Shown here piece by piece: positions 1 to 64,000 of a DNA stretch of 64,000 bases. The translations under genes were made by a program, and so were the position numbers. Position 1 is the first letter of the stretch. Each line of letters opens with the position of its first letter. Below the pieces are notes generated by a model, which made no database searches, was not told where the DNA came from, and saw nothing but the letters and a program-made list of their open reading frames with translations. Source of the stretch: Methanoculleus thermophilus (lineage in GTDB: Archaea; Halobacteriota; Methanomicrobia; Methanomicrobiales; Methanoculleaceae); NCBI RefSeq assembly GCF_001571405.1, contig NZ_BCNX01000008.1, positions 62,001 to 126,000 of the forward strand. The letters are read 5' to 3'.

Positions 1-1205
1 TCTTGCGGCACCTGAGGGCCTCGTCGATCGCGGCCTTCACCGCGTGGGCCGCCTCGGGGGCGACGATGATCCCCTCCGTCCGGGCGAACTGCACGGCGGC
101 CGAGAAGACGTCGTTCTGGTGGTAGGCGACCGGCCGCACGACTCCGTCCTGGACGAGCCGGGAGACGAGCGGGGACATCCCGTGGTAGCGCAAGCCCCCT
201 GCATGGATCGAGGGCGGGACGAAGTCGTGGCCGAGGGTGAACATCCGAAGAAGCGGTGTCAGCCCCGCAACGTCCCCGAAGTCGTAGGCGTAGAGCCCCT
301 TCGTCAGGGACGGGCAGGCGGCGGGCTCGACCGCGACGATCTCTGTCTCGGGGTGCTTCCCGGTCAGTTTGTCGCCCGCAAACGGGAAGGAGAGCCCGGC
401 AAAGTTGGTGCCGCCGCCGACGCACCCGATCACGACGTCGGGGTAGGCCTCGACGGCCGCAAGCTGCTCCCTCGCCTCCTGGCCGATGACCGTCTGGTGG
501 AGGCAGACGTGGTTGAGGACGGAGCCGAGCGAGTAGTTGGTGTTCTCGTGGCTTACGGCATCCTCGACCGCTTCGGAGATCGCGATCCCGAGGGAGCCGG
601 GCGTATCCGGGTCGCGCTCGAGGATCGCCCGGCCAGACTGGGTCCTCGGGGAGGGGCTTGGGATGCACTCGGCCCCGTAGACCTGCATCATAACCTTGCG
701 GTAGGGCTTCTGCTCGTAGGAGGCCCGGACCATGTAGATGGTGCACTCCATATCAAAGAGGCTCGTTGCAAACGCAAGCGACGATCCCCACTGCCCCGCC
801 CCGGTCTCGGTCGCGAGCCGCTCGATTCCCGCCTCGCGGTTGTAGTAGGCCTGCGGGATGGCCGAGTTCGGCTTATGCGAGCCCGGGGGGCTGACACCCT
901 CCCACTTGTAGTAGATCTTTGCCGGGGTCTTTAGGGCCGCCTCGAGCCGCCGCGCCCGATAGAGTGGGCTCGGTCTCCAGAGGGTGAGGATATCGCGGAC
1001 CTCGGTCGGAATATCGATATAGCGCTCCGTGCTCATCTCCTGCCGGATGAGCTCCATCGGGAAGATCTGACGGAGGTCATCAGGGGTCACCGGCTTTCCG
1101 GTGGCCGGGTGAAGAGGCGGGTCCAGGGGCGTGGAGAGATCCGCCTGGATGTTGTACCACCGCTTCGGCATCTCTCCCTCGTCAAGGAGGATCTTCGTCT
1201 GCATG
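1..1205 (-). CDS. trpB2: TrpB2-type tryptophan synthase beta chain (partial, 3' end outside window)
   Basis: PLP enzyme expected to condense indole with serine to make tryptophan. The reverse-strand frame is open from an ATG at 1205 to the window edge, so the C-terminus is missing. It starts [18 protein letters not shown] and continues with PPLHPATGK, the N-terminal extension typical of the TrpB2 subgroup rather than classical TrpB1. The PLP lysine region is [15 protein letters not shown], and a glycine-rich phosphate loop [11 protein letters not shown] follows. TrpB2 proteins usually lack a TrpA partner next door, and none is seen here. An ATG at 1210 is out of frame. The TATA-like element about 28 bases upstream suggests a very short or absent leader. 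Family call is firm; use of free indole versus another substrate is open. Confidence 0.93.
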
Positions 1206-1227
1206 CCATTCTGGTGTACTCTGAACA

Positions 1228-1238
1228 AATATATACAT
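1228..1238 (-). promoter_or_regulatory. TATA-box-like promoter element of trpB2
   Basis: On the minus strand this reads TGTATATATTT. Its centre lies 28 bases before the trpB2 ATG at 1205, the spacing expected of an archaeal TATA box for a transcript starting at or just before the start codon. Position and composition only; no transcript data. Confidence 0.5.
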
Positions 1239-1318
1239 TGTGGATCTTTTTAGTTCAACAAAGGTCATCGAGTTACCAGGGGGCACGCCCCGCCCCGGAG
1301 CATCTCCGACGAAAAAGA

Positions 1319-1327
1319 GTATATAAT
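1319..1327 (+). promoter_or_regulatory. TATA-box-like promoter of the DUF457 gene
   Basis: GTATATAAT lies about 25 bases before the ATG at 1348, preceded by an A-rich GACGAAAAA stretch as expected for a BRE. A GGAG at 1340-1343 could also act as a ribosome binding site, so leaderless and short-leader models are both possible. Confidence 0.45.
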
Positions 1328-1347
1328 CACCCCGCCACTGGAGAGCG

Positions 1348-1932
1348 ATGTATCTCCTCGCCCATGCCATGGCCGGCGTCCTCATAGGGCTCATCCTCGC
1401 GGCGATCGTCCGAGACCGGCGGGTCGTCCTGCTCGGCGCACTGGGCGGCGTCCTCCCCGACCTGATCGATAAGCCGCTCGGGCATATCATCCTCGCCGAG
1501 ACCGTGGGCTACGGCCGGCTCTACTTCCATGGCCTTACGATCGTCACGCTCATCGCCATCGCCGGCCTCTTCATCTACTACCATCGCCGAAGCATCGGCC
1601 TCCTTGTACTGGCAGCAGGGATGCTGAGCCACCAGATCCTCGATGGGATGTGGCTGCGGCCAGCAGGATGGCTCTGGCCGTTCCTCGGACCGATCCCACT
1701 GCTTCGCACCCCGGATGACTTTTTGTGGGACGCCCTCATGCGGGAACTCTCTCAGCCGAGCGAATGGCTCTTCTTCCTCCTGATCACCGGACTCTTCGCC
1801 TACCTCTACCGGGGGGAACTCAAAGGCGCCCTTGCCCGGCTCTCCGGCCCCACGATCCGCCGGCTGCTCGTGGTCATCTTAGGTCTCGCCATCCTCGCCG
1901 CACTCGCCGTGGGCGGGAGGAACCTCCTCTAA
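1348..1932 (+). CDS. DUF457 / YdjM-like membrane protein (predicted membrane-bound metal-dependent hydrolase)
   Basis: A 194-residue integral membrane protein of the DUF457 family, whose biochemical activity is not established. It begins MYLLAHAMAGVLIG and carries the family's spaced His/Asp residues: H6 near the N-terminus, LPDLID at about 36-41, FHG at about 60, and SHQILDGM at about 89-96. These polar residues sit at membrane interfaces and are thought to bind metal. About five hydrophobic helices are visible, the last (about 170-188) being Leu/Ile/Ala-rich. It stands alone, divergent from trpB2. Family assignment is good; substrate unknown. Confidence 0.8.
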   Translation: MYLLAHAMAGVLIGLILAAIVRDRRVVLLGALGGVLPDLIDKPLGHIILAETVGYGRLYFHGLTIVTLIAIAGLFIYYHRRSIGLLVLAAGMLSHQILDGMWLRPAGWLWPFLGPIPLLRTPDDFLWDALMRELSQPSEWLFFLLITGLFAYLYRGELKGALARLSGPTIRRLLVVILGLAILAALAVGGRNLL

Positions 1933-2007
1933 AGCAGGCCCGTCATCCCGCTCCACCGGGGCCGATTGGTTCGGCGCAAATCCATCCAGGGCGGGAAACC
2001 CCAACCC

Positions 2008-2015
2008 TTATATAC
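2008..2015 (+). promoter_or_regulatory. TATA-box-like promoter of the GerW/DUF2953 operon
   Basis: TTATATAC lies about 35-42 bases upstream of the GTG start at 2050. A GGTGA at 2040-2044 could pair with the 16S 3' end and favours GTG 2050 over the in-frame ATG at 2065. Confidence 0.45.
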
Positions 2016-2049
2016 GAGACTGGTTACTGAAATGCTTGTGGTGAACTGA

Positions 2050-2502
2050 GTGACTGGCGAATCAATGCTCCAGATAACCGTCGATCAGCTGGCAAGAACG
2101 CTCTGCGCAAGCGCAATCCTCGGTGCCCCGGTCGATGCAGGTGAGCGGGTGATCATACCGGTCGCCGAGTTCGGATTGGGGTTCGGCGCAGGCGAAGGGT
2201 CCGGTGGGTTCAGAGAGGGGAAGCAGCACGGTGGAGCCGGGACCGGGGGAGGCGGCGGCATATCGGCTGTTGCCCTGATCATCATCACCAAGGGCGTTCC
2301 GGGGCCTGAGGGGGTCCAGGTGATCTCGTTAAAGAAGAAGAGCGAGATCGCCGAGGTCGTCACGGCGATCGGCGAGGCCGTCGGCCCGCACGTCGAGAAG
2401 GTCCTTGAGAAGGGCTCGGAGATGATGCAGCAGAGAGGGGGGATGGGGAGAGCCCAGGGAGAAGGAAGAGAGATCCCGGTAACCGGGGAAGAAGGAGCGT
2501 AA
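2050..2502 (+). CDS. GerW/YtfJ-family protein
   Basis: A 150-residue protein of the GerW (YtfJ sporulation protein) family, which is widespread in non-sporulating archaea and of unknown function there. Visible features are an N-terminal helix (QLARTLCASAILGAPVD), the family signature VIIPVAEFGLGFGAG at about 35-49, a long Gly-rich loop, the core strand GGGISAVALIIITKG, and a C-terminal helical tail (VEKVLEKGSEMMQQR). The GTG start is preceded by GGTGA; ATG 2065 is the alternative. It is first in an apparent three-gene operon with a DUF2953 membrane protein and a small protein carrying the same CIIPVI-type motif. In Bacillus, gerW and DUF2953 genes are also neighbours (recalled), so a conserved partnership is plausible. 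Confidence 0.8.
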   Translation: MTGESMLQITVDQLARTLCASAILGAPVDAGERVIIPVAEFGLGFGAGEGSGGFREGKQHGGAGTGGGGGISAVALIIITKGVPGPEGVQVISLKKKSEIAEVVTAIGEAVGPHVEKVLEKGSEMMQQRGGMGRAQGEGREIPVTGEEGA

Positions 2503-2523
2503 AGTCCGCTCCCCCTCCACTCC

Positions 2524-3192
2524 ATGGCAGCGACGCTCCTCTTTTTGGTCCTGCTTGCCGTCGCCGTCATCCTCATCCTCGTCCTGCTTGCCCTATACCT
2601 GGTCCCGGTGACCGTCTCGATGGTTGCCGACTGCAGTGAGGAGAGTGCCCGGGCGACGGCCGACGTAGCCTGGTGCTTTTTGGACGGGAGGGTCCGGGTG
2701 GACGACGAAGTGCAGGTGCTTGAGATCCTTCTCTTCGGCCGCCGGGTGATGAGCCGGGATCTTGGCGAGCTTGCGGCGGAGGCCCCGGAGGAGGAAGAGA
2801 AGAAGGTCGAGGAGAGGCGTCCGATCCCGGACTACCTCGGCGCCGCAACCGACCTCTGGCCCCACCTCGAGAAGATCCTCGCCGCAGTCTACCGGTCACT
2901 CTATCTAGAGACGCTCAGGGGCGATATCATCCTCGGTCTTGAGAGTCCGGCCGATACCGGGATCATATACGGCTACTGCACCGCCGCCCGCTACGCCCTC
3001 TGGCCGGCCGAGGCGATCGACTTCGTGATGACCCCGGTCTTTAACCGAAGGGTCTTTGCGGGAACCTTCACCCTCCGGACGCAGATCCGCCACCCGCTCC
3101 TGATCCTCATCCCGGTCGTCCAGGCTCTCCTGGATAGACCGGTCAGGGACCGGCTCCGTCAATTCTCGGGAAGAGGTGCTCCGGGTGGGTGA
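2524..3192 (+). CDS. DUF2953 membrane-anchored protein
   Basis: A 222-residue protein with one strong N-terminal transmembrane helix (residues 3-28, rich in Leu/Val/Ile), then a soluble domain with a charged Glu/Lys linker (about 85-100). The C-terminal part has the DUF2953 pattern GDIILGLESPADTGIIYGY followed by a basic/hydrophobic end (RHPLLILIPVVQALLDRP). The family pairs with GerW/YtfJ-type proteins in spore formers; the same pairing occurs here in an archaeon. It starts 21 bases after the gerW stop and overlaps the next gene by 17 bases. Function unknown; probably a membrane-attached partner of the GerW protein. Confidence 0.75.
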   Translation: MAATLLFLVLLAVAVILILVLLALYLVPVTVSMVADCSEESARATADVAWCFLDGRVRVDDEVQVLEILLFGRRVMSRDLGELAAEAPEEEEKKVEERRPIPDYLGAATDLWPHLEKILAAVYRSLYLETLRGDIILGLESPADTGIIYGYCTAARYALWPAEAIDFVMTPVFNRRVFAGTFTLRTQIRHPLLILIPVVQALLDRPVRDRLRQFSGRGAPGG

Positions 3193-3439
3193 GAGGACAG
3201 AACTCGTCGTCGGCGGCGGGCGGAAGGTCGGCGACCGGTGCATCATCCCCGTCATCAGGGAACATGTGATCCATGCAGGAGGGTGCGCCATGCTCAGTTT
3301 AAGCCCGGTTGCCCTCCTCATCGCCGAGGGGGAGCATGAGTACCTCGCCCTCCTCCCGGGTGCGCCCCCGGGGACTAAAGATGCAATCAAGACGCTTCGC
3401 GACGGAATTGAGCGTCAAAAAGAGGAGTGTCTCGGGTAG
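3176..3439 (+). CDS. Small GerW-like protein, third gene of operon
   Basis: An 87-residue protein with a GTG start overlapping the DUF2953 gene. It holds GGRKVGDRCIIPVIREHVI, which matches the 'ERVIIPVAEF' strand of the GerW-family protein two genes upstream, followed by GGCAMLSLSPVALLIAEG, which parallels that protein's GGGISAVALIIITKG. It therefore looks like a compact GerW-type core without the Gly-rich loop and C-terminal helix. Translational coupling through the 17-base overlap suggests joint function. No named family is recognised with certainty. Confidence 0.65.
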   Translation: MLRVGERTELVVGGGRKVGDRCIIPVIREHVIHAGGCAMLSLSPVALLIAEGEHEYLALLPGAPPGTKDAIKTLRDGIERQKEECLG

Positions 3440-3445
3440 CCCCCG

Positions 3446-4591
3446 TCACTCGTGGCGCAGGGCCTGGATGGGGTTTAGCTGCGCCGCCTTCCAGGCCGGG
3501 TAGAGACCGGAAGCGACGCTTGTAAAGACGCCGAATCCCATCCCGAAGGCGATGTAAAGGAGGCTTGCCGGGTTGAAGAGGTATGCCGAGTTCCCGGCGA
3601 AGACCGCCGTCAACAGGAATCCGGCACAGAAACTGAGCGCACCTCCGATGAGAGAGCCCGCAAGCCCGAGGATGAGGGCCTCATAGATGAACATCCGCAT
3701 CACCTCGCCGCGCCGGGTGCCGATGCTCCGGAGGATCCCGATCTCCTTGGTCCGCTCCGTGACCGACATCAGCATCACGTTCAGGATCGAGACACCGGCG
3801 ACGAGGAGCGATATCGCGCCGATCCCGGCAAGGAAGACCGCAATCGAACTGGTGGCCGAGGTGATGCTCTCGAGGAACTGCCTTGAATCCGAGACGGAGA
3901 CGACCTCCTCCCGCCGGTTCAATTTCTGCTCGATCGACGCTTTGACCGCATCGATATCGTCGACGTCGCGGACCTTCACGATGACCTGATCGTAATCCTC
4001 TTCGTCGTAATGACTTGAGTACCAGGTATAGGGCACGACGATGGCGTCGTCGGGGCTGATGTCGAGCGCGAGCCCCCGCTCCTCAAGCACGCCGACCACA
4101 CGGAGGTACTCGTCGCCGATCCTGACCCGGGAACCGAGTTTCAGACCGTTCTCCTTGCTGTTTGCAGCAAGGTTGCTCCCGATCAGGCAGCCGGCGCCCG
4201 TATCCTTCGGATAGCCCCCCGACTTCACCTCAAGGAGGGAGGGAATATCCTCGGCAGGGATCGCATACAGCATCACGGCGCTCTCCTTATCGCCCACCGA
4301 GATCTTCTCGAAGGTGTATGAGTACGGTACGACGGCGTTCGAGCCGACCGCCCGGGTAATATCGGAGACCTGCCGTTCGGTGAGTTTGCCCCCGCTCACG
4401 CCCATCGCCGGGGAGACAATGACGGTATCCCCGACATCCGAGATCATATCGTCAAGCATCAGGCCGATGCTGGTGCCCATGATCCCGAGGGACGCGATCG
4501 CGAGGACGCCTATGACGACCCCGACGACCGCAAGGGTCGACCTGAGCCAGTGGCGGGTGACGTTCCGGCGGGCGAGGTCAAAGAAGGTCAT
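3446..4591 (-). CDS. MacB/FtsX-type ABC transporter permease
   Basis: A 381-residue permease of the MacB/LolCE type. It starts MTFFDLARRNVTRHWLRS, followed by a transmembrane helix (about 18-38), a large extracytoplasmic domain of roughly 200 residues, and three C-terminal helices (about 260-285, 310-340, 350-370). The signature before helix 3 is SVTERTKEIGILRSIGTRRGEV, and it ends YPAWKAAQLNPIQALRHE as usual for the family. It overlaps the upstream ATPase gene by 4 bases (ATGA). MacB-type systems act as mechanotransmission machines on envelope substrates rather than classical importers. Co-location with a secreted S-layer-like protein suggests that protein is a partner or substrate (inference). 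Confidence 0.9.
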   Translation of the reverse strand: MTFFDLARRNVTRHWLRSTLAVVGVVIGVLAIASLGIMGTSIGLMLDDMISDVGDTVIVSPAMGVSGGKLTERQVSDITRAVGSNAVVPYSYTFEKISVGDKESAVMLYAIPAEDIPSLLEVKSGGYPKDTGAGCLIGSNLAANSKENGLKLGSRVRIGDEYLRVVGVLEERGLALDISPDDAIVVPYTWYSSHYDEEDYDQVIVKVRDVDDIDAVKASIEQKLNRREEVVSVSDSRQFLESITSATSSIAVFLAGIGAISLLVAGVSILNVMLMSVTERTKEIGILRSIGTRRGEVMRMFIYEALILGLAGSLIGGALSFCAGFLLTAVFAGNSAYLFNPASLLYIAFGMGFGVFTSVASGLYPAWKAAQLNPIQALRHE

Positions 4592-5259
4592 TCCACCACC
4601 CTCCCGTCAATGAGCTGGATCGTCCGGTCTGCATACTTCGTCATGCGGGGGTCGTGGGTGACCATGACGACGGTCTTGCCCTCCTCACGGTTCATCCGGG
4701 TAAGGAGGGCCATGATCGCGGTCCCGGTCTTCGAGTCCAGGTTCCCGGTGGGTTCGTCGCAGAGGAGGAAGTCGGGGTCGTTGACGAGCGCCCGGGCGAT
4801 CGCGACCCGCTGCTGCTGCCCGCCGGAGAGTTCATTCGGCTTGTGGGTGAAGTGGGTCTCGGCGAGCTCCACGGCACGCAGGACCTCTTCTGCACGCTTG
4901 CGGGCCCCGTTCTGTCGGCCTTTCAGGATCAGGGGATACTCGACGTTCTCGACCACGGTGAGGAGCGGGATGAGGTTGAACTGCTGGAAGACGAACCCTA
5001 TGTGATCCCGCCGAAGAAGGGTCAGTTCATCGTCGCTCATCCTGCTGATCTTCTTTCCGGCGATGGTGACCTCTCCTGAGGTCGGGACATCGAGCGAGCC
5101 CATGATGTTTAAGAGCGTCGACTTCCCCGACCCCGAGGGGCCCATGATCAGGACGAACTCGCCCTTCTCGATCGCGAGATCGACGCCGTCCAGCGCCACA
5201 ACGTCGCCCCCCGGGAGGGGGTAGACCTTCCGGACCGCATCGAAGCTGATGACCGGCAT
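4588..5259 (-). CDS. LolD/MacB-type ABC transporter ATP-binding protein
   Basis: Energising subunit for the adjacent permease. From the ATG at 5259 (5 bases after the upstream stop) it reads MPVISFDAVRKVYPLPGG. The Walker A is GPSGSGKST, the Q-loop region is GFVFQQFNLIPLLTVVENVE, the ABC signature is LSGGQQQRVAIARAL, and the Walker B is LLCDEPTGNLDSKTG, with the switch His in VMVTHDPRM. The GNLDS pattern after Walker B is the hallmark of the LolD/MacB subfamily. A GTG at 5280 would add seven residues but overlaps the preceding gene. Length (223 residues) is normal. All residues needed for ATP hydrolysis are present. Confidence 0.93.
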   Translation of the reverse strand: MPVISFDAVRKVYPLPGGDVVALDGVDLAIEKGEFVLIMGPSGSGKSTLLNIMGSLDVPTSGEVTIAGKKISRMSDDELTLLRRDHIGFVFQQFNLIPLLTVVENVEYPLILKGRQNGARKRAEEVLRAVELAETHFTHKPNELSGGQQQRVAIARALVNDPDFLLCDEPTGNLDSKTGTAIMALLTRMNREEGKTVVMVTHDPRMTKYADRTIQLIDGRVVE

Positions 5260-5264
5260 CGTCG

Positions 5265-6419
5265 TTACGCCCGTCTCCACGAGTAGTAGATTGCTCCGGC
5301 GACCCCGAGCGCGACCAGCACGGCGACGATGGCCCCGACGATCGGGAACTCGCCGCTCGAATTCTCCGCGGGCGCCGCGGACGCTACGGACACCCCGGCG
5401 CCGCTGCCGAGACCGATCATCGTCGTCGAAGTGTAGCGGTTACCGTCGTCGTCGCGGTACTCGACGACGATCGGGACCTCGGTCACGTTCCGATCGGCCG
5501 CAAACGTCACCTCAAACGAGGAGATGTCGTCTGGGTCGAGGGTCCCGACAACGTAGACCCGGAAGGGATCGGTGGGCGTTGCCGGGGCGCCGGGGGCGAT
5601 GATCACCGACCGGGCGGACTCGAGGCCGGCGTTCGAGATATCGCCGATGACCCGGTACCTGCCGAACTCGGACTTGACCTCGACGTTCGTGATGATCGGG
5701 TCCGCCTGTCTCTTGTCCTCGCCAAAGACCACCGGGAGCACGAGATCTGTCGTGTGGGTGTTGATGCCGTTGCGCCAGACCACCTGGAACGTGACGTCCA
5801 TCTCGGCAGTCGGGGTCAGGTTGAACGTGACCGTCCCGGAGGCGTCAGAGGCGAGGGTCCCGATGAACCCGCTGGTCGGGGTGACGGTAAAGCCCGTTCC
5901 CAGCGGGATCACCTGGACGCCGGAGGCGGCGTTCGGGCGGGGGTTCCCGACCCGGACGGTGATATCGGCCGTCCGGGACTCGGAGAAGGCGTCCGGTCTT
6001 TCGACCACGGATACGCTGAGCGGCGTATTCTCGACCTGGACGGGGACCGGATAGCGCAGGTTGCCCTCGTTGCGGAAGTCAAGGACGAACTGCGGGTAGA
6101 ACGTTCCCTCGCCCCCGTCCGCCCGGACGGTGAAGGTGAACGTCTTGCTGTTCCCGGCGCCGAGGTCCCCGACCGCGAGGTAAGGCTCGCTTAAGGGCAC
6201 GACACCGTTGCCGTAGAGCCGGGCGCTCTTGATGGAGACTGTCTCGGAACCGGTGTTCTGGATCACGATCGTGAGCGTCCCGGTATCCCCTTTCATCAGG
6301 ACCTGCGGGTCGAGCGTGGAGGAGACCACGGTGACATCTGCCGAAGCGGCGCCGGCCGGTCCGGTGAGTGCTGCGACGATGCAGAAGATTGAGATAATTG
6401 CGATGTAGAGAGGTTTCAT
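5265..6419 (-). CDS. Secreted S-layer-like (COG1361-type) protein with C-terminal membrane anchor
   Basis: A 384-residue exported protein. From ATG 6419 it starts MKPLYIAIISIFCIVAALTG with an Ala-rich cleavage zone (AGAASADV), a typical signal peptide. The body is a chain of beta-rich CARDB/NEW3-like modules, for example KGDTGTLTIVIQNTGSE and SGTVTFNLTPTAEMDVTFQV. The C-terminus is a transmembrane helix (FPIVGAIVAVLVALGVAGAI) followed by YYSWRRA, giving an outside-facing domain with one anchor. In many archaea such proteins are encoded next to MacB-type ABC genes, as here. It probably works as the accessory envelope component of that transporter. An upstream in-frame GTG at 6446 lacks support. 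Confidence 0.8.
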   Translation of the reverse strand: MKPLYIAIISIFCIVAALTGPAGAASADVTVVSSTLDPQVLMKGDTGTLTIVIQNTGSETVSIKSARLYGNGVVPLSEPYLAVGDLGAGNSKTFTFTVRADGGEGTFYPQFVLDFRNEGNLRYPVPVQVENTPLSVSVVERPDAFSESRTADITVRVGNPRPNAASGVQVIPLGTGFTVTPTSGFIGTLASDASGTVTFNLTPTAEMDVTFQVVWRNGINTHTTDLVLPVVFGEDKRQADPIITNVEVKSEFGRYRVIGDISNAGLESARSVIIAPGAPATPTDPFRVYVVGTLDPDDISSFEVTFAADRNVTEVPIVVEYRDDDGNRYTSTTMIGLGSGAGVSVASAAPAENSSGEFPIVGAIVAVLVALGVAGAIYYSWRRA

Positions 6420-6426
6420 AGTACAC

Positions 6427-7077
6427 CTATCCGATGAGCGTGACAAGGTTGACGAGGATATAGAGCCCGATGGGTATCCCGACGGTGAGGACCGCGTTTC
6501 GCGTGGAGAGATTCCGTGCGTACTTCATGCCGAAGATCCAGATGTTTGCGCTCCAGATCAAAAAGAGGATGCCGACGATCCCGGAGATCGGCGTGAGGGG
6601 GTCGCTCAGCATGCCGGTTGTGACGCTCTCCACAAGCACCGCGATATCCTCGGGTCTCGAGATAATCGGGACCGAGAGATTCGATACGATCTGGTAGGAG
6701 AAGATCGCCCCGATGATGCCCCCAAAGACCTGGGGGATGAGCCCGTAGCCCGTGAACTCCAGCGTCCGCTTAAAGTCTCCATCCCCCATAAAGACCATCG
6801 AGATGATATAGAAGACGATACCGAAGGCAACCCAGGTGATGAGTCCCCCGATGATGCCGCTGGCCACAGCGAAGGCAACCCCCGCCAACCCGAAGACCTG
6901 CATGTCCGGGGGGAGGCCCTCGGTCAGCGCGTTTGCCGAGATGGCAGCGCTGACCGCACCGATAATCCCGATGACAAGCGCGATCAATGCCGGTATCTTC
7001 AGGCCCGGCTCACCCCGCATACGCTCTTGAAAGAAACGTCCGGGTTCGAGCAGCACCCGGAGAAAACCACTGTCCAT
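6427..7077 (-). CDS. Yip1-domain integral membrane protein
   Basis: A 216-residue protein with five or six transmembrane helices, resembling archaeal Yip1-domain proteins (named after eukaryotic Rab-interacting proteins; archaeal function unknown). It starts MDSGFLRVLLEPGRFFQERM, the usual amphipathic lead-in of this group ('P..FF.'). Helices occur at about 28-48, 62-90, 95-118, 122-145, 165-190 and 195-215. A GTGAGG sits 11-16 bases before ATG 7077, and a TATA-like TTTATC lies near 7114-7122. It is first in a four-gene run (Yip1, S-layer-like, ATPase, permease) with only 7 bases to the next gene, so co-transcription is likely. Confidence 0.8.
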   Translation of the reverse strand: MDSGFLRVLLEPGRFFQERMRGEPGLKIPALIALVIGIIGAVSAAISANALTEGLPPDMQVFGLAGVAFAVASGIIGGLITWVAFGIVFYIISMVFMGDGDFKRTLEFTGYGLIPQVFGGIIGAIFSYQIVSNLSVPIISRPEDIAVLVESVTTGMLSDPLTPISGIVGILFLIWSANIWIFGMKYARNLSTRNAVLTVGIPIGLYILVNLVTLIG

Positions 7078-7259
7078 GTATGTCTGCCTCACATACTTTT
7101 GGCTGACGAGGGGAGATAAACCTTATTGGATCCCGAGGGGAAGGAAGATAGATTATCTTCGAAATTTCAGAAAAATTACCATGATTTAAGAAAATTCGGG
7201 CAAAAGGTCATCCAATCCCGTGCAGGAACGGTCGGGGAGGGGATGGGGCGGCGTAAAGG

Positions 7260-7928
7260 TTAGAGGTGCCCGAGTTCTTTCAAGCTCACGTAGCCCCCTT
7301 TCGTGACGATGATGTGGTCGAGGACCCGGATGCCGAGGATCGACCCCGCCTCGACGAGCTGCCGGGTGATCCCGAGATCCTGGACAGAGGGATCGAGCGT
7401 GCCGGACGGGTGATTGTGGACCAGGATGACCGAGGCGGCCCGGTCGGTGATTGCGTCGGCAAAGACCTCCCGGGGATGGACGAGGCTCTGGTTTAAGATC
7501 CCGACGGTGACGATCCGGCGCTCGATCACCTCTCCGGCACCGTTGAGAGTAAGAGAGATGAAGTACTCCTGCTTCTTATCCCGCCACTCGGAAACGAGCG
7601 GGATGACGTCTTCGGGGCGGGTGATCCGGGTTCCGGTGACGTCGTCGTCGCCGAAATAGCGCCGCCCGAGCTCGAAGCAGGCCATGATCTCACATGCCTT
7701 TGCTGATCCGATCCCGCCGATCGCAAGGAGGGCCTCGTACGACGGCTTGCCCCCGGTCCCCCGGAGGTAACGCTCGACGTCGCCCGCAACCTCCGAGACG
7801 TCCCGCCCCTTCGTGCCACGCCCAAGGAGGAGGGCGATCAGTTCGGTATCGGTGAGCGCCTGCGGTCCCCGTTTGGCCAGTTTCTCGCGGGGACGATCGC
7901 GGTCCGGTATATCGCGCATCTTCCTCAT
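7260..7928 (-). CDS. radC: RadC-like JAB-domain protein
   Basis: A 222-residue protein of the RadC/MPN+ family. N-terminal residues carry the UPF0758 motif REKLAKRGPQALTDTELIAL and a helix-hairpin-helix region (LLAIGGIGSAKACEI). The C-terminal JAB metalloprotease-like domain has HPREVF, then the metal-binding set VHNHPSGTLDPSVQD (H-x-H plus D), with the expected glutamate in the strand VIERRIVTVGIL. The real start is taken as ATG 7928 (MRKMRDIPDRDRPREKL), because the upstream 50 codons show no family similarity. Despite the name, a repair role is disproved for E. coli RadC; the biological role is uncertain. Confidence 0.87.
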   Translation of the reverse strand: MRKMRDIPDRDRPREKLAKRGPQALTDTELIALLLGRGTKGRDVSEVAGDVERYLRGTGGKPSYEALLAIGGIGSAKACEIMACFELGRRYFGDDDVTGTRITRPEDVIPLVSEWRDKKQEYFISLTLNGAGEVIERRIVTVGILNQSLVHPREVFADAITDRAASVILVHNHPSGTLDPSVQDLGITRQLVEAGSILGIRVLDHIIVTKGGYVSLKELGHL

Positions 7929-8125
7929 GGTACTCAGGTCCGGGAGGGTTGTAAATCCCGTTTTGCTCCCGGGAGCATGTATAGGTTGCCATACGGATCC
8001 GGGAGGACGAGAGAGTTCTGGCTCGACCGCGAATGAACTGAAGCGATCGGTTTTTCGCCAGGACGAAAGAAAGGCCACCGATACGATCGAAACGCTTTTT
8101 CTTATGGACTGCTATTCATCACCCA

Positions 8126-9814
8126 ATGGAGCTTCCCTGGAAGAACAGCGTGGATGTCTGGTGCAGGCGGGGGCGGACCTACTGCGAGCAGGGGCAGTAC
8201 GATCGGGCCATCGAGTGCTACAACCGGGCAATCGCCCTGGATCTCGGCGCCGCCATTGCCCGTTACTGCAAGGGACGGGCCCTCATGGCGATCGGGCGTT
8301 ACCGGGAAGCAGTCAATTGTTTCGACCAGACCGTCAGGATCGACCCGACCTCTGCCCGCTTCTGGTATGCCGGGGGAGAGGCGCTCTACAGCCTTGGGCG
8401 GTACCGGGAGGCGGCCGAGTACTGTGGCCGGGCCGTGGAACTTGCACCCGACTCCACGGGCGCCTGGCTCATCCGAGGGCACGCTCTCCGAAAGCTCGGG
8501 CGGACGTCTGACGCACTCGCCTGTTATGACCGGGTCATTGCCATCGACCCGACCCGGATTGAGGGCTGGAGAGGGCGGGGTGCGGCGTTTGCCGCCGAAC
8601 GCCGGTACGATGCGGCGCTCGAATGTTACGACCGCATCATCGCCATCGACCCCGAGGACACAGAGGCCTGGTACGCGAAGGGGACGATCTATCTCCTCCT
8701 CGCCCGCTATGATACGGCGATCGAGTGCTTCGACCGCATTATCGCTATCAGTCCCGACCGTGCCGACGCCTGGTACAACCGGGGGTGCACCCTCATGACG
8801 CTTGAGCGCTACGAGGAGGCCATCCTGTCATTCGACCGGACACTCGCCCTCCGTCCCGACGATGCCGACGCCTGGTACAACCGGGGCCGGGCGCACCGCC
8901 TCTTGGAGCGCTACGAAGAGGCGATCGAGTCCTACAACCGGGCATACCGGATCAGCCCCGACCGCCCCGGGATCTGGCGTGAGAAAGGCATGGCGCTCAG
9001 GAGGCTGAAGCGTTACGACCTTGCGCTCGCCTCACTTGATCGGGCGCTCAGGGAGAACGCGGCCGACCCGGAGGTCTGGTACCAGAAAGGACTCGTCCAA
9101 TTCGCCAAAAGGCGCTACGAAGAGGCGATCGAGTGCTTCGACCAGACGCTCAGGCTCAAGGCCGATCATACGGGCGCAGACTACCACCGTGGCGAGAGTT
9201 ACTACGCTCTCGGCGACTACAGCAGGGCGGTCATCTGCTACCAGGCAGTGCTCCGGAGAGAGCCGGAGAACATAGCCGCCTTGAACAACTGCGGAAACGC
9301 GCTCCACGAACTCGGGCGCTACGAGGACGCACTTGGATGCTACGAGCGAGCACTCGAGATCGAGCCTAACAACCAGCAGATCCAGAAGAACAAGGCAAGC
9401 GTCCTCTCGACCCTCTCCGACTACGATAAAGCGCTCGAGTGCTTCGACCAGGAGGTCCGGGCCAACCCGGAGAACGTGGACGCCCGGTACAACAAGGGTC
9501 TCACTCTCTTCATCCTCGGGCGCTACGAGGAGGCCGCCGCCTGTTATGCACAGGCGCTCGCGATCGACCCTGCAAGGATGGATATCTGGGTTGCACAGGG
9601 AAACGTCCTCGTGATCCAGAATCGCTGTGAGGAGGCCCTCGCCTGCTACGACCGGGCGCTCGCCGCCGACCCCGACGACGTCGAGGCGCTCAAAGGGAGA
9701 GCGACGGCGCTTGTCTACCTCGACCGCCCGGCCGAGGCGATCCGGTGCTACGAGAGACTTTCACGGCTGCCCCGAAAGCAGGAGATTCAGCAAAAAGGGA
9801 GAATGAGGTCTTAG
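8126..9814 (+). CDS. Long tetratricopeptide-repeat (TPR) protein
   Basis: A 562-residue protein built almost wholly from about sixteen tandem 34-residue TPRs, each with the W-Y-G-Y-A-P pattern, for example AWYNRGCTLMTLERYEEAIL and the recurrent 'AIECFDRIIAI.PD'. The first repeat starts immediately at residue 11 and there is no signal peptide or other domain, so it is probably a cytosolic scaffold. Such proteins are abundant in Methanomicrobiales. The DNA is internally repetitive because the units are near-identical (for example the two copies of 'GCCGACGCCTGGTACAACCG' near 8762 and 8867), making it prone to copy-number change. Partner unknown. Confidence 0.9.
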   Translation: MELPWKNSVDVWCRRGRTYCEQGQYDRAIECYNRAIALDLGAAIARYCKGRALMAIGRYREAVNCFDQTVRIDPTSARFWYAGGEALYSLGRYREAAEYCGRAVELAPDSTGAWLIRGHALRKLGRTSDALACYDRVIAIDPTRIEGWRGRGAAFAAERRYDAALECYDRIIAIDPEDTEAWYAKGTIYLLLARYDTAIECFDRIIAISPDRADAWYNRGCTLMTLERYEEAILSFDRTLALRPDDADAWYNRGRAHRLLERYEEAIESYNRAYRISPDRPGIWREKGMALRRLKRYDLALASLDRALRENAADPEVWYQKGLVQFAKRRYEEAIECFDQTLRLKADHTGADYHRGESYYALGDYSRAVICYQAVLRREPENIAALNNCGNALHELGRYEDALGCYERALEIEPNNQQIQKNKASVLSTLSDYDKALECFDQEVRANPENVDARYNKGLTLFILGRYEEAAACYAQALAIDPARMDIWVAQGNVLVIQNRCEEALACYDRALAADPDDVEALKGRATALVYLDRPAEAIRCYERLSRLPRKQEIQQKGRMRS

Positions 9815-10944
9815 ATCCGGCCGATCCGCTCGACGGCCTCTCTCAACTTCTGCATCGAGGTCGCGTAGGAGAGGCGGAGCCAGCCGGGAGTGCCGAACGC
9901 CGTCCCCGGGGTGACCGCCACATGGATGTCCCGAAGCCACGAGCGGGCGACCGCCATATCGTCCCCCCCGACCTTGACGTAGGCGTAGAATGCACCGTCG
10001 GCGGGAGCGGTCGCGTAGCCGAGGTCGTGGAGCGCCGGGACGAGGAAGTCCCGCCGGCGCTCGAACTCGCGGCGCATCGACTCAACACAGTCCTGCGGGC
10101 CTTTGAGCGCCGCAACAGCCCCAAACATCGCAAACGTCGTCGGGTGGGAGATGGTGTGCTGCTGCACCTTCTCCATCTGCCGGATGATCGGGCGGGGAGC
10201 GACCGCGTAGCCGATCCGCCACCCGGTCATCGCGTAGGCCTTCGAGAACCCGTTGATGGTGATCGTCCGCTCTGCCATCCCGGGGAGGGAGGCGAGCGAT
10301 ATGTGCTCTTTGCCGCCGTATATCAACTTCTCGTAGATCTCGTCCGAGAGCGCGTAGAGGTCGTGGTCTAGGCAGATATCGGCGATGAGCCGGAGCGAGG
10401 ACGCATCAAGCACCGCGCCGGAGGGGTTCGACGGCGAGTTGACCACGATCATCTTCGTCCGGGGACCGACGGCCTCTAGAAGGGAGTCGTCGACCTGGAA
10501 GGTCTCCATAGAGAGCGGATGATGCCGGGCGGCGGCGCCCGCGAGCTGTACGCAGGGCTCGTAGGAGACCCAGGCGGGATCAAGGATGATCGCTTCGTCG
10601 CCCGGGTTCAGGACGGCTTCCATCGCCTCGTAGATGGCGTCCTTGGCGCCGCAGGTGACGAGCACCTCGTCGGGCTTTGCGGGGATGCCGTTCTCGCGGG
10701 TGAGTTTCTCGGCGATTGCGGCGGTAAGCGCCGGGATCCCGGCGCTCGGGGCGTAGTGCGTCTCGCCGCGCTGGATGGCCTCGATGCAGGCGTCTTTGAT
10801 ATGCTGCGGGGTATCAAAGTCCGGCTCACCAATCGAGAGGCTGATGACGTCGATACCCTCGGCGGCCATTCTCTTTGCGGCGTTCGAGATCTCGATCGTC
10901 GCCGAAGGGGCGATTGCCCCAACCTTCTCTGAGAGGCTCTTCAT
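9811..10944 (-). CDS. Class I/II PLP aminotransferase (aspartate-aminotransferase-like)
   Basis: A 377-residue fold-type I aminotransferase. Diagnostic stretches are [15 protein letters not shown] (substrate and dimer loop), [17 protein letters not shown], the PLP-stacking region [30 protein letters not shown], the Schiff-base lysine in [18 protein letters not shown], and the carboxylate-binding Arg in WLRLSYATS. Family members act on aspartate, aromatic or branched amino acids, and the sequence does not settle which. It overlaps the ribH gene by 4 bases and is the last gene of a four-gene operon. A second family member lies at 39,599-40,759. Confidence 0.9.
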
Positions 10945-11348
10945 CTCAATCGCTGGACCATCTTCACGGCCGACTCAACGGCGCGCTTCGCGTAGTCGAT
11001 ACGCTCGGTCGCCTCCATCCGGGTCATCCCCGGTCCGGAGATGCCGAGCGTGACGGGCTTGTTAAACTCAAGGGAGAGGTCGATGATCTTACGTGCCGCG
11101 TGCTGGACGACGATCTCGTCGTGCTGGGTCGCGCCCTCGATGACGCACCCGATGGTGACGACGGCATCAACGTTCCCGTCGGTCAGGAGTTTCTTGATCG
11201 CAAGCGGCATATCGTAGGCGCCCGGGACGTAGATCGTCTCAGCCACTTCCGCACCGAGGAAATTGGCATGCTCCCGGGCCTCGATCTCCATCATATAGGT
11301 GATGTCGCGGTTGAACTCCGCGACGACGAATCCAAGTCGTATTGTCAT
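10941..11348 (-). CDS. ribH: 6,7-dimethyl-8-ribityllumazine synthase
   Basis: Penultimate enzyme of riboflavin synthesis, condensing 5-amino-6-ribitylaminouracil with 3,4-dihydroxy-2-butanone 4-phosphate. From ATG 11348 it reads [20 protein letters not shown]. The substrate loop EFN, the [13 protein letters not shown] helix and [15 protein letters not shown] (with the catalytic His) are all present, and the C-terminal [18 protein letters not shown] fits archaeal RibH. At 135 residues it is the usual archaeal length. An in-frame ATG at 11375 adds nine residues with no homology. It lies 51 bases after ribC, so both steps leading to riboflavin (needed for FMN, FAD and F420) are encoded together. 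Confidence 0.95.
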
Positions 11349-11399
11349 TCCAATCCTTCCTGTGGTATTACTCACGCCAGATAATCATCACTTTTTGGA

Positions 11400-12988
<1,589 letters not shown>

Positions 12989-13122
12989 ATGGATCAGTCC
13001 ATGTCGTCTCGTCAAATCCAGACGCAAGTTCCTTCAAGGAACTTGGATGTAGACTCTTATCAACCTCTCCACGGGCGATATCGACAGAGAGATAGGGGGG
13101 CAGGAGCAAACCAAAGGAAGAT

Positions 13123-13515
13123 ATGGTAGATGTCGCGGTGATCTGCGGTTCGGCCTCAGACAGCCAGATCGCAGAGAAGGTCTTTGGAGTTTTACGGGAA
13201 CATGGCGTCTCCTACGACTACCAGGTGATCTCGGCGCATCGGGACCCGGAACGGCTCGACGAGTATATTAAAGGGAGCGATGCCAGGGTCTTCATCGCGA
13301 TCGCCGGGCTCTCGGCGGCCCTCCCCGGGGTTATCGCCTCAAAAACGGCGCGCCCGGTGATCGGCGTTCCCGTGAGCGGCAAACTGATGGGGCTTGACGC
13401 CCTCCTCTCGATCGTCCAGATGCCGAGAGGCGTCCCGGTGGCCTGTGTCGGGGTGGATAACGGCGAGAACGCAGCGCACCTCGCAATCCGCATCCTCAAC
13501 GCGAGGAGCGCCTAA
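13123..13515 (+). CDS. purE: PurE-type 5-(carboxyamino)imidazole ribonucleotide mutase / AIR carboxylase
   Basis: Purine-pathway enzyme making CAIR. The 130-residue chain starts [20 protein letters not shown], has [13 protein letters not shown] (catalytic His), [19 protein letters not shown] and [20 protein letters not shown], then [15 protein letters not shown]. The central loop differs from bacterial class I PurE (which has GMAAHLPG in place of GLSAALPG), so the protein may use CO2 directly as class II enzymes do; that is inference. An AAGGAAG precedes the ATG by 2 bases. Length is the short archaeal form. Confidence 0.92.
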
Positions 13516-13517
13516 AC

Positions 13518-13558
13518 CACTCTTTTTTGAAAGATTCTCTTCTATCAAAAGTGATTTT
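13518..13558. terminator. T-rich intergenic tract between converging purE and hppA
   Basis: Just after the purE stop, the plus strand has CTCTTTTTTG and further runs ending GTGATTTTTC. Oligo-T tracts are the usual archaeal termination signal and would serve purE; A-runs near 13,603-13,608 read as T-runs on the minus strand and could terminate hppA. Confidence 0.45.
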
Positions 13559-13614
13559 TCTGCGCGGCTTTTGGAGAAAATGCTCCCCGGCAGGCACGAT
13601 TAGGAAAAAAGGGG

Positions 13615-15639
<2,025 letters not shown>

Positions 15640-15729
15640 CTCTTTGCATTCCTCCAATTGGGTACACTATACAAGGGATTCCACACTTTTAAATATGTGT
15701 AAACCGTGATGGTCAAAACGGGTGGGGAT

Positions 15730-17133
15730 TTAAGAAAAATCCAGAACTTCCGGCTGGAGCGTCTGGAGATCGATGACGAACGCCCGCGCAGGCGTGGGGT
15801 GAATATTCATCTGTTTCTGGAACGACGTCTGGGACTGCCAGGTTCCGGCGTTCACCCCGAGGACGCCGCGGTAGCGGGTGACGCCGCAGATGTGGACGTG
15901 GCCCGTGAGGAGGATCTCAGGAAGGGGGTTGATGACGAGCCGGTCGGTCTTCATCGCGGCGATCGGCGTCCGCATCCCGTATGAGGGGGCAAGCAGCCGG
16001 CGTTTCAGCATCTCGTCCATGATCTCCCCGGGCCGCTCGTAACTTGCCCCCGGAATCAGCCCGATCATGTCGTCGAACGATCGGCCGTGATACATCAGAA
16101 CCCTGACACCCTGGAGGTTCAAGAGGCAGGGGTTCTCGACGAGGGTGCAGTTTGACGGAAACTTCGCGGTGAACTCCGGCGGAATGGCCGGCTGCGGTTC
16201 GGCCATCCTGACGACGTCGTGGTTCCCCGGAGCGGCGACGATCCGGATCCGTGAGGGGAGATCGCGGAGCATCTCGCCGAAACGGTCGTACTGCTCGTAG
16301 ATGTTCTTGATCGTCAGTTCCTGGTCCTGGCCGGGATAGATGCCGATACCGTCGACAAGGTCGCCGGCGATCAGGAGGTAGCCGACATCCGAGTCCTGGA
16401 GCCAGTCGGCGAACCGGTTCCACGCGTCGTCGAGGAAGGTATCGCTTCCCACATGGACATCGGATATGAGGACCGCTTTCCCCGGCCGGTCGCTCTTGAA
16501 CGGGGCGTGATTGATGGGAATGTCGGGGCGGAAGAGCTGCTCAGCAAAGAAGAGCCCGCCGTCGCCTGAGAGTTTTCCCTTGACCCCGAGGACCTCGTCG
16601 GGGAGGATCCGCTCCGCCTCCACAAACGTCTCCTCCCGCCCTTTGTTGAAGAGGACCTGAATCGCTCCTGTGGGATCCTCCAACTCGACGAGCCGGTGCC
16701 CCTTCCCGGTCGTCCGGACATCGGCCACCATCCCGATGATGTTGCACTCTTCGTCACGGTAGCGGTGGGGAGACTTTAACAGCGCCTCGATCGGCATCGC
16801 GGTCATCCGGCTCCGGAGCATTGAGGAGAGGGTGTTGTAGCGGTCGCGGAAGTAGTGGACGGCGTCCTCGTGGCCGCTGACGCTTCCCGTGGTCCCGGCG
16901 CTCCCGACGATCACCTCGAGTTCCGGGTCGACGAGGAACCGGGTCCCATCCCGGACCTTCTTTAAGCCCGGGATATGCTCCGGCATGATGACAAGGGTGT
17001 CGTCGGGGACCGCCGCCGCGATCCGGTCGATCAGCGTCGGATCGTTCTGCTCGCGAATGTACTGCACGACCTCCGGGTGAGCCTGGTGCTTCAGCTCAAG
17101 GAACCGGCGTACGATCTCAGCGTTGGCGAGCAT
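15730..17133 (-). CDS. polB: DNA polymerase D (pol II) small subunit DP1, 3'-5' exonuclease
   Basis: A 467-residue small subunit of the archaeal replicative polymerase PolD. The OB-fold region includes EECNIIGMVADVRTTGKGHR and PTGAIQVLFNKG. The C-terminal calcineurin-like/Mre11-like domain has all metal-binding motifs: LISDVHVGS, LIAGDLVDGIGIYPGQ, APGNHD and ILLTGHVHICG, so proofreading should be active. The large subunit gene (polC) is not in the window. It is divergent from the signal peptidase gene. Confidence 0.95.
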   Translation of the reverse strand: MLANAEIVRRFLELKHQAHPEVVQYIREQNDPTLIDRIAAAVPDDTLVIMPEHIPGLKKVRDGTRFLVDPELEVIVGSAGTTGSVSGHEDAVHYFRDRYNTLSSMLRSRMTAMPIEALLKSPHRYRDEECNIIGMVADVRTTGKGHRLVELEDPTGAIQVLFNKGREETFVEAERILPDEVLGVKGKLSGDGGLFFAEQLFRPDIPINHAPFKSDRPGKAVLISDVHVGSDTFLDDAWNRFADWLQDSDVGYLLIAGDLVDGIGIYPGQDQELTIKNIYEQYDRFGEMLRDLPSRIRIVAAPGNHDVVRMAEPQPAIPPEFTAKFPSNCTLVENPCLLNLQGVRVLMYHGRSFDDMIGLIPGASYERPGEIMDEMLKRRLLAPSYGMRTPIAAMKTDRLVINPLPEILLTGHVHICGVTRYRGVLGVNAGTWQSQTSFQKQMNIHPTPARAFVIDLQTLQPEVLDFS

Positions 17134-17239
17134 GGACTCATGTTATTCTCCCCCGGGCAATATTGGTTTATCTTTTTCTCGGGCATGGCCACCCCGGAGA
17201 ATCTATGTATATGAAGGGATAGCATTCTTTCTAGAACAA

Positions 17240-17902
17240 ATGTCGAATACCACCTGGCTGCAGCGTGCAGCATCGGCCGTGCGAGCGTTCCGGGAGAGCG
17301 ATCACCCGGCCGTCTCTCTCGCCCGGGACGTACTCTGGGTCGTCGCGGTCGTGGGGGGCATCGCCCTCGCCCTCTACCTCTTCGCCGGCACCTGGCCGGC
17401 GGTGGTCACGATCGAGTCCGAGAGCATGGTCCCGAACATGAACGTCGGCGACCTGGTCCTCGTCGTCGACGAGGACCGGTTCGGTCCCCTGACGACCTGG
17501 GCCGAGGGGCAACTGACCGGGTATACGTCCTTTGGGAACTACGGCGACGTGATCATCTACCGGCCGAACGGTGTCGACTCCGTCCACCCGATCATCCACC
17601 GCGCGATGACCTACGTCGATACCGAAGCCGTAAAGAACTCAGAGCTCGGGGCGTACTACGCCGACCCGCACGGCGGCTACATCACCAAGGGGGACAACAA
17701 CCCCTACATCGACCAGGTGAACCTCCGAATCGAGGGCGTCGGGGTTGTTGAGCCGGTCAAAAAGGAGTGGATTGTCGGCAAAGCCCTCATCGCGGTGCCG
17801 CTCGTCGGCTACCTCCCCCTGCACCTTGCCGAATTCGCCATCATCATCATCGTCATCATCATCATCCACGACTTCGTTCTTGCACGCCGAAAAAAAGAGT
17901 GA
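17240..17902 (+). CDS. Archaeal signal peptidase I (Sec11-like)
   Basis: A 220-residue membrane protease that removes signal peptides. From ATG 17240 (MSNTTWLQRAASAV) a transmembrane helix at about 35-55 precedes the catalytic serine in ESESMVPNMNVGDLVLVVDE (S-x-M). The archaeal/eukaryotic general base His lies in HPIIHRAM, and the GDNN motif is in TKGDNNPYID. A C-terminal helix rich in Ile (FAIIIIVIIIIHDFVLARRK) anchors the other end. TATA-like CTATGTATATGA lies at 17,203-17,214, so the leader would be a few bases only. It should process exported proteins such as the S-layer-like protein at 5-6 kb. Confidence 0.93.
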   Translation: MSNTTWLQRAASAVRAFRESDHPAVSLARDVLWVVAVVGGIALALYLFAGTWPAVVTIESESMVPNMNVGDLVLVVDEDRFGPLTTWAEGQLTGYTSFGNYGDVIIYRPNGVDSVHPIIHRAMTYVDTEAVKNSELGAYYADPHGGYITKGDNNPYIDQVNLRIEGVGVVEPVKKEWIVGKALIAVPLVGYLPLHLAEFAIIIIVIIIIHDFVLARRKKE

Positions 17903-17929
17903 TAATCCAGTACAGGAGACCTACTTACG

Positions 17930-19018
17930 ATGCCGCACTCACTGCATGACCTGCTCGACGACGTGCTCGCCGGCCACCGGCTCACGGAAGAAGAGGCCGT
18001 CCGCCTCTTCTCGACCCGTGACCGTGACGTTCTTGCCATCGCCGCCGCCGCGGACGAACTCCGCGAGGAGAAGGTCGGCGATCGCGTCACCTACGTCCGT
18101 AACCAGAACATCCACGTCACCAACGTCTGCAAGAACCTCTGCGGATTCTGCGGCTTTGGGAGACGGGTAGACGATCCCGAGGCCTTCTGCGACGATATCG
18201 CAACCGTGCAGGAGAAGGCGAGAATTGCTGTGAGCCGGGACGTCACCGAGATCTGTCTCCTCTCAGGGGTTCATCCCGACTACACGCTCGACTCCTACGT
18301 CGACCTCATCTCCTGCGTCCGGGAGGTCGCGCCCGGCGTGGACATCCATACGGCAAGCCCCGACGAGATCGCCTGGGCCTCGGAGCGGAGCGGGGTATCG
18401 ACCGTCGAGGTCATCGAGCGGTTCCGCGAGGCAGGCCTTGGAACCCTCCAGGGGACGGCGGCCGAGATCCTGGTCGACGACGTCCGACAGGTCATCTGCC
18501 CGAATAAGTGCGACACGCAAACCTGGGTCCGGATCATCAAAGAGGCGCACAGGATGGGCATCCGCTCGACGGCGACGATCATGTACGGGTCCTGCGAGAG
18601 CGAGGCGGACCGCGCCCGGCACCTCGCAATCCTCCGCGATATCCAGGACGAGACCGGCGGGTTCACCGAGTTCGTACCCCTCTCGTTCATCTATCAAAAG
18701 ACCCCGCTCTACCGGGCGGGGCGGGCCCCGCCCGGCGCAACCGGACGGGAGGATATCCTGATGGTCGCGGTCGCCCGGCTCTTCCTCGACAACTTCGACC
18801 ATATCCAGGTTTCATGGGGGAAGGTGGGGACGAAGATGGCCGAGATGGCCCTCCTTGCCGGCGCCGACGATCTTGGAGGGACGATGTTCTGCGACGACGT
18901 CTCGGTCGACGCCGGCGGCGAGGGGGCCGACTACCTGGACCCGGCCGATATGCAGCGGCTCGCCGAGGACATCGGGCGGACGCTCCGGCAGCGGACGACG
19001 ACCTACGAGCTCGTGTAG
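17930..19018 (+). CDS. cofH: CofH-family radical SAM protein (F420 biosynthesis), copy 1
   Basis: FO synthase subunit 2 family, a radical SAM protein that joins tyrosine to the ribityl-uracil precursor of F420. 362 residues. The cluster motif CX3CX2C is CKNLCGFC, preceded by YVRNQNIHVTNV. Other signatures are TEICLLSGVHPDYTLDSYVD, QGTAAEILVDDVRQVICPNK and STATIMYG. AGGAG lies about ten bases upstream of the ATG. It is a close paralogue of the gene at 19,443; the N-terminal 60 residues are almost identical, but the 110-180 region differs (SPDEIAWASERSG here against NPMEVAYAARKSG). The partner CofG is not in the window, so which copy is the true FO synthase subunit is undecided. Confidence 0.88.
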   Translation: MPHSLHDLLDDVLAGHRLTEEEAVRLFSTRDRDVLAIAAAADELREEKVGDRVTYVRNQNIHVTNVCKNLCGFCGFGRRVDDPEAFCDDIATVQEKARIAVSRDVTEICLLSGVHPDYTLDSYVDLISCVREVAPGVDIHTASPDEIAWASERSGVSTVEVIERFREAGLGTLQGTAAEILVDDVRQVICPNKCDTQTWVRIIKEAHRMGIRSTATIMYGSCESEADRARHLAILRDIQDETGGFTEFVPLSFIYQKTPLYRAGRAPPGATGREDILMVAVARLFLDNFDHIQVSWGKVGTKMAEMALLAGADDLGGTMFCDDVSVDAGGEGADYLDPADMQRLAEDIGRTLRQRTTTYELV

Positions 19019-19025
19019 ACCGATC

Positions 19026-19343
19026 TCACATCCTGTTTAAGGCCTCCCGGCCGGACATCCCGATCTCGACGCGGCGCTGCACAGCCGGGAGGTTTGCCGC
19101 CTTCACCTCGGCGTCCATCAGGGAGTCCAGGTTCTCAAGGGTCGACTCCTCCGAGACCCCGACGATCGCCGCAGGGACGCCGGCGTTCGCCAGCGCCTCG
19201 ATATCGAACCCGGCGGTCCCGATCATCCCTTCGTCGGTCACCCAGGCCATCAGGCTGGTGTTCCCGACCGGGATGACGTAGCCGTATGCGTCCTTGTAGC
19301 TGAGCCTTGTGCGTTGATGGCAGAGGATCTGTTCTTGGGCCAT
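19026..19343 (-). CDS. DUF1805 (YunC-like) protein
   Basis: A 105-residue protein of the DUF1805 family, of unknown function. From ATG 19343 (MAQEQILCHQRTRLS) it shows the family core GYVIPVGNTSLMAWVTDEGM, GTAGFDIEALANAGVPAAIV and a C-terminal helix (EVKAANLPAVQRRVEIGMSG). A TATA-like TTATTAT at about 19,367-19,373 lies 26 bases before this ATG, supporting it over an ATG at 19361. It is inserted on the opposite strand between the two cofH copies, converging with copy 1 (7-base gap). Confidence 0.8.
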   Translation of the reverse strand: MAQEQILCHQRTRLSYKDAYGYVIPVGNTSLMAWVTDEGMIGTAGFDIEALANAGVPAAIVGVSEESTLENLDSLMDAEVKAANLPAVQRRVEIGMSGREALNRM

Positions 19344-19442
19344 GACTGGCGGGATACTCACGAGGGATAATAAGTCTTGTGCCCGCTCCCGCGCGCCCGA
19401 AAATTCTTCCCCTCAAACGTCTCAGGGAGATTATCCTAGAGT

Positions 19443-20534
19443 ATGACGACGCTTCGACTGTTACTTCGCGATCTGCTCGCCGGTCACCGGCTCACGGAAG
19501 AGGAGGCCGTTCGCCTCTTCTCGGTGAGGGGGCGGGACGTCTGGAAGATCGCCGCTGCCGCGGATGAACTCCGTGAGGAGAAGGTCGGCGATCGCGTCAC
19601 CTATGTCCGAAACCAGAACATCAACGTCACCAACCTCTGCGTGAACGCCTGCGGGTTCTGCGGATTTTCGCGTAAGCCCGGTGACCCCGACGTCTTCTGC
19701 TACGACGAAGCCACCATCCGGGAGAAGGCCCGGGCCGCACGAGACCGCTCGGTAACCGAGATCTGCACGGTCAGCGGCCTCCATCCAGAATTTGACGCTC
19801 GCTCCTACGTCAATATCTACTCCTGGATCCGGGACGAGGCGCCCACGGTTCACATCCACGCAAGCAACCCGATGGAGGTGGCGTATGCCGCAAGAAAGAG
19901 CGGCATCTCCACCCGGGAGGTGCTCGGGATGATGAAGAGCGCGGGGCTCTCGACCCTCTGCGGGACAGCGGCCGAGATCCTGGTCGACGACGTCCGGCGG
20001 GTCATCTGCCCGGAGAAGATCGATACGGAAACCTGGGTCCGGATCATCAAAGAGGCGCACGGGATGGGCATCCCCTCGACGGCGACGATCATGTACGGAG
20101 CCTATGAGGGCGTAGCGGACTGGGTGCGGCACCTTGCGATCCTCCGCGATATCCAGGACGAGACCGGCGGGTTCACCGAGTTTGTGCCCCTCTCCTTCGT
20201 CCACCCGAACACCCCGCTCTACCGGGCGGGGCATGCCAGGGCCGGGGCGACCGGGCGGGAGGATATCCTGATGGTCGCGATAGCCCGGCTATTCCTCGAC
20301 AACATCGACCACATCCAGGTCTCGTGGGTGAAGACGGGGACGAAGATGGCCGAGATGGCCCTCCTTGCCGGCGCCGACGACCTCGGGGGGACGCTCTATG
20401 AGGAGAGCATCTCCCGGGAGGCAGGGGCCCGGGGGACGAGTTACCTCGATCCGATCGAGATGCGCAGGATCGCCGAGGACCTCGGGAGGACGCTTAGGCA
20501 GCGGACGACACTCTACGCCCTCCTCCCGGAGTGA
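19443..20534 (+). CDS. cofH: CofH-family radical SAM protein (F420 biosynthesis), copy 2
   Basis: Second CofH paralogue, 363 residues. The radical SAM motif is CVNACGFC after YVRNQNINVTNL; TEICTVSGLHPEFDARSYVN, HIHASNPMEVAYAARKSG and CGTAAEILVDDVRRVICPEK follow. Residues around HASNPMEV resemble the canonical CofH pattern 'HAFSPMEV' (recalled) more than copy 1 does, so copy 2 is the better candidate for authentic FO synthase subunit 2 (inference). A GGGAG lies about 13 bases upstream of ATG. Nucleotide identity to copy 1 is very high over long stretches (for example 18,470-18,600 against 19,971-20,101), indicating recent duplication or gene conversion. Confidence 0.9.
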   Translation: MTTLRLLLRDLLAGHRLTEEEAVRLFSVRGRDVWKIAAAADELREEKVGDRVTYVRNQNINVTNLCVNACGFCGFSRKPGDPDVFCYDEATIREKARAARDRSVTEICTVSGLHPEFDARSYVNIYSWIRDEAPTVHIHASNPMEVAYAARKSGISTREVLGMMKSAGLSTLCGTAAEILVDDVRRVICPEKIDTETWVRIIKEAHGMGIPSTATIMYGAYEGVADWVRHLAILRDIQDETGGFTEFVPLSFVHPNTPLYRAGHARAGATGREDILMVAIARLFLDNIDHIQVSWVKTGTKMAEMALLAGADDLGGTLYEESISREAGARGTSYLDPIEMRRIAEDLGRTLRQRTTLYALLPE

Positions 20535-20580
20535 TGCCGTTGGCGGGGCGGACCCGATCGGCCTGCCGCCAAACATCCCG

Positions 20581-20592
20581 GAAAATTATAAA
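20581..20592 (+). promoter_or_regulatory. TATA-like promoter of the DUF1328 microprotein gene
   Basis: GAAAATTATAAA, a good archaeal TATA/BRE match, lies about 66-77 bases before the ATG at 20658, giving an expected leader of about 45 bases that includes the hairpin at 20,622-20,640. Confidence 0.45.
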
Positions 20593-20621
20593 TGATAATG
20601 GGATAAATCGCGGCCCCTCAA

Positions 20622-20640
20622 CGCCGGCTGAAAGCCGGCG
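20622..20640 (+). promoter_or_regulatory. Perfect 8-bp stem-loop in the leader of the DUF1328 gene
   Basis: CGCCGGCT-GAA-AGCCGGCG is a fully paired G+C-rich hairpin with a 3-base loop. It ends 4 bases before the GGAGGAGG ribosome binding site (20,645-20,652), so if transcribed it sits right against the translation start signal. Confidence 0.5.
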
Positions 20641-20657
20641 ATTGGGAGGAGGCCAGG

Positions 20658-20816
20658 ATGGTAAACGGTCTTGTGGGCCTTGCAATCCTCTTCTTTGTAC
20701 TGGCGCTTGTCTTTGCTCTGCTAGGAGCACGGGGGGTTGCGGGGATATCGATGTCGATAGCGAAGTGGCTGGTCATCATCTTCATCGTTCTTGCGATCAT
20801 ATCGCTGCTGCTCTGA
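20658..20816 (+). CDS. DUF1328 / UPF0391 small membrane protein
   Basis: A 52-residue protein of two hydrophobic helices: [20 protein letters not shown], then [17 protein letters not shown], then [15 protein letters not shown]. This is the exact layout of the DUF1328/UPF0391 (YtjA) family, with the central G-x-R-G-x-A turn. It has an exceptionally strong ribosome binding site (GGAGGAGG, 5 bases before ATG) and a hairpin leader, suggesting high or regulated expression. In bacteria these proteins are often stress-induced; the function is not known. Confidence 0.85.
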
Positions 20817-20828
20817 GGGGAGACACAC

Positions 20829-21380
20829 TCAGTCCTCCGGCCGGAGGTACCTGACGATTGCATTCGCAACAGCTGAAGCCTTCTTCATCGCCCACTTGTC
20901 CTTCTGGACGTCCCCCGGATTATACCCCCTGCCGCAGACATAGCCGAGGTACGAGAACCCGTGGGTGTTCAGGAAACCCTCGAGAGTCTCGAGGGACCGC
21001 TCACAGCCCCGGTCGGCGCAGACGGTGACGGCGACCCCTCCGCGACCGGAAAGCCGTCTGTCGTGGTAGAGTGAGTAGGTCCGATCGATGAGGTTCTTTG
21101 TCTGGCCGTTGATGTCGTAGTAGTAGGTCGGGGCGCCGATGACGAGCACCTCGCAGTCGATCATCTTCTGCGCGACGGCTCCCCAGTCGTCGTCCTCCAG
21201 CACGCACCACTTTGCATCCTTGCAGGCCTCGCAGCCGGTGCAGGGCTGGATATCCATATCGGCAAGCGTCAGGTACTCGGTCTCGATGCCTGCCTCCCGC
21301 ACCCGGTCGAGGATGGCAGCAACGAGCATCGCGGTGTTGCCGTTCCTGCGCATGCTTCCGGAGATACCAAGAACGTTCAT
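20829..21380 (-). CDS. Iron-sulfur flavoprotein (NADPH-dependent FMN reductase-like)
   Basis: A 183-residue flavodoxin-fold protein. It begins MNVLGISGSMRRNGNTAMLV, an FMN phosphate loop. At about residues 47-59 it has CTGCEACKDAKWC, the compact CX2CX2CX5C motif of Methanosarcina-type Isf proteins, which bind a [4Fe-4S] cluster and FMN. GAPTYYYDINGQTKNLIDR contributes to flavin binding. Isf proteins reduce O2 and H2O2 in methanogens, so an oxidative-stress role is plausible. It overlaps the DUF123 gene by 4 bases and is last in a three-gene operon with a metallo-beta-lactamase protein. Confidence 0.87.
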   Translation of the reverse strand: MNVLGISGSMRRNGNTAMLVAAILDRVREAGIETEYLTLADMDIQPCTGCEACKDAKWCVLEDDDWGAVAQKMIDCEVLVIGAPTYYYDINGQTKNLIDRTYSLYHDRRLSGRGGVAVTVCADRGCERSLETLEGFLNTHGFSYLGYVCGRGYNPGDVQKDKWAMKKASAVANAIVRYLRPED

Positions 21381-21832
21381 ACCCTGTCCTCGCCCCTCTC
21401 GTTTTTGATTCTTGCGATCCGGGCATCAAGATCAAGACCGCGGAAGGCCGCAAGGATCTCCTCGACCGGGTCGCCGGGGCGGTAGAAGAGGTGCGAAGGG
21501 CAGGCGCAGTCGCTGCAGCCAAAGTCCGGGACGTAAGCTCCGGCAAGAGCACGGGCGAGATCGCACTCACAGTCCCGGTCTGTCGCGGCAGTGACAAGGG
21601 CGGCGGGGGCAAAGTGAGGATCGAGGAGGAGGTAGTCGATGTGCCATCGGGGAGGGCGGTCGCGCCTTTCGGCAAGCCGCAGGTGCCGGTCTGCCCGGGC
21701 AAGCCCGCCGCTTCCCCGGGCGGAGCCGACGTAGATGTGCCGGCCGCGGGCAAACTCCCTCTCCCCGAGGGCGCCGATGCGGACTCTGCAGGAGGGGTTC
21801 TCGAGGACGAGGGCGTAGACTCCCTTATCCAT
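21377..21832 (-). CDS. DUF123 (GIY-YIG-like) protein
   Basis: A 151-residue archaeal DUF123 protein, related to the GIY-YIG nuclease fold. From ATG 21832 it starts MDKGVYALVLENPSCRVRIG and then has RHIYVGSARGSGGLARADRH, the GIY-YIG-like segment with its arginine, and RPPRWHIDYLL. The C-terminus holds a Cys cluster with ECDLARAL, GCSDCACPSHLF, probably binding metal. It overlaps the upstream metallo-beta-lactamase gene by 8 bases. Nuclease activity is not demonstrated for this family to my knowledge. Confidence 0.82.
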   Translation of the reverse strand: MDKGVYALVLENPSCRVRIGALGEREFARGRHIYVGSARGSGGLARADRHLRLAERRDRPPRWHIDYLLLDPHFAPAALVTAATDRDCECDLARALAGAYVPDFGCSDCACPSHLFYRPGDPVEEILAAFRGLDLDARIARIKNERGEDRV

Positions 21833-22427
21833 AATACTTGAGCGCCTCCCGGGCGGCCGCGATATGCCTCCCGCCGCCGCACTCGACCGGCTCCCCGTGG
21901 CCGGGGTAGAGCCCCTCGACCTCGAGCCCCACCAGGCGCTCGATGGATGCCGCAAGGGCTGTGCGGTCGCCGTCGGGGAAGTCGTAGCGCCCGAAGGACC
22001 CCCCGGTGAAGACGGTGTCTCCCGAGAAGAGCACCTTCGCCCGCTCGTCGTAGAGGCAGATCCCGCCCGGCGTGTGCCCGGGGGTGTGGATGACGCGAAG
22101 GCTCCCTACCCGGTCGCCGTCGGCAAGGAGGGTGTCGGGGGCGACCCCGGGAGACCGGGCCCCAAAGTGCATCGCAAGGCTTCGTCTGTCGTCGACCAGG
22201 CCCACGGCGTCCGCTTCGTGGATACAGATTGCGGCGTCGTTGCAGAGCCGCGCGATCTCTTTGACGTACGCAATATGGTCGTAGTGGGCGTGGGTGAGGA
22301 CGATCGAGGTAATCTCCCCGGCATACGGCTCCACCGCCATCGGGAGAACACCCGCGTCGACGAGGACGTTTTCGTAAACGAACGAGTTTGCGTAGATTGT
22401 GCCGCTCGGGATCCACCGCACGTGCAT
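21825..22427 (-). CDS. Metallo-beta-lactamase-fold hydrolase (glyoxalase II-like)
   Basis: A 200-residue MBL-fold protein. From ATG 22427 it starts MHVRWIPSGTIYANSFVYEN. The metal ligands are visible: THAHYDHIAYV (H-x-H-x-D-H), IHTPGHTPGGICLY, FSGDTVFTGGSFGRYDFPDG and the last His in LYPGHGEPV, so a dinuclear centre should form. The order and spacing match hydroxyacylglutathione hydrolase-like proteins, though archaeal substrates are mostly unknown. First of a compact operon with DUF123 and an iron-sulfur flavoprotein, and divergent from thiC. Confidence 0.88.
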   Translation of the reverse strand: MHVRWIPSGTIYANSFVYENVLVDAGVLPMAVEPYAGEITSIVLTHAHYDHIAYVKEIARLCNDAAICIHEADAVGLVDDRRSLAMHFGARSPGVAPDTLLADGDRVGSLRVIHTPGHTPGGICLYDERAKVLFSGDTVFTGGSFGRYDFPDGDRTALAASIERLVGLEVEGLYPGHGEPVECGGGRHIAAAREALKYYG

Positions 22428-22461
22428 GCAGTCTAATATGGCCTCCGGACAAATGGTTCTT

Positions 22462-23742
22462 ATGCACACCCTTGCTCAAGCGTGCCTGCGCGGGGTTCCC
22501 CCGGAGGTGGAGGCGATCGCCCGGGAGGAGGGACTAACCTCCCATGCCGCCGCACGGGCCGTCGCCCGCGGACGAATCGTCATCCCGGCAAACCCTGCAC
22601 GGCCGCACCGGATCTGCGCCATCGGTGAAGGCTGCAGGGTGCGGGTCAACGTGAATATCGGGACGTCAGGCGCCCGGTGCGATGAGGATCTCGAGGTCGA
22701 GAAGGCGAAGGCGGCCCTCCGGGAGGGGGCCGACACGCTGATGGACCTCTCGACCGGGGGCGATCTTGCCCGGATACGGCGCCGGATCCTCGAACTCGAT
22801 GTACCCGTCGGGACCGTCCCGATCTACGAGGCGGTCCGGCGGGCGGGGAGCGCCGCGGATGTCGATGCCGACCTGCTCTTCTCCGTTATCCGTGAGCACT
22901 GCAAGCAGGGCGTGGACTTCCTGACGCTGCACTGCGGTGTGAACCGAGAGGCGCTCGAGTCGCTCCGGGCCGATCCCCGGACGATGGGCGTCGTCTCGCG
23001 CGGCGGGGCCTTCCACGTCGCGATGATGGCTGCGACCGGTGAGGAGAATCCGCTCTATGCCGAGTATGATTACCTGCTTGAGATCCTGGCCGAGCACGAT
23101 GTGGTCGCGAGCCTCGGCGACGGGATGCGCCCGGGTGCGCTCGTGGACGCGGGGAGGCTGGCAAAGACGACCGAGTATCTCGCGCTCGGCCACCTCGCCA
23201 AACGGGCGCTCGCCGCCGGGGTGCAGCGGATGATCGAGGGACCGGGGCATATCCCGGCCGACCAGATCGGCTACAACGTCCGGACGATCAAGGAACTGAC
23301 CGACGGCGCCCCGCTCTACCTGCTCGGGCCGCTCGTCACCGACGTGGCGCCGGGTTACGACCACGTCGTGGGGGCGATCGGCGGGGTGATCGCCGCGATG
23401 AACGGCGCGGACTTCCTCTGCATGGTCTCGCCGGCCGAGCACCTGGCGCTGCCGGATGTCCGCGACATCGTCGAGGGGACGCGGGTCGCAAAGGTTGCGG
23501 CACACATAGGAAGCCTCTCTCGCGGTGCAGGACAGACGAAGAACCGCGAGATCCGGATGGCGGAGGCCCGTCGGTCGCTCGACTGGGAGAAGCAGTTCGA
23601 GGCGGCGCTCATACCCGATGAGGCCCGGCGCATCCATGAGCGGGACGGAGTTATTGAGACCTGCTCGATGTGCGGCGATCTCTGCGCCATCAAGATGGTG
23701 CGCGAGATCCTCCCGGTGCCCGAGGAGCGGATGGAACCGTAG
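22462..23742 (+). CDS. thiC: Phosphomethylpyrimidine synthase ThiC
   Basis: Radical SAM enzyme converting aminoimidazole ribotide to HMP-phosphate for thiamine. 426 residues from ATG 22462, which lies just past the divergent MBL start. Core motifs are NIGTSGARCD, ADTLMDLSTGGDL, TVPIYEA, DFLTLHCGVNR, EGPGHIPADQI and GPLVTDVAPGYDH. The cluster-binding motif is close to the C-terminus: CSMCGDLCAIKM (CX2CX4C). Upstream ATGs at 22399 and 22438 are in frame, but the first falls inside the divergent gene. It is the shorter archaeal form, lacking the bacterial N-terminal domain. No TPP riboswitch was recognised in front of it. Confidence 0.95.
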   Translation: MHTLAQACLRGVPPEVEAIAREEGLTSHAAARAVARGRIVIPANPARPHRICAIGEGCRVRVNVNIGTSGARCDEDLEVEKAKAALREGADTLMDLSTGGDLARIRRRILELDVPVGTVPIYEAVRRAGSAADVDADLLFSVIREHCKQGVDFLTLHCGVNREALESLRADPRTMGVVSRGGAFHVAMMAATGEENPLYAEYDYLLEILAEHDVVASLGDGMRPGALVDAGRLAKTTEYLALGHLAKRALAAGVQRMIEGPGHIPADQIGYNVRTIKELTDGAPLYLLGPLVTDVAPGYDHVVGAIGGVIAAMNGADFLCMVSPAEHLALPDVRDIVEGTRVAKVAAHIGSLSRGAGQTKNREIRMAEARRSLDWEKQFEAALIPDEARRIHERDGVIETCSMCGDLCAIKMVREILPVPEERMEP

Positions 23743-23760
23743 AAGGAGCCTCCGGCCCTC

Positions 23761-24198
23761 TCACCTTGCTTGGGCGGTCGCGCCAGCGACCTTTCTTTTC
23801 GCAATGCCCCCGTCGATCCAGTCGATTATTGCGTCCCGGCTCCTCCGGTAGGCAGAAAGCACCCGATCTTTCGGTCCCGTGACCCTGGCCGGGTCGGGGA
23901 AGTCCACGCGGATCGTCTCTTTTGCCCAGGGAAACATGGGGCAGACGCCTCCGCTACAGAGTGCGATCACGTAGTCCATCTCTTTTCCGTCAAAAAGGCC
24001 GAGGTCTTTCGCCCGCTGCCCCGAGATATCTATCCCGATCTCGGCCATCACCCGGACGGCCATCGGATCGAGGGCGGTCGGGGCGATCCCGGCCGAGCAG
24101 ACTTCATAACGGTCGCCGTAACGGGCGCGGAGGTAGCCCTCCGCCATCTGAGTCCGGGCGGCGTTGTTCGTGCCGATGAAGAGCACCCTCTCTTTCAT
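23761..24198 (-). CDS. ArsC / low-molecular-weight phosphatase-fold protein lacking the catalytic Cys
   Basis: A 145-residue protein of the thioredoxin-coupled arsenate reductase/LMW phosphatase fold. The start (ATG 24198) reads MKERVLFIGTNNAARTQMAEG. In active family members the P-loop is C-x5-R, for example VCTHNAARS in the truncated copy at 30,981-31,148. Here the Cys is replaced by Gly (IGTNNAART) while the Arg remains. The rest is full length: VCSAGIAPTALDPMAVRVM, GIDISGQRAKDL, YVIALCSGGVCPMFPW and VDFPDPARV, with the late Cys pair (CSGGVC) and the DP general acid kept. It is therefore probably catalytically dead or uses another nucleophile. It could bind arsenate or phosphate as a sensor (inference). 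Confidence 0.85.
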   Translation of the reverse strand: MKERVLFIGTNNAARTQMAEGYLRARYGDRYEVCSAGIAPTALDPMAVRVMAEIGIDISGQRAKDLGLFDGKEMDYVIALCSGGVCPMFPWAKETIRVDFPDPARVTGPKDRVLSAYRRSRDAIIDWIDGGIAKRKVAGATAQAR

Positions 24199-24404
24199 GC
24201 CCCCACCCTTCGCGCCCCCGGAAAAAAAGGTTACCAAAGACTCTGTGAGGCCCGGACCATACTCTTCACACCGGGGTTTGCGCGATGCAGTAGCGCCCCG
24301 GTAGGCTTTTTCATCCAAAGTTTCCGGTTTTTACGCTAAGACCCGGCAGGGTTTCACATAATCCGATAGATTTATTAAGTATCATAACATCACCAGAATG
24401 CGTA

Positions 24405-24430
24405 ATTATACATGATAAATCATGTATAAT
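24405..24430. promoter_or_regulatory. 26-bp perfect palindrome upstream of acs (candidate operator)
   Basis: The two 12-base arms ATTATACATGAT and ATCATGTATAAT are exact reverse complements separated by AA. The A+T-rich, dyad-symmetric form is typical of an archaeal dimeric regulator site, and it may overlap the TATA box. It lies 178 bases before the acs ATG. Confidence 0.7.
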
Positions 24431-24583
24431 ATGGCGCCCGGGAGGGAAGACCGAACCCCTTTCGGCGGCCGCATGTATGGCAACACGAGAACGGGCCGAT
24501 CGAGATGCGACCGGTCCGTAGAAGTCAGCCGCTTTTGCACGGATTCGAGACCCAGAGGGGGATTGACCGGGGCAATTGGGCAC

Positions 24584-24596
24584 GATTAATCATGTA
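24584..24596 (+). promoter_or_regulatory. Second copy of the palindrome half-site next to the acs start
   Basis: GATTAATCATGTA repeats the right arm core (ATCATGTA) of the upstream palindrome and is itself partly symmetric (GATTAATC). It ends 12 bases before ATG 24609, so a protein bound here would block ribosome loading or transcription. Confidence 0.5.
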
Positions 24597-24608
24597 GGAT
24601 TTGGGAAG

Positions 24609-26498
24609 ATGGCGGAATCGTTTGCCGTGAAACTGGAGGAGAGATGTTACCTCCCCGATCCCCGGTGCAGAGCGAATGCCAGGGTGCCGGATTACGCCCG
24701 AGAGTACAGCGAGTTCGTGCGCGATCCGGAGGCCTTCTGGGACCGGATAGCCCAGGAACTCGAGTGGTATGGGCCCTGGGAGAGGGTCAGGGAGTGGAAC
24801 TACCCGTATGCTAAGTGGTTTGTCAGCGCGAAGTTAAACATCACCACAAACTGCCTGGACCGCCACGTCGCCGGCCCCCGGAGGGATAAACCGGCGATCA
24901 TCTGGCGCGGCGAAGAGGGGGAGGAGAGGACCTACACCTACGGCGAACTCCACCGCGAGGTGATGCGGTTCGCAAACGGTCTACGCTCCCTCGGCGTCGA
25001 AAAAGGCGACCGGGTCTGCATCTACATGCCGCTCGTCCCCGAGCTGGTCGTCGCGATGCTCGCCTGCGCCCGGATCGGGGCCGTCCACTCGGTCGTCTTC
25101 GGCGGGTTCGGGGCGGACGCGCTCGCGATGCGGATCAACGACGCAGACGCGAAGATCCTCATCACCGCGGACGTCGGCTACCGCCGGGGAAAGACCATCC
25201 CCCTCCGGGAGATCGCAAAAGAAGCCGTCAGCCAGACGCCGTCCATAGAGAGGGTCGTCGTCCTCCGGCGTGAGGAGCCCGCAGTCGAGATCGACCCCGC
25301 CCTCGAGGTCGATTACGCCAGCCTCACGGCAAAGGCCGCACCTGACTGCCCGGCGGAGGTGATGGACGCCGAGGACCCGCTCTTCATCCTGTATACAAGC
25401 GGCTCGACCGGGGCACCGAAGGGAATCGTGCACACCTGCGGCGGCTACGCGGTTGGAACCTACTACACCACAAAGTGCGTCTTCGACGTCAGGGAAGACG
25501 ACGTCTACTGGTGCACCGCCGACCCCGGCTGGATCACCGGGCACAGTTACGTCGTCTACGGCCCGCTCGCGGTCGGGACGACGGTCGTCATAACCGAGGG
25601 GACGCCCGACTACCCGGACCCGGGCGCCTACTGGCGGCTGGTCGAGGACCTTGGGGTGACGATCTTCTACACCGCGCCGACCGCGATCCGGATGTTCATG
25701 CGCTACGGCGACGAGTGGCCGGCGAAGTACGACCTCTCGACGCTCCGGGTCCTCGGCTCCGTCGGCGAACCGCTCAACCCCGAGGCGTTCGAGTGGTACT
25801 ACCACCGGATCGGCGGCGGACAGTGCCCGATCGTGGATACCTGGTGGCAGACCGAGACCGGGATGCATATGGTGACCACGATGATCGGCGAACCGATGAA
25901 GCCCGGGTTTGCCGGAAAGCCCATCCCGGGCGCCGTCGTCGATGTCGTCGATAAATCGGGCAACCCGGTCCCGCCGGGAACCGGAGGGTTCCTGGTCATC
26001 AGAGAGCCCTGGCCATCCATGATGCGGACGGTCCACGGCAACGACGAGCGCTACTGCAAGTACTGGAACACCATCCCGGGGTGCTACACCGCAGGCGACC
26101 TCGCGGTGAAGGACGAGGACGGCTACATCATGATCATCGGGCGGGCCGACGACCTGATCATCGTCGCCGGGCACAACATCGGGACCGCGGAGGTCGAGAG
26201 CGCCCTCGTCTCCCACGAGGCGGTGGCCGAGGCGGCCGTCATCGGCAAACCCGACCCCTTGAAAGGAAACGTCATCAAGGCCTTCGTCACCCTCCGGGTG
26301 GGGGTAAGCCCAAGCGATGACCTCACCGAGGACCTCGCCCACCACGTCAAAAAGAGCCTCGGCCCCGTCGCGGTGCCGGCCGAGATCGAGTATATGGACC
26401 GGCTCCCGAAGACCCGGAGCGGCAAGATCATGCGTCGGGTCTTAAAAGCCCGCGAGCTCGGCATGGACCCGGGCGACATATCCACCCTTGAGGAGTGA
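24609..26498 (+). CDS. acs: Acetyl-CoA synthetase (AMP-forming)
   Basis: Activates acetate to acetyl-CoA via acetyl-AMP, releasing pyrophosphate. 629 residues, typical length. Motifs: YTSGSTGAPKGIVHT (A3 core), WWQTETGMHM (A5), TAGDLAVKDEDGY and IIGRADDLIIVAGHNIG (A7/A8), and the C-terminal acyl-AMP-forming lysine in KTRSGKIMRR. The Trp expected in acetate-specific enzymes is present in the WWQTE region. Start ATG 24609 is preferred over 24576. Hydrogenotrophic Methanomicrobiales need acetate for carbon, so this is an assimilation enzyme. The OFA-family transporter starts 7 bases downstream and probably brings in the substrate. Confidence 0.96.
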   Translation: MAESFAVKLEERCYLPDPRCRANARVPDYAREYSEFVRDPEAFWDRIAQELEWYGPWERVREWNYPYAKWFVSAKLNITTNCLDRHVAGPRRDKPAIIWRGEEGEERTYTYGELHREVMRFANGLRSLGVEKGDRVCIYMPLVPELVVAMLACARIGAVHSVVFGGFGADALAMRINDADAKILITADVGYRRGKTIPLREIAKEAVSQTPSIERVVVLRREEPAVEIDPALEVDYASLTAKAAPDCPAEVMDAEDPLFILYTSGSTGAPKGIVHTCGGYAVGTYYTTKCVFDVREDDVYWCTADPGWITGHSYVVYGPLAVGTTVVITEGTPDYPDPGAYWRLVEDLGVTIFYTAPTAIRMFMRYGDEWPAKYDLSTLRVLGSVGEPLNPEAFEWYYHRIGGGQCPIVDTWWQTETGMHMVTTMIGEPMKPGFAGKPIPGAVVDVVDKSGNPVPPGTGGFLVIREPWPSMMRTVHGNDERYCKYWNTIPGCYTAGDLAVKDEDGYIMIIGRADDLIIVAGHNIGTAEVESALVSHEAVAEAAVIGKPDPLKGNVIKAFVTLRVGVSPSDDLTEDLAHHVKKSLGPVAVPAEIEYMDRLPKTRSGKIMRRVLKARELGMDPGDISTLEE

Positions 26499-26504
26499 TC
26501 GTCC

Positions 26505-27806
26505 ATGCCAGACACACAGACGGTCTTTGGGCTGCCGGCGGAGAAGGGGCGGTGGGGGCTTGTCGCCCTCGGCCTCCTCATCAACCTCTGTCTCGGGAGC
26601 ATCTACTCCTGGAGCGTCTTTGTCGCGCCGCTTGCGGCGTACTTTTCTGAGACGCTCGGCCGGGAGGTGACGGCCGGGGAGGTCCTCCTCCCGTTCTCGG
26701 TCTTCCTCGCCTTCTTCGCGATAGCGATGCCGCTCGCCGGGAAGTACATCGAGCGCTACGGCCCCCGAAAGGTGACGATCGTCGGCGGGCTCCTTACGGG
26801 CCTCGGCTGGCTGCTCGCCTCGACGGCGACGTCGGTCGAGGCGCTCTACGTCGTCTACGGGGTCATCGGGGGGCTCGGCGTCGGGATAGCCTATGGAGCG
26901 CCGGTCGCCGTCGCGGCCCGATGGTTCCCGGACCGGCGGGGGTTTGCCGTCGGGCTGGCCCTGCTCGGCTTCGGGTTCTCGGCGTTTGTGACCGCAAACG
27001 CTGCAGGAGCCCTGATCGCCGCCTACGGCGTGATGGCGACGTTCCGGATCTTCGGGATCGCCTTCATCGCCGTGCTGCTCCTCGCCGCCCTGCCGCTCCG
27101 GTTCCCGCCGGAGGGCTGGCAGCCGAAGGGCTGGACGCCTCCCGCGCCCGGGGTCGGGACGGCGCCGGTCTGCGAGTGCGACCGAAGCGCGATGCTCCGG
27201 ACGGGGACGTTCTATGGGCTCTTTGCCTGCTACTTCGTAGGCTGCCTTGCGGGGCTTACCGCGATCTCGATCGCAAAGCCGGTCGGGACCGAGGTCGCCG
27301 GAGTGGACGCGGGGCTCGCGACGCTCCTCGTCGGGTTCTTCGCCGTCTTCAACGGGCTAGGAAGGCCAGGGTTCGGGAGCCTCACCGACCGGATAACCCC
27401 GCAGAAGACAGCGATGCTCTCGTTCGCGCTGATCGCGGCGGCATCGATCCTGATCTGGCTTGTCCCCGGGGTGCCGGCCTACATCGTCGCCTTCGCCGTC
27501 CTCTGGGGCTGCCTTGGAGGGTGGCTTGCGATCGCTCCGGCGGCGACGGCCTCGTATTTCGGGACGTGCGACTACCCGCGCTGCTACGGGGTCGTCTTCC
27601 TCGCCTACGGTGCGGGGGCGATCGCCGGGCCGCAGCTTGCAGGCTTCGTCCGGGAAGCGACCGGGACCTACCTCGGCGTCTTCCCGCTCGTCGCGGGCCT
27701 GGCCGTCGTGGGGTTCGCCACCGCCTGGCTTCTCGTGCGCCCGCCGGAGACCGTTCCGGCACCGGAAAAAGAGAGAGAAGAGGAAGGCGCTACACCTTCT
27801 CCGTGA
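26505..27806 (+). CDS. MFS transporter, oxalate/formate antiporter (OFA) family
   Basis: A 433-residue 12-helix major facilitator. It opens with LLINLCLGSIYSWSVFVAPL, the OFA signature in helix 1 ('G..YSWSVF..P'), and the loop 2-3 motif is GKYIERYGPRKV. Mid-protein is a short cytoplasmic loop with GWTPPAPG and a Cys pair (VCECDRS). GFGSLTDRITPQ is the equivalent 8-9 loop motif. It follows acs with a 6-base gap, so transport of acetate or formate is a reasonable inference. The C-terminus is a charged tail whose last codons overlap the converging RNase III-domain gene by 17 bases. Confidence 0.88.
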   Translation: MPDTQTVFGLPAEKGRWGLVALGLLINLCLGSIYSWSVFVAPLAAYFSETLGREVTAGEVLLPFSVFLAFFAIAMPLAGKYIERYGPRKVTIVGGLLTGLGWLLASTATSVEALYVVYGVIGGLGVGIAYGAPVAVAARWFPDRRGFAVGLALLGFGFSAFVTANAAGALIAAYGVMATFRIFGIAFIAVLLLAALPLRFPPEGWQPKGWTPPAPGVGTAPVCECDRSAMLRTGTFYGLFACYFVGCLAGLTAISIAKPVGTEVAGVDAGLATLLVGFFAVFNGLGRPGFGSLTDRITPQKTAMLSFALIAAASILIWLVPGVPAYIVAFAVLWGCLGGWLAIAPAATASYFGTCDYPRCYGVVFLAYGAGAIAGPQLAGFVREATGTYLGVFPLVAGLAVVGFATAWLLVRPPETVPAPEKEREEEGATPSP

Positions 27807-28254
27807 GCCCGAGCCGCCGGAGCACCCCGGCGGCCGCCTCCATCCCGCCGTCAAGGTAGACGGCGCCGATGAGGGCCTCCAGGCACTCGGCGAGGACACG
27901 GCCGGAGGTCCAGACCCTCTGGGAGGCCTCGCCCTTTCCCCAGCGAACGTAACCGGCAAGGTCGATACCTTCCGCAAGAGCGCGGAGCCGGGACATGTTC
28001 ACCAGGTTCATCTTGCGGTTGGTTATCGCACCTTTGTCGTGCGCTCCGCCCGCGACCACCGCCTCCACGACCACGACGTTAATGACCGCGTCCCCGAGCG
28101 TCGCGAGGGCGTCCATGTGGGCGGCAGGAGGAAGACCCGTCTCCAGGGCGTAGGCGAGGCGGGTAAGCGCCCGGAGGAGAAGCGTTCGATCGGTGAAGGC
28201 ATACCCGATCTCCTCCTCAAGCCGGCGCATCCCGCCGGTCTCACTCGCGTTCAT
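27790..28254 (-). CDS. Ribonuclease III-domain protein without dsRNA-binding domain
   Basis: A 154-residue, single RNase III catalytic domain. RRLEEEIGYAFTDRTLLLRA is the family N-terminus, HMDALATLGDAVINVVVV the signature helix, and RVLAECLEALIGAVYLDGG the second metal site. Compared with E. coli RNase III (ERLEFLGD and DTVEALIG), the first Glu is Asp, the signature Glu is Ala, and Asp114 is Glu, while the essential Asp (LGD) and Glu (EALIG) are kept. There is no C-terminal double-stranded RNA-binding domain, as in Mini-III-like proteins. Activity is plausible but not certain. Converges with the OFA transporter. Confidence 0.8.
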   Translation of the reverse strand: MNASETGGMRRLEEEIGYAFTDRTLLLRALTRLAYALETGLPPAAHMDALATLGDAVINVVVVEAVVAGGAHDKGAITNRKMNLVNMSRLRALAEGIDLAGYVRWGKGEASQRVWTSGRVLAECLEALIGAVYLDGGMEAAAGVLRRLGLTEKV

Positions 28255-28262
28255 AAAAAAGG

Positions 28263-28748
28263 TTACTCGAGGACTTCGGCCTTCTCGATCCGGACGGGGA
28301 CCTTCGGCCTGTCGGATGAGTCCGTCCTCACCTTCCCGATCTTATCGACGACGTCGAGCCCCTCCACCACCTCCCCGAAGACCGGGTGGGCGCTCGGCGT
28401 CCGGGGGTCGTCCCAGTCGAGATAGGTGTTGTCGACGAGGTTGATGAAGAACTGGCTCCCGCCGGAGTTCGGGCGGCCGGTGTTCGCCATCGATATCGTG
28501 CCCCGGAGGTTCGAATGACCCTTCACGAACTCGTCGGGGATGGTGTAGCCCGGCCCGCCCATCCCGGTGCCGGTGGGGTCGCCGCCCTGGATCATGAAGC
28601 CATCGATGACCCGGTGAAAGATCGTCCCGTCGTAGAACCCGGACCGGACCAGTTTCTCAAAGTTCCCCGCGGTCACCGGCATATCGTCGTAGAGCCGGAT
28701 CGTGATATCGCCCATCGTCGTATGGAGCACGACACGCTTATCCGCCAT
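28263..28748 (-). CDS. Cyclophilin-type peptidyl-prolyl cis-trans isomerase
   Basis: A 161-residue cytosolic cyclophilin. From ATG 28748 it reads MADKRVVLHTTMGDITIRLY, followed by the hallmark FHRVIDGFMIQGGDPTGTG (active-site Arg and Phe), GGPGYTIPDEFV, GTISMANTGRPNSGGSQFFI (active-site Gln/Phe) and HPVFGEVVEGLDVVDKI. There is no signal peptide. Family function is proline isomerisation during folding. TATA-like AGTATAAGTAG (minus strand) lies near 28,780-28,790. The RNase III-domain gene starts 8 bases downstream, so the two may be co-transcribed. Confidence 0.95.
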   Translation of the reverse strand: MADKRVVLHTTMGDITIRLYDDMPVTAGNFEKLVRSGFYDGTIFHRVIDGFMIQGGDPTGTGMGGPGYTIPDEFVKGHSNLRGTISMANTGRPNSGGSQFFINLVDNTYLDWDDPRTPSAHPVFGEVVEGLDVVDKIGKVRTDSSDRPKVPVRIEKAEVLE

Positions 28749-28982
28749 AATCATTCACTCCGTATGGTATTGTCCCGCATCTCTACTTATACTGATGGAA
28801 GATCCGGCAACCGGGACCGCAGTCCCCTGAGTCAACCATATAGCATAAACAAATCAGTAAAGTAAAAATAATTTATACGAACAGCCCGGAAGTATATGTA
28901 TGTACTCCGGAGCGAAGATTCACCCCGGCCGGGATATATCCACCATTCCCCACCCGGCCTCCGGCAGCGGAGGGGCCCTCCT

Positions 28983-29672
28983 ATGAGCCGCCGGGCGCCG
29001 GTCTTCATCATCACCGGCGGGCAAGGCCAGTGCAAGACGACGTTCCTGCACCAGGTCCTCGGACTCATCGTCGGGCTGAACGTGCGTGTCCAGGGGATCA
29101 TCGCACCCGGGCATGTGCGGGACGGCCGCAGGTCCGGGTTCACCCTGGTCGACCTCGCCACCGGCGAGCACGAGGTACTCTGCTCGGTCGATCCCGATCC
29201 CCGGTGCGAGATCCACGGCCGGTTCTATTTCCGGCCCGAGGGGTTGGCATTCGGCCGCCGGGCGCTCGCACCGCCTGATCCGCGGGAGACCGATCTTATG
29301 GTCATCGATGAGGTGGGGAGGTTCGAGCTCCAGGGCGGGGTCTGGGCGGAGCAGCTCGACTGCCTGTTCGCACATCCGCACCCGCCGATGATCCTGACGG
29401 TCCGGCGCCGGCTTCTTGATACGGTCGTCGAGCGATGGAATATCAGAAACGCCGTCGTGGTGGACGTCGGGGTGGCGAGCGTCATGGCGACGGCGGATGC
29501 GGTGATGGAAGCCGTCTGGGAGTGGCGGGAAGCGCAGACCTACTCGGCGGCCCGGACGCCTCCGATCCCGGGCGAGTGCATCGGCGCTCCAACACCCTTC
29601 GTGAATACGGCCGCCGGGGCCGCCCGGAGCGCCCCGGTGATCCTCCGGCGATGCTACGGCCCGGAAGAGTGA
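28983..29672 (+). CDS. THEP1-like NTPase (DUF265 family) with altered Walker A
   Basis: A 229-residue P-loop protein of the THEP1/DUF265 group (nucleoside-triphosphatase). The Walker A is ITGGQGQCKTTF, with Cys in place of the usual last Gly of GxGKT; the Walker B is DLMVIDEVGRFEL, typical of THEP1. RRLLDTVVERW resembles the family's C-terminal helix region. An A+T-rich promoter region lies upstream (28,840-28,890, with AATTTATACG). Gene order puts it right beside the arsenic island, converging with the distal DUF2703 gene. Whether it belongs to that system is unknown. In other microbes THEP1-like proteins sometimes neighbour molybdenum or selenium genes; no such link is seen here. Confidence 0.78.
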   Translation: MSRRAPVFIITGGQGQCKTTFLHQVLGLIVGLNVRVQGIIAPGHVRDGRRSGFTLVDLATGEHEVLCSVDPDPRCEIHGRFYFRPEGLAFGRRALAPPDPRETDLMVIDEVGRFELQGGVWAEQLDCLFAHPHPPMILTVRRRLLDTVVERWNIRNAVVVDVGVASVMATADAVMEAVWEWREAQTYSAARTPPIPGECIGAPTPFVNTAAGAARSAPVILRRCYGPEE

Positions 29673-29688
29673 CGGGCCCGACAGCGCC

Positions 29689-30093
29689 TCACTCCTTCTC
29701 AAGCGCTTTTGCGGCGGCCCGCCCGATCAGTTCCGGCGGGATCGCCTCGTACTCCTCGCCGTTGTAGCGGAGCGTCCGGCACTCCGCCTCCTCCTCCCCG
29801 CAGGTCTCGCAGGATTCACAGGATGCACAGGAGCAGGACGTCGCGGTCACCTCGACCCCTTCGAGGAGTTCCTCGACCGGGACGCCGTTGAAGAGGAGGC
29901 GCTCCGGCTCCATGGCCACCTCATCGGGGAGGACCGTCTCGACCATCCGGACGGCGACCCCCTCCATCTCGAGGAGCATGCGGATCTCCGCGAGGACCGC
30001 CGCAAGGGTCATCCCGGTCTCCTCGAACTCTTCGCGGGTCTTCTCGATCTCGTTTCCGATATGCTTCCATTCGATGACGAGTTCCTTCTTCAT
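29689..30093 (-). CDS. DUF2703 protein, copy B (distal end of arsenic island)
   Basis: A 134-residue protein starting [20 protein letters not shown]. The layout matches copy A (31,153-31,545): the N-terminal strand LVIEWKH, a central VRMVETVLPDE, then LLFNGVPVEELL, a Cys cluster, and the shared end YEAIPPELIGRAAAKALEKE. Here the Cys cluster is CSCASCESCETC, six Cys within 12 residues, richer than in copy A. DUF2703 genes are frequent in metalloid-resistance and redox neighbourhoods. The Cys cluster is well suited to bind soft metal or metalloid (inference). It lies 114 bases after the second microprotein gene in the same orientation. Confidence 0.82.
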   Translation of the reverse strand: MKKELVIEWKHIGNEIEKTREEFEETGMTLAAVLAEIRMLLEMEGVAVRMVETVLPDEVAMEPERLLFNGVPVEELLEGVEVTATSCSCASCESCETCGEEEAECRTLRYNGEEYEAIPPELIGRAAAKALEKE

Positions 30094-30207
30094 GTATACC
30101 ATCTCCTCTGTAACCGGCGGGAGATCTTCTGCCGCCCCTCTGGGCTACTACCGGGATCAGGATCGTGCCGCCCGACACAGATCGGCTCGACAGACCGCAC
30201 CGGCAAC

Positions 30208-30366
30208 CTACTCATCTTCCGGCTCGGGTTCTTCTTTCTTCTCCTTCGGGACGATCCCTGTCCCGCAGCAACCGCCGCCGCTCCCGCAGCCGCAGCCGGA
30301 AGAGAAGAGTTTTTTCACCCGCGATCCGACACATCCTTCTTCATGCTTTTCATTGCTGTCTGTCAT
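30208..30366 (-). CDS. Cys-rich microprotein, copy B
   Basis: A 52-residue protein too short for routine calling. It starts MTDSNEKHEEGCVGSRVKKL, then FSSGCGCGSGGGCCGTGIVP and ends KEKKEEPEPEDE. The shared pattern with the microprotein at 33,978-34,118 is an acidic N-terminus, a G-[SR]-[RI]-[VI]-K-[KN]-L helix, a Cys-rich core ending C-C-G-x-x-x-I-V-P-K, and a charged tail. That two divergent copies keep the same architecture is good evidence for a real gene. Probably a small metalloid- or metal-binding protein (inference). Confidence 0.7.
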   Translation of the reverse strand: MTDSNEKHEEGCVGSRVKKLFSSGCGCGSGGGCCGTGIVPKEKKEEPEPEDE

Positions 30367-30412
30367 GTCGTCACTCTCGCTCCAGCAGATGCGCCGGAGT
30401 GTTTTACGCTGA

Positions 30413-30603
30413 CTAACTGTTTGCGGTGCCGGCGTATGAAGGTTTTAGTCTCATTACTCTCGAATCCCGGGCGCAGGCACAGACTGGAGCCCGGCAGGAG
30501 GTGGGACACGCGAGCAGCATTGCGGCGAGAAAGTCTATCCCGATCCCGGCGAAGAGCACCCCGACAATGCGCCGCATCCACTGTTCGAAGATCTCCGCTG
30601 CCT
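30413..30603 (-). pseudogene. Probable C-terminal remnant of a membrane transporter
   Basis: After the DGC-domain gene stop, the minus strand stays open in another frame and reads ELKAAEIFEQWMRRIVGVLF then AGIGIDFLAAMLLACPTSC, ending at a TAG (30,413-30,415). An amphipathic 'E.WMRRI.G' segment followed by one hydrophobic helix is the usual last-helix layout of LysE- or CcdA-type membrane proteins. No preceding helices or credible start exist, so it looks like a leftover of a deleted gene. An ATG at 30,577 could make a 54-residue peptide. Low certainty. Confidence 0.35.
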
Positions 30604-30957
30604 TCAGCTCCTGATCGCCTCCATAACGGCAGCCGAAAGGCGTTCTATCTCGTCGAACCGGGGTTCGGCCATCCCGTTCTTTGCGATGCCGCAGTCAGTC
30701 GCGACCAGATGCAGATCCGGCTCGACCCCGAGCGCCTGTACCTTCTTCCTCCCGCAACAGTCGCCGCACCCGTCAAGCACCAGGATCCGATCCGCGTGCC
30801 GGACCGCGACCTCCAGCGACGCCGTCGGCCGTGTGGCCGCGACGCACGTCTCGACCGCCCCGCAGGAACTGCGGAGGAGCATCGCACCGGTCTGGGCCGT
30901 CAGTTTCCCGGTGTTCGAGAGCCCCGAACAGGCAACGATGGTGAACGCCATACTCAT
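30604..30957 (-). CDS. DGC-domain putative zinc-binding protein
   Basis: A 117-residue protein of the DGC-domain family, named for its Asp-Gly-Cys motif. The motif is clear in ILVLDGCGDCCGRKK (four Cys in the vicinity). It also has IVACSGLSNTGKLTAQTGAM at the N-terminus, SCGAVETCVAATRP, and the family's final DLHLVATDCGIAK. Each conserved block carries Cys, pointing to metal or metalloid coordination. ATG 30951 is an alternative start with better spacing from GGAGA. DGC proteins recur in archaeal arsenic and mercury clusters; here it is in the middle of one. Molecular role unproven. Confidence 0.8.
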   Translation of the reverse strand: MSMAFTIVACSGLSNTGKLTAQTGAMLLRSSCGAVETCVAATRPTASLEVAVRHADRILVLDGCGDCCGRKKVQALGVEPDLHLVATDCGIAKNGMAEPRFDEIERLSAAVMEAIRS

Positions 30958-30980
30958 TCTTCTCCAAACCTTGCGCCGAT

Positions 30981-31148
30981 TCAGCTCGTAATCTCGTCCC
31001 GGATCCCCCGGACGCCCGCCATGACCTCCTCGTCGATGCCGGCCGAGAAGGCCTGGTAACGGTCGCCGTAGCGGGCGTTCATGTAGCCCTCCGCCGTCTG
31101 CGACCGGGCGGCGTTATGGGTGCAGACGAAGAGGACCCTCTTCTTCAC
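30981..31148 (-). pseudogene. arsC: Internally deleted arsenate reductase (arsC) remnant
   Basis: A GTG-started frame of 55 residues. It begins VKKRVLFVCTHNAARSQTAE with an intact C-x5-R active-site loop, then GYMNARYGDRYQAFSAGI, matching the first 40 residues of the ArsC-like protein at 23,761-24,198. It then jumps to DEEVMAGVRGIRDEITS and stops. The 'R-x-x-R-D-E-I' ending resembles the C-terminal helix of full ArsC (RRSRDAIIDWI in the paralogue). About 85 middle residues are therefore missing, including the Cys and Asp needed for the reaction cycle. It is 4 bases after the DUF2703 stop, so it remains in the operon. A short functional peptide is possible but unlikely. Confidence 0.75.
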
Positions 31149-31152
31149 GGTA

Positions 31153-31545
31153 TCACTCCAGTCCGAGCGCCTTCAGCGCCGCCCGGGCGATCAGCTCCGG
31201 CGGGATCGACTCGTAGCGCTTGCCGTCGTACTCGACCGCACGGCACTCGGCGTCGTCCTGTCCGGTGATGCAGGCGCAGGAGGCGCAGGGCGTGGCTGTA
31301 ACCTCCATGTCTTCGATGAGGTTCTCAAGCGGCACGCCGTTGAAGAGGATGCTGTTTGAGTCCGCTATCGCTTCGTTTTCAAGGACGGTCTCGATGAACC
31401 GGACCGCGATTCCCTCTTCCTCGAGGATGGGGCGCATCTGCTCGACGACGTCAATCACCGCCCGGCCGGTCGCGCCGCAGCGCTCGCAGGTGTTCTCGAT
31501 GTCTCTTCCGACATGTTTCCATTCGATGACCAGTTCGTTCTTCAT
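31153..31545 (-). CDS. DUF2703 protein, copy A
   Basis: A 130-residue protein starting [20 protein letters not shown]. The Cys residues are CERCGATG near residue 20 and CASCACITG near residue 90, followed by [20 protein letters not shown]. It is a paralogue of copy B (29,689-30,093), but the Cys positions are distributed differently: copy A has an extra N-terminal CERC pair. It overlaps the acr3 gene by 4 bases (ATGA), a sign of translational coupling with the arsenite pump. Role unproven; candidate arsenite or metal chaperone handing substrate to ACR3 (inference). Confidence 0.85.
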
Positions 31546-32654
31546 GGTAGCCCCTCACGTGGCGCAGGACAATGTGCTTCGACCACTCCTCCGTACCAGC
31601 GGTCCCGGAGCCGGAGGGCGACGTTCACGAGCGAGATCAGCACCGGCACCTCGAGCAGCGGCCCGACGACGGTGGCAAACGCCACGCCCGAGCCGATCCC
31701 GAAGACCCCGATGGCAACGGCGATGGCGAGTTCGAAGTTGTTGCTCGCGGCGGTGAACGCAAGCGACGTTGACCTCCCGTAGTCGACGCCGACCTTCCAG
31801 CTCATCCAGAAGCTTGCGAAGAACATGATCAGGAAGTAGAGGGTGAGCGGGATGGCGATCCGGACGACGTCGAGCGGCAGCGCCACGATGTTGCCGCCCT
31901 GCGTCGAGAACATCACCACGATCGTGAAGAGCAGGGCGACGAGCGTGATCGGCGAGATCTTCGGGATGAACCGGGTATGATACCACTCCTTCGACTTCAC
32001 CCGGAGGAGCGCAAAGCGGGTCAGGAATCCGGCGATGAACGGGATGCCCAGGTAAATGAAGACCGTGACGGCGACGCCCGAGATGGTGATCGGCACCTCC
32101 GTCCCGGCGCCGATGCCAAGGAGCGGCGGGAGGACGGTGATGAAGACATAGGCGTAGGGAGCATAGAAGAGCACCTGGAAGATCGAATTGACGCCGACGA
32201 TCGCGGCGCAGTACTCGCAGTCGCCCTTCGCGAGATCGTTCCAGACGATGACCATGGCGATGCACCGGGCGAGGCCGACCAGGATAAGGCCGTACATGAA
32301 CTCCGGCCGGTCGGCGAGGAAGGTCGCCGCGAGAAGGAACATCAGTACCGGGCCGACGACCCAGTTCTGGACGAGGGAGAGGCCGAGTACCCGGGTGTCC
32401 CGGAAGACCCGGCCGAGCTCCTCGTAGCGGACTTTCGCGAGCGGCGGGTACATCATCAGGATCAGCCCGAGCGCGATCGGGATGGATGTGGTGCCGATCG
32501 AGAACCCCGTAATCGCCTCCGGCACGCCGGGGAGGAAGTAGCCGATGGCGACGCCGGCCGCCATCGCAAGGACAATCCAGAGGGTCAGGTAGCGGTCGAG
32601 GAAGGAGAGCCGGGAACCGGGGGCCTTCGGATGAATCTGGTCGATGGTGCCCAT
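31542..32654 (-). CDS. acr3: ACR3-family arsenite efflux transporter
   Basis: A 370-residue, ten-helix arsenite/H+ antiporter of the ACR3 (BASS superfamily) type. Signatures: [20 protein letters not shown] at the N-terminus, [31 protein letters not shown], and [18 protein letters not shown], which includes the conserved Cys required for arsenite transport in characterised homologues. [20 protein letters not shown] is the conserved Asn/Glu-containing helix. It starts 6 bases after a 95-residue gene and overlaps DUF2703. Arsenite expulsion is the best supported function of this whole island. Confidence 0.95.
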
Positions 32655-32660
32655 CGCCGG

Positions 32661-32948
32661 TCACCTGCAGCAATCGCAGCTGCCGGGGCGCCGATCGGCC
32701 CGGTACTCCCTCACGAGCGCGGCTGCATACAGCGTTTCCCCACCCGGAGGAACGTAGTTATGCTCGCGGACCCGCCGGACCAGCTCCTTGCCGAGGGCGG
32801 CATCGTCACCGATCCCCATCGCGGCGACCTCCGCAAAGACCGCATCAAGCATCGTAAACCCAATTATAGTCCCGCCGACGTCGATCCGTCGGATCTGCCG
32901 CAGGGCATCTGCGGCACAGCAGGGTATCTTCTCCCGTCTGGAATCCAT
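32661..32948 (-). CDS. Small Cys-flanked hypothetical protein between permease and ACR3
   Basis: A 95-residue protein. The start MDSRREKIPCCAADALRQIR carries a CC pair and the end RRPGSCDCCR carries three more Cys. The middle has IDVGGTIIGFTMLDAVFAEV, a long helix, and REHNYVPPGGETLYAAALVR. I recall similar small proteins ('I...G..IG...LD..F..V' with 'R..NYIPP..E..Y..AL..EY') in archaeal permease and thioredoxin neighbourhoods without a firm name. Terminal Cys pairs could clasp metal or form a redox pair. It is 25 bases after the DUF318 permease and 6 before acr3. Confidence 0.7.
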   Translation of the reverse strand: MDSRREKIPCCAADALRQIRRIDVGGTIIGFTMLDAVFAEVAAMGIGDDAALGKELVRRVREHNYVPPGGETLYAAALVREYRADRRPGSCDCCR

Positions 32949-32973
32949 GTTACAATCACCTCATAACAGGCCG

Positions 32974-33879
32974 TCAGAACATCGCAAGGGCCTGGAACGC
33001 CACGCCGGCCAGGATGGCGACCCCGAGGATGATCACCACGAACGCGGCGAGTAGGCGCCGCTCGAAGATCGCGGCAAGCAATGTCACCTCCGGGATGCTC
33101 GCGCCCGCGCCGCCGATGATCAGCGCCATCACGGCACCGATGCCCATTCCCTTATCGAGGAGGACGGCGCTGATCGGGATGAGCGTCTCCGCCCGGATGT
33201 ACATCGGCACGCCGATGACCGCCGCAACCGGGATGGCGAGGGGGTTGTCCGGCCCCGCGACCGCAACGATCAGGTCTTCGGGGACGAATCCGTAGATGAA
33301 CGCACCGATCCCGGCGCCGAGCAGGAGGTAGGGGAGCACCTGCCGGAAAAGACCGACCGCGAAAGAGAACGCTCCCCGGATGCGGGTGCCGTGGGTTGCA
33401 GCGCAACTGCAGGGTTCCGGTCTCCCTTCGACCATGACGTCCCTGACATAGCGCTCGTACCCGAACCGGCCGAGGAGCCAGCCTATCCCCACGGCGGCCG
33501 TGAAGGTAAGGGCGGCGTAGATGGCGGTCGGGACGACCCCGACGAGCGCGACGAGGAGGGCAAGGATCACCGGGTTTAAGAGCGGGGATGCGAGCAGGAA
33601 CGACATGCAGACCCCGAACGGAACCCCGATGTCGAGGAGGCCGAGCAGGATCGGGATCGTCGAGCAGGAGCAGAACGGGGTGAGGGCACCGAACCCGGCC
33701 CCGATAACGTTCCCGACGCCCTGTCGTCTCCCGGCAAGCACGCCCCGGATCCGTTCTTCGGGGATGTAGGCCTGGAGGAGCCCGACGAGGAAGGTGATCC
33801 CCACAAAGAGCAGGACCAGTTCTCCGGCGATGACGACGAAGAACTCTCCGGCGGTGGTCAGGTTCGAAGCGGCATCCAT
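32974..33879 (-). CDS. DUF318 / ArsP-like permease
   Basis: A 301-residue permease of the DUF318 (COG0701) family, which includes ArsP, an exporter of methylated arsenic. The family signature GALTPFCSCSTIPILLGLLD (CxC in helix 2) is intact, followed by SFLLASPLLNPVILALL. A cytoplasmic loop contains PEPCSCAATHG, a second CxC. The second repeat has LLLGAGIGAFIYGFVPEDLI and PMYIRAETLIPISAVLLDKG. About eight helices. Given its place in an arsenic operon, efflux of arsenicals or use in thiol chemistry is plausible; substrate is inference. Confidence 0.88.
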   Translation of the reverse strand: MDAASNLTTAGEFFVVIAGELVLLFVGITFLVGLLQAYIPEERIRGVLAGRRQGVGNVIGAGFGALTPFCSCSTIPILLGLLDIGVPFGVCMSFLLASPLLNPVILALLVALVGVVPTAIYAALTFTAAVGIGWLLGRFGYERYVRDVMVEGRPEPCSCAATHGTRIRGAFSFAVGLFRQVLPYLLLGAGIGAFIYGFVPEDLIVAVAGPDNPLAIPVAAVIGVPMYIRAETLIPISAVLLDKGMGIGAVMALIIGGAGASIPEVTLLAAIFERRLLAAFVVIILGVAILAGVAFQALAMF

Positions 33880-33977
33880 GGTCGTTCACTCACCTGCCCC
33901 GTTCCTCCTTCTGAGACCCGCACGCCGTCCGGGTACGGGACTCCTCGCCCCATCCGCCTGCCATGCTCCGCTTCCGG

Positions 33978-34118
33978 TCACTCCTTCTTCTCGTCTGTCC
34001 TCTTCGGCACAATCTTCACGTTGCCGCAGCAGCAGCCGCGGTCGCTCTCCGGCGCAAGGAGGTTCTTGATCCGTCCGGCGATGCCTTCTTTCCGGTTTTT
34101 GCTGGTGTCGTCCGCCAT
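33978..34118 (-). CDS. Cys-rich microprotein, copy A (first gene of arsenic operon)
   Basis: A 46-residue protein missed by length cut-offs. It reads MADDTSKNRKEGIAGRIKNL then LAPESDRGCCCGNVKIVPKR and ends TDEKKE. The CCCG-x-V-x-IVPK core matches CCGTGIVPK of copy B (30,208-30,366), and the preceding basic helix is also shared. It begins 28 bases downstream of the TTATTTGAAATAA palindrome, so it is the promoter-proximal gene of the operon and probably the most expressed. A metallochaperone or scavenger role is inference. Confidence 0.7.
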   Translation of the reverse strand: MADDTSKNRKEGIAGRIKNLLAPESDRGCCCGNVKIVPKRTDEKKE

Positions 34119-34145
34119 GATGCTACGCTCCGCGCTGTTTCAACA

Positions 34146-34158
34146 TTATTTGAAATAA
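34146..34158. promoter_or_regulatory. Palindrome TTATTTGAAATAA at the arsenic operon promoter (candidate ArsR operator)
   Basis: Two 6-base arms (TTATTT and AAATAA) are exact reverse complements around one G. The site ends 28 bases before the first microprotein gene of the operon, where a TATA box would be expected, so a bound repressor would block transcription. Being next to arsR makes ArsR the obvious candidate. Confidence 0.55.
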
Positions 34159-34408
34159 GGTGGACATCACTACCGATAAATGTTCTGGTTCCAAAAAGAG
34201 TTGAAGTGGGGTCAACCGGCGGCGACGGGCCTGGCGGGGACAGGATTCACAACGGCGTCAGTGAGGTTCCCCGGCCGGGCAGGGTCGAGGAGCCCGTATC
34301 GGTGGAGACCCAGACCCGGAACCGTGAGAACAGACGAACAAACCGGCGGTTATGATGTCCATGCTTTTTCTCCTCTGCTGTCGAACGGTTAGTTCGTACC
34401 TCGTGCGG

Positions 34409-34420
34409 TAGCAGCGAAAG
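34409..34420 (+). promoter_or_regulatory. TATA-like promoter of arsR
   Basis: AAAGATTATAGG fits an archaeal promoter box; transcription would start near 34,440, about 30 bases before ATG 34473. Confidence 0.4.
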
Positions 34421-34472
34421 ATTATAGGTACTCTCGTTTCGCATTGTCTCGAAAGAAGAGTGTGATGATCGG

Positions 34473-34856
34473 ATGGCAGGAGGCGAAGAGTATCAGGACA
34501 CATCCCTGCCCCTCCCTCCCGGAGTCGAAGAGTCGCTCTGTCAGTGTGGTGGGATTACAGGGCTTATAGAACAGTTGCCGGCCGATGCAGTGCTTGAGCG
34601 GGAGAGCAGCGTCCACCGTGCGCTTGGCGACCCGCTTCGTCTCAAGATTCTCACGATGCTCTCCGTGCAACCGCTCTGCGTCTGCGTCGTCAAGGCGGTG
34701 CTCGGCATCGCAGACTCGAAGCTCTCCTACCACCTCGGTGTCCTGAAGAAAGCGAACCTGATCGCCGGCGAGGCACAGGGGAACTGGATCATCTACCGCC
34801 TGACGGCCGAAGGTGAGGCGTGGGCGCAACAGATCGTGGATGATAACGGAAGTTGA
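34473..34856 (+). CDS. arsR: ArsR-family winged-helix metalloregulator
   Basis: A 127-residue DNA-binding repressor. The winged helix includes HRALGDPLRLKILTMLSVQP, LGIADSKLSYHLGVLKKANL and IIYRLTAEGEAW. The inducer-site motif is LCVCVV (Cys-x-Cys in the position of ELCVCDL in ArsR), suited to bind As(III) or Sb(III). The N-terminus adds another Cys pair (SLCQCGGI), which might supply a third ligand. It is divergent from the arsenic operon, the normal arrangement for local control. Confidence 0.92.
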   Translation: MAGGEEYQDTSLPLPPGVEESLCQCGGITGLIEQLPADAVLERESSVHRALGDPLRLKILTMLSVQPLCVCVVKAVLGIADSKLSYHLGVLKKANLIAGEAQGNWIIYRLTAEGEAWAQQIVDDNGS

Positions 34857-34877
34857 AAGATAGGTGGATGCCGGGGC

Positions 34878-35456
34878 CTAGAGCCCGAGCCCCTCTAAAA
34901 ACATCCGGTGCAGGCGTAAGTCCCCGCCGAGCTCGGGATGGAAGGCAAACGCCATATGCCGCCCATACCGGACAGCGACGATCCCCTCCGGTATCCGGGC
35001 GAGCACCTGGACCTGAGGGTCAACGTCCGTCGCCACCGGGGCCCGGATGAAGACTGCCCGGAACGGCTCCGTGAGCCCGGCAACCTCGAGCATCGCCTCG
35101 CGGGAGTCGACCTGCCGGCCGAAGGCGTTGCGTGCCACATGCATCGGGACGAGAGAGAGGGGCCGGACCCGGGGGTCGTCCACCCGGTCGGCGATAAGGA
35201 CCATTCCCGCGCAGGTGGCGAAGATCCCGCCCTCGAACTCCGCGATCGGCTCATAGAGCCCGTTCTTCTCGATCAACCGGGAGATCGTCGTCGACTCCCC
35301 GCCCGGGATCGCAAGGGCGTCGAGGTCCGCAAGGTCTGTGGGCTTCCTGACTAAAACGACCTCCGAGCCCGGTCTCTCCGCGAGCGCCTCCCGGAACGCC
35401 GCAGCATGCTCGGCGACGTCGCCCTGGAGCGCGAGAACCCCGACCTTAACGCCCAC
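34878..35456 (-). CDS. pdxT: Pyridoxal 5'-phosphate synthase glutaminase subunit PdxT
   Basis: Class I glutamine amidotransferase that feeds ammonia to PdxS. 192 residues. It starts [36 protein letters not shown] and [11 protein letters not shown] (nucleophile Cys) follow; the catalytic His-Glu is in [15 protein letters not shown]. All triad residues are present. It overlaps pdxS by 11 bases and ends the operon that runs from purA. Confidence 0.96.
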
Positions 35457-36342
35457 GGGTCTGCAACACCTCTTCTGGACGAAGTGTACGGATATCGATG
35501 CCCTTCATCGCATCCCCAAGACCCCTGCTCACCTCGGCAAGGACCTTTGGATCGTCGTAGTGGTTCACCGCCTCGACGATCGCCCGGGCGGTCGCCTCGG
35601 GGTTTGCGGACTTGAAGATGCCCGACCCGACAAAGACACCGTCGGCCCCAAGGTGCATCATCAGCGCCGCGTCGGCAGGCGTCGCGATCCCGCCGGCGGA
35701 GAAGTTCACGACGGGGAGCCGGCCGCGCTCTGCGCACTCGATGACCAGGTCCGCCGGCGCCTCGATATCGCGGGCCCGGTCGACGAGTTCCTGGCGTGAG
35801 AGACCCTGCAGGCTCCGGATCTCGCCCATGATCGCCCGCATGTGGCGGACCGCCTCGACGACGTTGCCGGTCCCGGCCTCGCCCTTTGTCCGGATCATCG
35901 CCGCTCCCTCGTTGATGCGGCGCAGCGCCTCCCCGAGGTTCCGGGCGCCGCAGACGAATGGCACGGAGAACCGGGTTTTATCGATATGGAACTGCTCGTC
36001 CGCCGGGGTCAACACCTCGCTCTCGTCGATCATGTCCACACCAAGCGCTTCCAGGATCTGCGCCTCGACGAAGTGGCCGATCCGAACCTTCCCCATCACC
36101 GGGATGGAGACCGCATCGATGATCTCGATAATCTTCTGTGGATCGGCCATACGGGCCACGCCCCCGGCTGCCCTGATATCGGCCGGGACTCTCTCAAGCG
36201 CCATGACGGCGACGGCACCGGCCTCTTCGGCAATCTGCGCCTGCTCTGCGTTGACGACGTCCATAATGACGCCGCCTTTCTGCATCGACGCAAAGCCGCG
36301 CTTGATCAGCTCGGTGCCAAATCTCAGTTCCTCGAGTTTCAT
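35446..36342 (-). CDS. pdxS: Pyridoxal 5'-phosphate synthase subunit PdxS
   Basis: Builds PLP from ribose 5-phosphate, glyceraldehyde 3-phosphate and ammonia. 298 residues, beta/alpha barrel. From ATG 36342: [20 protein letters not shown] and [20 protein letters not shown], then [20 protein letters not shown] with the active-site region. The first catalytic lysine is in [15 protein letters not shown], the second in [13 protein letters not shown], and the phosphate site is [20 protein letters not shown] then [12 protein letters not shown]. Serves the several PLP enzymes in the window. It starts 5 bases after cbiB stops. Confidence 0.97.
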
Positions 36343-36347
36343 TACTT

Positions 36348-37268
36348 CTATGTATAGCACATGGACCACAATAAAAATAGTGCGGCGATCTCCCCAATCG
36401 CAAAGATGACCGTCGCCGCCCGGACCGCCCGGACAATTCCGGCTCCCCCCTCCGCAAGGCTCCGCTCCGGATCCCCGATCGTATAGACGCCGGGCTTCTC
36501 GAGCCGGATCCCTACCCCGCCGGCGATGACCGCCATCGGGATTCCGCCGTTGAACCCCGGCCGCTTCTTTCTATCGCGCCGGAGGGCCGCATACGCCGGG
36601 GTGAACCGGCCCTTCGCCGCAAAGTAGGCGAGGAGGATAAGACCTGTCAGCCGGGCCGGGATGAAGTTTGCAACGTCGTCGGCGCGGGCCGAAAACCACC
36701 CGATCCGGGCCCGCTCGTCGCGGTAGCCGAGCATCGCGTCCAGGGTGTTGATCGCCCTAAAACCTGCGGCTCCGACGAGTCCAAAGAGCCCATAGTAGAA
36801 GAGCGGAGAGATGATGCTGTCGACCAGGTTCTCGGTCATCGACTCGTATGCCGCCGAGAGGACGTGCTCGGAATCGAGGTCCCCCGTATCCCGGCTCACC
36901 ATCATCCCGACTGTTGAGCGGCCCGCACCGATCCCGTCGTCCTCGAGCGCCCGGACGACGGCGGCGACGTGCTCCTCAAGCGACCGCCAGGCAAGACAGA
37001 CCTTGAGGAGGAAGGGCGCGAGGAGGAGGTAGAGGTACCAGGGGGCCAGATACTCGACGAGCGCAAACGGCGCGGCAAAGAGGGCGACCGTCACGAGAGC
37101 GCCCAAAACCCCAAAAAAACGCTCGACGCGGGCCGGGTAGCGGCCCGGGACCCCCCACCACCCGATGAACCGGCCAAGCAGAGCCACCGGGTGGTAGCGG
37201 GAGTGCGGGTCCCCGATCAGCCGGTCCACCAGCAGCGACGCAGCGACTACGACCGCTGCCGCAACCAT
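36348..37268 (-). CDS. cbiB: Adenosylcobinamide-phosphate synthase CbiB
   Basis: Integral membrane amide synthetase that attaches aminopropanol phosphate to adenosylcobyric acid in cobalamin (B12) synthesis. 306 residues from ATG 37268, which overlaps the preceding gene by 22 bases. Motifs: [20 protein letters not shown] at the N-terminus, [38 protein letters not shown] and [20 protein letters not shown], and [20 protein letters not shown] near the end. Methanogens need corrinoids for methyltransferases. Placement in front of pdxS is notable since aminopropanol phosphate is made by a PLP enzyme. Confidence 0.94.
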
Positions 37269-37768
37269 GTGAGAATGACCCCGAGAAGGAGGGCCGCAAA
37301 CGCGGCGGCGTTCAGGAGATCGATCCCAAGCATGAGCCACAGCCCATAGAGGAGCAGGGCGATCACACAGGGGACGAGGACCGTCGCCGGCGGGAGCGGT
37401 ATGCCCGGTCTAGCGACCTCCGGGACGACTGGCTCCGGCTCCGGAGCAGGCTCAGGATCGGGCCGCTCCTTGACGACGACCCGGAACTCCGCTCTCTTAG
37501 CGCCGTAGCCGGCGATGACCTCGAGAGAGAAGGTTCCGGGGCAGGCGTTCTCCCGGATGGGGATAGAAAACTCCTCGATCTTGTTTACGTAGAGATTCTC
37601 GTGGAAGAAGTCGGTGAAGGCCGCGGAGTTTGAGGAGGCGATGGTGATATGGAGCGGCGAACCGTGGTTGATGATATGGAGGACGAGGTCGCTGCCCGGT
37701 GTCACCTCGACCTCGTCCGGAACCGCTATCGCGTTTATCCCGCGGCTATTGAGATGAATCTCCGGCAC
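37247..37768 (-). CDS. Archaeal membrane protein with extracytoplasmic beta domain and two C-terminal helices
   Basis: About 173 residues starting at a GTG (VPEIHLNSRGINAIAVPDEV). No ATG lies in a suitable place, and this GTG is 7 bases after the preceding stop. The first 100 residues look like a beta sandwich (GSDLVLHIINHGSPLHITIA, then SLEVIAGYGAKRAEFRVVVK), next a Pro/Glu linker (PDPEPAPEPEPVVPEV), then two transmembrane helices. It resembles the archaeal DUF7524 group from memory; function unknown. Part of the purA-pdxT operon. Confidence 0.65.
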   Translation of the reverse strand: MPEIHLNSRGINAIAVPDEVEVTPGSDLVLHIINHGSPLHITIASSNSAAFTDFFHENLYVNKIEEFSIPIRENACPGTFSLEVIAGYGAKRAEFRVVVKERPDPEPAPEPEPVVPEVARPGIPLPPATVLVPCVIALLLYGLWLMLGIDLLNAAAFAALLLGVILTWLRQRS

Positions 37769-37775
37769 GGTCTGA

Positions 37776-37961
37776 TCAGTCCTCGCAGATGTTCTGCGGG
37801 AGGAGGTTTGGGATGCCCTCGTTGATCGGGTAGTCAACGCGGCATGCCGCGCACCGAAGGGTGCCCTCCAGCACCTCCTCGCCGCGCTCTTCTGTCACCA
37901 GGAGTTCCAGGTCCCCCTTACAGACCGGGCAGCAGAGAATCTCCATAAGATCTCTTCTCAT
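37776..37961 (-). CDS. Trm112-like zinc-ribbon protein (UPF0434 family)
   Basis: A 61-residue protein: [20 protein letters not shown], then [20 protein letters not shown] and NLLP. Two CX2C pairs form a zinc knuckle, and 'YPI..GIP.LLP' is the Trm112/YcaR hallmark. Trm112 activates several RNA- and protein-modifying methyltransferases by binding them. It overlaps purA by 4 bases. No methyltransferase gene is adjacent, so the partner is encoded elsewhere. Confidence 0.88.
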
Positions 37962-38968
37962 AGCTCACTCCGTAGATCGATGATCTGCGAGATCTCGGGG
38001 CCCGTCGAGATCAGGGTGACGGGCTTGCCGATATCCTCTTCCGCCTGCGCAATGAAGTCCTTTGCCTTCTTCGTCAGCCGATCGTACTCGGTGACGCCGA
38101 AGCAGGCCGGGTCGATCCGGTCGATCCCGGTGATCGCCGCCTGGGTGCAGCCGTTGATCATCGCCGAGTAGCGCGCCATCTCCCCGTCCCAGGTGCCGAT
38201 GCGGCGCTGCCGGTGGGTGACGGTCCCGAACTCCTCGATACCGAGCTTGTGCGACTGCTCCGCGGTCATCTCGGTCGAGAAGGGGCCCTCGCCGACCCGG
38301 GTCGGGTAGGCCTTGAAGACGACGATGACGTCGTCGATCCGGGTCGGGCCGACACCGTTATCGGCGGCGATCTGCGAGGCGGAGGTATCTTTGCTCGTCA
38401 CATACGGGTAGGTTCCGAAGTAGAGGGAGATCCCGAAGCCCTGGGTCCCCTCGAGGAGGACCATCTCGCCGTTATCGAGAGCGCTGTTGATATCCTGTGC
38501 TACGTCGGTGACAAAGTCGGCAAGCTCAGGAACATCTTTTGCCTGCCGGGATGTCCGGAGAACACGGTCTGCGTTCGCCGGGCCGCACCCGGTCCCGGTG
38601 CTCCCGATCTTCTTTCTGAGATGCTCGCTCCCCCTGTCCCGGGCGATATGCTCCTCTTCGATGACACCGCACCTGCCGTCGACAAAGATCCTCTCCCGGA
38701 CGCCGAGCAGGTCGACCTCGTGCAGGAAGACCCGGGGATCAACGAGGACGCCGCTCCCGATCATGAGGGTTGCTTCCGGGTAGACAAACCCCGAGGGGAC
38801 CATCCTGACACCGTACTCTTTTTCACCAATGCGGACGGTATGCCCTGCGTTCGGGCCGACGCCGCCCCTGGAGATGATGGATGGTCTGTCCTGGTGAGCA
38901 ATGTGGGCTACGATCTTTCCTTTTCCCTCGTCACCAAAGAACCCGCCGACGATAATAGTACAACTCAT
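37958..38968 (-). CDS. purA: Adenylosuccinate synthetase (short archaeal form)
   Basis: Joins IMP and aspartate with GTP, the first committed step to AMP. 336 residues, about 90 shorter than bacterial PurA but normal for archaea. [20 protein letters not shown] holds the P-loop GDEGKGK with the catalytic Asp; GPNAGHTV has the catalytic His. [13 protein letters not shown] and [20 protein letters not shown] bind [22 protein letters not shown] is the Arg-rich aspartate loop. It leads a six-gene operon. A TATA-like TTTATCAT (minus strand) lies near 38,999-39,006. Confidence 0.96.
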
Positions 38969-39256
38969 TGTTCTATCATGTAGGATGGAGCGATACTGAA
39001 TGATAAACGTTACAATCTGATACCGGGAGAGCAGCCATCCTGTTTATGTGAAGACGACGCCGGACAACCCATCCATCTCTGCCTGGCAAGGCCTCGCGCC
39101 AAAAAGAGCAGCGATCGGCCATAAGATCCAGTACCCAAAGAGCGGAACCGGGTCTGGCCCCGGTACCAATACTGGGGGCCTTCCGCGGGGAGTGCATTGC
39201 ATATCAGTCTTGTGGATCAGAAGCCTGGCTCCCCGGTCGGTCACTGCCGGATCCAA

Positions 39257-39279
39257 ACCCCTTCATTTCCACTGGAAAC
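39257..39279 (-). repeat. Origin recognition box (ORB)-like element 1
   Basis: The minus strand reads TTTCCAGTGGAAATGAAGGGG, matching the archaeal ORB core TTCCAnTGGAAA plus the downstream G-string. The G-string points left, away from element 2. Confidence 0.75.
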
Positions 39280-39473
39280 TTCATCTTCTCTGCATCCAGG
39301 GCTGCCACGTCGAGCATTCTATGAAATGATGAGCCGATCTGTGATCGAATTTAGAACATTGGAGCGCGGACGAGAACCCAATGATCCGCCCGGCATTTCC
39401 AGAGGGGGATGCATATCCTGCACGCGTGGGAAAGTGATCCCGACCCCCTCGGAATCGCCGAATAAATCCACAT

Positions 39474-39495
39474 CTCCAGTGGAAGCAAAGGGGTT
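39474..39495 (+). repeat. Origin recognition box (ORB)-like element 2
   Basis: CTCCAGTGGAAGCAAAGGGG followed by TT. It is the same motif as element 1 in inverted orientation, 194 bases away, with its G-string pointing right. Confidence 0.75.
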
Positions 39496-39598
39496 CTCCT
39501 ATCGTCATTCCTCTGTCGGACACCGGATTGCCCGTTATTTGAGCATGGATACCGCATAAAAGAGTTGTGATTTGGTCTTGAGAAGACCTGGGGCGCTC

Positions 39599-40759
39599 TC
39601 ACTCTTTTGATTCCAGGAAGGCCGCCATGCGGGAGAGGGCCTCCCTGAGATCGTCCCGCGAGACCGCATAGGCGCACCGCACATGCCCGGCACCGGAGGG
39701 CCCGAGGACACTCCCCGGGACGACCGCGACATGCTGATCGTGCAGGAGTTTCTCGGCAAACTCGAGATCGCTCATGCCGGTGCTCTCCACCGAGGGGAAG
39801 GCGTAAAATGCGCCCTTCGGAACGTGGCAGGCAAGGCCGATCTTGTTTAATCCGTCGACAAAGAGGTTCCGCCGGAGACGGTACTCCCTGACCATGGCGT
39901 CTTTCTCGGCCTCCCCGATCCGGAGCGCTTCATACGCCGCGATCTGTCCCATCACCGGGGCGCAGAGCGCGACGTACTGGTGGATCTTCAAGGCCGCGGC
40001 GGTGATCTCGGGCGGAGCGCAGAGGTAGCCGATCCGCCACCCGGTCATGGCGAAGGCCTTCGAGAACCCGTTTAAGGTGATCGTCCGCTCATAGAGTTCC
40101 GGGATCCGTGCCGGAGAGAAGTGGTCGCCTTCGTAGGTGAGCTCGGCGTAGACCTCGTCGCTGATGAGGAGGAGGTCGTGGTCGACCAAAAGATCGGCGA
40201 TGCCATGCCAGTCCGCCTCCTGCATCACCCCGCCGGTGGGGTTGTTCGGGAAGTTTACGATGAGCGCCTTTGTCTTTGGGGTGATCTTCTCCGCGAGCGC
40301 CTCGGGCGTCAGCCGGAACTCGTCCTCCGCCCGGCAGGGGACGGTGACCGGGACGCCGCCTGCGAGGGAGACGCATGGGACATAGGAGACGTAACAGGGC
40401 TCTGCGACCAGGATCTCGTCTCCCGGATCCGTAATGGCCCTAATAGCGATATCGGCCGCTTCCGAGACGCCGCAGGTGACGATGATCTCGTTCTCGGGGT
40501 CATACCGGGTGCCGAAACGGGTATCGAGGTAGCGGCTGATGGCGCCCCGGAGCTGAGGAGTCCCCTTGTTTGAGGTGTAGGCGGTCGACCCCTGCTCGAT
40601 CGAGTAGATGGAGGCCTCGCAGACGCACCAAGGCGTCACGAAGTCCGGTTCACCGACACCCAGGGATATGACGTCATCCATCGTCTGGGCGATATCGAAG
40701 AACCGCCGGATCCCCGACGGAGGTATGGCGCGGGCCCGGGCAGAGACGAAATCCCTCAA
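39599..40759 (-). CDS. Class I/II PLP aminotransferase, second copy
   Basis: A 386-residue fold-type I aminotransferase. SLGVGEPDFVTPW, STAYTSNKGTPQLRGAISRY, VTCGVSEAADIAIRAI, NFPNNPTGGVM, SDEVYAELTY and the Schiff-base lysine in [20 protein letters not shown] are all present, with RCAYAVSRDDLREAL near the end. It resembles archaeal aromatic/aspartate aminotransferases; substrate unassigned. It follows an Lrp/AsnC regulator gene by 11 bases, a common pair in which the regulator controls amino-acid metabolism. Related to the 9,811-10,944 protein but clearly divergent. Confidence 0.9.
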   Translation of the reverse strand: MRDFVSARARAIPPSGIRRFFDIAQTMDDVISLGVGEPDFVTPWCVCEASIYSIEQGSTAYTSNKGTPQLRGAISRYLDTRFGTRYDPENEIIVTCGVSEAADIAIRAITDPGDEILVAEPCYVSYVPCVSLAGGVPVTVPCRAEDEFRLTPEALAEKITPKTKALIVNFPNNPTGGVMQEADWHGIADLLVDHDLLLISDEVYAELTYEGDHFSPARIPELYERTITLNGFSKAFAMTGWRIGYLCAPPEITAAALKIHQYVALCAPVMGQIAAYEALRIGEAEKDAMVREYRLRRNLFVDGLNKIGLACHVPKGAFYAFPSVESTGMSDLEFAEKLLHDQHVAVVPGSVLGPSGAGHVRCAYAVSRDDLREALSRMAAFLESKE

Positions 40760-40770
40760 CGCGCCTCACC

Positions 40771-41262
40771 TCAGAACGAGTACGGGAGACGTTCGACCTC
40801 TTCGCGCTCGGCGAAGGTGGTGCCGTTCTCCTTGTAGGTCTTCATGATGATGTGCGTCGCCGTCTCACGGATCCGGTCCATCGGGGCGATCTGCTCGGCG
40901 ACGAACCGGGCGATCTCATGCATGCTCGGCCCGGTGACCAGGAGCTGGAGGTCGTAAGCCCCGGTCATCAGCCGGAGCGACCGGACCTGGGGGAACCGGG
41001 CGATCCGCTCCGCGATCCGGTCGTAACCGAAGTCCCGTTCAGGCGAGACTTTGAGCTCGATCACCGCGGCGACGTTGCCGTCCCCGGCCCGCTCCCAGTC
41101 GACGACCGCTCCGTAGCGGCGGATGGCGCCGATCGACTCGAGCCGGCTGATCCGGCTCTTTACTTCCTCTTCGCTCATCTCGGCCAGCACCGCAAGTTCG
41201 CTTGTCGGGGTGCGGCAGTTCTCCTCCAGGAGATGGAGGAGGGTACGGTCCTTCTCGTCCAT
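40771..41262 (-). CDS. Lrp/AsnC-family transcriptional regulator
   Basis: A 163-residue regulator with an N-terminal helix-turn-helix (LLHLLEENCRTPTSELAVLA then SEEEVKSRISRLESIGAIRR) and a C-terminal RAM/ligand domain (VIELKVSPERDFGYDRIAER, then SLRLMTGAYDLQLLVTG). The layout is standard. It is 4 bases downstream of cdc6 and 11 upstream of the aminotransferase gene. It probably senses an amino acid and acts on the neighbouring aminotransferase (inference). Confidence 0.92.
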   Translation of the reverse strand: MDEKDRTLLHLLEENCRTPTSELAVLAEMSEEEVKSRISRLESIGAIRRYGAVVDWERAGDGNVAAVIELKVSPERDFGYDRIAERIARFPQVRSLRLMTGAYDLQLLVTGPSMHEIARFVAEQIAPMDRIRETATHIIMKTYKENGTTFAEREEVERLPYSF

Positions 41263-41266
41263 AATC

Positions 41267-42550
41267 TCACCTGAACATTGCTCTTAAACGATTGATATCA
41301 ATATCTCTGAGTCTCTGGTCATCCAATCTTGGGTCGCGCGTGACGACTTCCTCGATCTTGCTTGTCGTTGCATCGAACCACATCTCCTTCGTCCGGCCGT
41401 AGCGGCCGCGCGAGACGACCCGGGTGTTGATGACCCCGAGCATGTTGAGTTCGGAGATGAGGTCCGTGATCCGGCGGTGCGTCAGGACGTCGAGATCGAT
41501 GATCCGGGCAATCTCCCGATAGACCACCGTGACCTCACCGCTCGTGAATATCCTCTTGCCCATCCGCTCAAGGATCAGCATCGCATACAGGACCGCCTTG
41601 CTCTGGGTCGGGAGAGTGGAGATGCACTCCACCATGCTGTCGGTCTCGATCTTCTCCTGCGCCATCCGGACATGCCGCTCGGTCACGCCCGGTGCATTCT
41701 CGCGATCGGCAAGCTCCCCCGAGACCCGGAGAAGGTCGAGCGCCCGCCGGGCGTCGCCGTGCTCCTGCGCCGCGAGCGCCGCGCAGAGCGGGATGACCGT
41801 CTCGTCGAGCGCGCCCTCCACGAAGGCCATCTCGGCCCTCTGCTGGAGGATATCGCAGAGCTGCGGGGCGTTGTAGGGGGGAAAGACGATCTCCTCCTCG
41901 GAGAGCGAGGAGAGAACCCGGGGGTCCAGGAAGTCGGTGAACCGGAGGTCGTTTGATATCCCGATGATGCTGACCTTCGCAAACTTGAGATCGGAGTTGA
42001 TCCGGGTGAGGTTGTAGAGGGTATCGTCGCCGCTCTTCTTGACGAGTTTGTCGATCTCGTCGAGGATGATGACCATGACCCCGCCGTTGCTCTCGAGCTG
42101 GTTCTTGAGTTCCGCATAAACCTGGTCGGTCGGCCACCCGGTCATCGGGATATGGGCCCGGGTGCTGTCGCTCGGATGCGCATCGGCCTCGTCGAGGCAG
42201 TTCGCGATCTGGGCGAGGACACGGTACTGGGTATCGATCACCTCGCAGTTGAGGTGGACGACCTTGCACTTGGTCCCGGCGAGCGCACTTGCATTCTCAA
42301 GCTCGGCTCCCACGTACCGGACCGATGCCGTCTTCCCGGTCCCGGTCTTGCCGTAGATGAGGATATTGGACGGGGTCTCGTTTGTGAGAGCGGGGGCAAG
42401 AATAGAGGCAAGCTCGTCGATCTGCGGTTTCCGGTGAGGAAGGATCTGAGGACGATAACTGTGGCGGAGAACTTCCCTGTTCTTAAATATACGTCTATTG
42501 GTCAGGTATTTTTTGAATAATCCCATTGAGTTGTTCTTATCGTCCGACAT
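41267..42550 (-). CDS. cdc6: Orc1/Cdc6 replication initiator
   Basis: Archaeal origin-binding AAA+ ATPase, 427 residues. RRIFKNREVLRHSYRPQILP is the conserved lead-in, ILIYGKTGTGKTASVRYVG the Walker A, VMVIILDEIDKLVKK the Walker B, and IIGISNDLRFTDFLDPRVLS sensor 1 with LSSLSEEEIVFPPYNAPQL (initiator-specific motif). HGDARRALDLLRVSGE is the sensor 2 Arg region. The C-terminal winged helix includes VYREIARIIDLDVLTHRRI and SRGRYGRTKEMWFD for DNA contact. It sits between two clusters of ORB elements, as initiator genes usually do. Confidence 0.97.
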   Translation of the reverse strand: MSDDKNNSMGLFKKYLTNRRIFKNREVLRHSYRPQILPHRKPQIDELASILAPALTNETPSNILIYGKTGTGKTASVRYVGAELENASALAGTKCKVVHLNCEVIDTQYRVLAQIANCLDEADAHPSDSTRAHIPMTGWPTDQVYAELKNQLESNGGVMVIILDEIDKLVKKSGDDTLYNLTRINSDLKFAKVSIIGISNDLRFTDFLDPRVLSSLSEEEIVFPPYNAPQLCDILQQRAEMAFVEGALDETVIPLCAALAAQEHGDARRALDLLRVSGELADRENAPGVTERHVRMAQEKIETDSMVECISTLPTQSKAVLYAMLILERMGKRIFTSGEVTVVYREIARIIDLDVLTHRRITDLISELNMLGVINTRVVSRGRYGRTKEMWFDATTSKIEEVVTRDPRLDDQRLRDIDINRLRAMFR

Positions 42551-42627
42551 GGTGTCACCGGAGGGGGTTACCCGGACAGGAGAGTTTCGTGTCGAGGGCC
42601 CACAATATGGTTGTTCTGGAGACTGAT

Positions 42628-42650
42628 AACCCCTTCGTTTCCAGTGGAAC
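42628..42650 (-). repeat. Origin recognition box (ORB) 3
   Basis: The minus strand reads GTTCCACTGGAAACGAAGGGG then TT. Full match to the ORB core and G-string, 78 bases upstream of the cdc6 start. Confidence 0.85.
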
Positions 42651-42748
42651 GTGGAACCCGATTAGTTGCCAGCAGAACCTTGGCAGATCCGGTCAGGGAA
42701 GCTCGAGGTGAGAGGTGATCTGAGGAAGAGGATCGCAGGATCACCCCC

Positions 42749-42770
42749 ACCCCTTTGTTTCCAGTGGAAC
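42749..42770 (-). repeat. Origin recognition box (ORB) 4
   Basis: The minus strand reads GTTCCACTGGAAACAAAGGGG. Same strand as ORB 3, 120 bases further from cdc6. Confidence 0.85.
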
Positions 42771-42777
42771 GTGATGA

Positions 42778-42800
42778 TGATACACCCCCTTGGTGTATCA
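42778..42800. repeat. 9-bp inverted repeat beside ORB 4
   Basis: TGATACACC and GGTGTATCA are exact reverse complements separated by CCCTT. The site starts 8 bases from ORB 4, and GTGATGATGAT occurs on both sides (42,771-42,781 and 42,810-42,820). Could be an accessory protein site or cruciform in the origin. Confidence 0.6.
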
Positions 42801-43547
42801 CATTCAAAAGTGATGATGATAGTCATGTGTACCTCTGCAACTCAAAATATAAAAATTAATCGTTAAAGTACAGAGTGAAGAAAACAGGCAAAAAAAGAGT
42901 TAAAAGCAGAAATAAGTTTTTTTAAGGCCTAAATGACACAATTGAAACTTGTAGAACGTTGAAACCAGGTAGGATGGAGAGAGACCAGAACTGGATGAAA
43001 TAACCGGGGAAGAGGAGAAAACCTGAAACGATAGAAAGTGGAGCAGGAGAAGGAAGGATAGGAGCAGAAAGGATCCAGGAGCTTCCCTAGTACGATCCTC
43101 TTACCACCGTACGTCTCAGTGGCTCTCATCATCCCTTGGGTCTCATCTCTCTGCTCCTTATCACTCTCGATTACCCCGATGCTCTTTACTCCTCTTCACC
43201 GATCTCTTCATCGACTGCACCTCTACATCGTTTTATAATCGACCTATATTCTCTTCTTTTACTGAAATAGACAATAATATCAGACCTAAGTCCAAACGAT
43301 TCATTCTCAGAGAGCCGATAGCTCTTGGGACCCATATTAGACCTCTAAGTTCCTGTGGAAGATCGCTCTCGATTCTCTTCTCCTGCAATTCTCTCTTCTT
43401 CTTCCACGACGGACCGGATCAGTGAATCATGAAAAACTCGATTATCTGCCAGTATAATCAGAATCTAACGTAAAAACACGGTTTTATCCCCTCACCCACC
43501 ATTCCCCTCCAACCTGCCCTCGCCCTTGCCCTCGTGGTCCCGAATAT

Positions 43548-43569
43548 GTTCCAGTGGAAACAAAGGGGT
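43548..43569 (+). repeat. Origin recognition box (ORB) 5
   Basis: GTTCCAGTGGAAACAAAGGGG then T. Inverted relative to ORBs 3 and 4, marking the right side of the origin, 73 bases before the moaB start. Confidence 0.85.
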
Positions 43570-43641
43570 CAGGGATTCCCCACCTCCTCCGGGAAGATAG
43601 AAAGAAGTAAAATACGCGGTATAGGAGTACGGGATGATCTC

Positions 43642-44139
43642 ATGGAGAGCAACCATCTTAAACCCATCACTGTGACCGGTGCCGTCATCACCGTCTCATC
43701 GACCCGGAAGCCGGAGACCGATGCCAGCGGGAAGATCCTGATCGACCTCTTTTCGGCCGCCGGTATCGAGGTGACCCACTACGCCGTTATCCCCGACGAC
43801 CTTGAGCGGATCCGTGCCGAGGTCCGGACGGCGCTTACGCGCGCAAACTGCGTCGTCGTCACCGGGGGGACCGGGCTCACACCGGACGATGTGACGATTG
43901 AGGCGGTCGCGCCGCTGCTTGAGAAGACGATCGACGGATTCGGCGAACTCTTCCGGCTCAAGAGTTACGAAGAGATCGGGACCTCCGCCATCCTCTCCCG
44001 GGCGATCGCCGGGGTCGTCGGCGGTCGGGCGGTCTTCTGCATCCCGGGCTCAACCAAGGCCGTCACGCTTGCTGCAAAGGAGATCATCATCCCCGAGATC
44101 CAGCATATCCTCTCTCACGCCGGGCCGACTCAGCGGTAG
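43642..44139 (+). CDS. moaB: Molybdenum cofactor biosynthesis protein MoaB
   Basis: A 165-residue molybdopterin adenylyltransferase-type protein. From ATG 43642 it reads MESNHLKPITVTGAVITVSS, the usual MoaB/Mog N-terminus. RKPETDASGKIL, VVVTGGTGLTPDDVTIEAV, FGELFRLKSYEEIGTSAILS and VFCIPGSTKAVTLAAKEIII are all conserved. It provides molybdopterin for tungsten or molybdenum formylmethanofuran and formate dehydrogenases. Upstream in-frame ATGs run back into ORB 5, so the shorter start is preferred. Converges with cgi121, overlapping by 10 bases. Confidence 0.93.
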   Translation: MESNHLKPITVTGAVITVSSTRKPETDASGKILIDLFSAAGIEVTHYAVIPDDLERIRAEVRTALTRANCVVVTGGTGLTPDDVTIEAVAPLLEKTIDGFGELFRLKSYEEIGTSAILSRAIAGVVGGRAVFCIPGSTKAVTLAAKEIIIPEIQHILSHAGPTQR

Positions 44140-44657
44140 ACGTCGAGGAGCGCCACCCGCTCGATGACCAGGTCGCGGAACCGGTCCTCGCCGACGACCG
44201 CGACCTCCTCGGGCGTGATATCGTAGAGGTCCGCAAGACGCGCCCGCTTCGCGGGATCGATCGTCTCCCAGTCCTCGTCGACAAACCGCACAAGACCGGC
44301 AAGTCGGTCGCGGACGCCCGATGCAGGGGGACAGACCGCGATGTAGAAGCGGTTCTCCCCCGGGTGGATCCCAAAGGACGAGGCCACATGGCACTGCCGC
44401 GTTCCCGCGGCGTAGAGGAGCGCCTCCATCTCGATCGAGTTCGCTATCGGGTCGCCCCGATTCCACGATCGCCAGGCATGCCGGAGCGCCGCTCTTACGT
44501 GCTCGCGCCCGGCCAGGCGGTCGGCGTCAAAGAGGATGATATGGGTTCCGCACTCGTCGGCGATCGTCCTGATCTCGTTTAAGAGTTTGAACTTATTCTC
44601 GATCGTAGCGACCGCCTGATAGATATCGCATGCTACTTCTGCCATTTTCTCGTTCAC
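44130..44657 (-). CDS. Cgi121-like KEOPS complex subunit
   Basis: A 175-residue homologue of the KEOPS subunit Cgi121, which helps deliver tRNA for t6A modification. Evidence: the core [33 protein letters not shown], and [20 protein letters not shown], the family's most conserved stretch ('ANS...E.L...AG.RQI'), then [16 protein letters not shown]. It starts at a GTG overlapping the hel308 stop (GTGA); ATG 44645 is the alternative. Cgi121 genes are commonly found right after hel308 in euryarchaea, as here. The C-terminal [20 protein letters not shown] is an extension typical of methanogens. Confidence 0.88.
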
Positions 44658-46792
44658 CCGAACCGGGAGAGGGTCGACTGCTCCTCGCTGATCTCCTGGA
44701 TCTCTTCCCGCACGCCATCAAGCTGCTCAAAGACCTGAGCGGCGATCCCCTGCCCGAGGATCCTGGAAACCTTTTCCTGTCCTGCGGCGCGGAGCGCCTC
44801 GATCGAGTCGATGCCGTTGTCAAAGAGCCGGCGCGCCCTGACGCGCCCGATCCCGCGCAGCCTGATGAGGGGCAGGAGCTCTTTCTTGATACCGTGCTTG
44901 GTCCGGAGTTCCATCTCCTCGATGGGGCGGACGAGGTGCGGGGCAAAGAGCCCGGCGAGGTGCCGGCTCGCGTGGACCAGCCAGGCGACGCTCTCGACCA
45001 TCCCGTAGACATCACCGGGACCGACGTTGTAGCGCCGGCAGATCTCGTCCTCGCCGATCTCGTTCACCCAGTCGGCGAGGAGGAGCGCGGTCTTGAGGCT
45101 CCGGTCGAACTCTTCGTCGGCGTCCCAGGGGATCTCCATCCAGAGATCGTCACGGTGGTCGGCGAGGAACCGGTCTAGGAGGTACATATCGTCCCGTCGA
45201 ACGAAGAGCGTCGGCATATCCGGCGTCGAGCAGAGGAGGTGAAGGAGCCCAATATCGGTGTAGTCCTTCTGATCCGCCATCGCCGTCACGATCACCTCCG
45301 CGCTCCTCGGATCGATGTAGAGTCGGGAGACGAGCGACCCGTACTCCGTCGGCTCGAGCCAGTCCCCCACCTCGGTGATCATCTCCGCCTCGCGCAGGAA
45401 CTCAAGCACCCGGTGGACAACCCGCGAGAGCGCACGCTGGCTCTCGCCCTGGTGGGCGTAGAACGTCCCGTCCATGAACCCGAGCACCTCATCGCGCTCC
45501 CGGGCGAAGCCTGTCGCGATGAGCGAGAGGATGTGGGTGCAGAGGACCGCCTCGTTTGCGCACCGGCTCCGGACGTCCTCCGCCGGGGCCTCGATGTAGC
45601 AGTCGAAGAGCTCCTCGACCATCTCCTCCGACTTCGCGATCAGGACCGCCTCGCCGTAGGGGTCGAGGTGCGGCCGCCCGGCCCGCCCGGCCATCTGCCG
45701 GTACTCCCGGACCGGGATCGGGAGCATCCCCTCCCCGGCGCTGAACCGGAGGTAGTCGCGGATGATCACCCGCCTGGCGGGAAGGTTCAGGCCGGCCGCA
45801 AGGGTCGGTGTCGAGGCGATCACCTTGATCTCCCCCTCACGGAATCCGGCCTCAACAATCTGCCGCTCTTCCCGCGAGAGGCCGGCGTGATGGAACGCCG
45901 CGCCCTGCGCAACACAGGCCGCAAGAGTCTTTCCCATATCGGTCGCGGCGTTCGAGCGGATCCGATCCGCATATCCGGCGAGGACGGGGTTTGCGAGTTT
46001 CAAGCCCGAGGCCGCGCGTTTCGCGAACGCTTCGGCGTTCTTGCGGGAGCTGACAAAGACCAGGCACTGCCCTCCCTCCGCGACCGTGTCGAGGACGAGG
46101 TCCAGGTCCTCGTACTTGCTCTTTCGTTCGATCTGCCGGACGCGGTCGGCGAACTGGATGCTGTCCTGGAAGAAGACCCCCTCCCTGAGATCGACCGGCC
46201 GCCAGTCGCTCTCGATGAGTTCGGCGTCCAGCCACCCCGCAAGGTCGGCAGGGTTCCCGATCGTCGCCGAGAGACCGATGATCTGCATATCCGGGTTTCT
46301 GTGGCGGAGTTTCGTGATCACCATCTCAAGCGTCGCCCCCCGAGAGGGGTCGTCGATCAGGTGCGCCTCATCGACGACGAGGAGGGTGATGTCGGCAAGC
46401 CACGGCGTCCGGTTCCGCAGGAGCGAGTCCACCTTCTCGCTCGTCGCGACGATGATATCGTTTCGTCCGAGGTAGTCGTCCCTCCGGTCGAAGTCGCCGG
46501 TCGCGATCCCGATCCGGAGCCCTTTCCCCGAGAACTCCTGGAACTTCTCGCTCGCGAGCGCTCGCAGAGGAACGATGTAGAGGCACTTGCCGCCCCTCGC
46601 CACCTGATGGTGCATCGCCATCTCGGCGACCAGGGTCTTGCCGCTCGCGGTTGGGATGGAGATGAGGAGGTTCTTCCCCGAAAAAAGCCCCGCTTCGACG
46701 CACGCGGCCTGAGGCGGGTAGAGTTCGGTGATCCCGCGGCGAGCGTAACTGGCCGCGAGATCCGGCGGGATGGGGAGACCCGCTATCTCCAT
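44654..46792 (-). CDS. hel308: Hel308/Hjm DNA helicase
   Basis: Superfamily 2 3'-5' helicase acting at stalled forks, 712 residues. Motifs: [20 protein letters not shown] (Q-motif), [16 protein letters not shown] (Walker A), [33 protein letters not shown] (DEAH), [10 protein letters not shown] (III), [10 protein letters not shown] (IV), [18 protein letters not shown] (V) and [11 protein letters not shown] (VI). A winged helix, ratchet domain and C-terminal helix-loop-helix ([20 protein letters not shown]) follow. Complete in all respects. An ORB-like sequence lies 5 bases before the start. Confidence 0.97.
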
Positions 46793-46796
46793 GTAT

Positions 46797-46816
46797 ACCC
46801 CTTCATTTCCACTGCA
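46797..46816 (-). repeat. Degenerate ORB-like sequence at the hel308 start
   Basis: The plus strand reads ACCCCTTCATTTCCACTGCA, identical to ORB 1 except that the final TGGAA half is TGCAG. It begins 5 bases upstream of the hel308 ATG, so it could touch the promoter or leader of that gene. Confidence 0.5.
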
Positions 46817-46874
46817 GACTCCATACTGCGCGTATTGTTATGGCCATGGACAGAACCGGCTCGCCCCGGCAATA

Positions 46875-47417
46875 TCACGAATAATACTCCAGCATCTCCC
46901 GTTTGGCTTCCTTTTTCTTCCGATCGAGGAAAGCGTAGACATGTTCGTGAGGCACGCCCTGGATCAGCATCTCGATTGCTTTTCGTGCGATCTCGACATG
47001 ATCGGGAAGACCGATGATCGCAACGGTCTTGCCCTGGACCGAGATCTCCGTGCCGGTCATATCCTCGATCTGGGCGCGGGATGTCCCTGCTTTTCCGATG
47101 ATCCGGCCCCGGAGCCGCTCGAGCTGCCTACTCGACCCCGAGAGGTCGGCGAGGTCGAGGATATCGAGCATCATATCCTCGTCATCGAGGAGCCGGAACG
47201 CGCGTTCCGGCGAGAATCCACGGTTGATCGCGGAGATGACGTTTGTCGCCGTCATCACGTTCACGGGATCCTCCCCCTCGATCGTCACCAATCCTTCTTC
47301 GCTGTCGATCCGGAGAGATATCCCAATCTTCTCTTCGATCTCGCGCTTTGTGGACCCGCTCTTTCCGATGAGTACACCGATCCTCGCGGTTGAAATTTTC
47401 ATCTCCTGTGTGGTCAT
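46875..47417 (-). CDS. KH-domain protein, archaeal Dim2/Pno1 homologue
   Basis: A 180-residue protein with two KH domains. KH1: RIGVLIGKSGSTKREIEEKI (GxxG motif), LRIDSEEGLVTIEG. KH2: LRGRIIGKAGTSRAQIEDMT, SVQGKTVAIIGLP. The end VPHEHVYAFLDRKKKEAKRE is the aDim2 signature tail. The archaeal protein assists 16S rRNA 3' maturation and binds eIF2alpha in Pyrococcus. It overlaps rio1 by 4 bases, the common archaeal pair, since RIO kinases act in the same 30S maturation step. Confidence 0.92.
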   Translation of the reverse strand: MTTQEMKISTARIGVLIGKSGSTKREIEEKIGISLRIDSEEGLVTIEGEDPVNVMTATNVISAINRGFSPERAFRLLDDEDMMLDILDLADLSGSSRQLERLRGRIIGKAGTSRAQIEDMTGTEISVQGKTVAIIGLPDHVEIARKAIEMLIQGVPHEHVYAFLDRKKKEAKREMLEYYS

Positions 47418-48217
47418 GATTGCATCCCTTCTCCCGGTCTTGAAGGCTCCCGATATTCGGTCCCGGTGATCGCGCTGATGATCTCCTGTTCATCCAAGAT
47501 ATCGCAGTAGCGGGAGAAATATCGATTAAGGTTCTTGATATCCCGTATCAGGAACGCGGGCGCCCGTGGGTGATCCAGGGTGACCGCCTGTCCCATATCG
47601 ATCAGGTAGGGTTTCTCGTGATAGAGGATATTGTATTCGGAGAGGTCGGCATGGACCAGGCGCGCATCCCGGTAGAGCCGTTCGATATAGTCGAGGATCT
47701 GTCGATACACCGCTCCGTAGTCCTCGATCTCGGCGTTCCGGAGTTGTGGATACGGTAATTCGTCCTCGCCGAGGAATCGCATCAAGAGGATGTTCCGGTC
47801 GAACGCGAGGGGCTCGGGGACTGGAATCCCCACCTCATACGCCCGGGCGAGGTTGCTGTACTCTTTCTTCGTCCAGGCGAAGATGATACCCTTCCGCGTC
47901 CCGCGGACGCTTGAGAACCGGCGGTCGCCCGCGAGATACTCGGTCATCGCCTTGAAGTTCGCGGTCTGGATGCGGTAGATCTTGATCGCGATCTCGTCTT
48001 CGTCGCGCTCGCCATAAAAGACGTTCGCCTCTTTTCCGGTGCTGATAGGCCCGCCGATGGCTGATATCAGTCTCTTATGGACGAGCTTGTAGAGTGCTAT
48101 CAGGGTGACTTCGTCAAAGACATCGTCGCGTACCTTCACCGAATCGGCGTCTTTTATTCGGACACCCATCGCCTCTATCTCGCGGTCGAACCGTTCGTAC
48201 TCGTCTTCGCGGGCCAT
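47414..48217 (-). CDS. rio1: RIO1-type serine protein kinase
   Basis: A 267-residue atypical kinase involved in late 30S subunit maturation. ATP-binding STGKEANVFYG (P-loop with STGKEA, the RIO1 signature), catalytic Lys in IAIKIYRI, hinge region NILLMRFLGEDELPYPQL, catalytic loop LVHADLSEYNILYH (HADLSEYN), and metal-binding Asp in LIDMGQAVTLDHP. All catalytic residues present. It follows tyrS by 7 bases and overlaps the Dim2 gene. Confidence 0.95.
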   Translation of the reverse strand: MAREDEYERFDREIEAMGVRIKDADSVKVRDDVFDEVTLIALYKLVHKRLISAIGGPISTGKEANVFYGERDEDEIAIKIYRIQTANFKAMTEYLAGDRRFSSVRGTRKGIIFAWTKKEYSNLARAYEVGIPVPEPLAFDRNILLMRFLGEDELPYPQLRNAEIEDYGAVYRQILDYIERLYRDARLVHADLSEYNILYHEKPYLIDMGQAVTLDHPRAPAFLIRDIKNLNRYFSRYCDILDEQEIISAITGTEYREPSRPGEGMQS

Positions 48218-48224
48218 GATCGGA

Positions 48225-49172
48225 TCACCTGCTGCAGACGTAGTCGTGTACGGGAGCGAGGATATCGATGAGATGTTCGGCGGTTGCCGTCTTTAAGTCC
48301 AGGGGATGGATCTCGCCCGCAGCGTAGGCACGCTCCAAGTCCTCGTAGGTATCGAACTCCCGGTCCCCGCCGAACTTCGCGGGCCGGCGGATGGTGACCG
48401 TACCCGTCCGGGGGAAGATGTGGTAGCGCAGGATCTCAAGCACCGGGTTGTTCTCGATCTCGGGCGGGCAGAATGCCTTCTTCATCTTCCGCCTGATCTC
48501 CTCCTCAGATTCGGCGACGGATATGACGTTTCCTGCCGATGACGACATCTTCTTCCCGTCGAGGCCGTTGATGATCGGCGTGTGGATGCAGACCGGCGCC
48601 GGGTATCCGATTGAGGGAAGGTGTTCCCGCGCAAGCATGTGAATCTTTCGCTGGTCGATTCCGCCGACGGCGGCGTCCACCTGCAGGGTCGCGATATCGA
48701 CCATCTGCATGATCGGATAGACCATCTGCGAGACCATCGGGTTCTCCATCTGCCGCCCGACCTCGTCCATGCTCCTCTTCGCCCGGTTGAGGGTGATTGC
48801 CTGGGAGAGTTTGAGGACAGAAAGCTCGTACTCCGGCGTAAGCTGGACGTCCGAACCGAGGACATACTTTGCGCCGCGCAGGCCGAGCCCCTCGAAGCAG
48901 AGGCGGTTGTATTCGGCGATCTCCCGGATCTCCTCCATGGTGCCCTTGCGGTTCAAGAAGGCGTGGAGATCGGCGATGAGCACGGTCACCTCGAACCCTG
49001 CCTGCTGCAAGTCCATCAACTTGTTCACCGTCACCATGTGGCCGAGGTGGATCTCACCGCTCGGCTCGTAGCCGGTGTAGACCCGTTTGACCGGGCGGTC
49101 AATGAGCGCACGCAGCTCCTCTTCGGTGACAACCTCAACGGTATTCCGGGTCACCAGTTCATACGGATCCAT
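48225..49172 (-). CDS. tyrS: Tyrosyl-tRNA synthetase (archaeal type)
   Basis: A 315-residue class I synthetase attaching tyrosine to tRNA. From ATG 49172: MDPYELVTRNTVEVVTEEEL. GYEPSGEIHLGHMVTVNKL holds HIGH (as HLGH), IADLHAFLNRKG and MQMVDIATLQVDAAVGGIDQ recognise tyrosine, and the KMSKS motif is DGKKMSSSAGN. Lacks the bacterial S4-like C-terminal domain, as in all archaeal TyrRS. The longer start at 49232 is not supported. Confidence 0.96.
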   Translation of the reverse strand: MDPYELVTRNTVEVVTEEELRALIDRPVKRVYTGYEPSGEIHLGHMVTVNKLMDLQQAGFEVTVLIADLHAFLNRKGTMEEIREIAEYNRLCFEGLGLRGAKYVLGSDVQLTPEYELSVLKLSQAITLNRAKRSMDEVGRQMENPMVSQMVYPIMQMVDIATLQVDAAVGGIDQRKIHMLAREHLPSIGYPAPVCIHTPIINGLDGKKMSSSAGNVISVAESEEEIRRKMKKAFCPPEIENNPVLEILRYHIFPRTGTVTIRRPAKFGGDREFDTYEDLERAYAAGEIHPLDLKTATAEHLIDILAPVHDYVCSR

Positions 49173-49228
49173 TAAAAATAGTGGGTTTGCCGGGGAGTTA
49201 ATCCTTCTTCCTCCCCCGGTCCGGCCGT

Positions 49229-50254
49229 TCACCCGATCGCGACGAGACCGAGCGCTTTGTTCGTCATCCGGATGGACTCTTCCGGATCCTTCACGGTTCC
49301 CATCAGGGCGCGGATGCAGTCGATGTTCTCGGGGACGACGTCGGCCTCCTGGTGGATGGCCTGGAAGCAGTAGAACTCCTTTCCGTTCAGGACCGAGACC
49401 GACTCCTCAAAGACCCCGTTCTCCCAGAGGTCCGTCCGCGGCCGGCCGAGATCCTGGGTGTACTCCCGGAGCTGGGCGTTGCTCTTGATCCCGGTGGCCT
49501 TGCGGATGAGCCCAATCCGGCTGTGGTTCTCAAAGACCTTCAGCACCTCTTCGCGGGTGGTCTCCTTCTTTAGGTCCATCTGGATAGAGTGCATGTGCAT
49601 GAACGTCGTCGGGACGATCATCGCGAGGGTGACGATATTGATGTGCGGGAGGACGGTGTTGACGTCCGGCCCGTGGTGGCTCGGGATGGTCGCCGGGTTG
49701 AGGACGATCGCGTCCACCGGCCCCCTCTTGACGTCATCGGGGTCCGCTGCCCGCCGGACCATCACCGCCCGGACCCGCTCGACGCCGAAGGCCTGGTCCA
49801 TGGCGTGGATGATCCGGACGAGTCCGGTGGTGTTGCACGAGACGACCCGGGCGAACTGGTGCCCTTCGGCCTCTCTGTAGTTTGCGTGGGCATTGAACGA
49901 GAACCCGGCGACCTCGTGTTCCTCGCCGCCCTGGAAGATTGCCTTCTTGCCGAGACGCTCGTAGATCGGTCGGTTCTTCTCCCCGACACCCCCCGGTGTG
50001 GCATCAACGACGATATCGGCGGCCTTGATCATCGCCTCTACGTCGCCGGCGACCTCAAGACCGACCTTCTCGAATGCCGGCTTCTTTGAGAGGTCCGCGA
50101 TATAGAGCGGGTAGCCGCGCTCTTTTGCGACGAACGCTTCAGCAGAGACGCTGGTCTTCGAAACCCCTATTACTTCCATATCGGGCTGAACGGCGACCGC
50201 ATCGGCTACCCTTTTGCCGATGGTCCCAAATCCGTTGATTGCGACTTTGATCAT
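49229..50254 (-). CDS. gap: Archaeal type II glyceraldehyde-3-phosphate dehydrogenase
   Basis: Phosphorylating GAPDH, used mainly for gluconeogenesis here. 341 residues from ATG 50254: MIKVAINGFGTIGKRVADAV (Rossmann loop), VDATPGGVGEKNRPIYERLG, IFQGGEEHEVAGFSFNAH and the catalytic Cys in RVVSCNTTGLVRIIHAMDQ. SHHGPDVNTVLPHINIVTLA and PTTFMHMHSIQMDLK are archaeal-type signatures. A TATA-like AATTAATAA (50,278-50,284 side) precedes. It is followed by tyrS at 56 bases. Confidence 0.96.
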   Translation of the reverse strand: MIKVAINGFGTIGKRVADAVAVQPDMEVIGVSKTSVSAEAFVAKERGYPLYIADLSKKPAFEKVGLEVAGDVEAMIKAADIVVDATPGGVGEKNRPIYERLGKKAIFQGGEEHEVAGFSFNAHANYREAEGHQFARVVSCNTTGLVRIIHAMDQAFGVERVRAVMVRRAADPDDVKRGPVDAIVLNPATIPSHHGPDVNTVLPHINIVTLAMIVPTTFMHMHSIQMDLKKETTREEVLKVFENHSRIGLIRKATGIKSNAQLREYTQDLGRPRTDLWENGVFEESVSVLNGKEFYCFQAIHQEADVVPENIDCIRALMGTVKDPEESIRMTNKALGLVAIG

Positions 50255-50467
50255 GCATGTTGGAATACAGAACAAAAATTAATAAAGGTTGCTGGTTTGC
50301 AGATAGCGAGGATATTCTGGGCTCTTATCAAGATTAGAGGTTTCAAGTGGCCCATTATCATCACTATGCCGCGTAATCTCAAGAACTGGAAGATAATGTT
50401 ATAAAGCCGAAGCGATCTTGCGCGAGGTGCGGCAGGTCTTATATTGGCTGGCGCCATCTGCATACCT

Positions 50468-51022
50468 ATGGAGAAGCAGCCCATCATTGAGACCGATCGT
50501 CTCCTCCTGCGCCCATTCGACCTTGCGGATGCCGCCACGGTTCAACGGCTCTGCGGGGACCACGCCGTTGCCGCGACAACCCTCCTCCCCTACCCCTACC
50601 CGGAAGGCCTTGCCGAGATCTGGATCGCCTCCCTCTCCGAGGGCATCGAGCGCGGCGACGCCGCAGGCTTTGCCGTCACGCTTGCCCGTGAAAAGAGGCT
50701 GATCGGCGGTGTCCGGCTGCAGATCGATCCCGTCCACGTTCGCGGAGAACTCGGGTTCTGGATAGGGCGGTCATGCTGGGGCCGGGGGTATGCCACCGAG
50801 GCGGTCCGGGCGGTGATCGGCTACGGGTTCTCCGCTCTTGGCCTGCACCGGATCCATGCCATGCACTTCTCCAGGAACCCTGCCTCCGGGCGCGTGATGG
50901 AGAAATGCGGGATGGTGCACGAAGGGCGGCTCCGTGAGCATGTCAGAAAATGGGGTGTCTATGAGGACGTCGACGTCTGGGGGATCGTCTCCCCGTCGTT
51001 GGGGCCGGGATTGGTCGTATGA
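50468..51022 (+). CDS. GNAT N-acetyltransferase (RimJ/RimL-like), copy 1
   Basis: A 184-residue acetyltransferase of the RimJ/RimL (Acetyltransf_3) group. ETDRLLLRPFDLADAATVQR is the typical first strand. The acetyl-CoA loop is GRSCWGRGYATEAVRAVIGY (the R/Q-x-x-G-x-G/A region), followed by LHRIHAMHFSRNPASGRVME and KCGMVHEGRLREHV. Substrate is unknown; relatives modify ribosomal proteins or small molecules. It overlaps copy 2 by 4 bases. Confidence 0.88.
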   Translation: MEKQPIIETDRLLLRPFDLADAATVQRLCGDHAVAATTLLPYPYPEGLAEIWIASLSEGIERGDAAGFAVTLAREKRLIGGVRLQIDPVHVRGELGFWIGRSCWGRGYATEAVRAVIGYGFSALGLHRIHAMHFSRNPASGRVMEKCGMVHEGRLREHVRKWGVYEDVDVWGIVSPSLGPGLVV

Positions 51023-51570
51023 ATGAACAGCCCGTCCTCATGACCGATCGTCTCCTCCTGCGGCCGTTCACCCTCAAGGACGCCCCGGTAGTCCGGCGCC
51101 TCGCCGGCGACTACGAGGTCGCGTCTCGCACACTTGATATACCATACCCCTACCCCGACGGGGCGGCGGAGGCCTGGATTGCCACCCACAAGTCTGAGTT
51201 TAGGAAAGGAAAGAGCGCCGTCTACGCCGTTACCCGGATCCGGGAAGGGGATCTTGTGGGCGCGGTTGGGCTTGTGGCGATCGACCGCCGTCACGGACGG
51301 GCTGAGCTCGGCTACTGGGTGGGGAGGCCCTACTGGGATCGGGGGTATGCCACCGAGGCGGCCCGGGCGGTGATTGAGTATGGGTTCTCCGCGCTCGGGC
51401 TGCACCGGGTCTACGCCATGCACCTCTCACGCAACCCTGCATCGGGGCGTGTGATGGAGAAGTGCGGGATGGTCCACGAGGCGCATCTTAGGGAGCATGG
51501 CCGGAGGGGGGAGGTCTATGAGGATATCGACGTCTGGGGGATCCTCCACGACGAGTGGCGGGTGCGTTGA
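51019..51570 (+). CDS. GNAT N-acetyltransferase (RimJ/RimL-like), copy 2
   Basis: A 183-residue paralogue of the preceding gene, in tandem. MTDRLLLRPFTLKDAPVVRR, GRPYWDRGYATEAARAVIEY and LHRVYAMHLSRNPASGRVME align directly with copy 1; the C-terminal 70 residues are especially close while the middle (TRIREGDLVGAVGLVAIDRR) has diverged. Local duplication followed by change in the substrate-binding half is the simplest reading. Confidence 0.88.
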   Translation: MNEQPVLMTDRLLLRPFTLKDAPVVRRLAGDYEVASRTLDIPYPYPDGAAEAWIATHKSEFRKGKSAVYAVTRIREGDLVGAVGLVAIDRRHGRAELGYWVGRPYWDRGYATEAARAVIEYGFSALGLHRVYAMHLSRNPASGRVMEKCGMVHEAHLREHGRRGEVYEDIDVWGILHDEWRVR

Positions 51571-51762
51571 ACCGGGCGGTTCAACCTTCAAACCTCCGCT
51601 GTATGGGGAATTTATTAACCTCCCGATCGAGAGGAGAATGGGGAATGTGAATGGGGTTCGCCCCCACTCTATTGTTGACCCCGCCCCGGGGCTTTCGCCC
51701 GTGCTCAGTCAGACCTCCACCTAAATAGAGAGCCGGGCGGCTGCCTCTGCGGTGTAGAGCCT

Positions 51763-51972
51763 CTACCTCCTGACGAAGGCTGCGTAACCCCGAACTCCCC
51801 CCTCCCGGGTGACCGGAAGGATGAGAACCTCTTTTCCCTGGCGATCCAGCTGCCGTGCATAGGTGGCTGCAGCCTGCTGGGTTGCGTAGAGTCGGTCGGC
51901 GTAATACTCTTTCTCATCGATAACGCGGCGTTGCCGTATCTTGATCCAGTTTGCTTCCGGGCGCCGTTGCAT
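51763..51972 (-). CDS. Small hypothetical protein
   Basis: A 69-residue basic protein from ATG 51972: MQRRPEANWIKIRQRRVIDE, then KEYYADRLYATQQAAATYAR and QGKEVLILPVTREGGVRGYA. No recognised family. It has codon use like its neighbours, and a beta-alpha-beta-like pattern, which makes it a plausible gene. ATG 52026 gives an 18-residue extension of unclear value. Confidence 0.5.
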   Translation of the reverse strand: MQRRPEANWIKIRQRRVIDEKEYYADRLYATQQAAATYARQLDRQGKEVLILPVTREGGVRGYAAFVRR

Positions 51973-52100
51973 ACTCTTGATTGGAGCGAGGGGGCAATAG
52001 TTATTGTTAATCTCATCTCTCCTCACCGCCCCCTGCAGGTGGTCGGCCCAACCGCCCGCAACGTATTTCTGCTTTCGGTGCCCTTTTGGGCGCCGATATC

Positions 52101-52433
52101 ATGACAGGAAGCGTCACCCGTACCATTACATACGGCCCAAAGAATCCGGGATTCTCAGCCCTCCTCTCGTTCATCTTCGCCGGACTCGGCCAGACGTATA
52201 ACGGGCAGTTATCACGCGGTTTTCTCGTCCTTGCCGGAACACTGCTCGGAATTCTCGGTTTTGCCCCGGCTGGGGCTGCCATCTGGCTCTACGGTGCCTG
52301 CGACGCTTACATCACCGCACGGAAGATGAACGAAGGAAAGGTCCCCTACCGCGAAAGCAGCATCATTGCCGTCGTCCTCTTCGCCGCGATCTGGGTAGCC
52401 GGGCTTCTTCTCCTCTCTGCCGCCCCGGGGTAA
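52101..52433 (+). CDS. TM2-like small membrane protein
   Basis: A 110-residue protein. After a short hydrophilic start, KNPGFSALLSFIFAGLGQTY and NGQLSRGFLVLAGTLLGILG give the TM2 pattern ('K...A.LLS...PGLGQ.YNG....G'), followed by a turn with YGACDAYITARKMNEGK ('D.Y..A...N', the usual end of the domain) and an additional C-terminal helix (SIIAVVLFAAIWVAGLLLLS). Three or four transmembrane segments. Function unknown for the family. Confidence 0.8.
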   Translation: MTGSVTRTITYGPKNPGFSALLSFIFAGLGQTYNGQLSRGFLVLAGTLLGILGFAPAGAAIWLYGACDAYITARKMNEGKVPYRESSIIAVVLFAAIWVAGLLLLSAAPG

Positions 52434-52453
52434 GTATCATGGCGGTGACCCGG

Positions 52454-52738
52454 TCACCGCCCCGCTTCCTTCCGCTTCGCCCAGTAGGCCTCCGCCTCCC
52501 TCTCCATCTTCTCGAGCCGGTCGTAGTAGTCCGGGAACTCGTTTAGGTGCGCAAGTGCAATCTTTGCCGTCAGAAGAAGGTCGTCATCGGTGACGTTCGT
52601 CGCCGGATCATGGAGGCCGTGCTCAAGTTCCACGACCATCCCGCGTCGGAACTGGTCGACGTCGAACTCCTTCCATGTGATCCCGAGCTGCTCGCCCATC
52701 GCCTTTGCCTCGTCGGCGGTCACATCTCTTCGTGCCAT
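52454..52738 (-). CDS. DUF5661 protein
   Basis: A 94-residue soluble helical protein. ADEAKAMGEQLGITWKEFDV, DQFRRGMVVELEHGLHDPAT and NVTDDDLLLTAKIALAHLNE match the DUF5661 pattern ('A..IG..LGI.W...D..QF..GM..E.EHG....NVT.DD....KIA.AHL.E.PDYY..L..ME'). The family is common in phage, archaea and environmental bacteria, with no known function. The conserved EHG...H acid/His set could bind metal. Confidence 0.82.
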   Translation of the reverse strand: MARRDVTADEAKAMGEQLGITWKEFDVDQFRRGMVVELEHGLHDPATNVTDDDLLLTAKIALAHLNEFPDYYDRLEKMEREAEAYWAKRKEAGR

Positions 52739-52923
52739 ATCCGTACCCTCATCGAACAGGATGGGGCCTTGAGGTCATGAGTCTGTCGGAGCTGGCGCTC
52801 CGGTGCGGGGCGGTGACGGTTCCCCGCCGGCTGTAGCCCCGGTCTCTCTTCCGGCTTTCACTCATGCTATTCGCCTCCAGCATCCACAACTCTTATCCAT
52901 CCTCACCCCTCTACTCCTCCCCC

Positions 52924-53136
52924 ATGCAGCGCCAGGCCGTCGAGTCTACCAACATCAAATCGGTCGGATACGACCCGGAAGACGAAGTTCTGGAGGTCGA
53001 GTTCCACAGCGGCGGGGTCTACCACTACGTCGGGGTGCCGGCCGAGGTCTATGAAGGGCTTCTCAATGCCCGGTCGAAGGGCCGGTACTTCGGCGATTTC
53101 ATCCGGCTGCGCTATCCTTACGAGAAGGTTCGGTGA
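52924..53136 (+). CDS. KTSC-domain protein, copy 1
   Basis: A 70-residue protein from ATG 52924. VESTNIKSVGYDPEDEVLEV, EFHSGGVYHYVGVPAEVYEG and ARSKGRYFGDFIRLRYPYEK follow the KTSC domain pattern (V.S..I.S.GYD....L.V.F..G..Y.Y..VP..VY..L..A.S.G.Y....I...Y), although KTSC itself is KGRYF here. The domain is linked to RNA or nucleotide metabolism by context in other genomes; no experimental role known to me. Confidence 0.82.
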   Translation: MQRQAVESTNIKSVGYDPEDEVLEVEFHSGGVYHYVGVPAEVYEGLLNARSKGRYFGDFIRLRYPYEKVR

Positions 53137-53203
53137 TGGCAGGTCCCCCGTCGGCGGCACCCCGCCGCAACCGCTATCATCTTCGCCTGCCACAGACGCT
53201 CCC

Positions 53204-53428
53204 ATGCCACAAGAGTCAGGTGTACGGTCTTTCGGCTACGACCCGACGACGAAGGCGCTTCTTGTCAACTGCGAGAACGGGAACTCTTACCGCTACGCCG
53301 GCGTGCCGAAAGAGGTCTATGACGATCTTCGCACGGCGGCATCAAAGGAACAGTTCATCCGCGAGTCCATAGAGGGCCGGTATCCCCGGGAGAAGTATCC
53401 CTGCATGGCGGTGGGGGAGGACGTCTGA
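53204..53428 (+). CDS. KTSC-like protein, copy 2
   Basis: A 74-residue protein from ATG 53204. SGVRSFGYDPTTKALLVNCE, NGNSYRYAGVPKEVYDDLRT and SKEQFIRESIEGRYPREKYP show the same fold signature as copy 1, 67 bases upstream in the same direction. The motif after the helix has changed (ASKEQF against ARSKGRYF). Tandem duplication with divergence. Confidence 0.78.
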   Translation: MPQESGVRSFGYDPTTKALLVNCENGNSYRYAGVPKEVYDDLRTAASKEQFIRESIEGRYPREKYPCMAVGEDV

Positions 53429-53435
53429 CCCCTGC

Positions 53436-53861
53436 TCACTCCTGCTCCGTTCGGAACTCCCTGAATGCCGAAAGGCTGCGCTGGCCTTCGGGGGTTTCCC
53501 TGAGGAACTTGAGGAAGAGCCGGAGGTGGTTCAGCGTCTCCGGGCTCACGTGGTGCTCGAACTGACATGCGTCGATCTCTGCGGTATCGCCGGCGACACC
53601 GAGGAGTTCCAGGAGGTCCGCAAACGTCCGATGCCTTCTCTGGAGTTCCCGGGCCATCTCCTCGCCTGCCGGGGTCAGCGTGGCGCCCGCATAGGACTCA
53701 TAGACGATCAGCCCTTCCTGCTCCAGCTTCCGGAGCATCTCGGTCACCGACGGAGGTTTCACGTCGATCGCCTCCGCGATCCGCCCCGTCTGGGCGCGCC
53801 CCTCCTCCCTCACAAGGGAGCAGATGATCTCGATGTACTCTTCCTTGGTCTTTTGGCGCAT
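53436..53861 (-). CDS. DtxR/MntR-family metal-dependent repressor
   Basis: A 141-residue regulator. N-terminal winged helix: KTKEEYIEIICSLVREEGRA, AEAIDVKPPSVTEMLRKLEQ and LIVYESYAGATLTPAGEEMA. Dimerisation domain: RRHRTFADLLELLGVAGDTA, then DACQFEHHVSPETLNHLRLF with Cys, Glu and His as metal ligands (CxxEHxxS signature). There is no SH3-like third domain. Start ATG 53861 is chosen because AAGGAGAGG sits just upstream. It is the third gene after feoA and feoB, and the tandem TTAGG-N4-CCTAA sites before feoA are its likely targets. Confidence 0.92.
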   Translation of the reverse strand: MRQKTKEEYIEIICSLVREEGRAQTGRIAEAIDVKPPSVTEMLRKLEQEGLIVYESYAGATLTPAGEEMARELQRRHRTFADLLELLGVAGDTAEIDACQFEHHVSPETLNHLRLFLKFLRETPEGQRSLSAFREFRTEQE

Positions 53862-53871
53862 CTTCCTCTCC

Positions 53872-55587
53872 TTAAAACCCAATCAGCACCAGCCGCAGCG
53901 CACCCCCGACGAGGAGCGCCGCCGTCAGCATCACGCCTGCGGCGGTGAGCATCCCCCGCATCCCCATCTCCCGCAGGAGGACGACGAACGCCGCGACGCA
54001 CGGGAAGTAGATCGTGAGCATCGTCACCGCGATGACGAGCTGCTCGGGGGTCATCCCGAGGGGGACGAGCATCCCCACCGCGAGGTCCTTTCTGAGGAAC
54101 CCGACCAGGAGGGCGGCGGTCGCCTCGGCAGGGAGCCCGAGCCAGGTCTGCATCACCGGGGCGAAGACGGCCGCGAGCAGGTCGAAGAACCCGACCGCGT
54201 AGAGGAGGTTGACGAGCAGGATGCCGATGAAGAGGTACGGGACCGCCTCCCTGATAAACCCGCGCACCCGCATCCAGGCCTTCATGCCGGTGGCCCGGGG
54301 ATCCGGCATCCGGTAGGGCGGGATCTCTAAGAAGATCTCCGGGCACTGCCCCGGCACCATCCGGTCGAGGAGCAGGCCTACGGTGACGTAGACGAGCGCG
54401 AGGGTTCCAAAGACGATCGCCACGTAGCCCATTCCGAACGACCCGAGCACCCCGAAGACCATCGCGGTCTGGGCCATGCAGGGGACCGAGATCGAGACGA
54501 GGGTTATGGCGATGAACCGCTGCTTCTTCGTCTCCAGCACCCGGCTGGCCAGCACTCCGGGCACGTTGCACCCGAGCCCCAGGATGACCGGGACGATCCC
54601 GTAGCCGTGCAGGCCGAGCCGGTGGAAGAAGGTGTCGGCCAGCGTCGCGAGCCTGGGGAGGTAGCCGGTATCCTCGAGGATCGAGAGGACAATGTAGAAG
54701 GCCACGATGTAGGGGAGGATCATGGCGAACGGGACATACAGCCCCGTCGTCAGAAGCCCCATCGACTGCTCGTAGTCGATCCCGCCCTCAATGAACCGTC
54801 CGATCAGGATATCGTGCAGGAGGCCGGGACCGAGGAGGTCGCTCGCCTGCATGGCGATCGGGGTGTAGAGGTCGAAGAGCGGCTCGAAGACGAACGATAT
54901 CAGCCCTTCCCCGATCCACCTGACCGCCAGAAACGCGGCGGCGATGACGGCTGCGGCGATCAGGCCTCCGGTCACCGGCTTGATGCTCGCCTCCGCGATC
55001 CGGTCGCCGAGGGTGGGGTGGCGGTGGGTGACCACCTGGACCGCCCCGGTGATCCGGCCGACCGTCGCCCACCGCTCCTCCTCGCTCATGGGCCGGACCG
55101 TCCCCGAGGGGCGGGCCTCGCGGAACCGCTCGACGAGTTCCCGTATCCCCTCCCCGAAGAGGCCCACGGTCGGGACGACCGGCACCCCGAGGAGCCGCTC
55201 AAGTTCGGCGGCGTCGATCGCGATCCCCCGGTGCTTCGCCTCGTCCTGGAGGTTGAGCGCAACGACTGCGGAGACCCCGCGTTCCAGGAGTTCAAGGGTC
55301 AGGTAGAGGTTCCGCTCCAGGTTGGTTGCATCGATGACGTTGACGACGAGGTCCGCCTGATCAAGGACTACGGCAGCGACCTCTTCTGCGGGGTTTGAGG
55401 GGGAGAGGGAGTAGGTGCCGGGCGCGTCGATCACCTCGGCAGGCCCGGTCGGGGTCTGCATCTCCCCGCGGGAGACGTCGACGGTGGTCCCGGGGTAGTT
55501 CGAGGCGATGACCCGGGTGCCCGTCAGCCGCGAGAAGATCCCGCTCTTTCCGACGTTCGGGTTGCCCATCAGGACGATCGTCTTCAT
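53872..55587 (-). CDS. feoB: Ferrous iron transporter FeoB
   Basis: GTP-dependent Fe(II) importer of the cell membrane, 571 residues, on the short side for the family. G-domain: LMGNPNVGKSGIFSRLTGTR (G1), NYPGTTVDVSRG (G2), DAPGTYSL (G3), NLQD (G4). The membrane part has two Gate regions: LPYIVAFYIVLSILEDTGYL (Gate 1) and PYLFIGILLVNLLYAVGFFD (Gate 2 side), with LGLGCNVPGVLASRVLETKK between. The C-terminal helix bundle is compact. It overlaps feoA by 4 bases and abuts the DtxR gene. Confidence 0.95.
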   Translation of the reverse strand: MKTIVLMGNPNVGKSGIFSRLTGTRVIASNYPGTTVDVSRGEMQTPTGPAEVIDAPGTYSLSPSNPAEEVAAVVLDQADLVVNVIDATNLERNLYLTLELLERGVSAVVALNLQDEAKHRGIAIDAAELERLLGVPVVPTVGLFGEGIRELVERFREARPSGTVRPMSEEERWATVGRITGAVQVVTHRHPTLGDRIAEASIKPVTGGLIAAAVIAAAFLAVRWIGEGLISFVFEPLFDLYTPIAMQASDLLGPGLLHDILIGRFIEGGIDYEQSMGLLTTGLYVPFAMILPYIVAFYIVLSILEDTGYLPRLATLADTFFHRLGLHGYGIVPVILGLGCNVPGVLASRVLETKKQRFIAITLVSISVPCMAQTAMVFGVLGSFGMGYVAIVFGTLALVYVTVGLLLDRMVPGQCPEIFLEIPPYRMPDPRATGMKAWMRVRGFIREAVPYLFIGILLVNLLYAVGFFDLLAAVFAPVMQTWLGLPAEATAALLVGFLRKDLAVGMLVPLGMTPEQLVIAVTMLTIYFPCVAAFVVLLREMGMRGMLTAAGVMLTAALLVGGALRLVLIGF

Positions 55588-55826
55588 AGGGTAACCTCCA
55601 CGCCGACCCGCCGGGCCATCCCGCGGCCGAGTGTTATCTGCCGTCCGTCCACATCGACCACAACCGGGCCGCCGAGGGGGTGGCGGGCGACGACGGTGAG
55701 GGTCTTGCCTTCCCTGATACCGATGGTTCTGAGTTTCCGGATAAAGCTCGGAGTTCCGACAAACCGGGTGACGGTCCCCTGCGTGCCCGGTTCTAAATCA
55801 AGCAGCATCTCTTCCATGGCGATCAT
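55584..55826 (-). CDS. feoA: FeoA-family SH3-like iron transport protein
   Basis: An 80-residue SH3-fold protein, needed for FeoB function. MLLDLEPGTQGTVTRFVGTP then IRKLRTIGIREGKTLTVVAR and DVDGRQITLGRGMARRVGVE follow the FeoA pattern ('R.L..MGI..G....V....PLGGP..V...G..I.L...A..I.V'). ATG 55826 abuts the operator; ATG 55817 is an alternative (MEEMLLDLEP). A TATA-like GGTATATCAA (minus strand) near 55,873-55,882 would start transcription inside the operator. Confidence 0.92.
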   Translation of the reverse strand: MIAMEEMLLDLEPGTQGTVTRFVGTPSFIRKLRTIGIREGKTLTVVARHPLGGPVVVDVDGRQITLGRGMARRVGVEVTL

Positions 55827-55857
55827 TTTAGGTTTCCCTAATTTAGGTATGCCTAAA
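55827..55857. promoter_or_regulatory. Tandem iron-box-like operators upstream of feoA
   Basis: Two dyads lie side by side: TTAGG-TTTC-CCTAA (55,828-55,841) and TTTAGG-TATG-CCTAAA (55,842-55,857). TTAGG-N4-CCTAA resembles the ends of the IdeR/DtxR iron box. The sites cover the predicted transcription start of feoAB-dtxR, so an iron-loaded DtxR protein would repress its own operon. Confidence 0.78.
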
Positions 55858-55953
55858 TGTTGGCACAGGGGGTTGATATACCTTGCTCCGGCACGGAAGC
55901 GTAGGTTTATGCCCGGGCTCCGCGTAATTCGAGGAGAACGAGAGGTGACTCAT

Positions 55954-56901
55954 ATGACGACCGTGATTGCCGTTGACCTCGGCGCGACCAACCTCCGCGC
56001 CGCCCTGGTGGGTCCCGATGCGACCGTTCTCGCCCATGATGCCGTTCCGACCCCGACCGCGGGGTCCGGCGGGGAGGTGGTCACCGCCGCGATCATGGCA
56101 GAGGTGGAGGCGCTCCTTGCCCTGCCCGAAGGGCGCGACGTCACGGCGATCGGGGTCGCGTCGGCCGGGCCCCTGGACCTCGGCCGCGGGTGGGTCGTAC
56201 ACTCCCCGAACATGGCATTTCCGGTCGTGGAGATCACCGGCCCGCTCCGGGAGCGGTTCGGGTTGCCGGTCGCGCTCATCAACGACGCCCGGGCCGGCGT
56301 CCTCGGCGAGCGGTGGGCAGGCGCCGCCCGCGGCTCCGACAACGTCGTCTACGTCACCCTCTCGACCGGGATCGGGGGCGGTGCGGTGGTGAACGGCCGC
56401 CTTCTTCTCGGGATGACTGGAAATGCCGCCGAGATCGGGCACATCACGGTCGATACCCGCTACAACCTCGTCTGCGGGTGCGGCTATACAGGTCACTGGG
56501 AGGCCTACGCCTCTGCAAAGAACATCCCGCAGTTCTTTGCGGCGTGGCGAAAGGAGGCGGCTCCCGGCCCGGTCGCCTTCGACGCCTCCTCTAGTCAGGC
56601 GATCTTTGCGGCGGCCGGCGAGGGGGACCCGGTCGCCCTCGCCTTCATGGAGGCGCTCGGGGAGATGAACGCCAGGGGAATCTCAAGCGTCATCGTCGCC
56701 TACAACCCCGAGGTGCTCGTCCTCGACGGACCACTCGCCCGTTACCACGCAGATATCCTGATCCCGCACATGGAACCCCACATCGACCGCTACCTCGCCC
56801 TTCCCCGGATCGTCGTCTCCGAACTCGATGGACGGGCGCCGCTCCTCGGCGCGGCGGTCTATGCACTCGAAACGCTGCGACGGGAGGATCAAAAGCCATG
56901 A
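55954..56901 (+). CDS. ROK-family sugar kinase / glucokinase-like protein
   Basis: A 315-residue ROK kinase. MTTVIAVDLGATNLRAALVG is the phosphate-1 motif (DLGATNLR), VASAGPLDLGRGWVVHSPNM follows, INDARAGVLGERWAGAARGS contains the catalytic Asp, and VTLSTGIGGGAVVNGRLLLG is phosphate-2. The zinc-site region is AAEIGHITVDT...CGCGYTGHWEAYAS, with GHWE where the usual ROK motif has GCxE, so one Cys ligand is replaced by His. ATG 55954 has GAGGAG and GAGAGG upstream. Glucose or another sugar as substrate is not settled. Confidence 0.88.
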   Translation: MTTVIAVDLGATNLRAALVGPDATVLAHDAVPTPTAGSGGEVVTAAIMAEVEALLALPEGRDVTAIGVASAGPLDLGRGWVVHSPNMAFPVVEITGPLRERFGLPVALINDARAGVLGERWAGAARGSDNVVYVTLSTGIGGGAVVNGRLLLGMTGNAAEIGHITVDTRYNLVCGCGYTGHWEAYASAKNIPQFFAAWRKEAAPGPVAFDASSSQAIFAAAGEGDPVALAFMEALGEMNARGISSVIVAYNPEVLVLDGPLARYHADILIPHMEPHIDRYLALPRIVVSELDGRAPLLGAAVYALETLRREDQKP

Positions 56902-57407
56902 TCGAGATCTATCCGAATCTTTATGTCGGGACGCAGGAGGACTACGAGGTCATGGTGGAGGCTCACGAGACCTGGTGCGTGGTCCACGCCTGCCGGAGCC
57001 CCTACCACTGTCTCGCGGTCACGTACTCGCCGATCGCAACGGTGCCGCCGGACCACCCCGAGTACCTGGTTGCCCGGCGGGGGAACCGGCTGATGCTCAA
57101 CCTGGTTGATGCCCGCGACCCCGCCGATATCCCCAAAGAGGCGATCGACGCAGCCCTTCGGTTCATCGATGGGTGTCTTGGCAAAGGCCGGCAGGTGCTG
57201 GTCCACTGCGGCTTTGGGGTCTCCCGCTCGGCGGCGATCGGACTTCTGTACCTTGCGGCCTACACCGACCTCCTGCCGACGGGGAGCCTTGCCGAGGCCG
57301 AGGAGGCCTATCGCCGGATATACCCGCCCTACAAACCCGGCCGGGGGATGCGGGGGTTCCTTGAGGCGCATTGGGACGAGTATACGAAGAGACGGGTGGC
57401 GGCGTGA
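56898..57407 (+). CDS. Dual-specificity protein phosphatase-like protein
   Basis: A 169-residue cysteine phosphatase of the dual-specificity type. IEIYPNLYVGTQEDYEVMVE is the usual lead-in ('I...LYLG...'), the catalytic loop is VLVHCGFGVSRSAAIGLLYL (HC-x5-R), and the general acid is in NLVDARDPADIP. It has a long C-terminal extension with YPPYKPGRGMRGFLEAHWDE. It overlaps the ROK kinase stop by 4 bases and the IMPACT-like gene by 4 bases. Confidence 0.9.
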   Translation: MIEIYPNLYVGTQEDYEVMVEAHETWCVVHACRSPYHCLAVTYSPIATVPPDHPEYLVARRGNRLMLNLVDARDPADIPKEAIDAALRFIDGCLGKGRQVLVHCGFGVSRSAAIGLLYLAAYTDLLPTGSLAEAEEAYRRIYPPYKPGRGMRGFLEAHWDEYTKRRVAA

Positions 57408-57772
57408 GTGCAAAACCCCTCGGCGCCGCCGTGATCGAGGTCCGGCGGTCGCGGTTCTACGCGCATCTCTACCGGATCGAGGAGCCCGGGGATATCGCGC
57501 AGGTTCTTGCCGGCCACCACGAGGCCTATCGGAAGGCCGCTCACCACTGCGCCGCCTGGCGGTGCGGCACCGTCGAGGAGTTTCGGAGCGACGGTGAGGT
57601 CGGCCGGCCGGGGAGGATCCTCCTCGATCTCCTCCGGCGGCACGCCCTCGAGAGCCACGCGCTGGTCGTCTCGAGGATCTTCGGCGGAGTGCTCCTCGGC
57701 CCCGGGAACGTCGGGAGGGCGTTCCGCGACGCCGGGGAGGCCGCGATCCGCGAGGCCGGGCTCACCCGGTGA
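57404..57772 (+). CDS. IMPACT/YigZ-family (UPF0029) protein
   Basis: A 122-residue single-domain UPF0029 protein. From GTG 57404 (coupled to the phosphatase stop by GTGA): GAAVIEVRRSRFYAHLYRIE, GHHEAYRKAAHHCAAWRCGT, EVGRPGRILLDLLRRHALES and ALVVSRIFGGVLLGPGNVGR. 'H..A.H.C.A...G' and 'FGG..LG.G...RA' are the family signatures. It lacks the C-terminal ferredoxin-like domain of bacterial YigZ. The last codons (LTR-stop) lie within the left 24-bp direct repeat of the inserted cassette. Confidence 0.85.
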   Translation: MSAKPLGAAVIEVRRSRFYAHLYRIEEPGDIAQVLAGHHEAYRKAAHHCAAWRCGTVEEFRSDGEVGRPGRILLDLLRRHALESHALVVSRIFGGVLLGPGNVGRAFRDAGEAAIREAGLTR

Positions 57773-57785
57773 CGGGAGTCCGCCT
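57762..57785 (+). repeat. Left 24-bp direct repeat of the inserted cassette
   Basis: It starts TCACCCGGTGACGGGAGTCC and ends GCCT. The same 24 bases recur at 59,773-59,796. The first 11 bases (TCACC-C-GGTGA) are a perfect palindrome, as is common in recombination cores. It includes the stop codon of the IMPACT-like gene. Confidence 0.9.
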
Positions 57786-57957
57786 CTGTATGATCGAGCC
57801 ACCGTCCGGGAGTGGTTGTTGAGGTGGGGGCGACTTTGGCAGCTCCGTGAGATCCCCCTTAGAGAACGGATCGTTATTGTGCTGGTTGTTGTGCTTAAGA
57901 ATCAAAGATGGTTGCTATATGTGAGCAGCCACACAGCCAGGAGTAAGGCAGACCAGT

Positions 57958-58791
57958 TTAAAACCATTTATCCAGCGTTTGGTTTTGGTGTTTTGGTTCG
58001 ACATTTTTTGGAGGATAATATAGTCCTATTATCAACCATGTGGGCTGAAGTGAATGCATACCAACGACAAAATAGAGATCTCTCTCGTTTATCATCCAAG
58101 TGTAAAACTTTTCATATAACTTTTCCCACAGAATCTGGATGTCTCCATACTCTCGGCCCCATCTACGATATGCCTCCAATAGCTCCCAATCTTCGCATAA
58201 AATGTCATGATAACTATTCGAGCAGGTTAAGCAATTGTCAGAGCACTTAAAATGATATGCAAATGGGTATGGAATTTTTTGGATTATGGGGGTTTTTGAT
58301 CCATCAAGTCCTTGCCGATATTGGTTTGGATCTATGTAGATTTCAAGTTCTCGCCGGCTATAAAATTTTAGAATTTCTTTAGGTCTAATCAATCCAAGCG
58401 AGGTCTTATCTTCCTTGTATTTGTAATCTAATTGACTTAGAGAAAGATCAACTTTATCGAGAAGTAGTTTGTTGCGTTTATCCCAAATTTTGTTGTTGGA
58501 TGTGCCACTTAAACTACGATCTATAATAGTAATATCTGAACCTTCTTTGACTTTGTAACTCTCTTTTCTCCGGAGTTTTTCGGACTTTGCTTTCTGGCAG
58601 GTGACTTCCACAAGATCGAACTTATGAATCTTATTACTTCCAATATAATGTTTAGTTGGAATGGGATACAGCCGGATCCAATCCCCTTCTTCAGTAATTC
58701 CGGCTGTACAAGCGACCTCACTTCGAGATTTTCGGCTGTATTCAGGGTAGGTTTTTACTATAATCCAGACACGTTTTTTCTCCCAGCTCAC
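57958..58791 (-). CDS. Uncharacterised cassette protein, partner of the DUF488 gene
   Basis: A 277-residue protein: MSWEKKRVWIIVKTYPEYSR, then KSRSEVACTAGITEEGDWIR and LYPIPTKHYIG. I recall similar uncharacterised proteins ('VKTYP.PS.KY.E.VCTAGI...G.WIRLYPIPFR') beside DUF488 genes in variable regions; no name. In the last third FKCSDNCLTCSNSYHDILCE has CX3CX2C then His and Cys, a possible zinc site, followed by DWELLEAYRRW. Lys-, Ile- and Tyr-rich with A/T-ending codons, unlike the host. It overlaps the DUF488 gene by 4 bases. Confidence 0.75.
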   Translation of the reverse strand: MSWEKKRVWIIVKTYPEYSRKSRSEVACTAGITEEGDWIRLYPIPTKHYIGSNKIHKFDLVEVTCQKAKSEKLRRKESYKVKEGSDITIIDRSLSGTSNNKIWDKRNKLLLDKVDLSLSQLDYKYKEDKTSLGLIRPKEILKFYSRRELEIYIDPNQYRQGLDGSKTPIIQKIPYPFAYHFKCSDNCLTCSNSYHDILCEDWELLEAYRRWGREYGDIQILWEKLYEKFYTWMINERDLYFVVGMHSLQPTWLIIGLYYPPKNVEPKHQNQTLDKWF

Positions 58792-59603
58792 AAGTCAACA
58801 ATCTCCCACCCCTCCTTGCGTAATCGGTCTGCAATGACTCCTCTATGGCAGTGGCTGGCGTTTTTTTCAAAGCACATCAGGGCAATTTTTTCTTGACCCC
58901 CTAGAGCCTTTATTTTTTCGATCAGGTCCCCTTTATATTCAAGTTCGGAAGAATATTGTTTAAACAACTCCTGATATCCATTTTGGGTAATATCCCGTCT
59001 TCGACTTGATTCTATTCCAAGTTCGGGGATGTGAACGTACTTGATACAAAAGTTCTGTAAATTCCTTGATAATGCCTCTTTTGAGTATCCGTACTTTCTG
59101 CTGAACGCATTTCTCCTTACATCCACAAGTAAGGTAACGCGATTGGCGATCAGTGTCTGGAAGAATTGATCGATGTCTTTCCCCTCATACCCTATTGTTG
59201 TAATGCCCTTCTCTTCGGAAATTTGCTCCTTTTTTGGCTTCAATTTACTGAATATTGTATATTCCGGGAAATGATCATAGACATAGTCAATAATATCCAT
59301 GTCTGTAGAAGCCTGAAATTTTTGAGCATATGACGAGATAATCTCCTGCAAAAAGAAATCCGGCTTCGGAAATACGGTGTCGAGAATCTGGACATTTTCA
59401 TCTATTAATATGCTACCTGATTTTTCGAGATTAAACAGATCCCTATATAGTTGAAATGAGAAGGGGCCATACTTGTACGGAACGAAATTGTATAAGCTTC
59501 GCTCTTGTGAGATCAAGAACATCAACTTGACCAACTTCATTTTTGAAATCTTTCCATAACGAGCAATCAGAAAAAGAACTGCTCGTTGACTTTTATTTAT
59601 CAT
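58788..59603 (-). CDS. DUF488 protein with N-terminal SocA/Panacea-like domain
   Basis: A 271-residue two-part protein. Residues 1-125: AVLFLIARYGKISKMKLVKL, LMFLISQERSLYNFVPYKYG, then PFSFQLYRDLFNLEKSGSIL, resembling the SocA/Panacea (DUF4065) antitoxin fold ('K..KL.Y......YGP.....'). Residues 135-271 are DUF488: GITTIGYEGKDIDQFFQTLI, LLVDVRRNAFSRKYGYSKEA, and IALMCFEKNASHCHRGVIAD with the conserved Cys...CHR. DUF488 often appears in conflict-associated islands. First gene of the cassette pair. A toxin-antitoxin or defence role is inference. Confidence 0.82.
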   Translation of the reverse strand: MINKSQRAVLFLIARYGKISKMKLVKLMFLISQERSLYNFVPYKYGPFSFQLYRDLFNLEKSGSILIDENVQILDTVFPKPDFFLQEIISSYAQKFQASTDMDIIDYVYDHFPEYTIFSKLKPKKEQISEEKGITTIGYEGKDIDQFFQTLIANRVTLLVDVRRNAFSRKYGYSKEALSRNLQNFCIKYVHIPELGIESSRRRDITQNGYQELFKQYSSELEYKGDLIEKIKALGGQEKIALMCFEKNASHCHRGVIADRLRKEGWEIVDL

Positions 59604-59772
59604 CCTCGATAATCACCTGGTGACACATATATTATTAAGGTTTAGGTACGTGGGTTGAAAGTATTTGTTGTGCTTCCCGCAAACATATCGAGCATCTCCT
59701 TGGATGCTGCTCATCGTGATCAGGACCAATGTCTGTGATTGGTCGCCTTCTGTGTGTCCCACAAGACGGGTG
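59604..59772. other. Right-end non-coding part of the cassette
   Basis: A 169-base stretch upstream of the DUF488 gene. ACATATATTATTAA at 59,624-59,637 gives a plausible A+T-rich promoter on the minus strand for the cassette genes. No gene is seen. Confidence 0.4.
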
Positions 59773-59796
59773 TCACCCGGTGACGGGAGTCCGCCT
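59773..59796 (+). repeat. Right 24-bp direct repeat of the inserted cassette
   Basis: Exact copy of 57,762-57,785. On the minus strand it encodes the last residues (RRTPVTG-stop region) of the gene at 59,773-60,150, so that gene's end is intact here. Confidence 0.9.
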
Positions 59797-60150
59797 GCCG
59801 GCAGGGAGGACGGCGGCGATGGGCGCGAAGGCGGCGGCACGGGCGAGGACTGCCCGGAGTGCCGCGGCCGGGACAGTGTAGCGCTCCCCGGTGACGAGTT
59901 CAACGACGATCGCCGCTCCCGACCGAGACCGCTCCGCGCGGCCGACCGTGCCCCCGAGGACCATCCCCCAATCATCGCGGAGCGGTCCGACCCGGGCAGG
60001 GCGCCGGCCGTCGAGCGCCTGCCGGAGTTCCCCGACCCTGACCCCGAACCGCCGGCCGTGGAGCACGACCTCGACGATCCGGCAGGTTCTCCCCTCTTCA
60101 TCGACTGCGGCGCACCTGCACCTCTGGAGGTAGCCTGCTCTTTTCAGCAT
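59773..60150 (-). CDS. Hypothetical protein at the right edge of the cassette
   Basis: A 125-residue Arg/Ala/Val-rich protein: MLKRAGYLQRCRCAAVDEEG, RTCRIVEVVLHGRRFGVRVG, ELRQALDGRRPARVGPLRDD and VVELVTGERYTVPAAALRAV. No family recognised; it looks like two beta-rich units with 'RFGVRVGELRQAL' and 'RYTVPAAALRAVL', suggesting an internal repeat. The G+C-rich codons match the host, so it belongs to the chromosome, not the cassette. The stop codon lies in the right direct repeat. Confidence 0.6.
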   Translation of the reverse strand: MLKRAGYLQRCRCAAVDEEGRTCRIVEVVLHGRRFGVRVGELRQALDGRRPARVGPLRDDWGMVLGGTVGRAERSRSGAAIVVELVTGERYTVPAAALRAVLARAAAFAPIAAVLPAGRRTPVTG

Positions 60151-60205
60151 ACCCGGGAGTCTCCCGCACCTGACTAAAACCCGCGCCGTGCGCGGGGTGA
60201 AAGTG

Positions 60206-61609
60206 TCAATACCCCGGCATCTCCCACGCCCGCCACCTCGTCCGCCCGCGGGCGATGAGGAGCGCCGCCGGCAGGACGAGGAGGAGGCTTAAAAACCCGT
60301 ACGCGGGGTTGAGGAGCGACGCGAAGATCAGGAGAAGGAGCGCCGGGCTCGTCGCGAGGACGTAGCGGAGGAAGACCCCGGCATGGTAGAGCATGACGTT
60401 CGGGTAGAGGCCGGTGAGGTAGACGGTCACTGCCAGGGTGTAGGCAGAGACCGAGAGGAAGGTCGCGAGGGCCGGGAGGAACGACCCCGCCCCGCCGGCG
60501 GAGGTCGCCGCCGCAAGCACGAGGACCGCGAGCGGGAGGAGATTTGCGAGGGCGTAACTCTTCAGTTTGGCGTCGATCACCCCGGCGACCTCCACCGGCA
60601 GGAAGGCGTAGGCCGAGAAGGAGTCGAACTCCGTCAGCCAGTTGTAGATGGTGGCCGATATCACACCGAGGAGGACCGCAAAGACGACCAGGGGGTCGAT
60701 CCCCGGGATGAACCGGATCAGGATCCGGAGGCAGACCCAGATCAACCCGAGCGGGAGGAGGAAGGAGAAGATCACCTTCCCGGCGCCGCCTTCGCTCCGG
60801 AGGAGGTCGAGGGCGTCTTTGGCGATGAAGTGCGCGCTCCCGAGGCGGCGGAGCCTCCCGGCGATGGGGTCGAGGCTGTTTCTAAACCGCTTCGTCCGGT
60901 CCGGGTAGTCGACGGTGACGAGGAGGACCGAGGCGGCGGCCGGGACCAGGATGAGGAGGAGCGCGAGCACGAGCGGTCGGGGGGCCGGGTCGAGGAGGAA
61001 GGCGTATGGGGGGAAGACGGGGATGCCGGAATGTGAGACCGCAATCCCGGATACCGCGAGCACTGCGGCCGCTCCTATGAGGAGCCGGACGGAGCGTGCG
61101 TAGAGGGTCGAGAGGAGGCAGACGGCGGAGAGCCCCATGAGGAAGGCGAGCGTGAGCGAGACGAACGCGAGGAGGCCCAACATCGGGTCAAGGGAGACGA
61201 ACGGCGTTGCTGCGGTAAACCCCGCCGCGAAGGGGAGGACGTAGAGCAGGATGTAGTAGACGGTATCTTTTGCGAAAAAGGCGGCAAATATCCGCCGCTC
61301 CGATACCGGGAGGCTCCGGGAGGCGTAGGCGATCAGGCTTGCCTGCCCGAACCGGCGGTTCATGAACTCCCGGCCCATAAGCCCGAACGACCCGACCATC
61401 ACGCCCATGAGGAGGAAGAGGACCAGCGCCAGGAGGGCTGCCGTTTGGTGCGGGAGGACGTCCGAGAAGACCGGGAGGGTGAGCGACCCGAGGAAGGCGA
61501 ACGTGGCGACCACCACCGGGAAGAGGGCAAACCCCCGGCTCCCAAAGACCGTCGAGTGCATCCGCCACTCCTCCTTCATCATTGTAAAGAAGAGGTCAGG
61601 CACCGGCAT
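60206..61609 (-). CDS. ABC-2-like exporter permease
   Basis: A 467-residue, about 12-helix membrane protein. From ATG 61609 it reads MPVPDLFFTMMKEEWRMHST and overlaps the ATPase gene by 14 bases. Long hydrophobic runs include AALLALVLFLLMGVMVGSFG and LVLALLLILVPAAASVLLVT; cytoplasmic FMNRRFGQASLIAYASRSLP then VSERRIFAAFFAKDTVYYIL is typical of exporter permeases with an N-terminal ATPase partner. The substrate is unknown. The only cognate partner is the ATPase just upstream. Confidence 0.82.
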   Translation of the reverse strand: MPVPDLFFTMMKEEWRMHSTVFGSRGFALFPVVVATFAFLGSLTLPVFSDVLPHQTAALLALVLFLLMGVMVGSFGLMGREFMNRRFGQASLIAYASRSLPVSERRIFAAFFAKDTVYYILLYVLPFAAGFTAATPFVSLDPMLGLLAFVSLTLAFLMGLSAVCLLSTLYARSVRLLIGAAAVLAVSGIAVSHSGIPVFPPYAFLLDPAPRPLVLALLLILVPAAASVLLVTVDYPDRTKRFRNSLDPIAGRLRRLGSAHFIAKDALDLLRSEGGAGKVIFSFLLPLGLIWVCLRILIRFIPGIDPLVVFAVLLGVISATIYNWLTEFDSFSAYAFLPVEVAGVIDAKLKSYALANLLPLAVLVLAAATSAGGAGSFLPALATFLSVSAYTLAVTVYLTGLYPNVMLYHAGVFLRYVLATSPALLLLIFASLLNPAYGFLSLLLVLPAALLIARGRTRWRAWEMPGY

Positions 61610-62330
61610 CGCCCCGCACCAGGTCGAGGAAGAAACGTTCAAGGCTGCGGCCGGACCCGGCAAGGTCCTCGGTCCGGCCGCAGGAGAGGAGCCTGCCGTT
61701 ATGGATGACCCCGATCCGGTCGCAGATCTCGGCGGCGATCTCGAGGATGTGGGTGGAGAGGAAGACGGTCCCGCCGTCCTGGACGTAGTCCTCCAGGAAG
61801 TCCTTGACCGTCCGCTGCACGATCGGGTCCAGGTTGATCAGCGGTTCGTCGATGAGGGCGAGCCGGGGCCGGTGGAGGAAGGCCTGCGCAAACATCAGTT
61901 TCTGCCGGGTGCCCCGCGAGAGGTCTTTGCAGAGGACGTTGCGCTTCTCTCCGAACTCCAGCAGGTCAAACCAGTGGTCGCACCGCTCCTCGACGGCGTC
62001 AAGGTTGCGGATGCGGGCCACGAAGTGGAGGTACTCCTCGGCGGTGAGGAAACTCGGCGGGGTCTCCTGCTCGGGGATGATCCCGACGAGTCTGCGGACC
62101 GCGATGGGATCGTCGGCCACATCGAGCCCCATCACCCGGGCCGATCCCGCGGTCGGCCGGACCTGTCCGGTCAGCATCCGGATCATCGTCGTCTTGCCCG
62201 AGCCGTTCGGACCGAGCAGGCCGAAGAGTTCCCCTTCCGCGACCGAGAACGATACCCTGTTCACCGCGGTGACGCTGCCGTAGTCCTTCGTGAGGTCGAC
62301 CGCCTCGATCATCTGCCGCATTGTAGTCAT
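61596..62330 (-). CDS. ABC transporter ATP-binding protein (CcmA/NatA type)
   Basis: A 244-residue ATPase. MIEAVDLTKDYGSVTAVNRV, Walker A GPNGSGKTTMIRML, Q-loop IIPEQETPP, signature DLSRGTRQKLMFAQAFLHRP (LSRGT in place of LSGGQ), Walker B RLALIDEPLINLD and switch STHILEIA. The LINLDP phrase after Walker B is a slight departure from the usual GLDP. GGAGG is five bases before ATG, and a TATA-like TATTATAC (minus strand) lies at about 62,373-62,380. Confidence 0.93.
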   Translation of the reverse strand: MTTMRQMIEAVDLTKDYGSVTAVNRVSFSVAEGELFGLLGPNGSGKTTMIRMLTGQVRPTAGSARVMGLDVADDPIAVRRLVGIIPEQETPPSFLTAEEYLHFVARIRNLDAVEERCDHWFDLLEFGEKRNVLCKDLSRGTRQKLMFAQAFLHRPRLALIDEPLINLDPIVQRTVKDFLEDYVQDGGTVFLSTHILEIAAEICDRIGVIHNGRLLSCGRTEDLAGSGRSLERFFLDLVRGDAGA

Positions 62331-62538
62331 GCTCCTCCGGGTCTTTGGTGGATGAACATCGGCACAAGGCCAGTATAATACCTTTCGATCTATTTCGGCT
62401 GAACTGCGTGTGACTTAACAAAAACTTTCTGAACGCTTCCGGTTTTATCCCGGAAGGAACCTCGCTACTGTCCGAATATTGCCGGCGACGGAGAGAGGCG
62501 CAGGTTCTGCTCCCTGCAGGCCCGGGCCGCCCGGTAGC

Positions 62539-62552
62539 AGATATTAATATCT
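62539..62552 (+). promoter_or_regulatory. Palindromic TATA element of the 2TM-protein gene
   Basis: AGATATTAATATCT is a perfect 14-base palindrome whose centre is about 31 bases before ATG 62577. A TATA box inside a dyad can serve promoter and operator at once, and the leader would be only a few bases. Confidence 0.5.
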
Positions 62553-62576
62553 ACTCTGATTGTTTACCACATCCTC

Positions 62577-62856
62577 ATGGACGAACAGGAACGGTATGCG
62601 CGTGCAAAGGAGTATGTCGAGGGGCTGCAGGGCTTCTATGTGCACCTTGCCGCCTACATCATCGTCAACGTCCTCCTCTTCGCCTTCAACATCCTGACCG
62701 ATCCCGGGGGCCTCTGGTTCTACTGGGTGACCATCTTCTGGGGCGTGGGCCTGGCGCTGCACGCGATCGGCGTCTTTGCCGGGGACCGGGTCTTTGGCAG
62801 GGCGTGGGGAAGAGCGAACGATCCGCGAGATCATGGAGCGCGATCGGCGGCGGTGA
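62577..62856 (+). pseudogene. 2TM-domain protein with apparent one-base frameshift
   Basis: The N-terminal part is a normal 2TM-domain protein: MDEQERYARAKEYVEGLQGF, then YVHLAAYIIVNVLLFAFNIL and WFYWVTIFWGVGLALHAIGV with FGRAW. Family members go on with W-E-x-[RK]-x-I-[RK]-E-x-M. Here that ending is in the neighbouring frame: EERTIREIMERDRRR-stop (62,810-62,856). Removing one G from the GGGG at 62,806-62,809 restores WEERTIREIM. As written, the frame runs to 63,029 with an unlike tail that overlaps the next gene. It is either a real frameshift or a sequence error in the G run. Confidence 0.75.
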
Positions 62857-62910
62857 TCCGCCCCTCCGACAGAAGCACTTATCAGGTGCGACAGGTAATG
62901 CCCCGGCACG

Positions 62911-64000
62911 ATGAAGACGGAGATACCCTACGACCGATTCGCCCATGTCCCGGAGCGAATCTTCGGACTGGTCGACCTCGCGTACAACCTCTGGTGGAGC
63001 TGGCATTCCTCGGCGAGCGTCCTTTTTAAGCAGCTGAACCGGGAGGAGTGGAAGATGAGCCGCCACAACCCGGTCAGGATGCTCCAGGACACACCACCCC
63101 GGTACTTCGAGCGTGCGGCAACGAATCCAGAATTTCTCCGCCGTTACGATATCATCATGCACCGGTTCCGGCAGTACATGGAGCCGAGGACGAGCTGGTT
63201 TGCGCAGCACTACCCCGGCCGGGTGCCGCTGACGATCGCCTACCTCTCAAGCGAATTTGGAGTGCACCACTCACTTCCGTTCTACGCGGGGGGGCTTGGC
63301 GTCCTCGCCGGGGATCACATCAAAGCAGCGAGCGATCTCGGCGTGCCGACGGTCGCTGTCGGGTTCATGTATGCCGAGGGTTATCTTCACCAGCATATCG
63401 AGGCGAACGGGTGGCAGAAGAACGTCGCCGAGATCCTGGATCGCGATGCCGCCCCGGTCCTCCGGGTTCTCGACGATAACGGCCGCCAGCTCGTGGTCCA
63501 GGTCCCTCTGCTCGACCCTCCCATCCACGTTGCGGTCTGGAAGGTGCAGGTGGGGCGTGTCCCTCTCTACCTCCTCGATACCCATATCGATGAGAACCTT
63601 CCCGAGAACCGGAGCATCTCCCACCGCCTTTACCTAAAGGAGATCGAGAGCCGGCTGCGGCAGGAGGTGGTGCTCGGCATCGGGGGGCGGAAGGTCATTC
63701 ATACCCTCGGGATCGACTACTCGGCGATGCACCTAAACGAGGGCCATTCCGCGTTCGCTCTGCTTGAGCGGCTCAGGGAGCGGATCGTCGCCGGGATGTC
63801 GTTTGAGGAGGCGCGCGAGCAGGTCCGGGGCACCTCGATCTTCACCACCCACACCCCTGTCCCCGCCGCTCACGACGTCTTCCCCGAGGACCTGATGTCG
63901 AAGTACTTCCGCAATTACTGCTCCTCGCTCGGTCTTACCTGGGACGAGTTCATGGCCCTCGGGGAGGACCCGCATAACCCGGGCGCCGGATTCAACATGA
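62911..64000 (+). CDS. glgP: Alpha-glucan phosphorylase (partial, 3' end outside window)
   Basis: The frame is open from ATG 62911 to the window end, 363 residues seen. It begins MKTEIPYDRFAHVPERIFGL and continues VDLAYNLWWSWHSSASVLFK, the N-terminal domain of the MalP/GlgP-like family of archaea (DUF3417 region). AYLSSEFGVHHSLPFYAGGL and GVLAGDHIKAASDLGVPTVA are the phosphorylase signatures, with HLNEGHSAFALLERLRERI and FTTHTPVPAAHDVF at the end of what is visible. It should cleave stored glycogen to glucose 1-phosphate. The PLP lysine region lies outside the window. Confidence 0.93.
   Translation, partial: MKTEIPYDRFAHVPERIFGLVDLAYNLWWSWHSSASVLFKQLNREEWKMSRHNPVRMLQDTPPRYFERAATNPEFLRRYDIIMHRFRQYMEPRTSWFAQHYPGRVPLTIAYLSSEFGVHHSLPFYAGGLGVLAGDHIKAASDLGVPTVAVGFMYAEGYLHQHIEANGWQKNVAEILDRDAAPVLRVLDDNGRQLVVQVPLLDPPIHVAVWKVQVGRVPLYLLDTHIDENLPENRSISHRLYLKEIESRLRQEVVLGIGGRKVIHTLGIDYSAMHLNEGHSAFALLERLRERIVAGMSFEEAREQVRGTSIFTTHTPVPAAHDVFPEDLMSKYFRNYCSSLGLTWDEFMALGEDPHNPGAGFNM

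Follow-up and report, generated by a model that had tools for sequence, protein, structure and literature searches.

A very probable chromosomal replication origin beside orc1/cdc6 in Methanoculleus thermophilus, with a conserved array of putative ORBs that reaches the start of hel308

The window analysed here, that is, the whole stretch of 64,000 nucleotides (positions 62001-126000 of contig C8 in a 2.22-Mb assembly), contains an orc1/cdc6 initiator gene and a moaB-like molybdenum cofactor gene on the two sides of an intergenic region (42551-43641), with genes for an Lrp-like regulator, an aminotransferase and purA beyond the former, and cgi121, the helicase gene hel308 and a KH-domain gene beyond the latter (Table 1). 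The presence of orc1/cdc6 next to this region, claimed in an earlier sequence-only reading, was confirmed by a match above the family cut-off; the product is of Orc1-1 type, its nearest solved structures being those of S. solfataricus Orc1-1 (2qby_A, 352 bits) and A. pernix ORC1 (2v1u, 342 bits), with a score against Orc1-3 (147 bits) that is far below that for 2qby_A, and its closest match among named relatives (96%) is in Methanoculleus sp. NL_3.1. The moaB-like gene has a TIGR00177 domain (122 bits), which exceeds the cut-off. The genome also encodes two more cdc6 paralogues (G000:C7:45658-46542 and G000:C20:8676-9542), with 25-27% identity to the cdc6 of the window. Farther along the window, a low-GC island at 58000-59600 (39-48% vs ~63%), probably recently acquired, carries two minus-strand ORFs, 57958-58791 and 58788-59603, the second of which we take to resemble a DUF4065-DUF488 fusion.

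Table 1. Genes and sequence features of the locus, in window coordinates.
Feature	Position	Strand	Remarks
purA	37958-38968	-	two satellite ORBs come next in gene order
Left satellite ORB	39258-39277	-	1 mismatch; conserved
Left satellite ORB, inverted to the preceding box	39474-39493	+	2 mismatches
Aminotransferase gene	39599-40759	-	
Lrp-like regulator gene	40771-41262	-	
orc1/cdc6 initiator gene, Orc1-1 type	41267-42550	-	NF001625 ORC1-type replication protein, 607 bits, cut-off 501
ORB1	42630-42649	-	0 mismatches; 79-80 bp upstream of cdc6
ORB2, inner box on cdc6 side	42750-42769	-	0 mismatches; 199 bp before cdc6
Inverted repeat TGATACACC-CCCTT-GGTGTATCA, directly inside ORB2	42778-42800		starts conserved stretch 42771-42853
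Further half-site copy GTGATGATGATAG, motif AGTCATGTGTA (42821-42831) and TATA-like AATATAAAAA (42847-42856)	42810-42856		near-invariant in 20 Methanoculleus
Probable duplex unwinding element	42844-42943		75% AT; ranks second in instability among the 100-bp segments of the window
Purine-rich then pyrimidine-rich stretch	42960-43260		plus-strand switch at 43081; lengthens ORB2-ORB3 interval
ORB3, inverted vs ORB1 and ORB2	43549-43568	+	0 mismatches; 93 bp upstream of moaB
moaB-like molybdenum cofactor gene, origin border	43642-44139	+	TIGR02667 158 bits (below cut-off 222); synteny
cgi121	44130-44657	-	
hel308 helicase gene, ORB at start	44654-46792	-	NF002654 ATP-dependent DNA helicase, 1080 bits, cut-off 887
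hel308-linked ORB	46798-46817	-	3 mismatches; ends 5 nt before hel308 start codon
KH-domain gene	46875-47417	-	beyond hel308-linked ORB

A search of the window with the 20-nt ORB pattern TTCCANTGGAAACNAAGGGG, allowing ≤3 mismatches, yielded six sites across 7.5 kb. The three full ORBs reported by the sequence-only reading are exact matches to this pattern, two on the minus strand and one on the plus strand, and the three weaker sites, at 39.3-39.5 kb and 46.8 kb, are satellites that fall outside 42551-43641. By chance, a mean of 0.03 sites per window would be expected, and none of 100 dinucleotide shuffles reached six. Moreover, all five sites with ≤2 mismatches in the 2.22-Mb assembly are inside the window, a single 3-mismatch match was found outside it in the whole assembly, at an unrelated site on contig C6, and the whole-assembly search gave no ORB with ≤2 mismatches near the cdc6 paralogues of the same genome. 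Thus, the three exact matches, the low expectation and the confinement of the ≤2-mismatch sites to the window make the ORB observation real and far from chance. ORBs were present in 61 of the 61 relatives of the order that were searched, and the boxes at cdc6, with a near-constant gene order, recur in the loci read from six families. Taken together, the predicted boxes make up a conserved array that extends over 7.5 kb and takes in the box at the start of hel308.

The intergenic region itself contains no credible ORF and has 54% AT, vs 39% AT in the surrounding 15 kb, in agreement with its earlier description as non-coding and A+T-richer, and an Rfam scan of 42400-43800 gave no RNA family. The distance between ORB1 and cdc6 is unchanged in nearly all Methanoculleus relatives, the ORB3-moaB spacing is near-fixed among them, and in 89 loci cdc6 is preceded, at 130-360 bp, by a minus-strand box. 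ORB2 and ORB3 point toward each other with their dyad ends, that of ORB2 being directed toward the very unstable, AT-rich DNA beside it, whose predicted instability supports the earlier placing of an unwinding element between these two boxes. Across 20 Methanoculleus, the conserved blocks are the three ORBs, the stretch 42771-42853 and short blocks adjoining cdc6 and moaB. The ORB2-ORB3 interval, which amounts to 779 bp here and to 437-1043 bp in most Methanoculleus, corresponds in many other genera to inner inverted boxes separated by ~150-270 bp. It is lengthened by a stretch in which a purine-rich half gives way to a pyrimidine-rich one, with 68% purine to the left of the switch vs 36% to its right (across 42771-43548, permutation p<0.0002). 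This switch is found in most Methanoculleus and is rare in other genera, being absent from most of them. When the stretch was folded as single-stranded DNA, no excess over shuffles was observed (z -0.72) and, therefore, the reading of it as a special hairpin was dropped.

Directly inside ORB2, an inverted repeat opens the conserved stretch. In other genera, an inverted repeat occupies the same place with a different sequence, so that the dyad is kept. Arms across the order, such as TGATACACC here, AAAGAAAACAGG and AATAATATGAT, are not G-rich, and the arm spacing ranges from 2 to 10 nt across loci. Of 89 loci, 43 have a dyad that is significant against shuffles at p<0.05 and 25 have one that is so at p<0.01, vs 6/89 and 4/89 loci at p<0.05 in two neighbouring control segments, these loci being related, with arm sequences that differ between genera, and not 89 independent tests. 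The further half-site copy is significant in 27/89 loci and is followed by an order-wide consensus, AGYCATTTGTA...TATAAAA; of 119 genomes, 22 have the Methanoculleus form of the motif, each as a single copy located at the origin. The dyad probably binds a second, lineage-specific factor, for which the Lrp-like protein encoded beside cdc6 would be a first candidate, or acts as a promoter operator, and the whole stretch of dyad, AGYCATTTGTA and TATA-like sequence may be a candidate cdc6 promoter, operator or origin-factor site.

The outlying boxes probably perform two different jobs. The left pair sits ~1.8-2.0 kb beyond the cdc6 3' end, behind the Lrp-like and aminotransferase genes, and, among 94 distinct loci, 46 had an ORB within ≤700 bp of the aminotransferase 3' end, vs 0/94 for the reversed pattern, the pair being absent from several genera. 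A role of these satellites as purA promoter boxes was rejected, since the box keeps to the aminotransferase 3' end where purA is farther away (L123, L126) and is still beside the aminotransferase where purA was undetected in the stretch (L016, L028, L029). Linked to the origin side, the left pair may adjust the supply of the initiator, in a manner reminiscent of the oriC2-cdc6E ORB cluster of Haloarcula hispanica.

On the other side, the box at hel308 was found in 42 of 65 distinct loci, mostly with 1-3 mismatches (hel308 strand alone scored), at either 5-8 nt or ~11-26 nt before the start. It stays with the gene when hel308 lies ~23 kb (G078), 40 kb (G086) or 41 kb (G084) from cdc6; in G085 and G087, hel308 and its box are ~26-41 kb from the ORB cluster, and in G080, G081 and G082 the gene with its box is on a different contig. 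Since the box accompanies the gene when distant, it belongs to hel308 and is not set by the geometry of the origin. Most likely, Orc1 would control hel308 expression through this putative site over the gene start, and, because hel308 changes its place between genomes, a natural control is at hand for testing such regulation. In its full form, the proposal is that the initiator Orc1 controls hel308 through the start-site ORB wherever the gene lies, which would couple origin licensing to fork repair, and that a second, order-wide core element (the sequence-changing dyad, AGYCATTTGTA and the TATA-like sequence) serves another factor across Methanomicrobiales; we hold it at even odds.

Two other explanations of the hel308 box have to be weighed. 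The box could be a conserved ribosome-binding or leader sequence that resembles an ORB and is not an Orc1 site, a possibility that we regard as rather doubtful. In Methanoculleus and several other genera, the gap between the end of AAGGGG and the start codon is 5-6 nt, which is Shine-Dalgarno spacing, and in this gap-5 class the box overlaps the likely ribosome-binding site, so that translation may explain part of the conservation. However, the entire TGGAAN(N)NAAGGGG half is kept, not GGGG alone, the box is 18-26 nt upstream in Methanoregula-like and some other genera, which is too far, and the reversed-pattern control scored 0/65. A ribosome-binding site thus explains the gap-5 class only. 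It is unlikely, in turn, that an extended origin takes in both the hel308 box and the left pair by looping its distant boxes to the core: in most genomes these satellites do lie to the left and right of the core, roughly 3-5 kb away, but the right box travels with hel308 to 23-41 kb and several genera are without the left pair, so neither satellite is needed at a fixed distance. Control of hel308 by Orc1 would be the simplest reading of this box.

As the genome of the window is in 23 contigs, strand composition was computed on relatives, using 40 evenly spaced 20-kb stretches in each of two complete chromosomes of the same genus (G023 and G003). The sequence-only reading had proposed a skew change as a check, and this was borne out for AT skew, which flips at the orthologous locus in both relatives; for GC skew it stood in G003 only. 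AT skew differed between the arms set by the locus with permutation p values of 0.0002 (G023) and 0.0001 (G003), and GC skew flipped in G003 (p 0.002), whereas no flip of GC skew was detected in G023 (p 0.51), which counts against oriC. The best-fitting origin by AT skew was at 380 kb vs 356 kb for the locus in G023, and at 280 vs 208 kb in G003, that is, 24 and 72 kb off, about one sampling step (50-65 kb). In a third genome, covered in its right arm alone, both skews had the expected signs (AT skew, p=0.0003; GC skew, p=0.058).

The locus is very probably the chromosomal oriC. The attributes of an archaeal Orc1/Cdc6-ORB origin were found together here (an initiator gene, inverted ORBs, meltable AT-rich DNA and, in relatives, a switch in strand composition), the examined Methanomicrobiales loci share this layout of boxes and genes, and the interpretation as oriC put forward in the sequence-only reading is upheld by these attributes, this conservation and the AT-skew switch. 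Overall, the best explanation is that this is the main, and probably the only, chromosomal oriC of a Methanoculleus species, to which we assign a probability of about 0.92. That the boxes are only transcriptional operators, through which Orc1 would regulate cdc6 (its own gene), moaB and hel308 while another site, such as a cdc6 paralogue, serves as the start of replication, is very improbable: the near-fixed spacing in Methanoculleus of ORB1 upstream of cdc6 (79-80 bp) and of ORB3 upstream of moaB (~93 bp), the link of one box to hel308 and the existence of two other paralogues would suit it, but strand composition switches at the locus in two complete relatives, no other ORB cluster of the genome is as strong, the very unstable DNA flanked by inverted boxes has the layout of characterised ORB-type origins, and the paralogues of the same genome have no nearby ORB of ≤2 mismatches. 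For the locus as oriC, by analogy with characterised archaeal origins, Orc1/Cdc6 from the adjacent gene would bind ORB1, ORB2 and the inverted ORB3, both box orientations would direct the MCM helicase onto the region between them, and melting at the AT-rich DNA beside ORB2 (42844-42943) would give rise to two diverging forks.

Most Methanoculleus genomes contain one extra ORB, which in complete ones is several hundred kb off, between convergent genes (for example, G003:C1:764378 and G020:C1:632895). The orthologous lone box in the genome of the window (C7:49074-49098; L119:11080) has a degraded G-side and is ~2.3 kb from a cdc6 paralogue. A second origin may exist elsewhere in the genome, in view of the two further cdc6 paralogues and of this lone ORB-like site close to one of them; at the distal ORB of G003, no skew minimum was visible. 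The idea that distal single ORBs are promoter sites was unsupported for the Methanoculleus one examined closely, which is between convergent genes, and this lone conserved box could be a titration site or a relic origin. A conserved lone ORB with 0-1 mismatches was also observed in the Methanoregula-like loci L161, L163, L164 and L166 (~3010-3040) and, likewise, at L171:3075 in one genome of another family. In the Methanoregula-like set, it is ~225-250 kb from the origin in three genomes and adjoins a gene that is TMEM175-like by eye and a gene of 363 aa.

Few methanogens have experimentally mapped origins. A literature search found no origin analysis for Methanoculleus or other Methanomicrobiales, and the genome paper of M. 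bourgensis MAB1 mentions the origin only through inversions around it. At this locus the boxes are defined exactly, the predicted unwinding site can be tested, and the fragment is compact enough for building plasmids. Moreover, if the hel308 box binds Orc1, the initiator would also be a regulator of a fork-repair gene, which recalls the double role of DnaA in bacteria. The core is a well-known kind of archaeal origin, of ordinary design, and the hel308-linked box, the dyad element and the purine/pyrimidine insert seem to be variations undescribed as far as the literature searched shows.

In Pyrococcus there is a single ORB-type oriC beside cdc6, and Sulfolobus oriC1 is also of this type (PMC4010727, PMC12141716); as in both, an Orc1-1-type gene here adjoins an AT-rich region with inverted ORBs. 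However, the ORB3-DUE-ORB2 region of Sulfolobus spans ~130 bp (PMC12141716), vs 779 bp between ORB2 and ORB3 here by virtue of the purine/pyrimidine insert, and, compared with the origins of both genera, further boxes lie kilobases out on both sides. Sulfolobus also has a protein-bound motif between its ORBs (PMC12141716), and the position of AGYCATTTGTA is comparable to that of the ucm element bound by UBP. In Haloarcula hispanica oriC1, a G-rich inverted repeat inside both ORBs enhances the origin (PMC3936714); here, an inverted repeat is likewise directly inside an ORB, although it is not G-rich, varies by genus and was examined inside ORB2 only. The oriC2D of the same organism, with 11 ORBs directly downstream of cdc6E, restrains oriC2 (PMC3936714) and resembles the left pair in that extra ORBs occur beyond cdc6, away from the core origin; unlike that dense cluster directly downstream of the initiator gene, two boxes are found here, behind two genes. 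In Thermococcales, the gene that encodes DP1, a subunit of PolD, contains an ORB and mini-ORBs (PMC2643942) and, like hel308, is a further ORB-bearing replication or repair gene in the neighbourhood of cdc6, but the box of hel308 is at the gene start and follows the gene when it is moved. Finally, Sulfolobus Orc1-2 is a non-initiator DNA-damage regulator (PMC9738581), and the putative control of hel308 would resemble it as a case of an Orc1-family protein acting on transcription, with the difference that the implied regulator would be the Orc1 of initiator type, working through an ORB.

Follow-up and report, generated by a model that had tools for sequence, protein, structure and literature searches.

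What placed an A+T-rich pair of genes exactly between two identical 24-bp direct repeats, each of which ends a host gene, and how have the two repeats come to be alike? The locus that raises these questions lies on contig C8 of Methanoculleus thermophilus (genome G000, called W below), in a window of 64,000 nucleotides, which is the whole stretch of DNA that was analysed. To answer them we examined the boundaries of the insert, its occurrence in other genomes of the genus, the sequence of the repeats in each carrier, and the identity of the flanking DNA to that of the nearest relative.

Repeats and boundaries of the cassette

The features of the locus are listed below by their positions in the window.

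57,404–57,772, plus strand: IMPACT/YigZ-family (UPF0029) gene, the left host gene (PF01205, 1e-22), kept in most relatives
57,762–57,785, plus strand: left 24-bp direct repeat, holding the IMPACT stop codon; the bases past its TGA are non-coding here
57,762–57,772: 11-base palindrome TCACCCGGTGA, the overlapping stop codons (TGA on each strand) of the two convergent genes at the empty site
57,786–57,957: left non-coding cassette end, matched by homologous ends in G033 and G015 and deleted from G019
57,958–58,791, minus strand: PDC-M19B, predicted tandem-OB protein of 277 aa (PADLOC PDC-M19B, 4e-62)
58,788–59,603, minus strand: PDC-M19A, 271 aa, with an N-terminal DarG-like winged-helix-type domain and DUF488 (PF04343, 1e-29; PADLOC PDC-M19A, 9e-78)
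59,604–59,772: right non-coding cassette end, 75% identical to the same end in G033, G019 and G015 and recognisable in G024
59,773–59,796, plus strand: right 24-bp direct repeat, in which the convergent 125-aa gene has its last 8 codons and its stop, and which opens a tract about 100% identical to G029
59,773–60,150, minus strand: conserved 125-aa gene (an open reading frame), the host gene on the right, convergent with IMPACT and with homologues in most of the genus

The two repeats are alike at all 24 bases, and theirs is not a common dispersed sequence: a pattern search allowing up to 3 mismatches found only these two copies in the whole 2.22-Mb genome. G+C falls from 0.65–0.70 outside the repeats to 0.37–0.41 between them (about 0.67 to 0.38). 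An earlier reading of the sequence, here called the first-pass annotation, had described an A+T-rich two-gene cassette bounded by exact 24-bp repeats, and its coordinates, the identity of the repeats and the drop in G+C were all confirmed. Its statement that the left repeat ends the IMPACT gene and the right repeat the converging gene was also correct, the stop codons lying at 57,772, within the left repeat, and at 59,773. The cassette consists of two overlapping minus-strand genes with non-coding DNA of about 170 bp on either side. As the first-pass annotation had reported, it contains no transposase or integrase among its open reading frames or profile matches; nor were terminal inverted repeats found at its ends. 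The right host gene had no Pfam or NCBIfam match. An att core or a tRNA target was rejected, there being no tRNA within the 64-kb window and no integrase nearby. Other repeats of at least 20 bp in the window are mostly short-spaced repeats within genes and those of a probable gene duplication at 18–20 kb, a pair of similar sequences at 18,065–20,380 with exact repeats of up to 45 bp at a spacing of 1510 bp.

Removal of one repeat together with the cassette restores an overlapping convergent gene pair, as had been predicted, and the origin of the repeat can be read from that junction. The 24-mer consists of host sequence, the stretch in which the 3' ends of the IMPACT and 125-aa genes overlap, and it is doubled at the filled site. 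The IMPACT gene ends in ...CGG TGA, and the 125-aa gene closes with what is seen from the opposite strand as TCA. In most relatives the same position reads TTACCCGGTGA or CTACCCGGTGA, where TCA is replaced by TTA or CTA, and therefore the perfect palindrome is not conserved. The palindrome to which the first-pass annotation drew attention is thus present in W, but as the meeting of two stop codons and not as a conserved feature.

Filled and empty sites in the genus

The distribution of the cassette was surveyed in 35 genomes of the genus by comparing filled and empty sites between species. The convergent gene overlap is present in most relatives. In the nearest relative, a sister species (G029), the site is empty, with a single exact 24-mer and both genes overlapping, and in G002 it is also empty, with a single copy carrying 2 mismatches; the empty site with one 24-base copy that was sought in relatives therefore exists. 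Two copies of the 24-mer occur in W alone among the 35 genomes, the other occurrences being single-copy empty sites, and a search of the same genomes for the 24-mer next to other cargo gave no instance. A hotspot with varied cargo was rejected, as no different cargo lies between the two genes anywhere in the genus.

Six of the 35 genomes carry the cassette (W, G033, G019, G015, G023, and G024), and in all six it adjoins the same conserved flanking genes (ROK-DUSP and/or ABC permease). In W the cassette is present as a single copy. The proposal that it is a unit of mobile cargo, moved by a recombinase acting in trans, is not borne out by this distribution, in which every carrier in the genus has the same cassette at the same locus. 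In W, G033, G019, and G015 the cassette lies between the IMPACT and 125-aa genes, and its ends in these four are homologous at or next to the repeat. In G023 and G024 it lies beside the same flanking genes, and because the IMPACT and 125-aa genes have been lost or have degenerated there, the original junctions can no longer be read; in G024 a remnant of the 125-aa gene, recognised by eye, remains beside the cassette, and the DNA to the left has been rearranged. The left cassette end of G033 (L036, 4902–5192) holds about 290 bp of additional element-like DNA, as does, probably, that of G015 at the same point, at the ends of contigs C26 and C14.

The carriers are scattered on the rpoB tree, requiring 6 changes by Fitch parsimony, or 1 gain and 13 losses. 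In each pair of the four close carriers, cassette identity (88–95%) exceeds flank identity (82–92%), and for G023 and G024 the cassette is 73–78% identical as against 77–84% for the flanks. Judged by sequence comparison, these identities fit an old resident of a single locus that is still carried, together with its flanks, from one species to another.

Sequence of the repeat in different hosts

The duplicated stretch is about 21 bp long across the carrier set. In W both copies read CGGGAGTCCGCCT after the TGA and the repeat is 24 bp; in G033 both copies read CGAGAGCCTGC at that place and the repeat is 20 bp. In G015 the left copy reads CGGGGGCCTGCC and the right copy CGAGAACCTGCC, with 3 differences, so that the two have diverged, and in G019 the left copy has been lost along with about 170 bp. 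As the duplicated sequence varies with the host, and its copies disagree in G015, these results argue against a fixed att core; the first-pass annotation had thought that 24 bases fit an att-type core better than a transposon target duplication.

Exchange tracts with the nearest relative

Over 172 kb of alignment the median identity of W to G029 in 500-bp windows was 86.6%. In 24 of the 329 windows, however, identity was 97% or more, and these were arranged as mosaic tracts, which we read from the alignment as recent recombination between the species. Two such tracts and the DNA between one of them and the cassette bear on the present locus.

53,855–56,375: left exchange tract with G029, about 99.8% identical (4 mismatches in 2.5 kb)
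56,376–57,761: native island directly left of the cassette, 1.4 kb, 87% identical to G029
59,772–62,802: right exchange tract with G029, 99.8% identical, starting at the junction of cassette and right repeat

The first 1410 bases of the right tract are identical to G029, and the run begins at 59,772, the base preceding the right repeat. Because the tract begins exactly at the right repeat, this copy appears to have been supplied by homologous exchange with an allele of the empty-site kind. Most simply, a G029-like allele lacking the cassette would have recombined here, as the donor, and the exchange would have halted at the cassette edge, where homology ended. The native island may have been kept from the recipient or returned by a second exchange. 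An assembly chimera at the 59,772 junction is unlikely, as comparable mosaic tracts occur elsewhere on the contig. Further W/G029 mosaic tracts, about 97–100% identical against a background of 87%, lie at −27,500 to −11,000 relative to the window (34.5–51 kb on C8). Conversion of a repeat is directly visible for the right copy of W only. The other suggestion made at first pass, a gain by recombination at a short site, comes close to this evidence in that a recent tract of homologous exchange, shared with an empty-site relative, has its exact boundary at the right copy.

Proposed history of the locus

We think that the cassette is probably an old insertion that has no recombinase of its own and has later been traded and trimmed by ordinary homologous recombination. 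It would have begun as a single ancient insertion at the place where two convergent genes overlap by their 3' ends. The insertion would have duplicated about 21–24 bp of the target, and because of this duplication both host genes stayed intact; slippage during replication, or a staggered break into which a linear fragment was end-joined, could have produced it. Afterwards the cassette would have been inherited, lost, and moved between species by homologous recombination through the flanking genes. Cassette-free alleles could recombine with either side up to the end of homology, and each such exchange would overwrite one repeat with the current host sequence and could keep the copies alike. Such overwriting may be the usual cause of repeat identity, and the right copy of W would then have come from a G029-like empty-site allele. 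The observations behind this history are the empty and filled sites, the single-locus distribution, the host-following repeat, and the tract that ends at the right copy. Against it stands the fact that the copies in G015 have drifted apart. There may also have been several separate insertions into the same site.

Three other histories make different use of the same observations. If the cassette were an old vertical resident that was never itself transferred but repeatedly lost, whether through deletion between the repeats or through replacement by an empty allele, it would be understandable that distant carriers share the locus and that in G023 and G024 cassette divergence matches or exceeds that of the flanks. 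On the rpoB tree, however, such a history needs 13 losses as against 6 changes, and the cassette of the four close carriers is more similar than the flanks, which would be unusual for a dispensable A+T-rich pair; we consider it unlikely. Integration of the cassette as cargo of an integrative element, by a tyrosine recombinase acting in trans on a 24-bp att core at a gene 3' end, would agree with the short direct repeats and the restored gene end, both of which are seen in tyrosine-recombinase islands at gene 3' ends. The search for a tyrosine recombinase elsewhere in the genome that the first-pass annotation had advised did yield three PF00589 matches, on other contigs (C3 and C4). Unlike such islands, in which an integrase in or near the element and a constant core shared by other cargo are expected, the cassette has no recombinase or hallmark gene, one type of cargo occupies the site, and the repeat varies with the host and has diverged in G015. 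Moreover, the 35 genomes hold no further 24-mers save those at single-copy empty sites, and the palindrome is accounted for by stop codons. Site-specific integration is, in our judgement, very improbable.

We are equally doubtful of a transposon-like insertion, made independently in each species by a transposase in trans with a target duplication of about 20–24 bp. This would explain why the copies agree within W and within G033 though the hosts differ, but the agreement in W is explained by exchange with empty alleles, and the copies in G015 disagree. A classical DNA transposon would have inverted repeats at its termini and copies at several loci; neither feature is present here, the cassette being single in the genome of W and always at the same site. 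We therefore return to an old insertion traded by homologous recombination as the probable history.

Predicted proteins of the cassette

The A gene (PDC-M19A) lies upstream of the B gene (PDC-M19B) and overlaps it by 4 bases. Together the two proteins match both components of PDC-M19 (phage defence candidate M19, PADLOC-DB 2.0); the components are adjacent and in the same order, the profile matches are strong, and no difference was seen at the protein level, PDC-M19 itself being a candidate system. In an alignment of 31 A sequences, G138-Y139, D161, R163, G196, R202, C244, E246, and C252-H253-R254 are kept, and the DUF488 motifs GYEG, D-x-R, C-x-E, and CHR are all present alongside the PF04343 match. 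The A model has a pLDDT of 94, and a search of sequences of solved structures gave a weak match of the N-terminal domain to DarG. We regard the A protein as a putative enzyme-like DUF488 protein.

In the B protein R75, E77, and D201-W202-E203 are kept among 39 aligned sequences, and C183, C187, H195, and C199 are conserved among close relatives. Its AlphaFold model has a pLDDT of 90; in Foldseek searches HIN-200 DNA sensors were the best matches (E 1e-4, with low TM-scores) and OB folds of RPA were also found. There was no match for B in the search of solved-structure sequences, and its relatives in phages and plasmids match the DuOB family weakly. The model thus resembles tandem-OB proteins, and the B protein is probably nucleic-acid-binding. 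The B gene of G015 (L085, 137–984) is broken by a stop codon or frameshift, and the pair is decaying in that genome. A defence role for the pair is plausible in view of the PDC-M19 matches, the restriction-modification (R-M) and MADS genes beside it elsewhere, and the B homologues on plasmids and in temperate phages, and we treat it as a candidate antiviral or defence system. Our literature searches found nothing direct on DUF488 in defence and no mention of PDC-M19 by name.

Comparison with known insertions

Insertion with long target duplication has been described for R-M genes of Helicobacter pylori (Nobusato et al. 2000, as cited in PMC1643837). Like those insertions, the present locus holds defence-type genes that are present in some genomes and absent from others, between direct duplications of host sequence that is single-copy at the empty site, with no transposase; terminal inverted repeats are likewise absent here. 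It differs in that the insert is a DUF488/tandem-OB pair in an archaeon with a duplication of 20–24 bp, and in that one copy marks the exact end of a homologous-exchange tract. The locus thus adds a case to a known pattern, and its novelty is modest; what it offers is an unusually clear view of exchange with empty alleles shaping the repeats. It provides, at base resolution and in an archaeon, a small defence-like module between duplicated gene ends without a recombinase, and it suggests that recombination with cassette-free alleles can sharpen repeats into mimics of att sites. Homologous exchange can accordingly be the source of short, perfect direct repeats around cargo.

The gene pair in other genomes

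A lies beside B, upstream and in the same direction, in 62 of 64 loci scanned in archaea, bacteria, and viral contigs, with type I and type IIG R-M and MADS genes among the neighbours; searches of viral contigs gave almost no relatives. To determine whether flanking repeats recur, we looked for exact direct repeats of at least 16 bp within 600 bp on both sides of the pair. Of 49 other pair loci 5 had them, as did 2 of 259 control units bounded by genes (Fisher P 0.0014), and 0.37% of placements of the same geometry had such repeats. Two of the five repeats are unique to the pair in their genomes and three look like dispersed repeats. In UBA207 (Methanomicrobiaceae) a genome-unique 31-bp direct repeat with 2 mismatches flanks the pair (L221, 5023–5053 and 6892–6922); one side of it is apparently in an hsdM gene fragment, and OLD/Toprim-like genes adjoin. 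In a member of the Leptospiraceae the pair, which sits between hsdR and an hsdS-like reading frame, is flanked by a 21-mer (L254, 4997–5017 and 6850–6870) that occurs only twice in the 5.8-Mb genome. The 330-bp repeat of G227, the 27-bp repeat of Methanothrix, and the 18-bp repeat of Sphaerochaeta are probably dispersed elements and were not considered further. No sequence is common to the flanking repeats, and a single repeat shared by all pairs across taxa was rejected.

The recurrence suggests that the pair may habitually insert with target duplication. A stronger form of this idea, that the pair is a minimal mobile defence unit that enters repeatedly with a 16–30 bp target duplication and without a transposase, perhaps with its own proteins acting on DNA ends or with host repair joining it in at staggered breaks, appears to us quite unlikely. 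The comparison does make the general entry of defence gene pairs with target duplication a testable matter. A 2.6-kb block containing the pair is 97% identical in two genomes of one genus, G125 and G037, and has differing surroundings (L093, 5457–8097; L095, 4035–6675), with no obvious repeats at the block edges. B homologues also occur on plasmids and in temperate phages of Gordonia; in Gordonia phage Nymphadora (L176, 3483–4780) the B homologue and a DUF488 gene, annotated as a 'HipA toxin', lie beside the immunity repressor and integrase.
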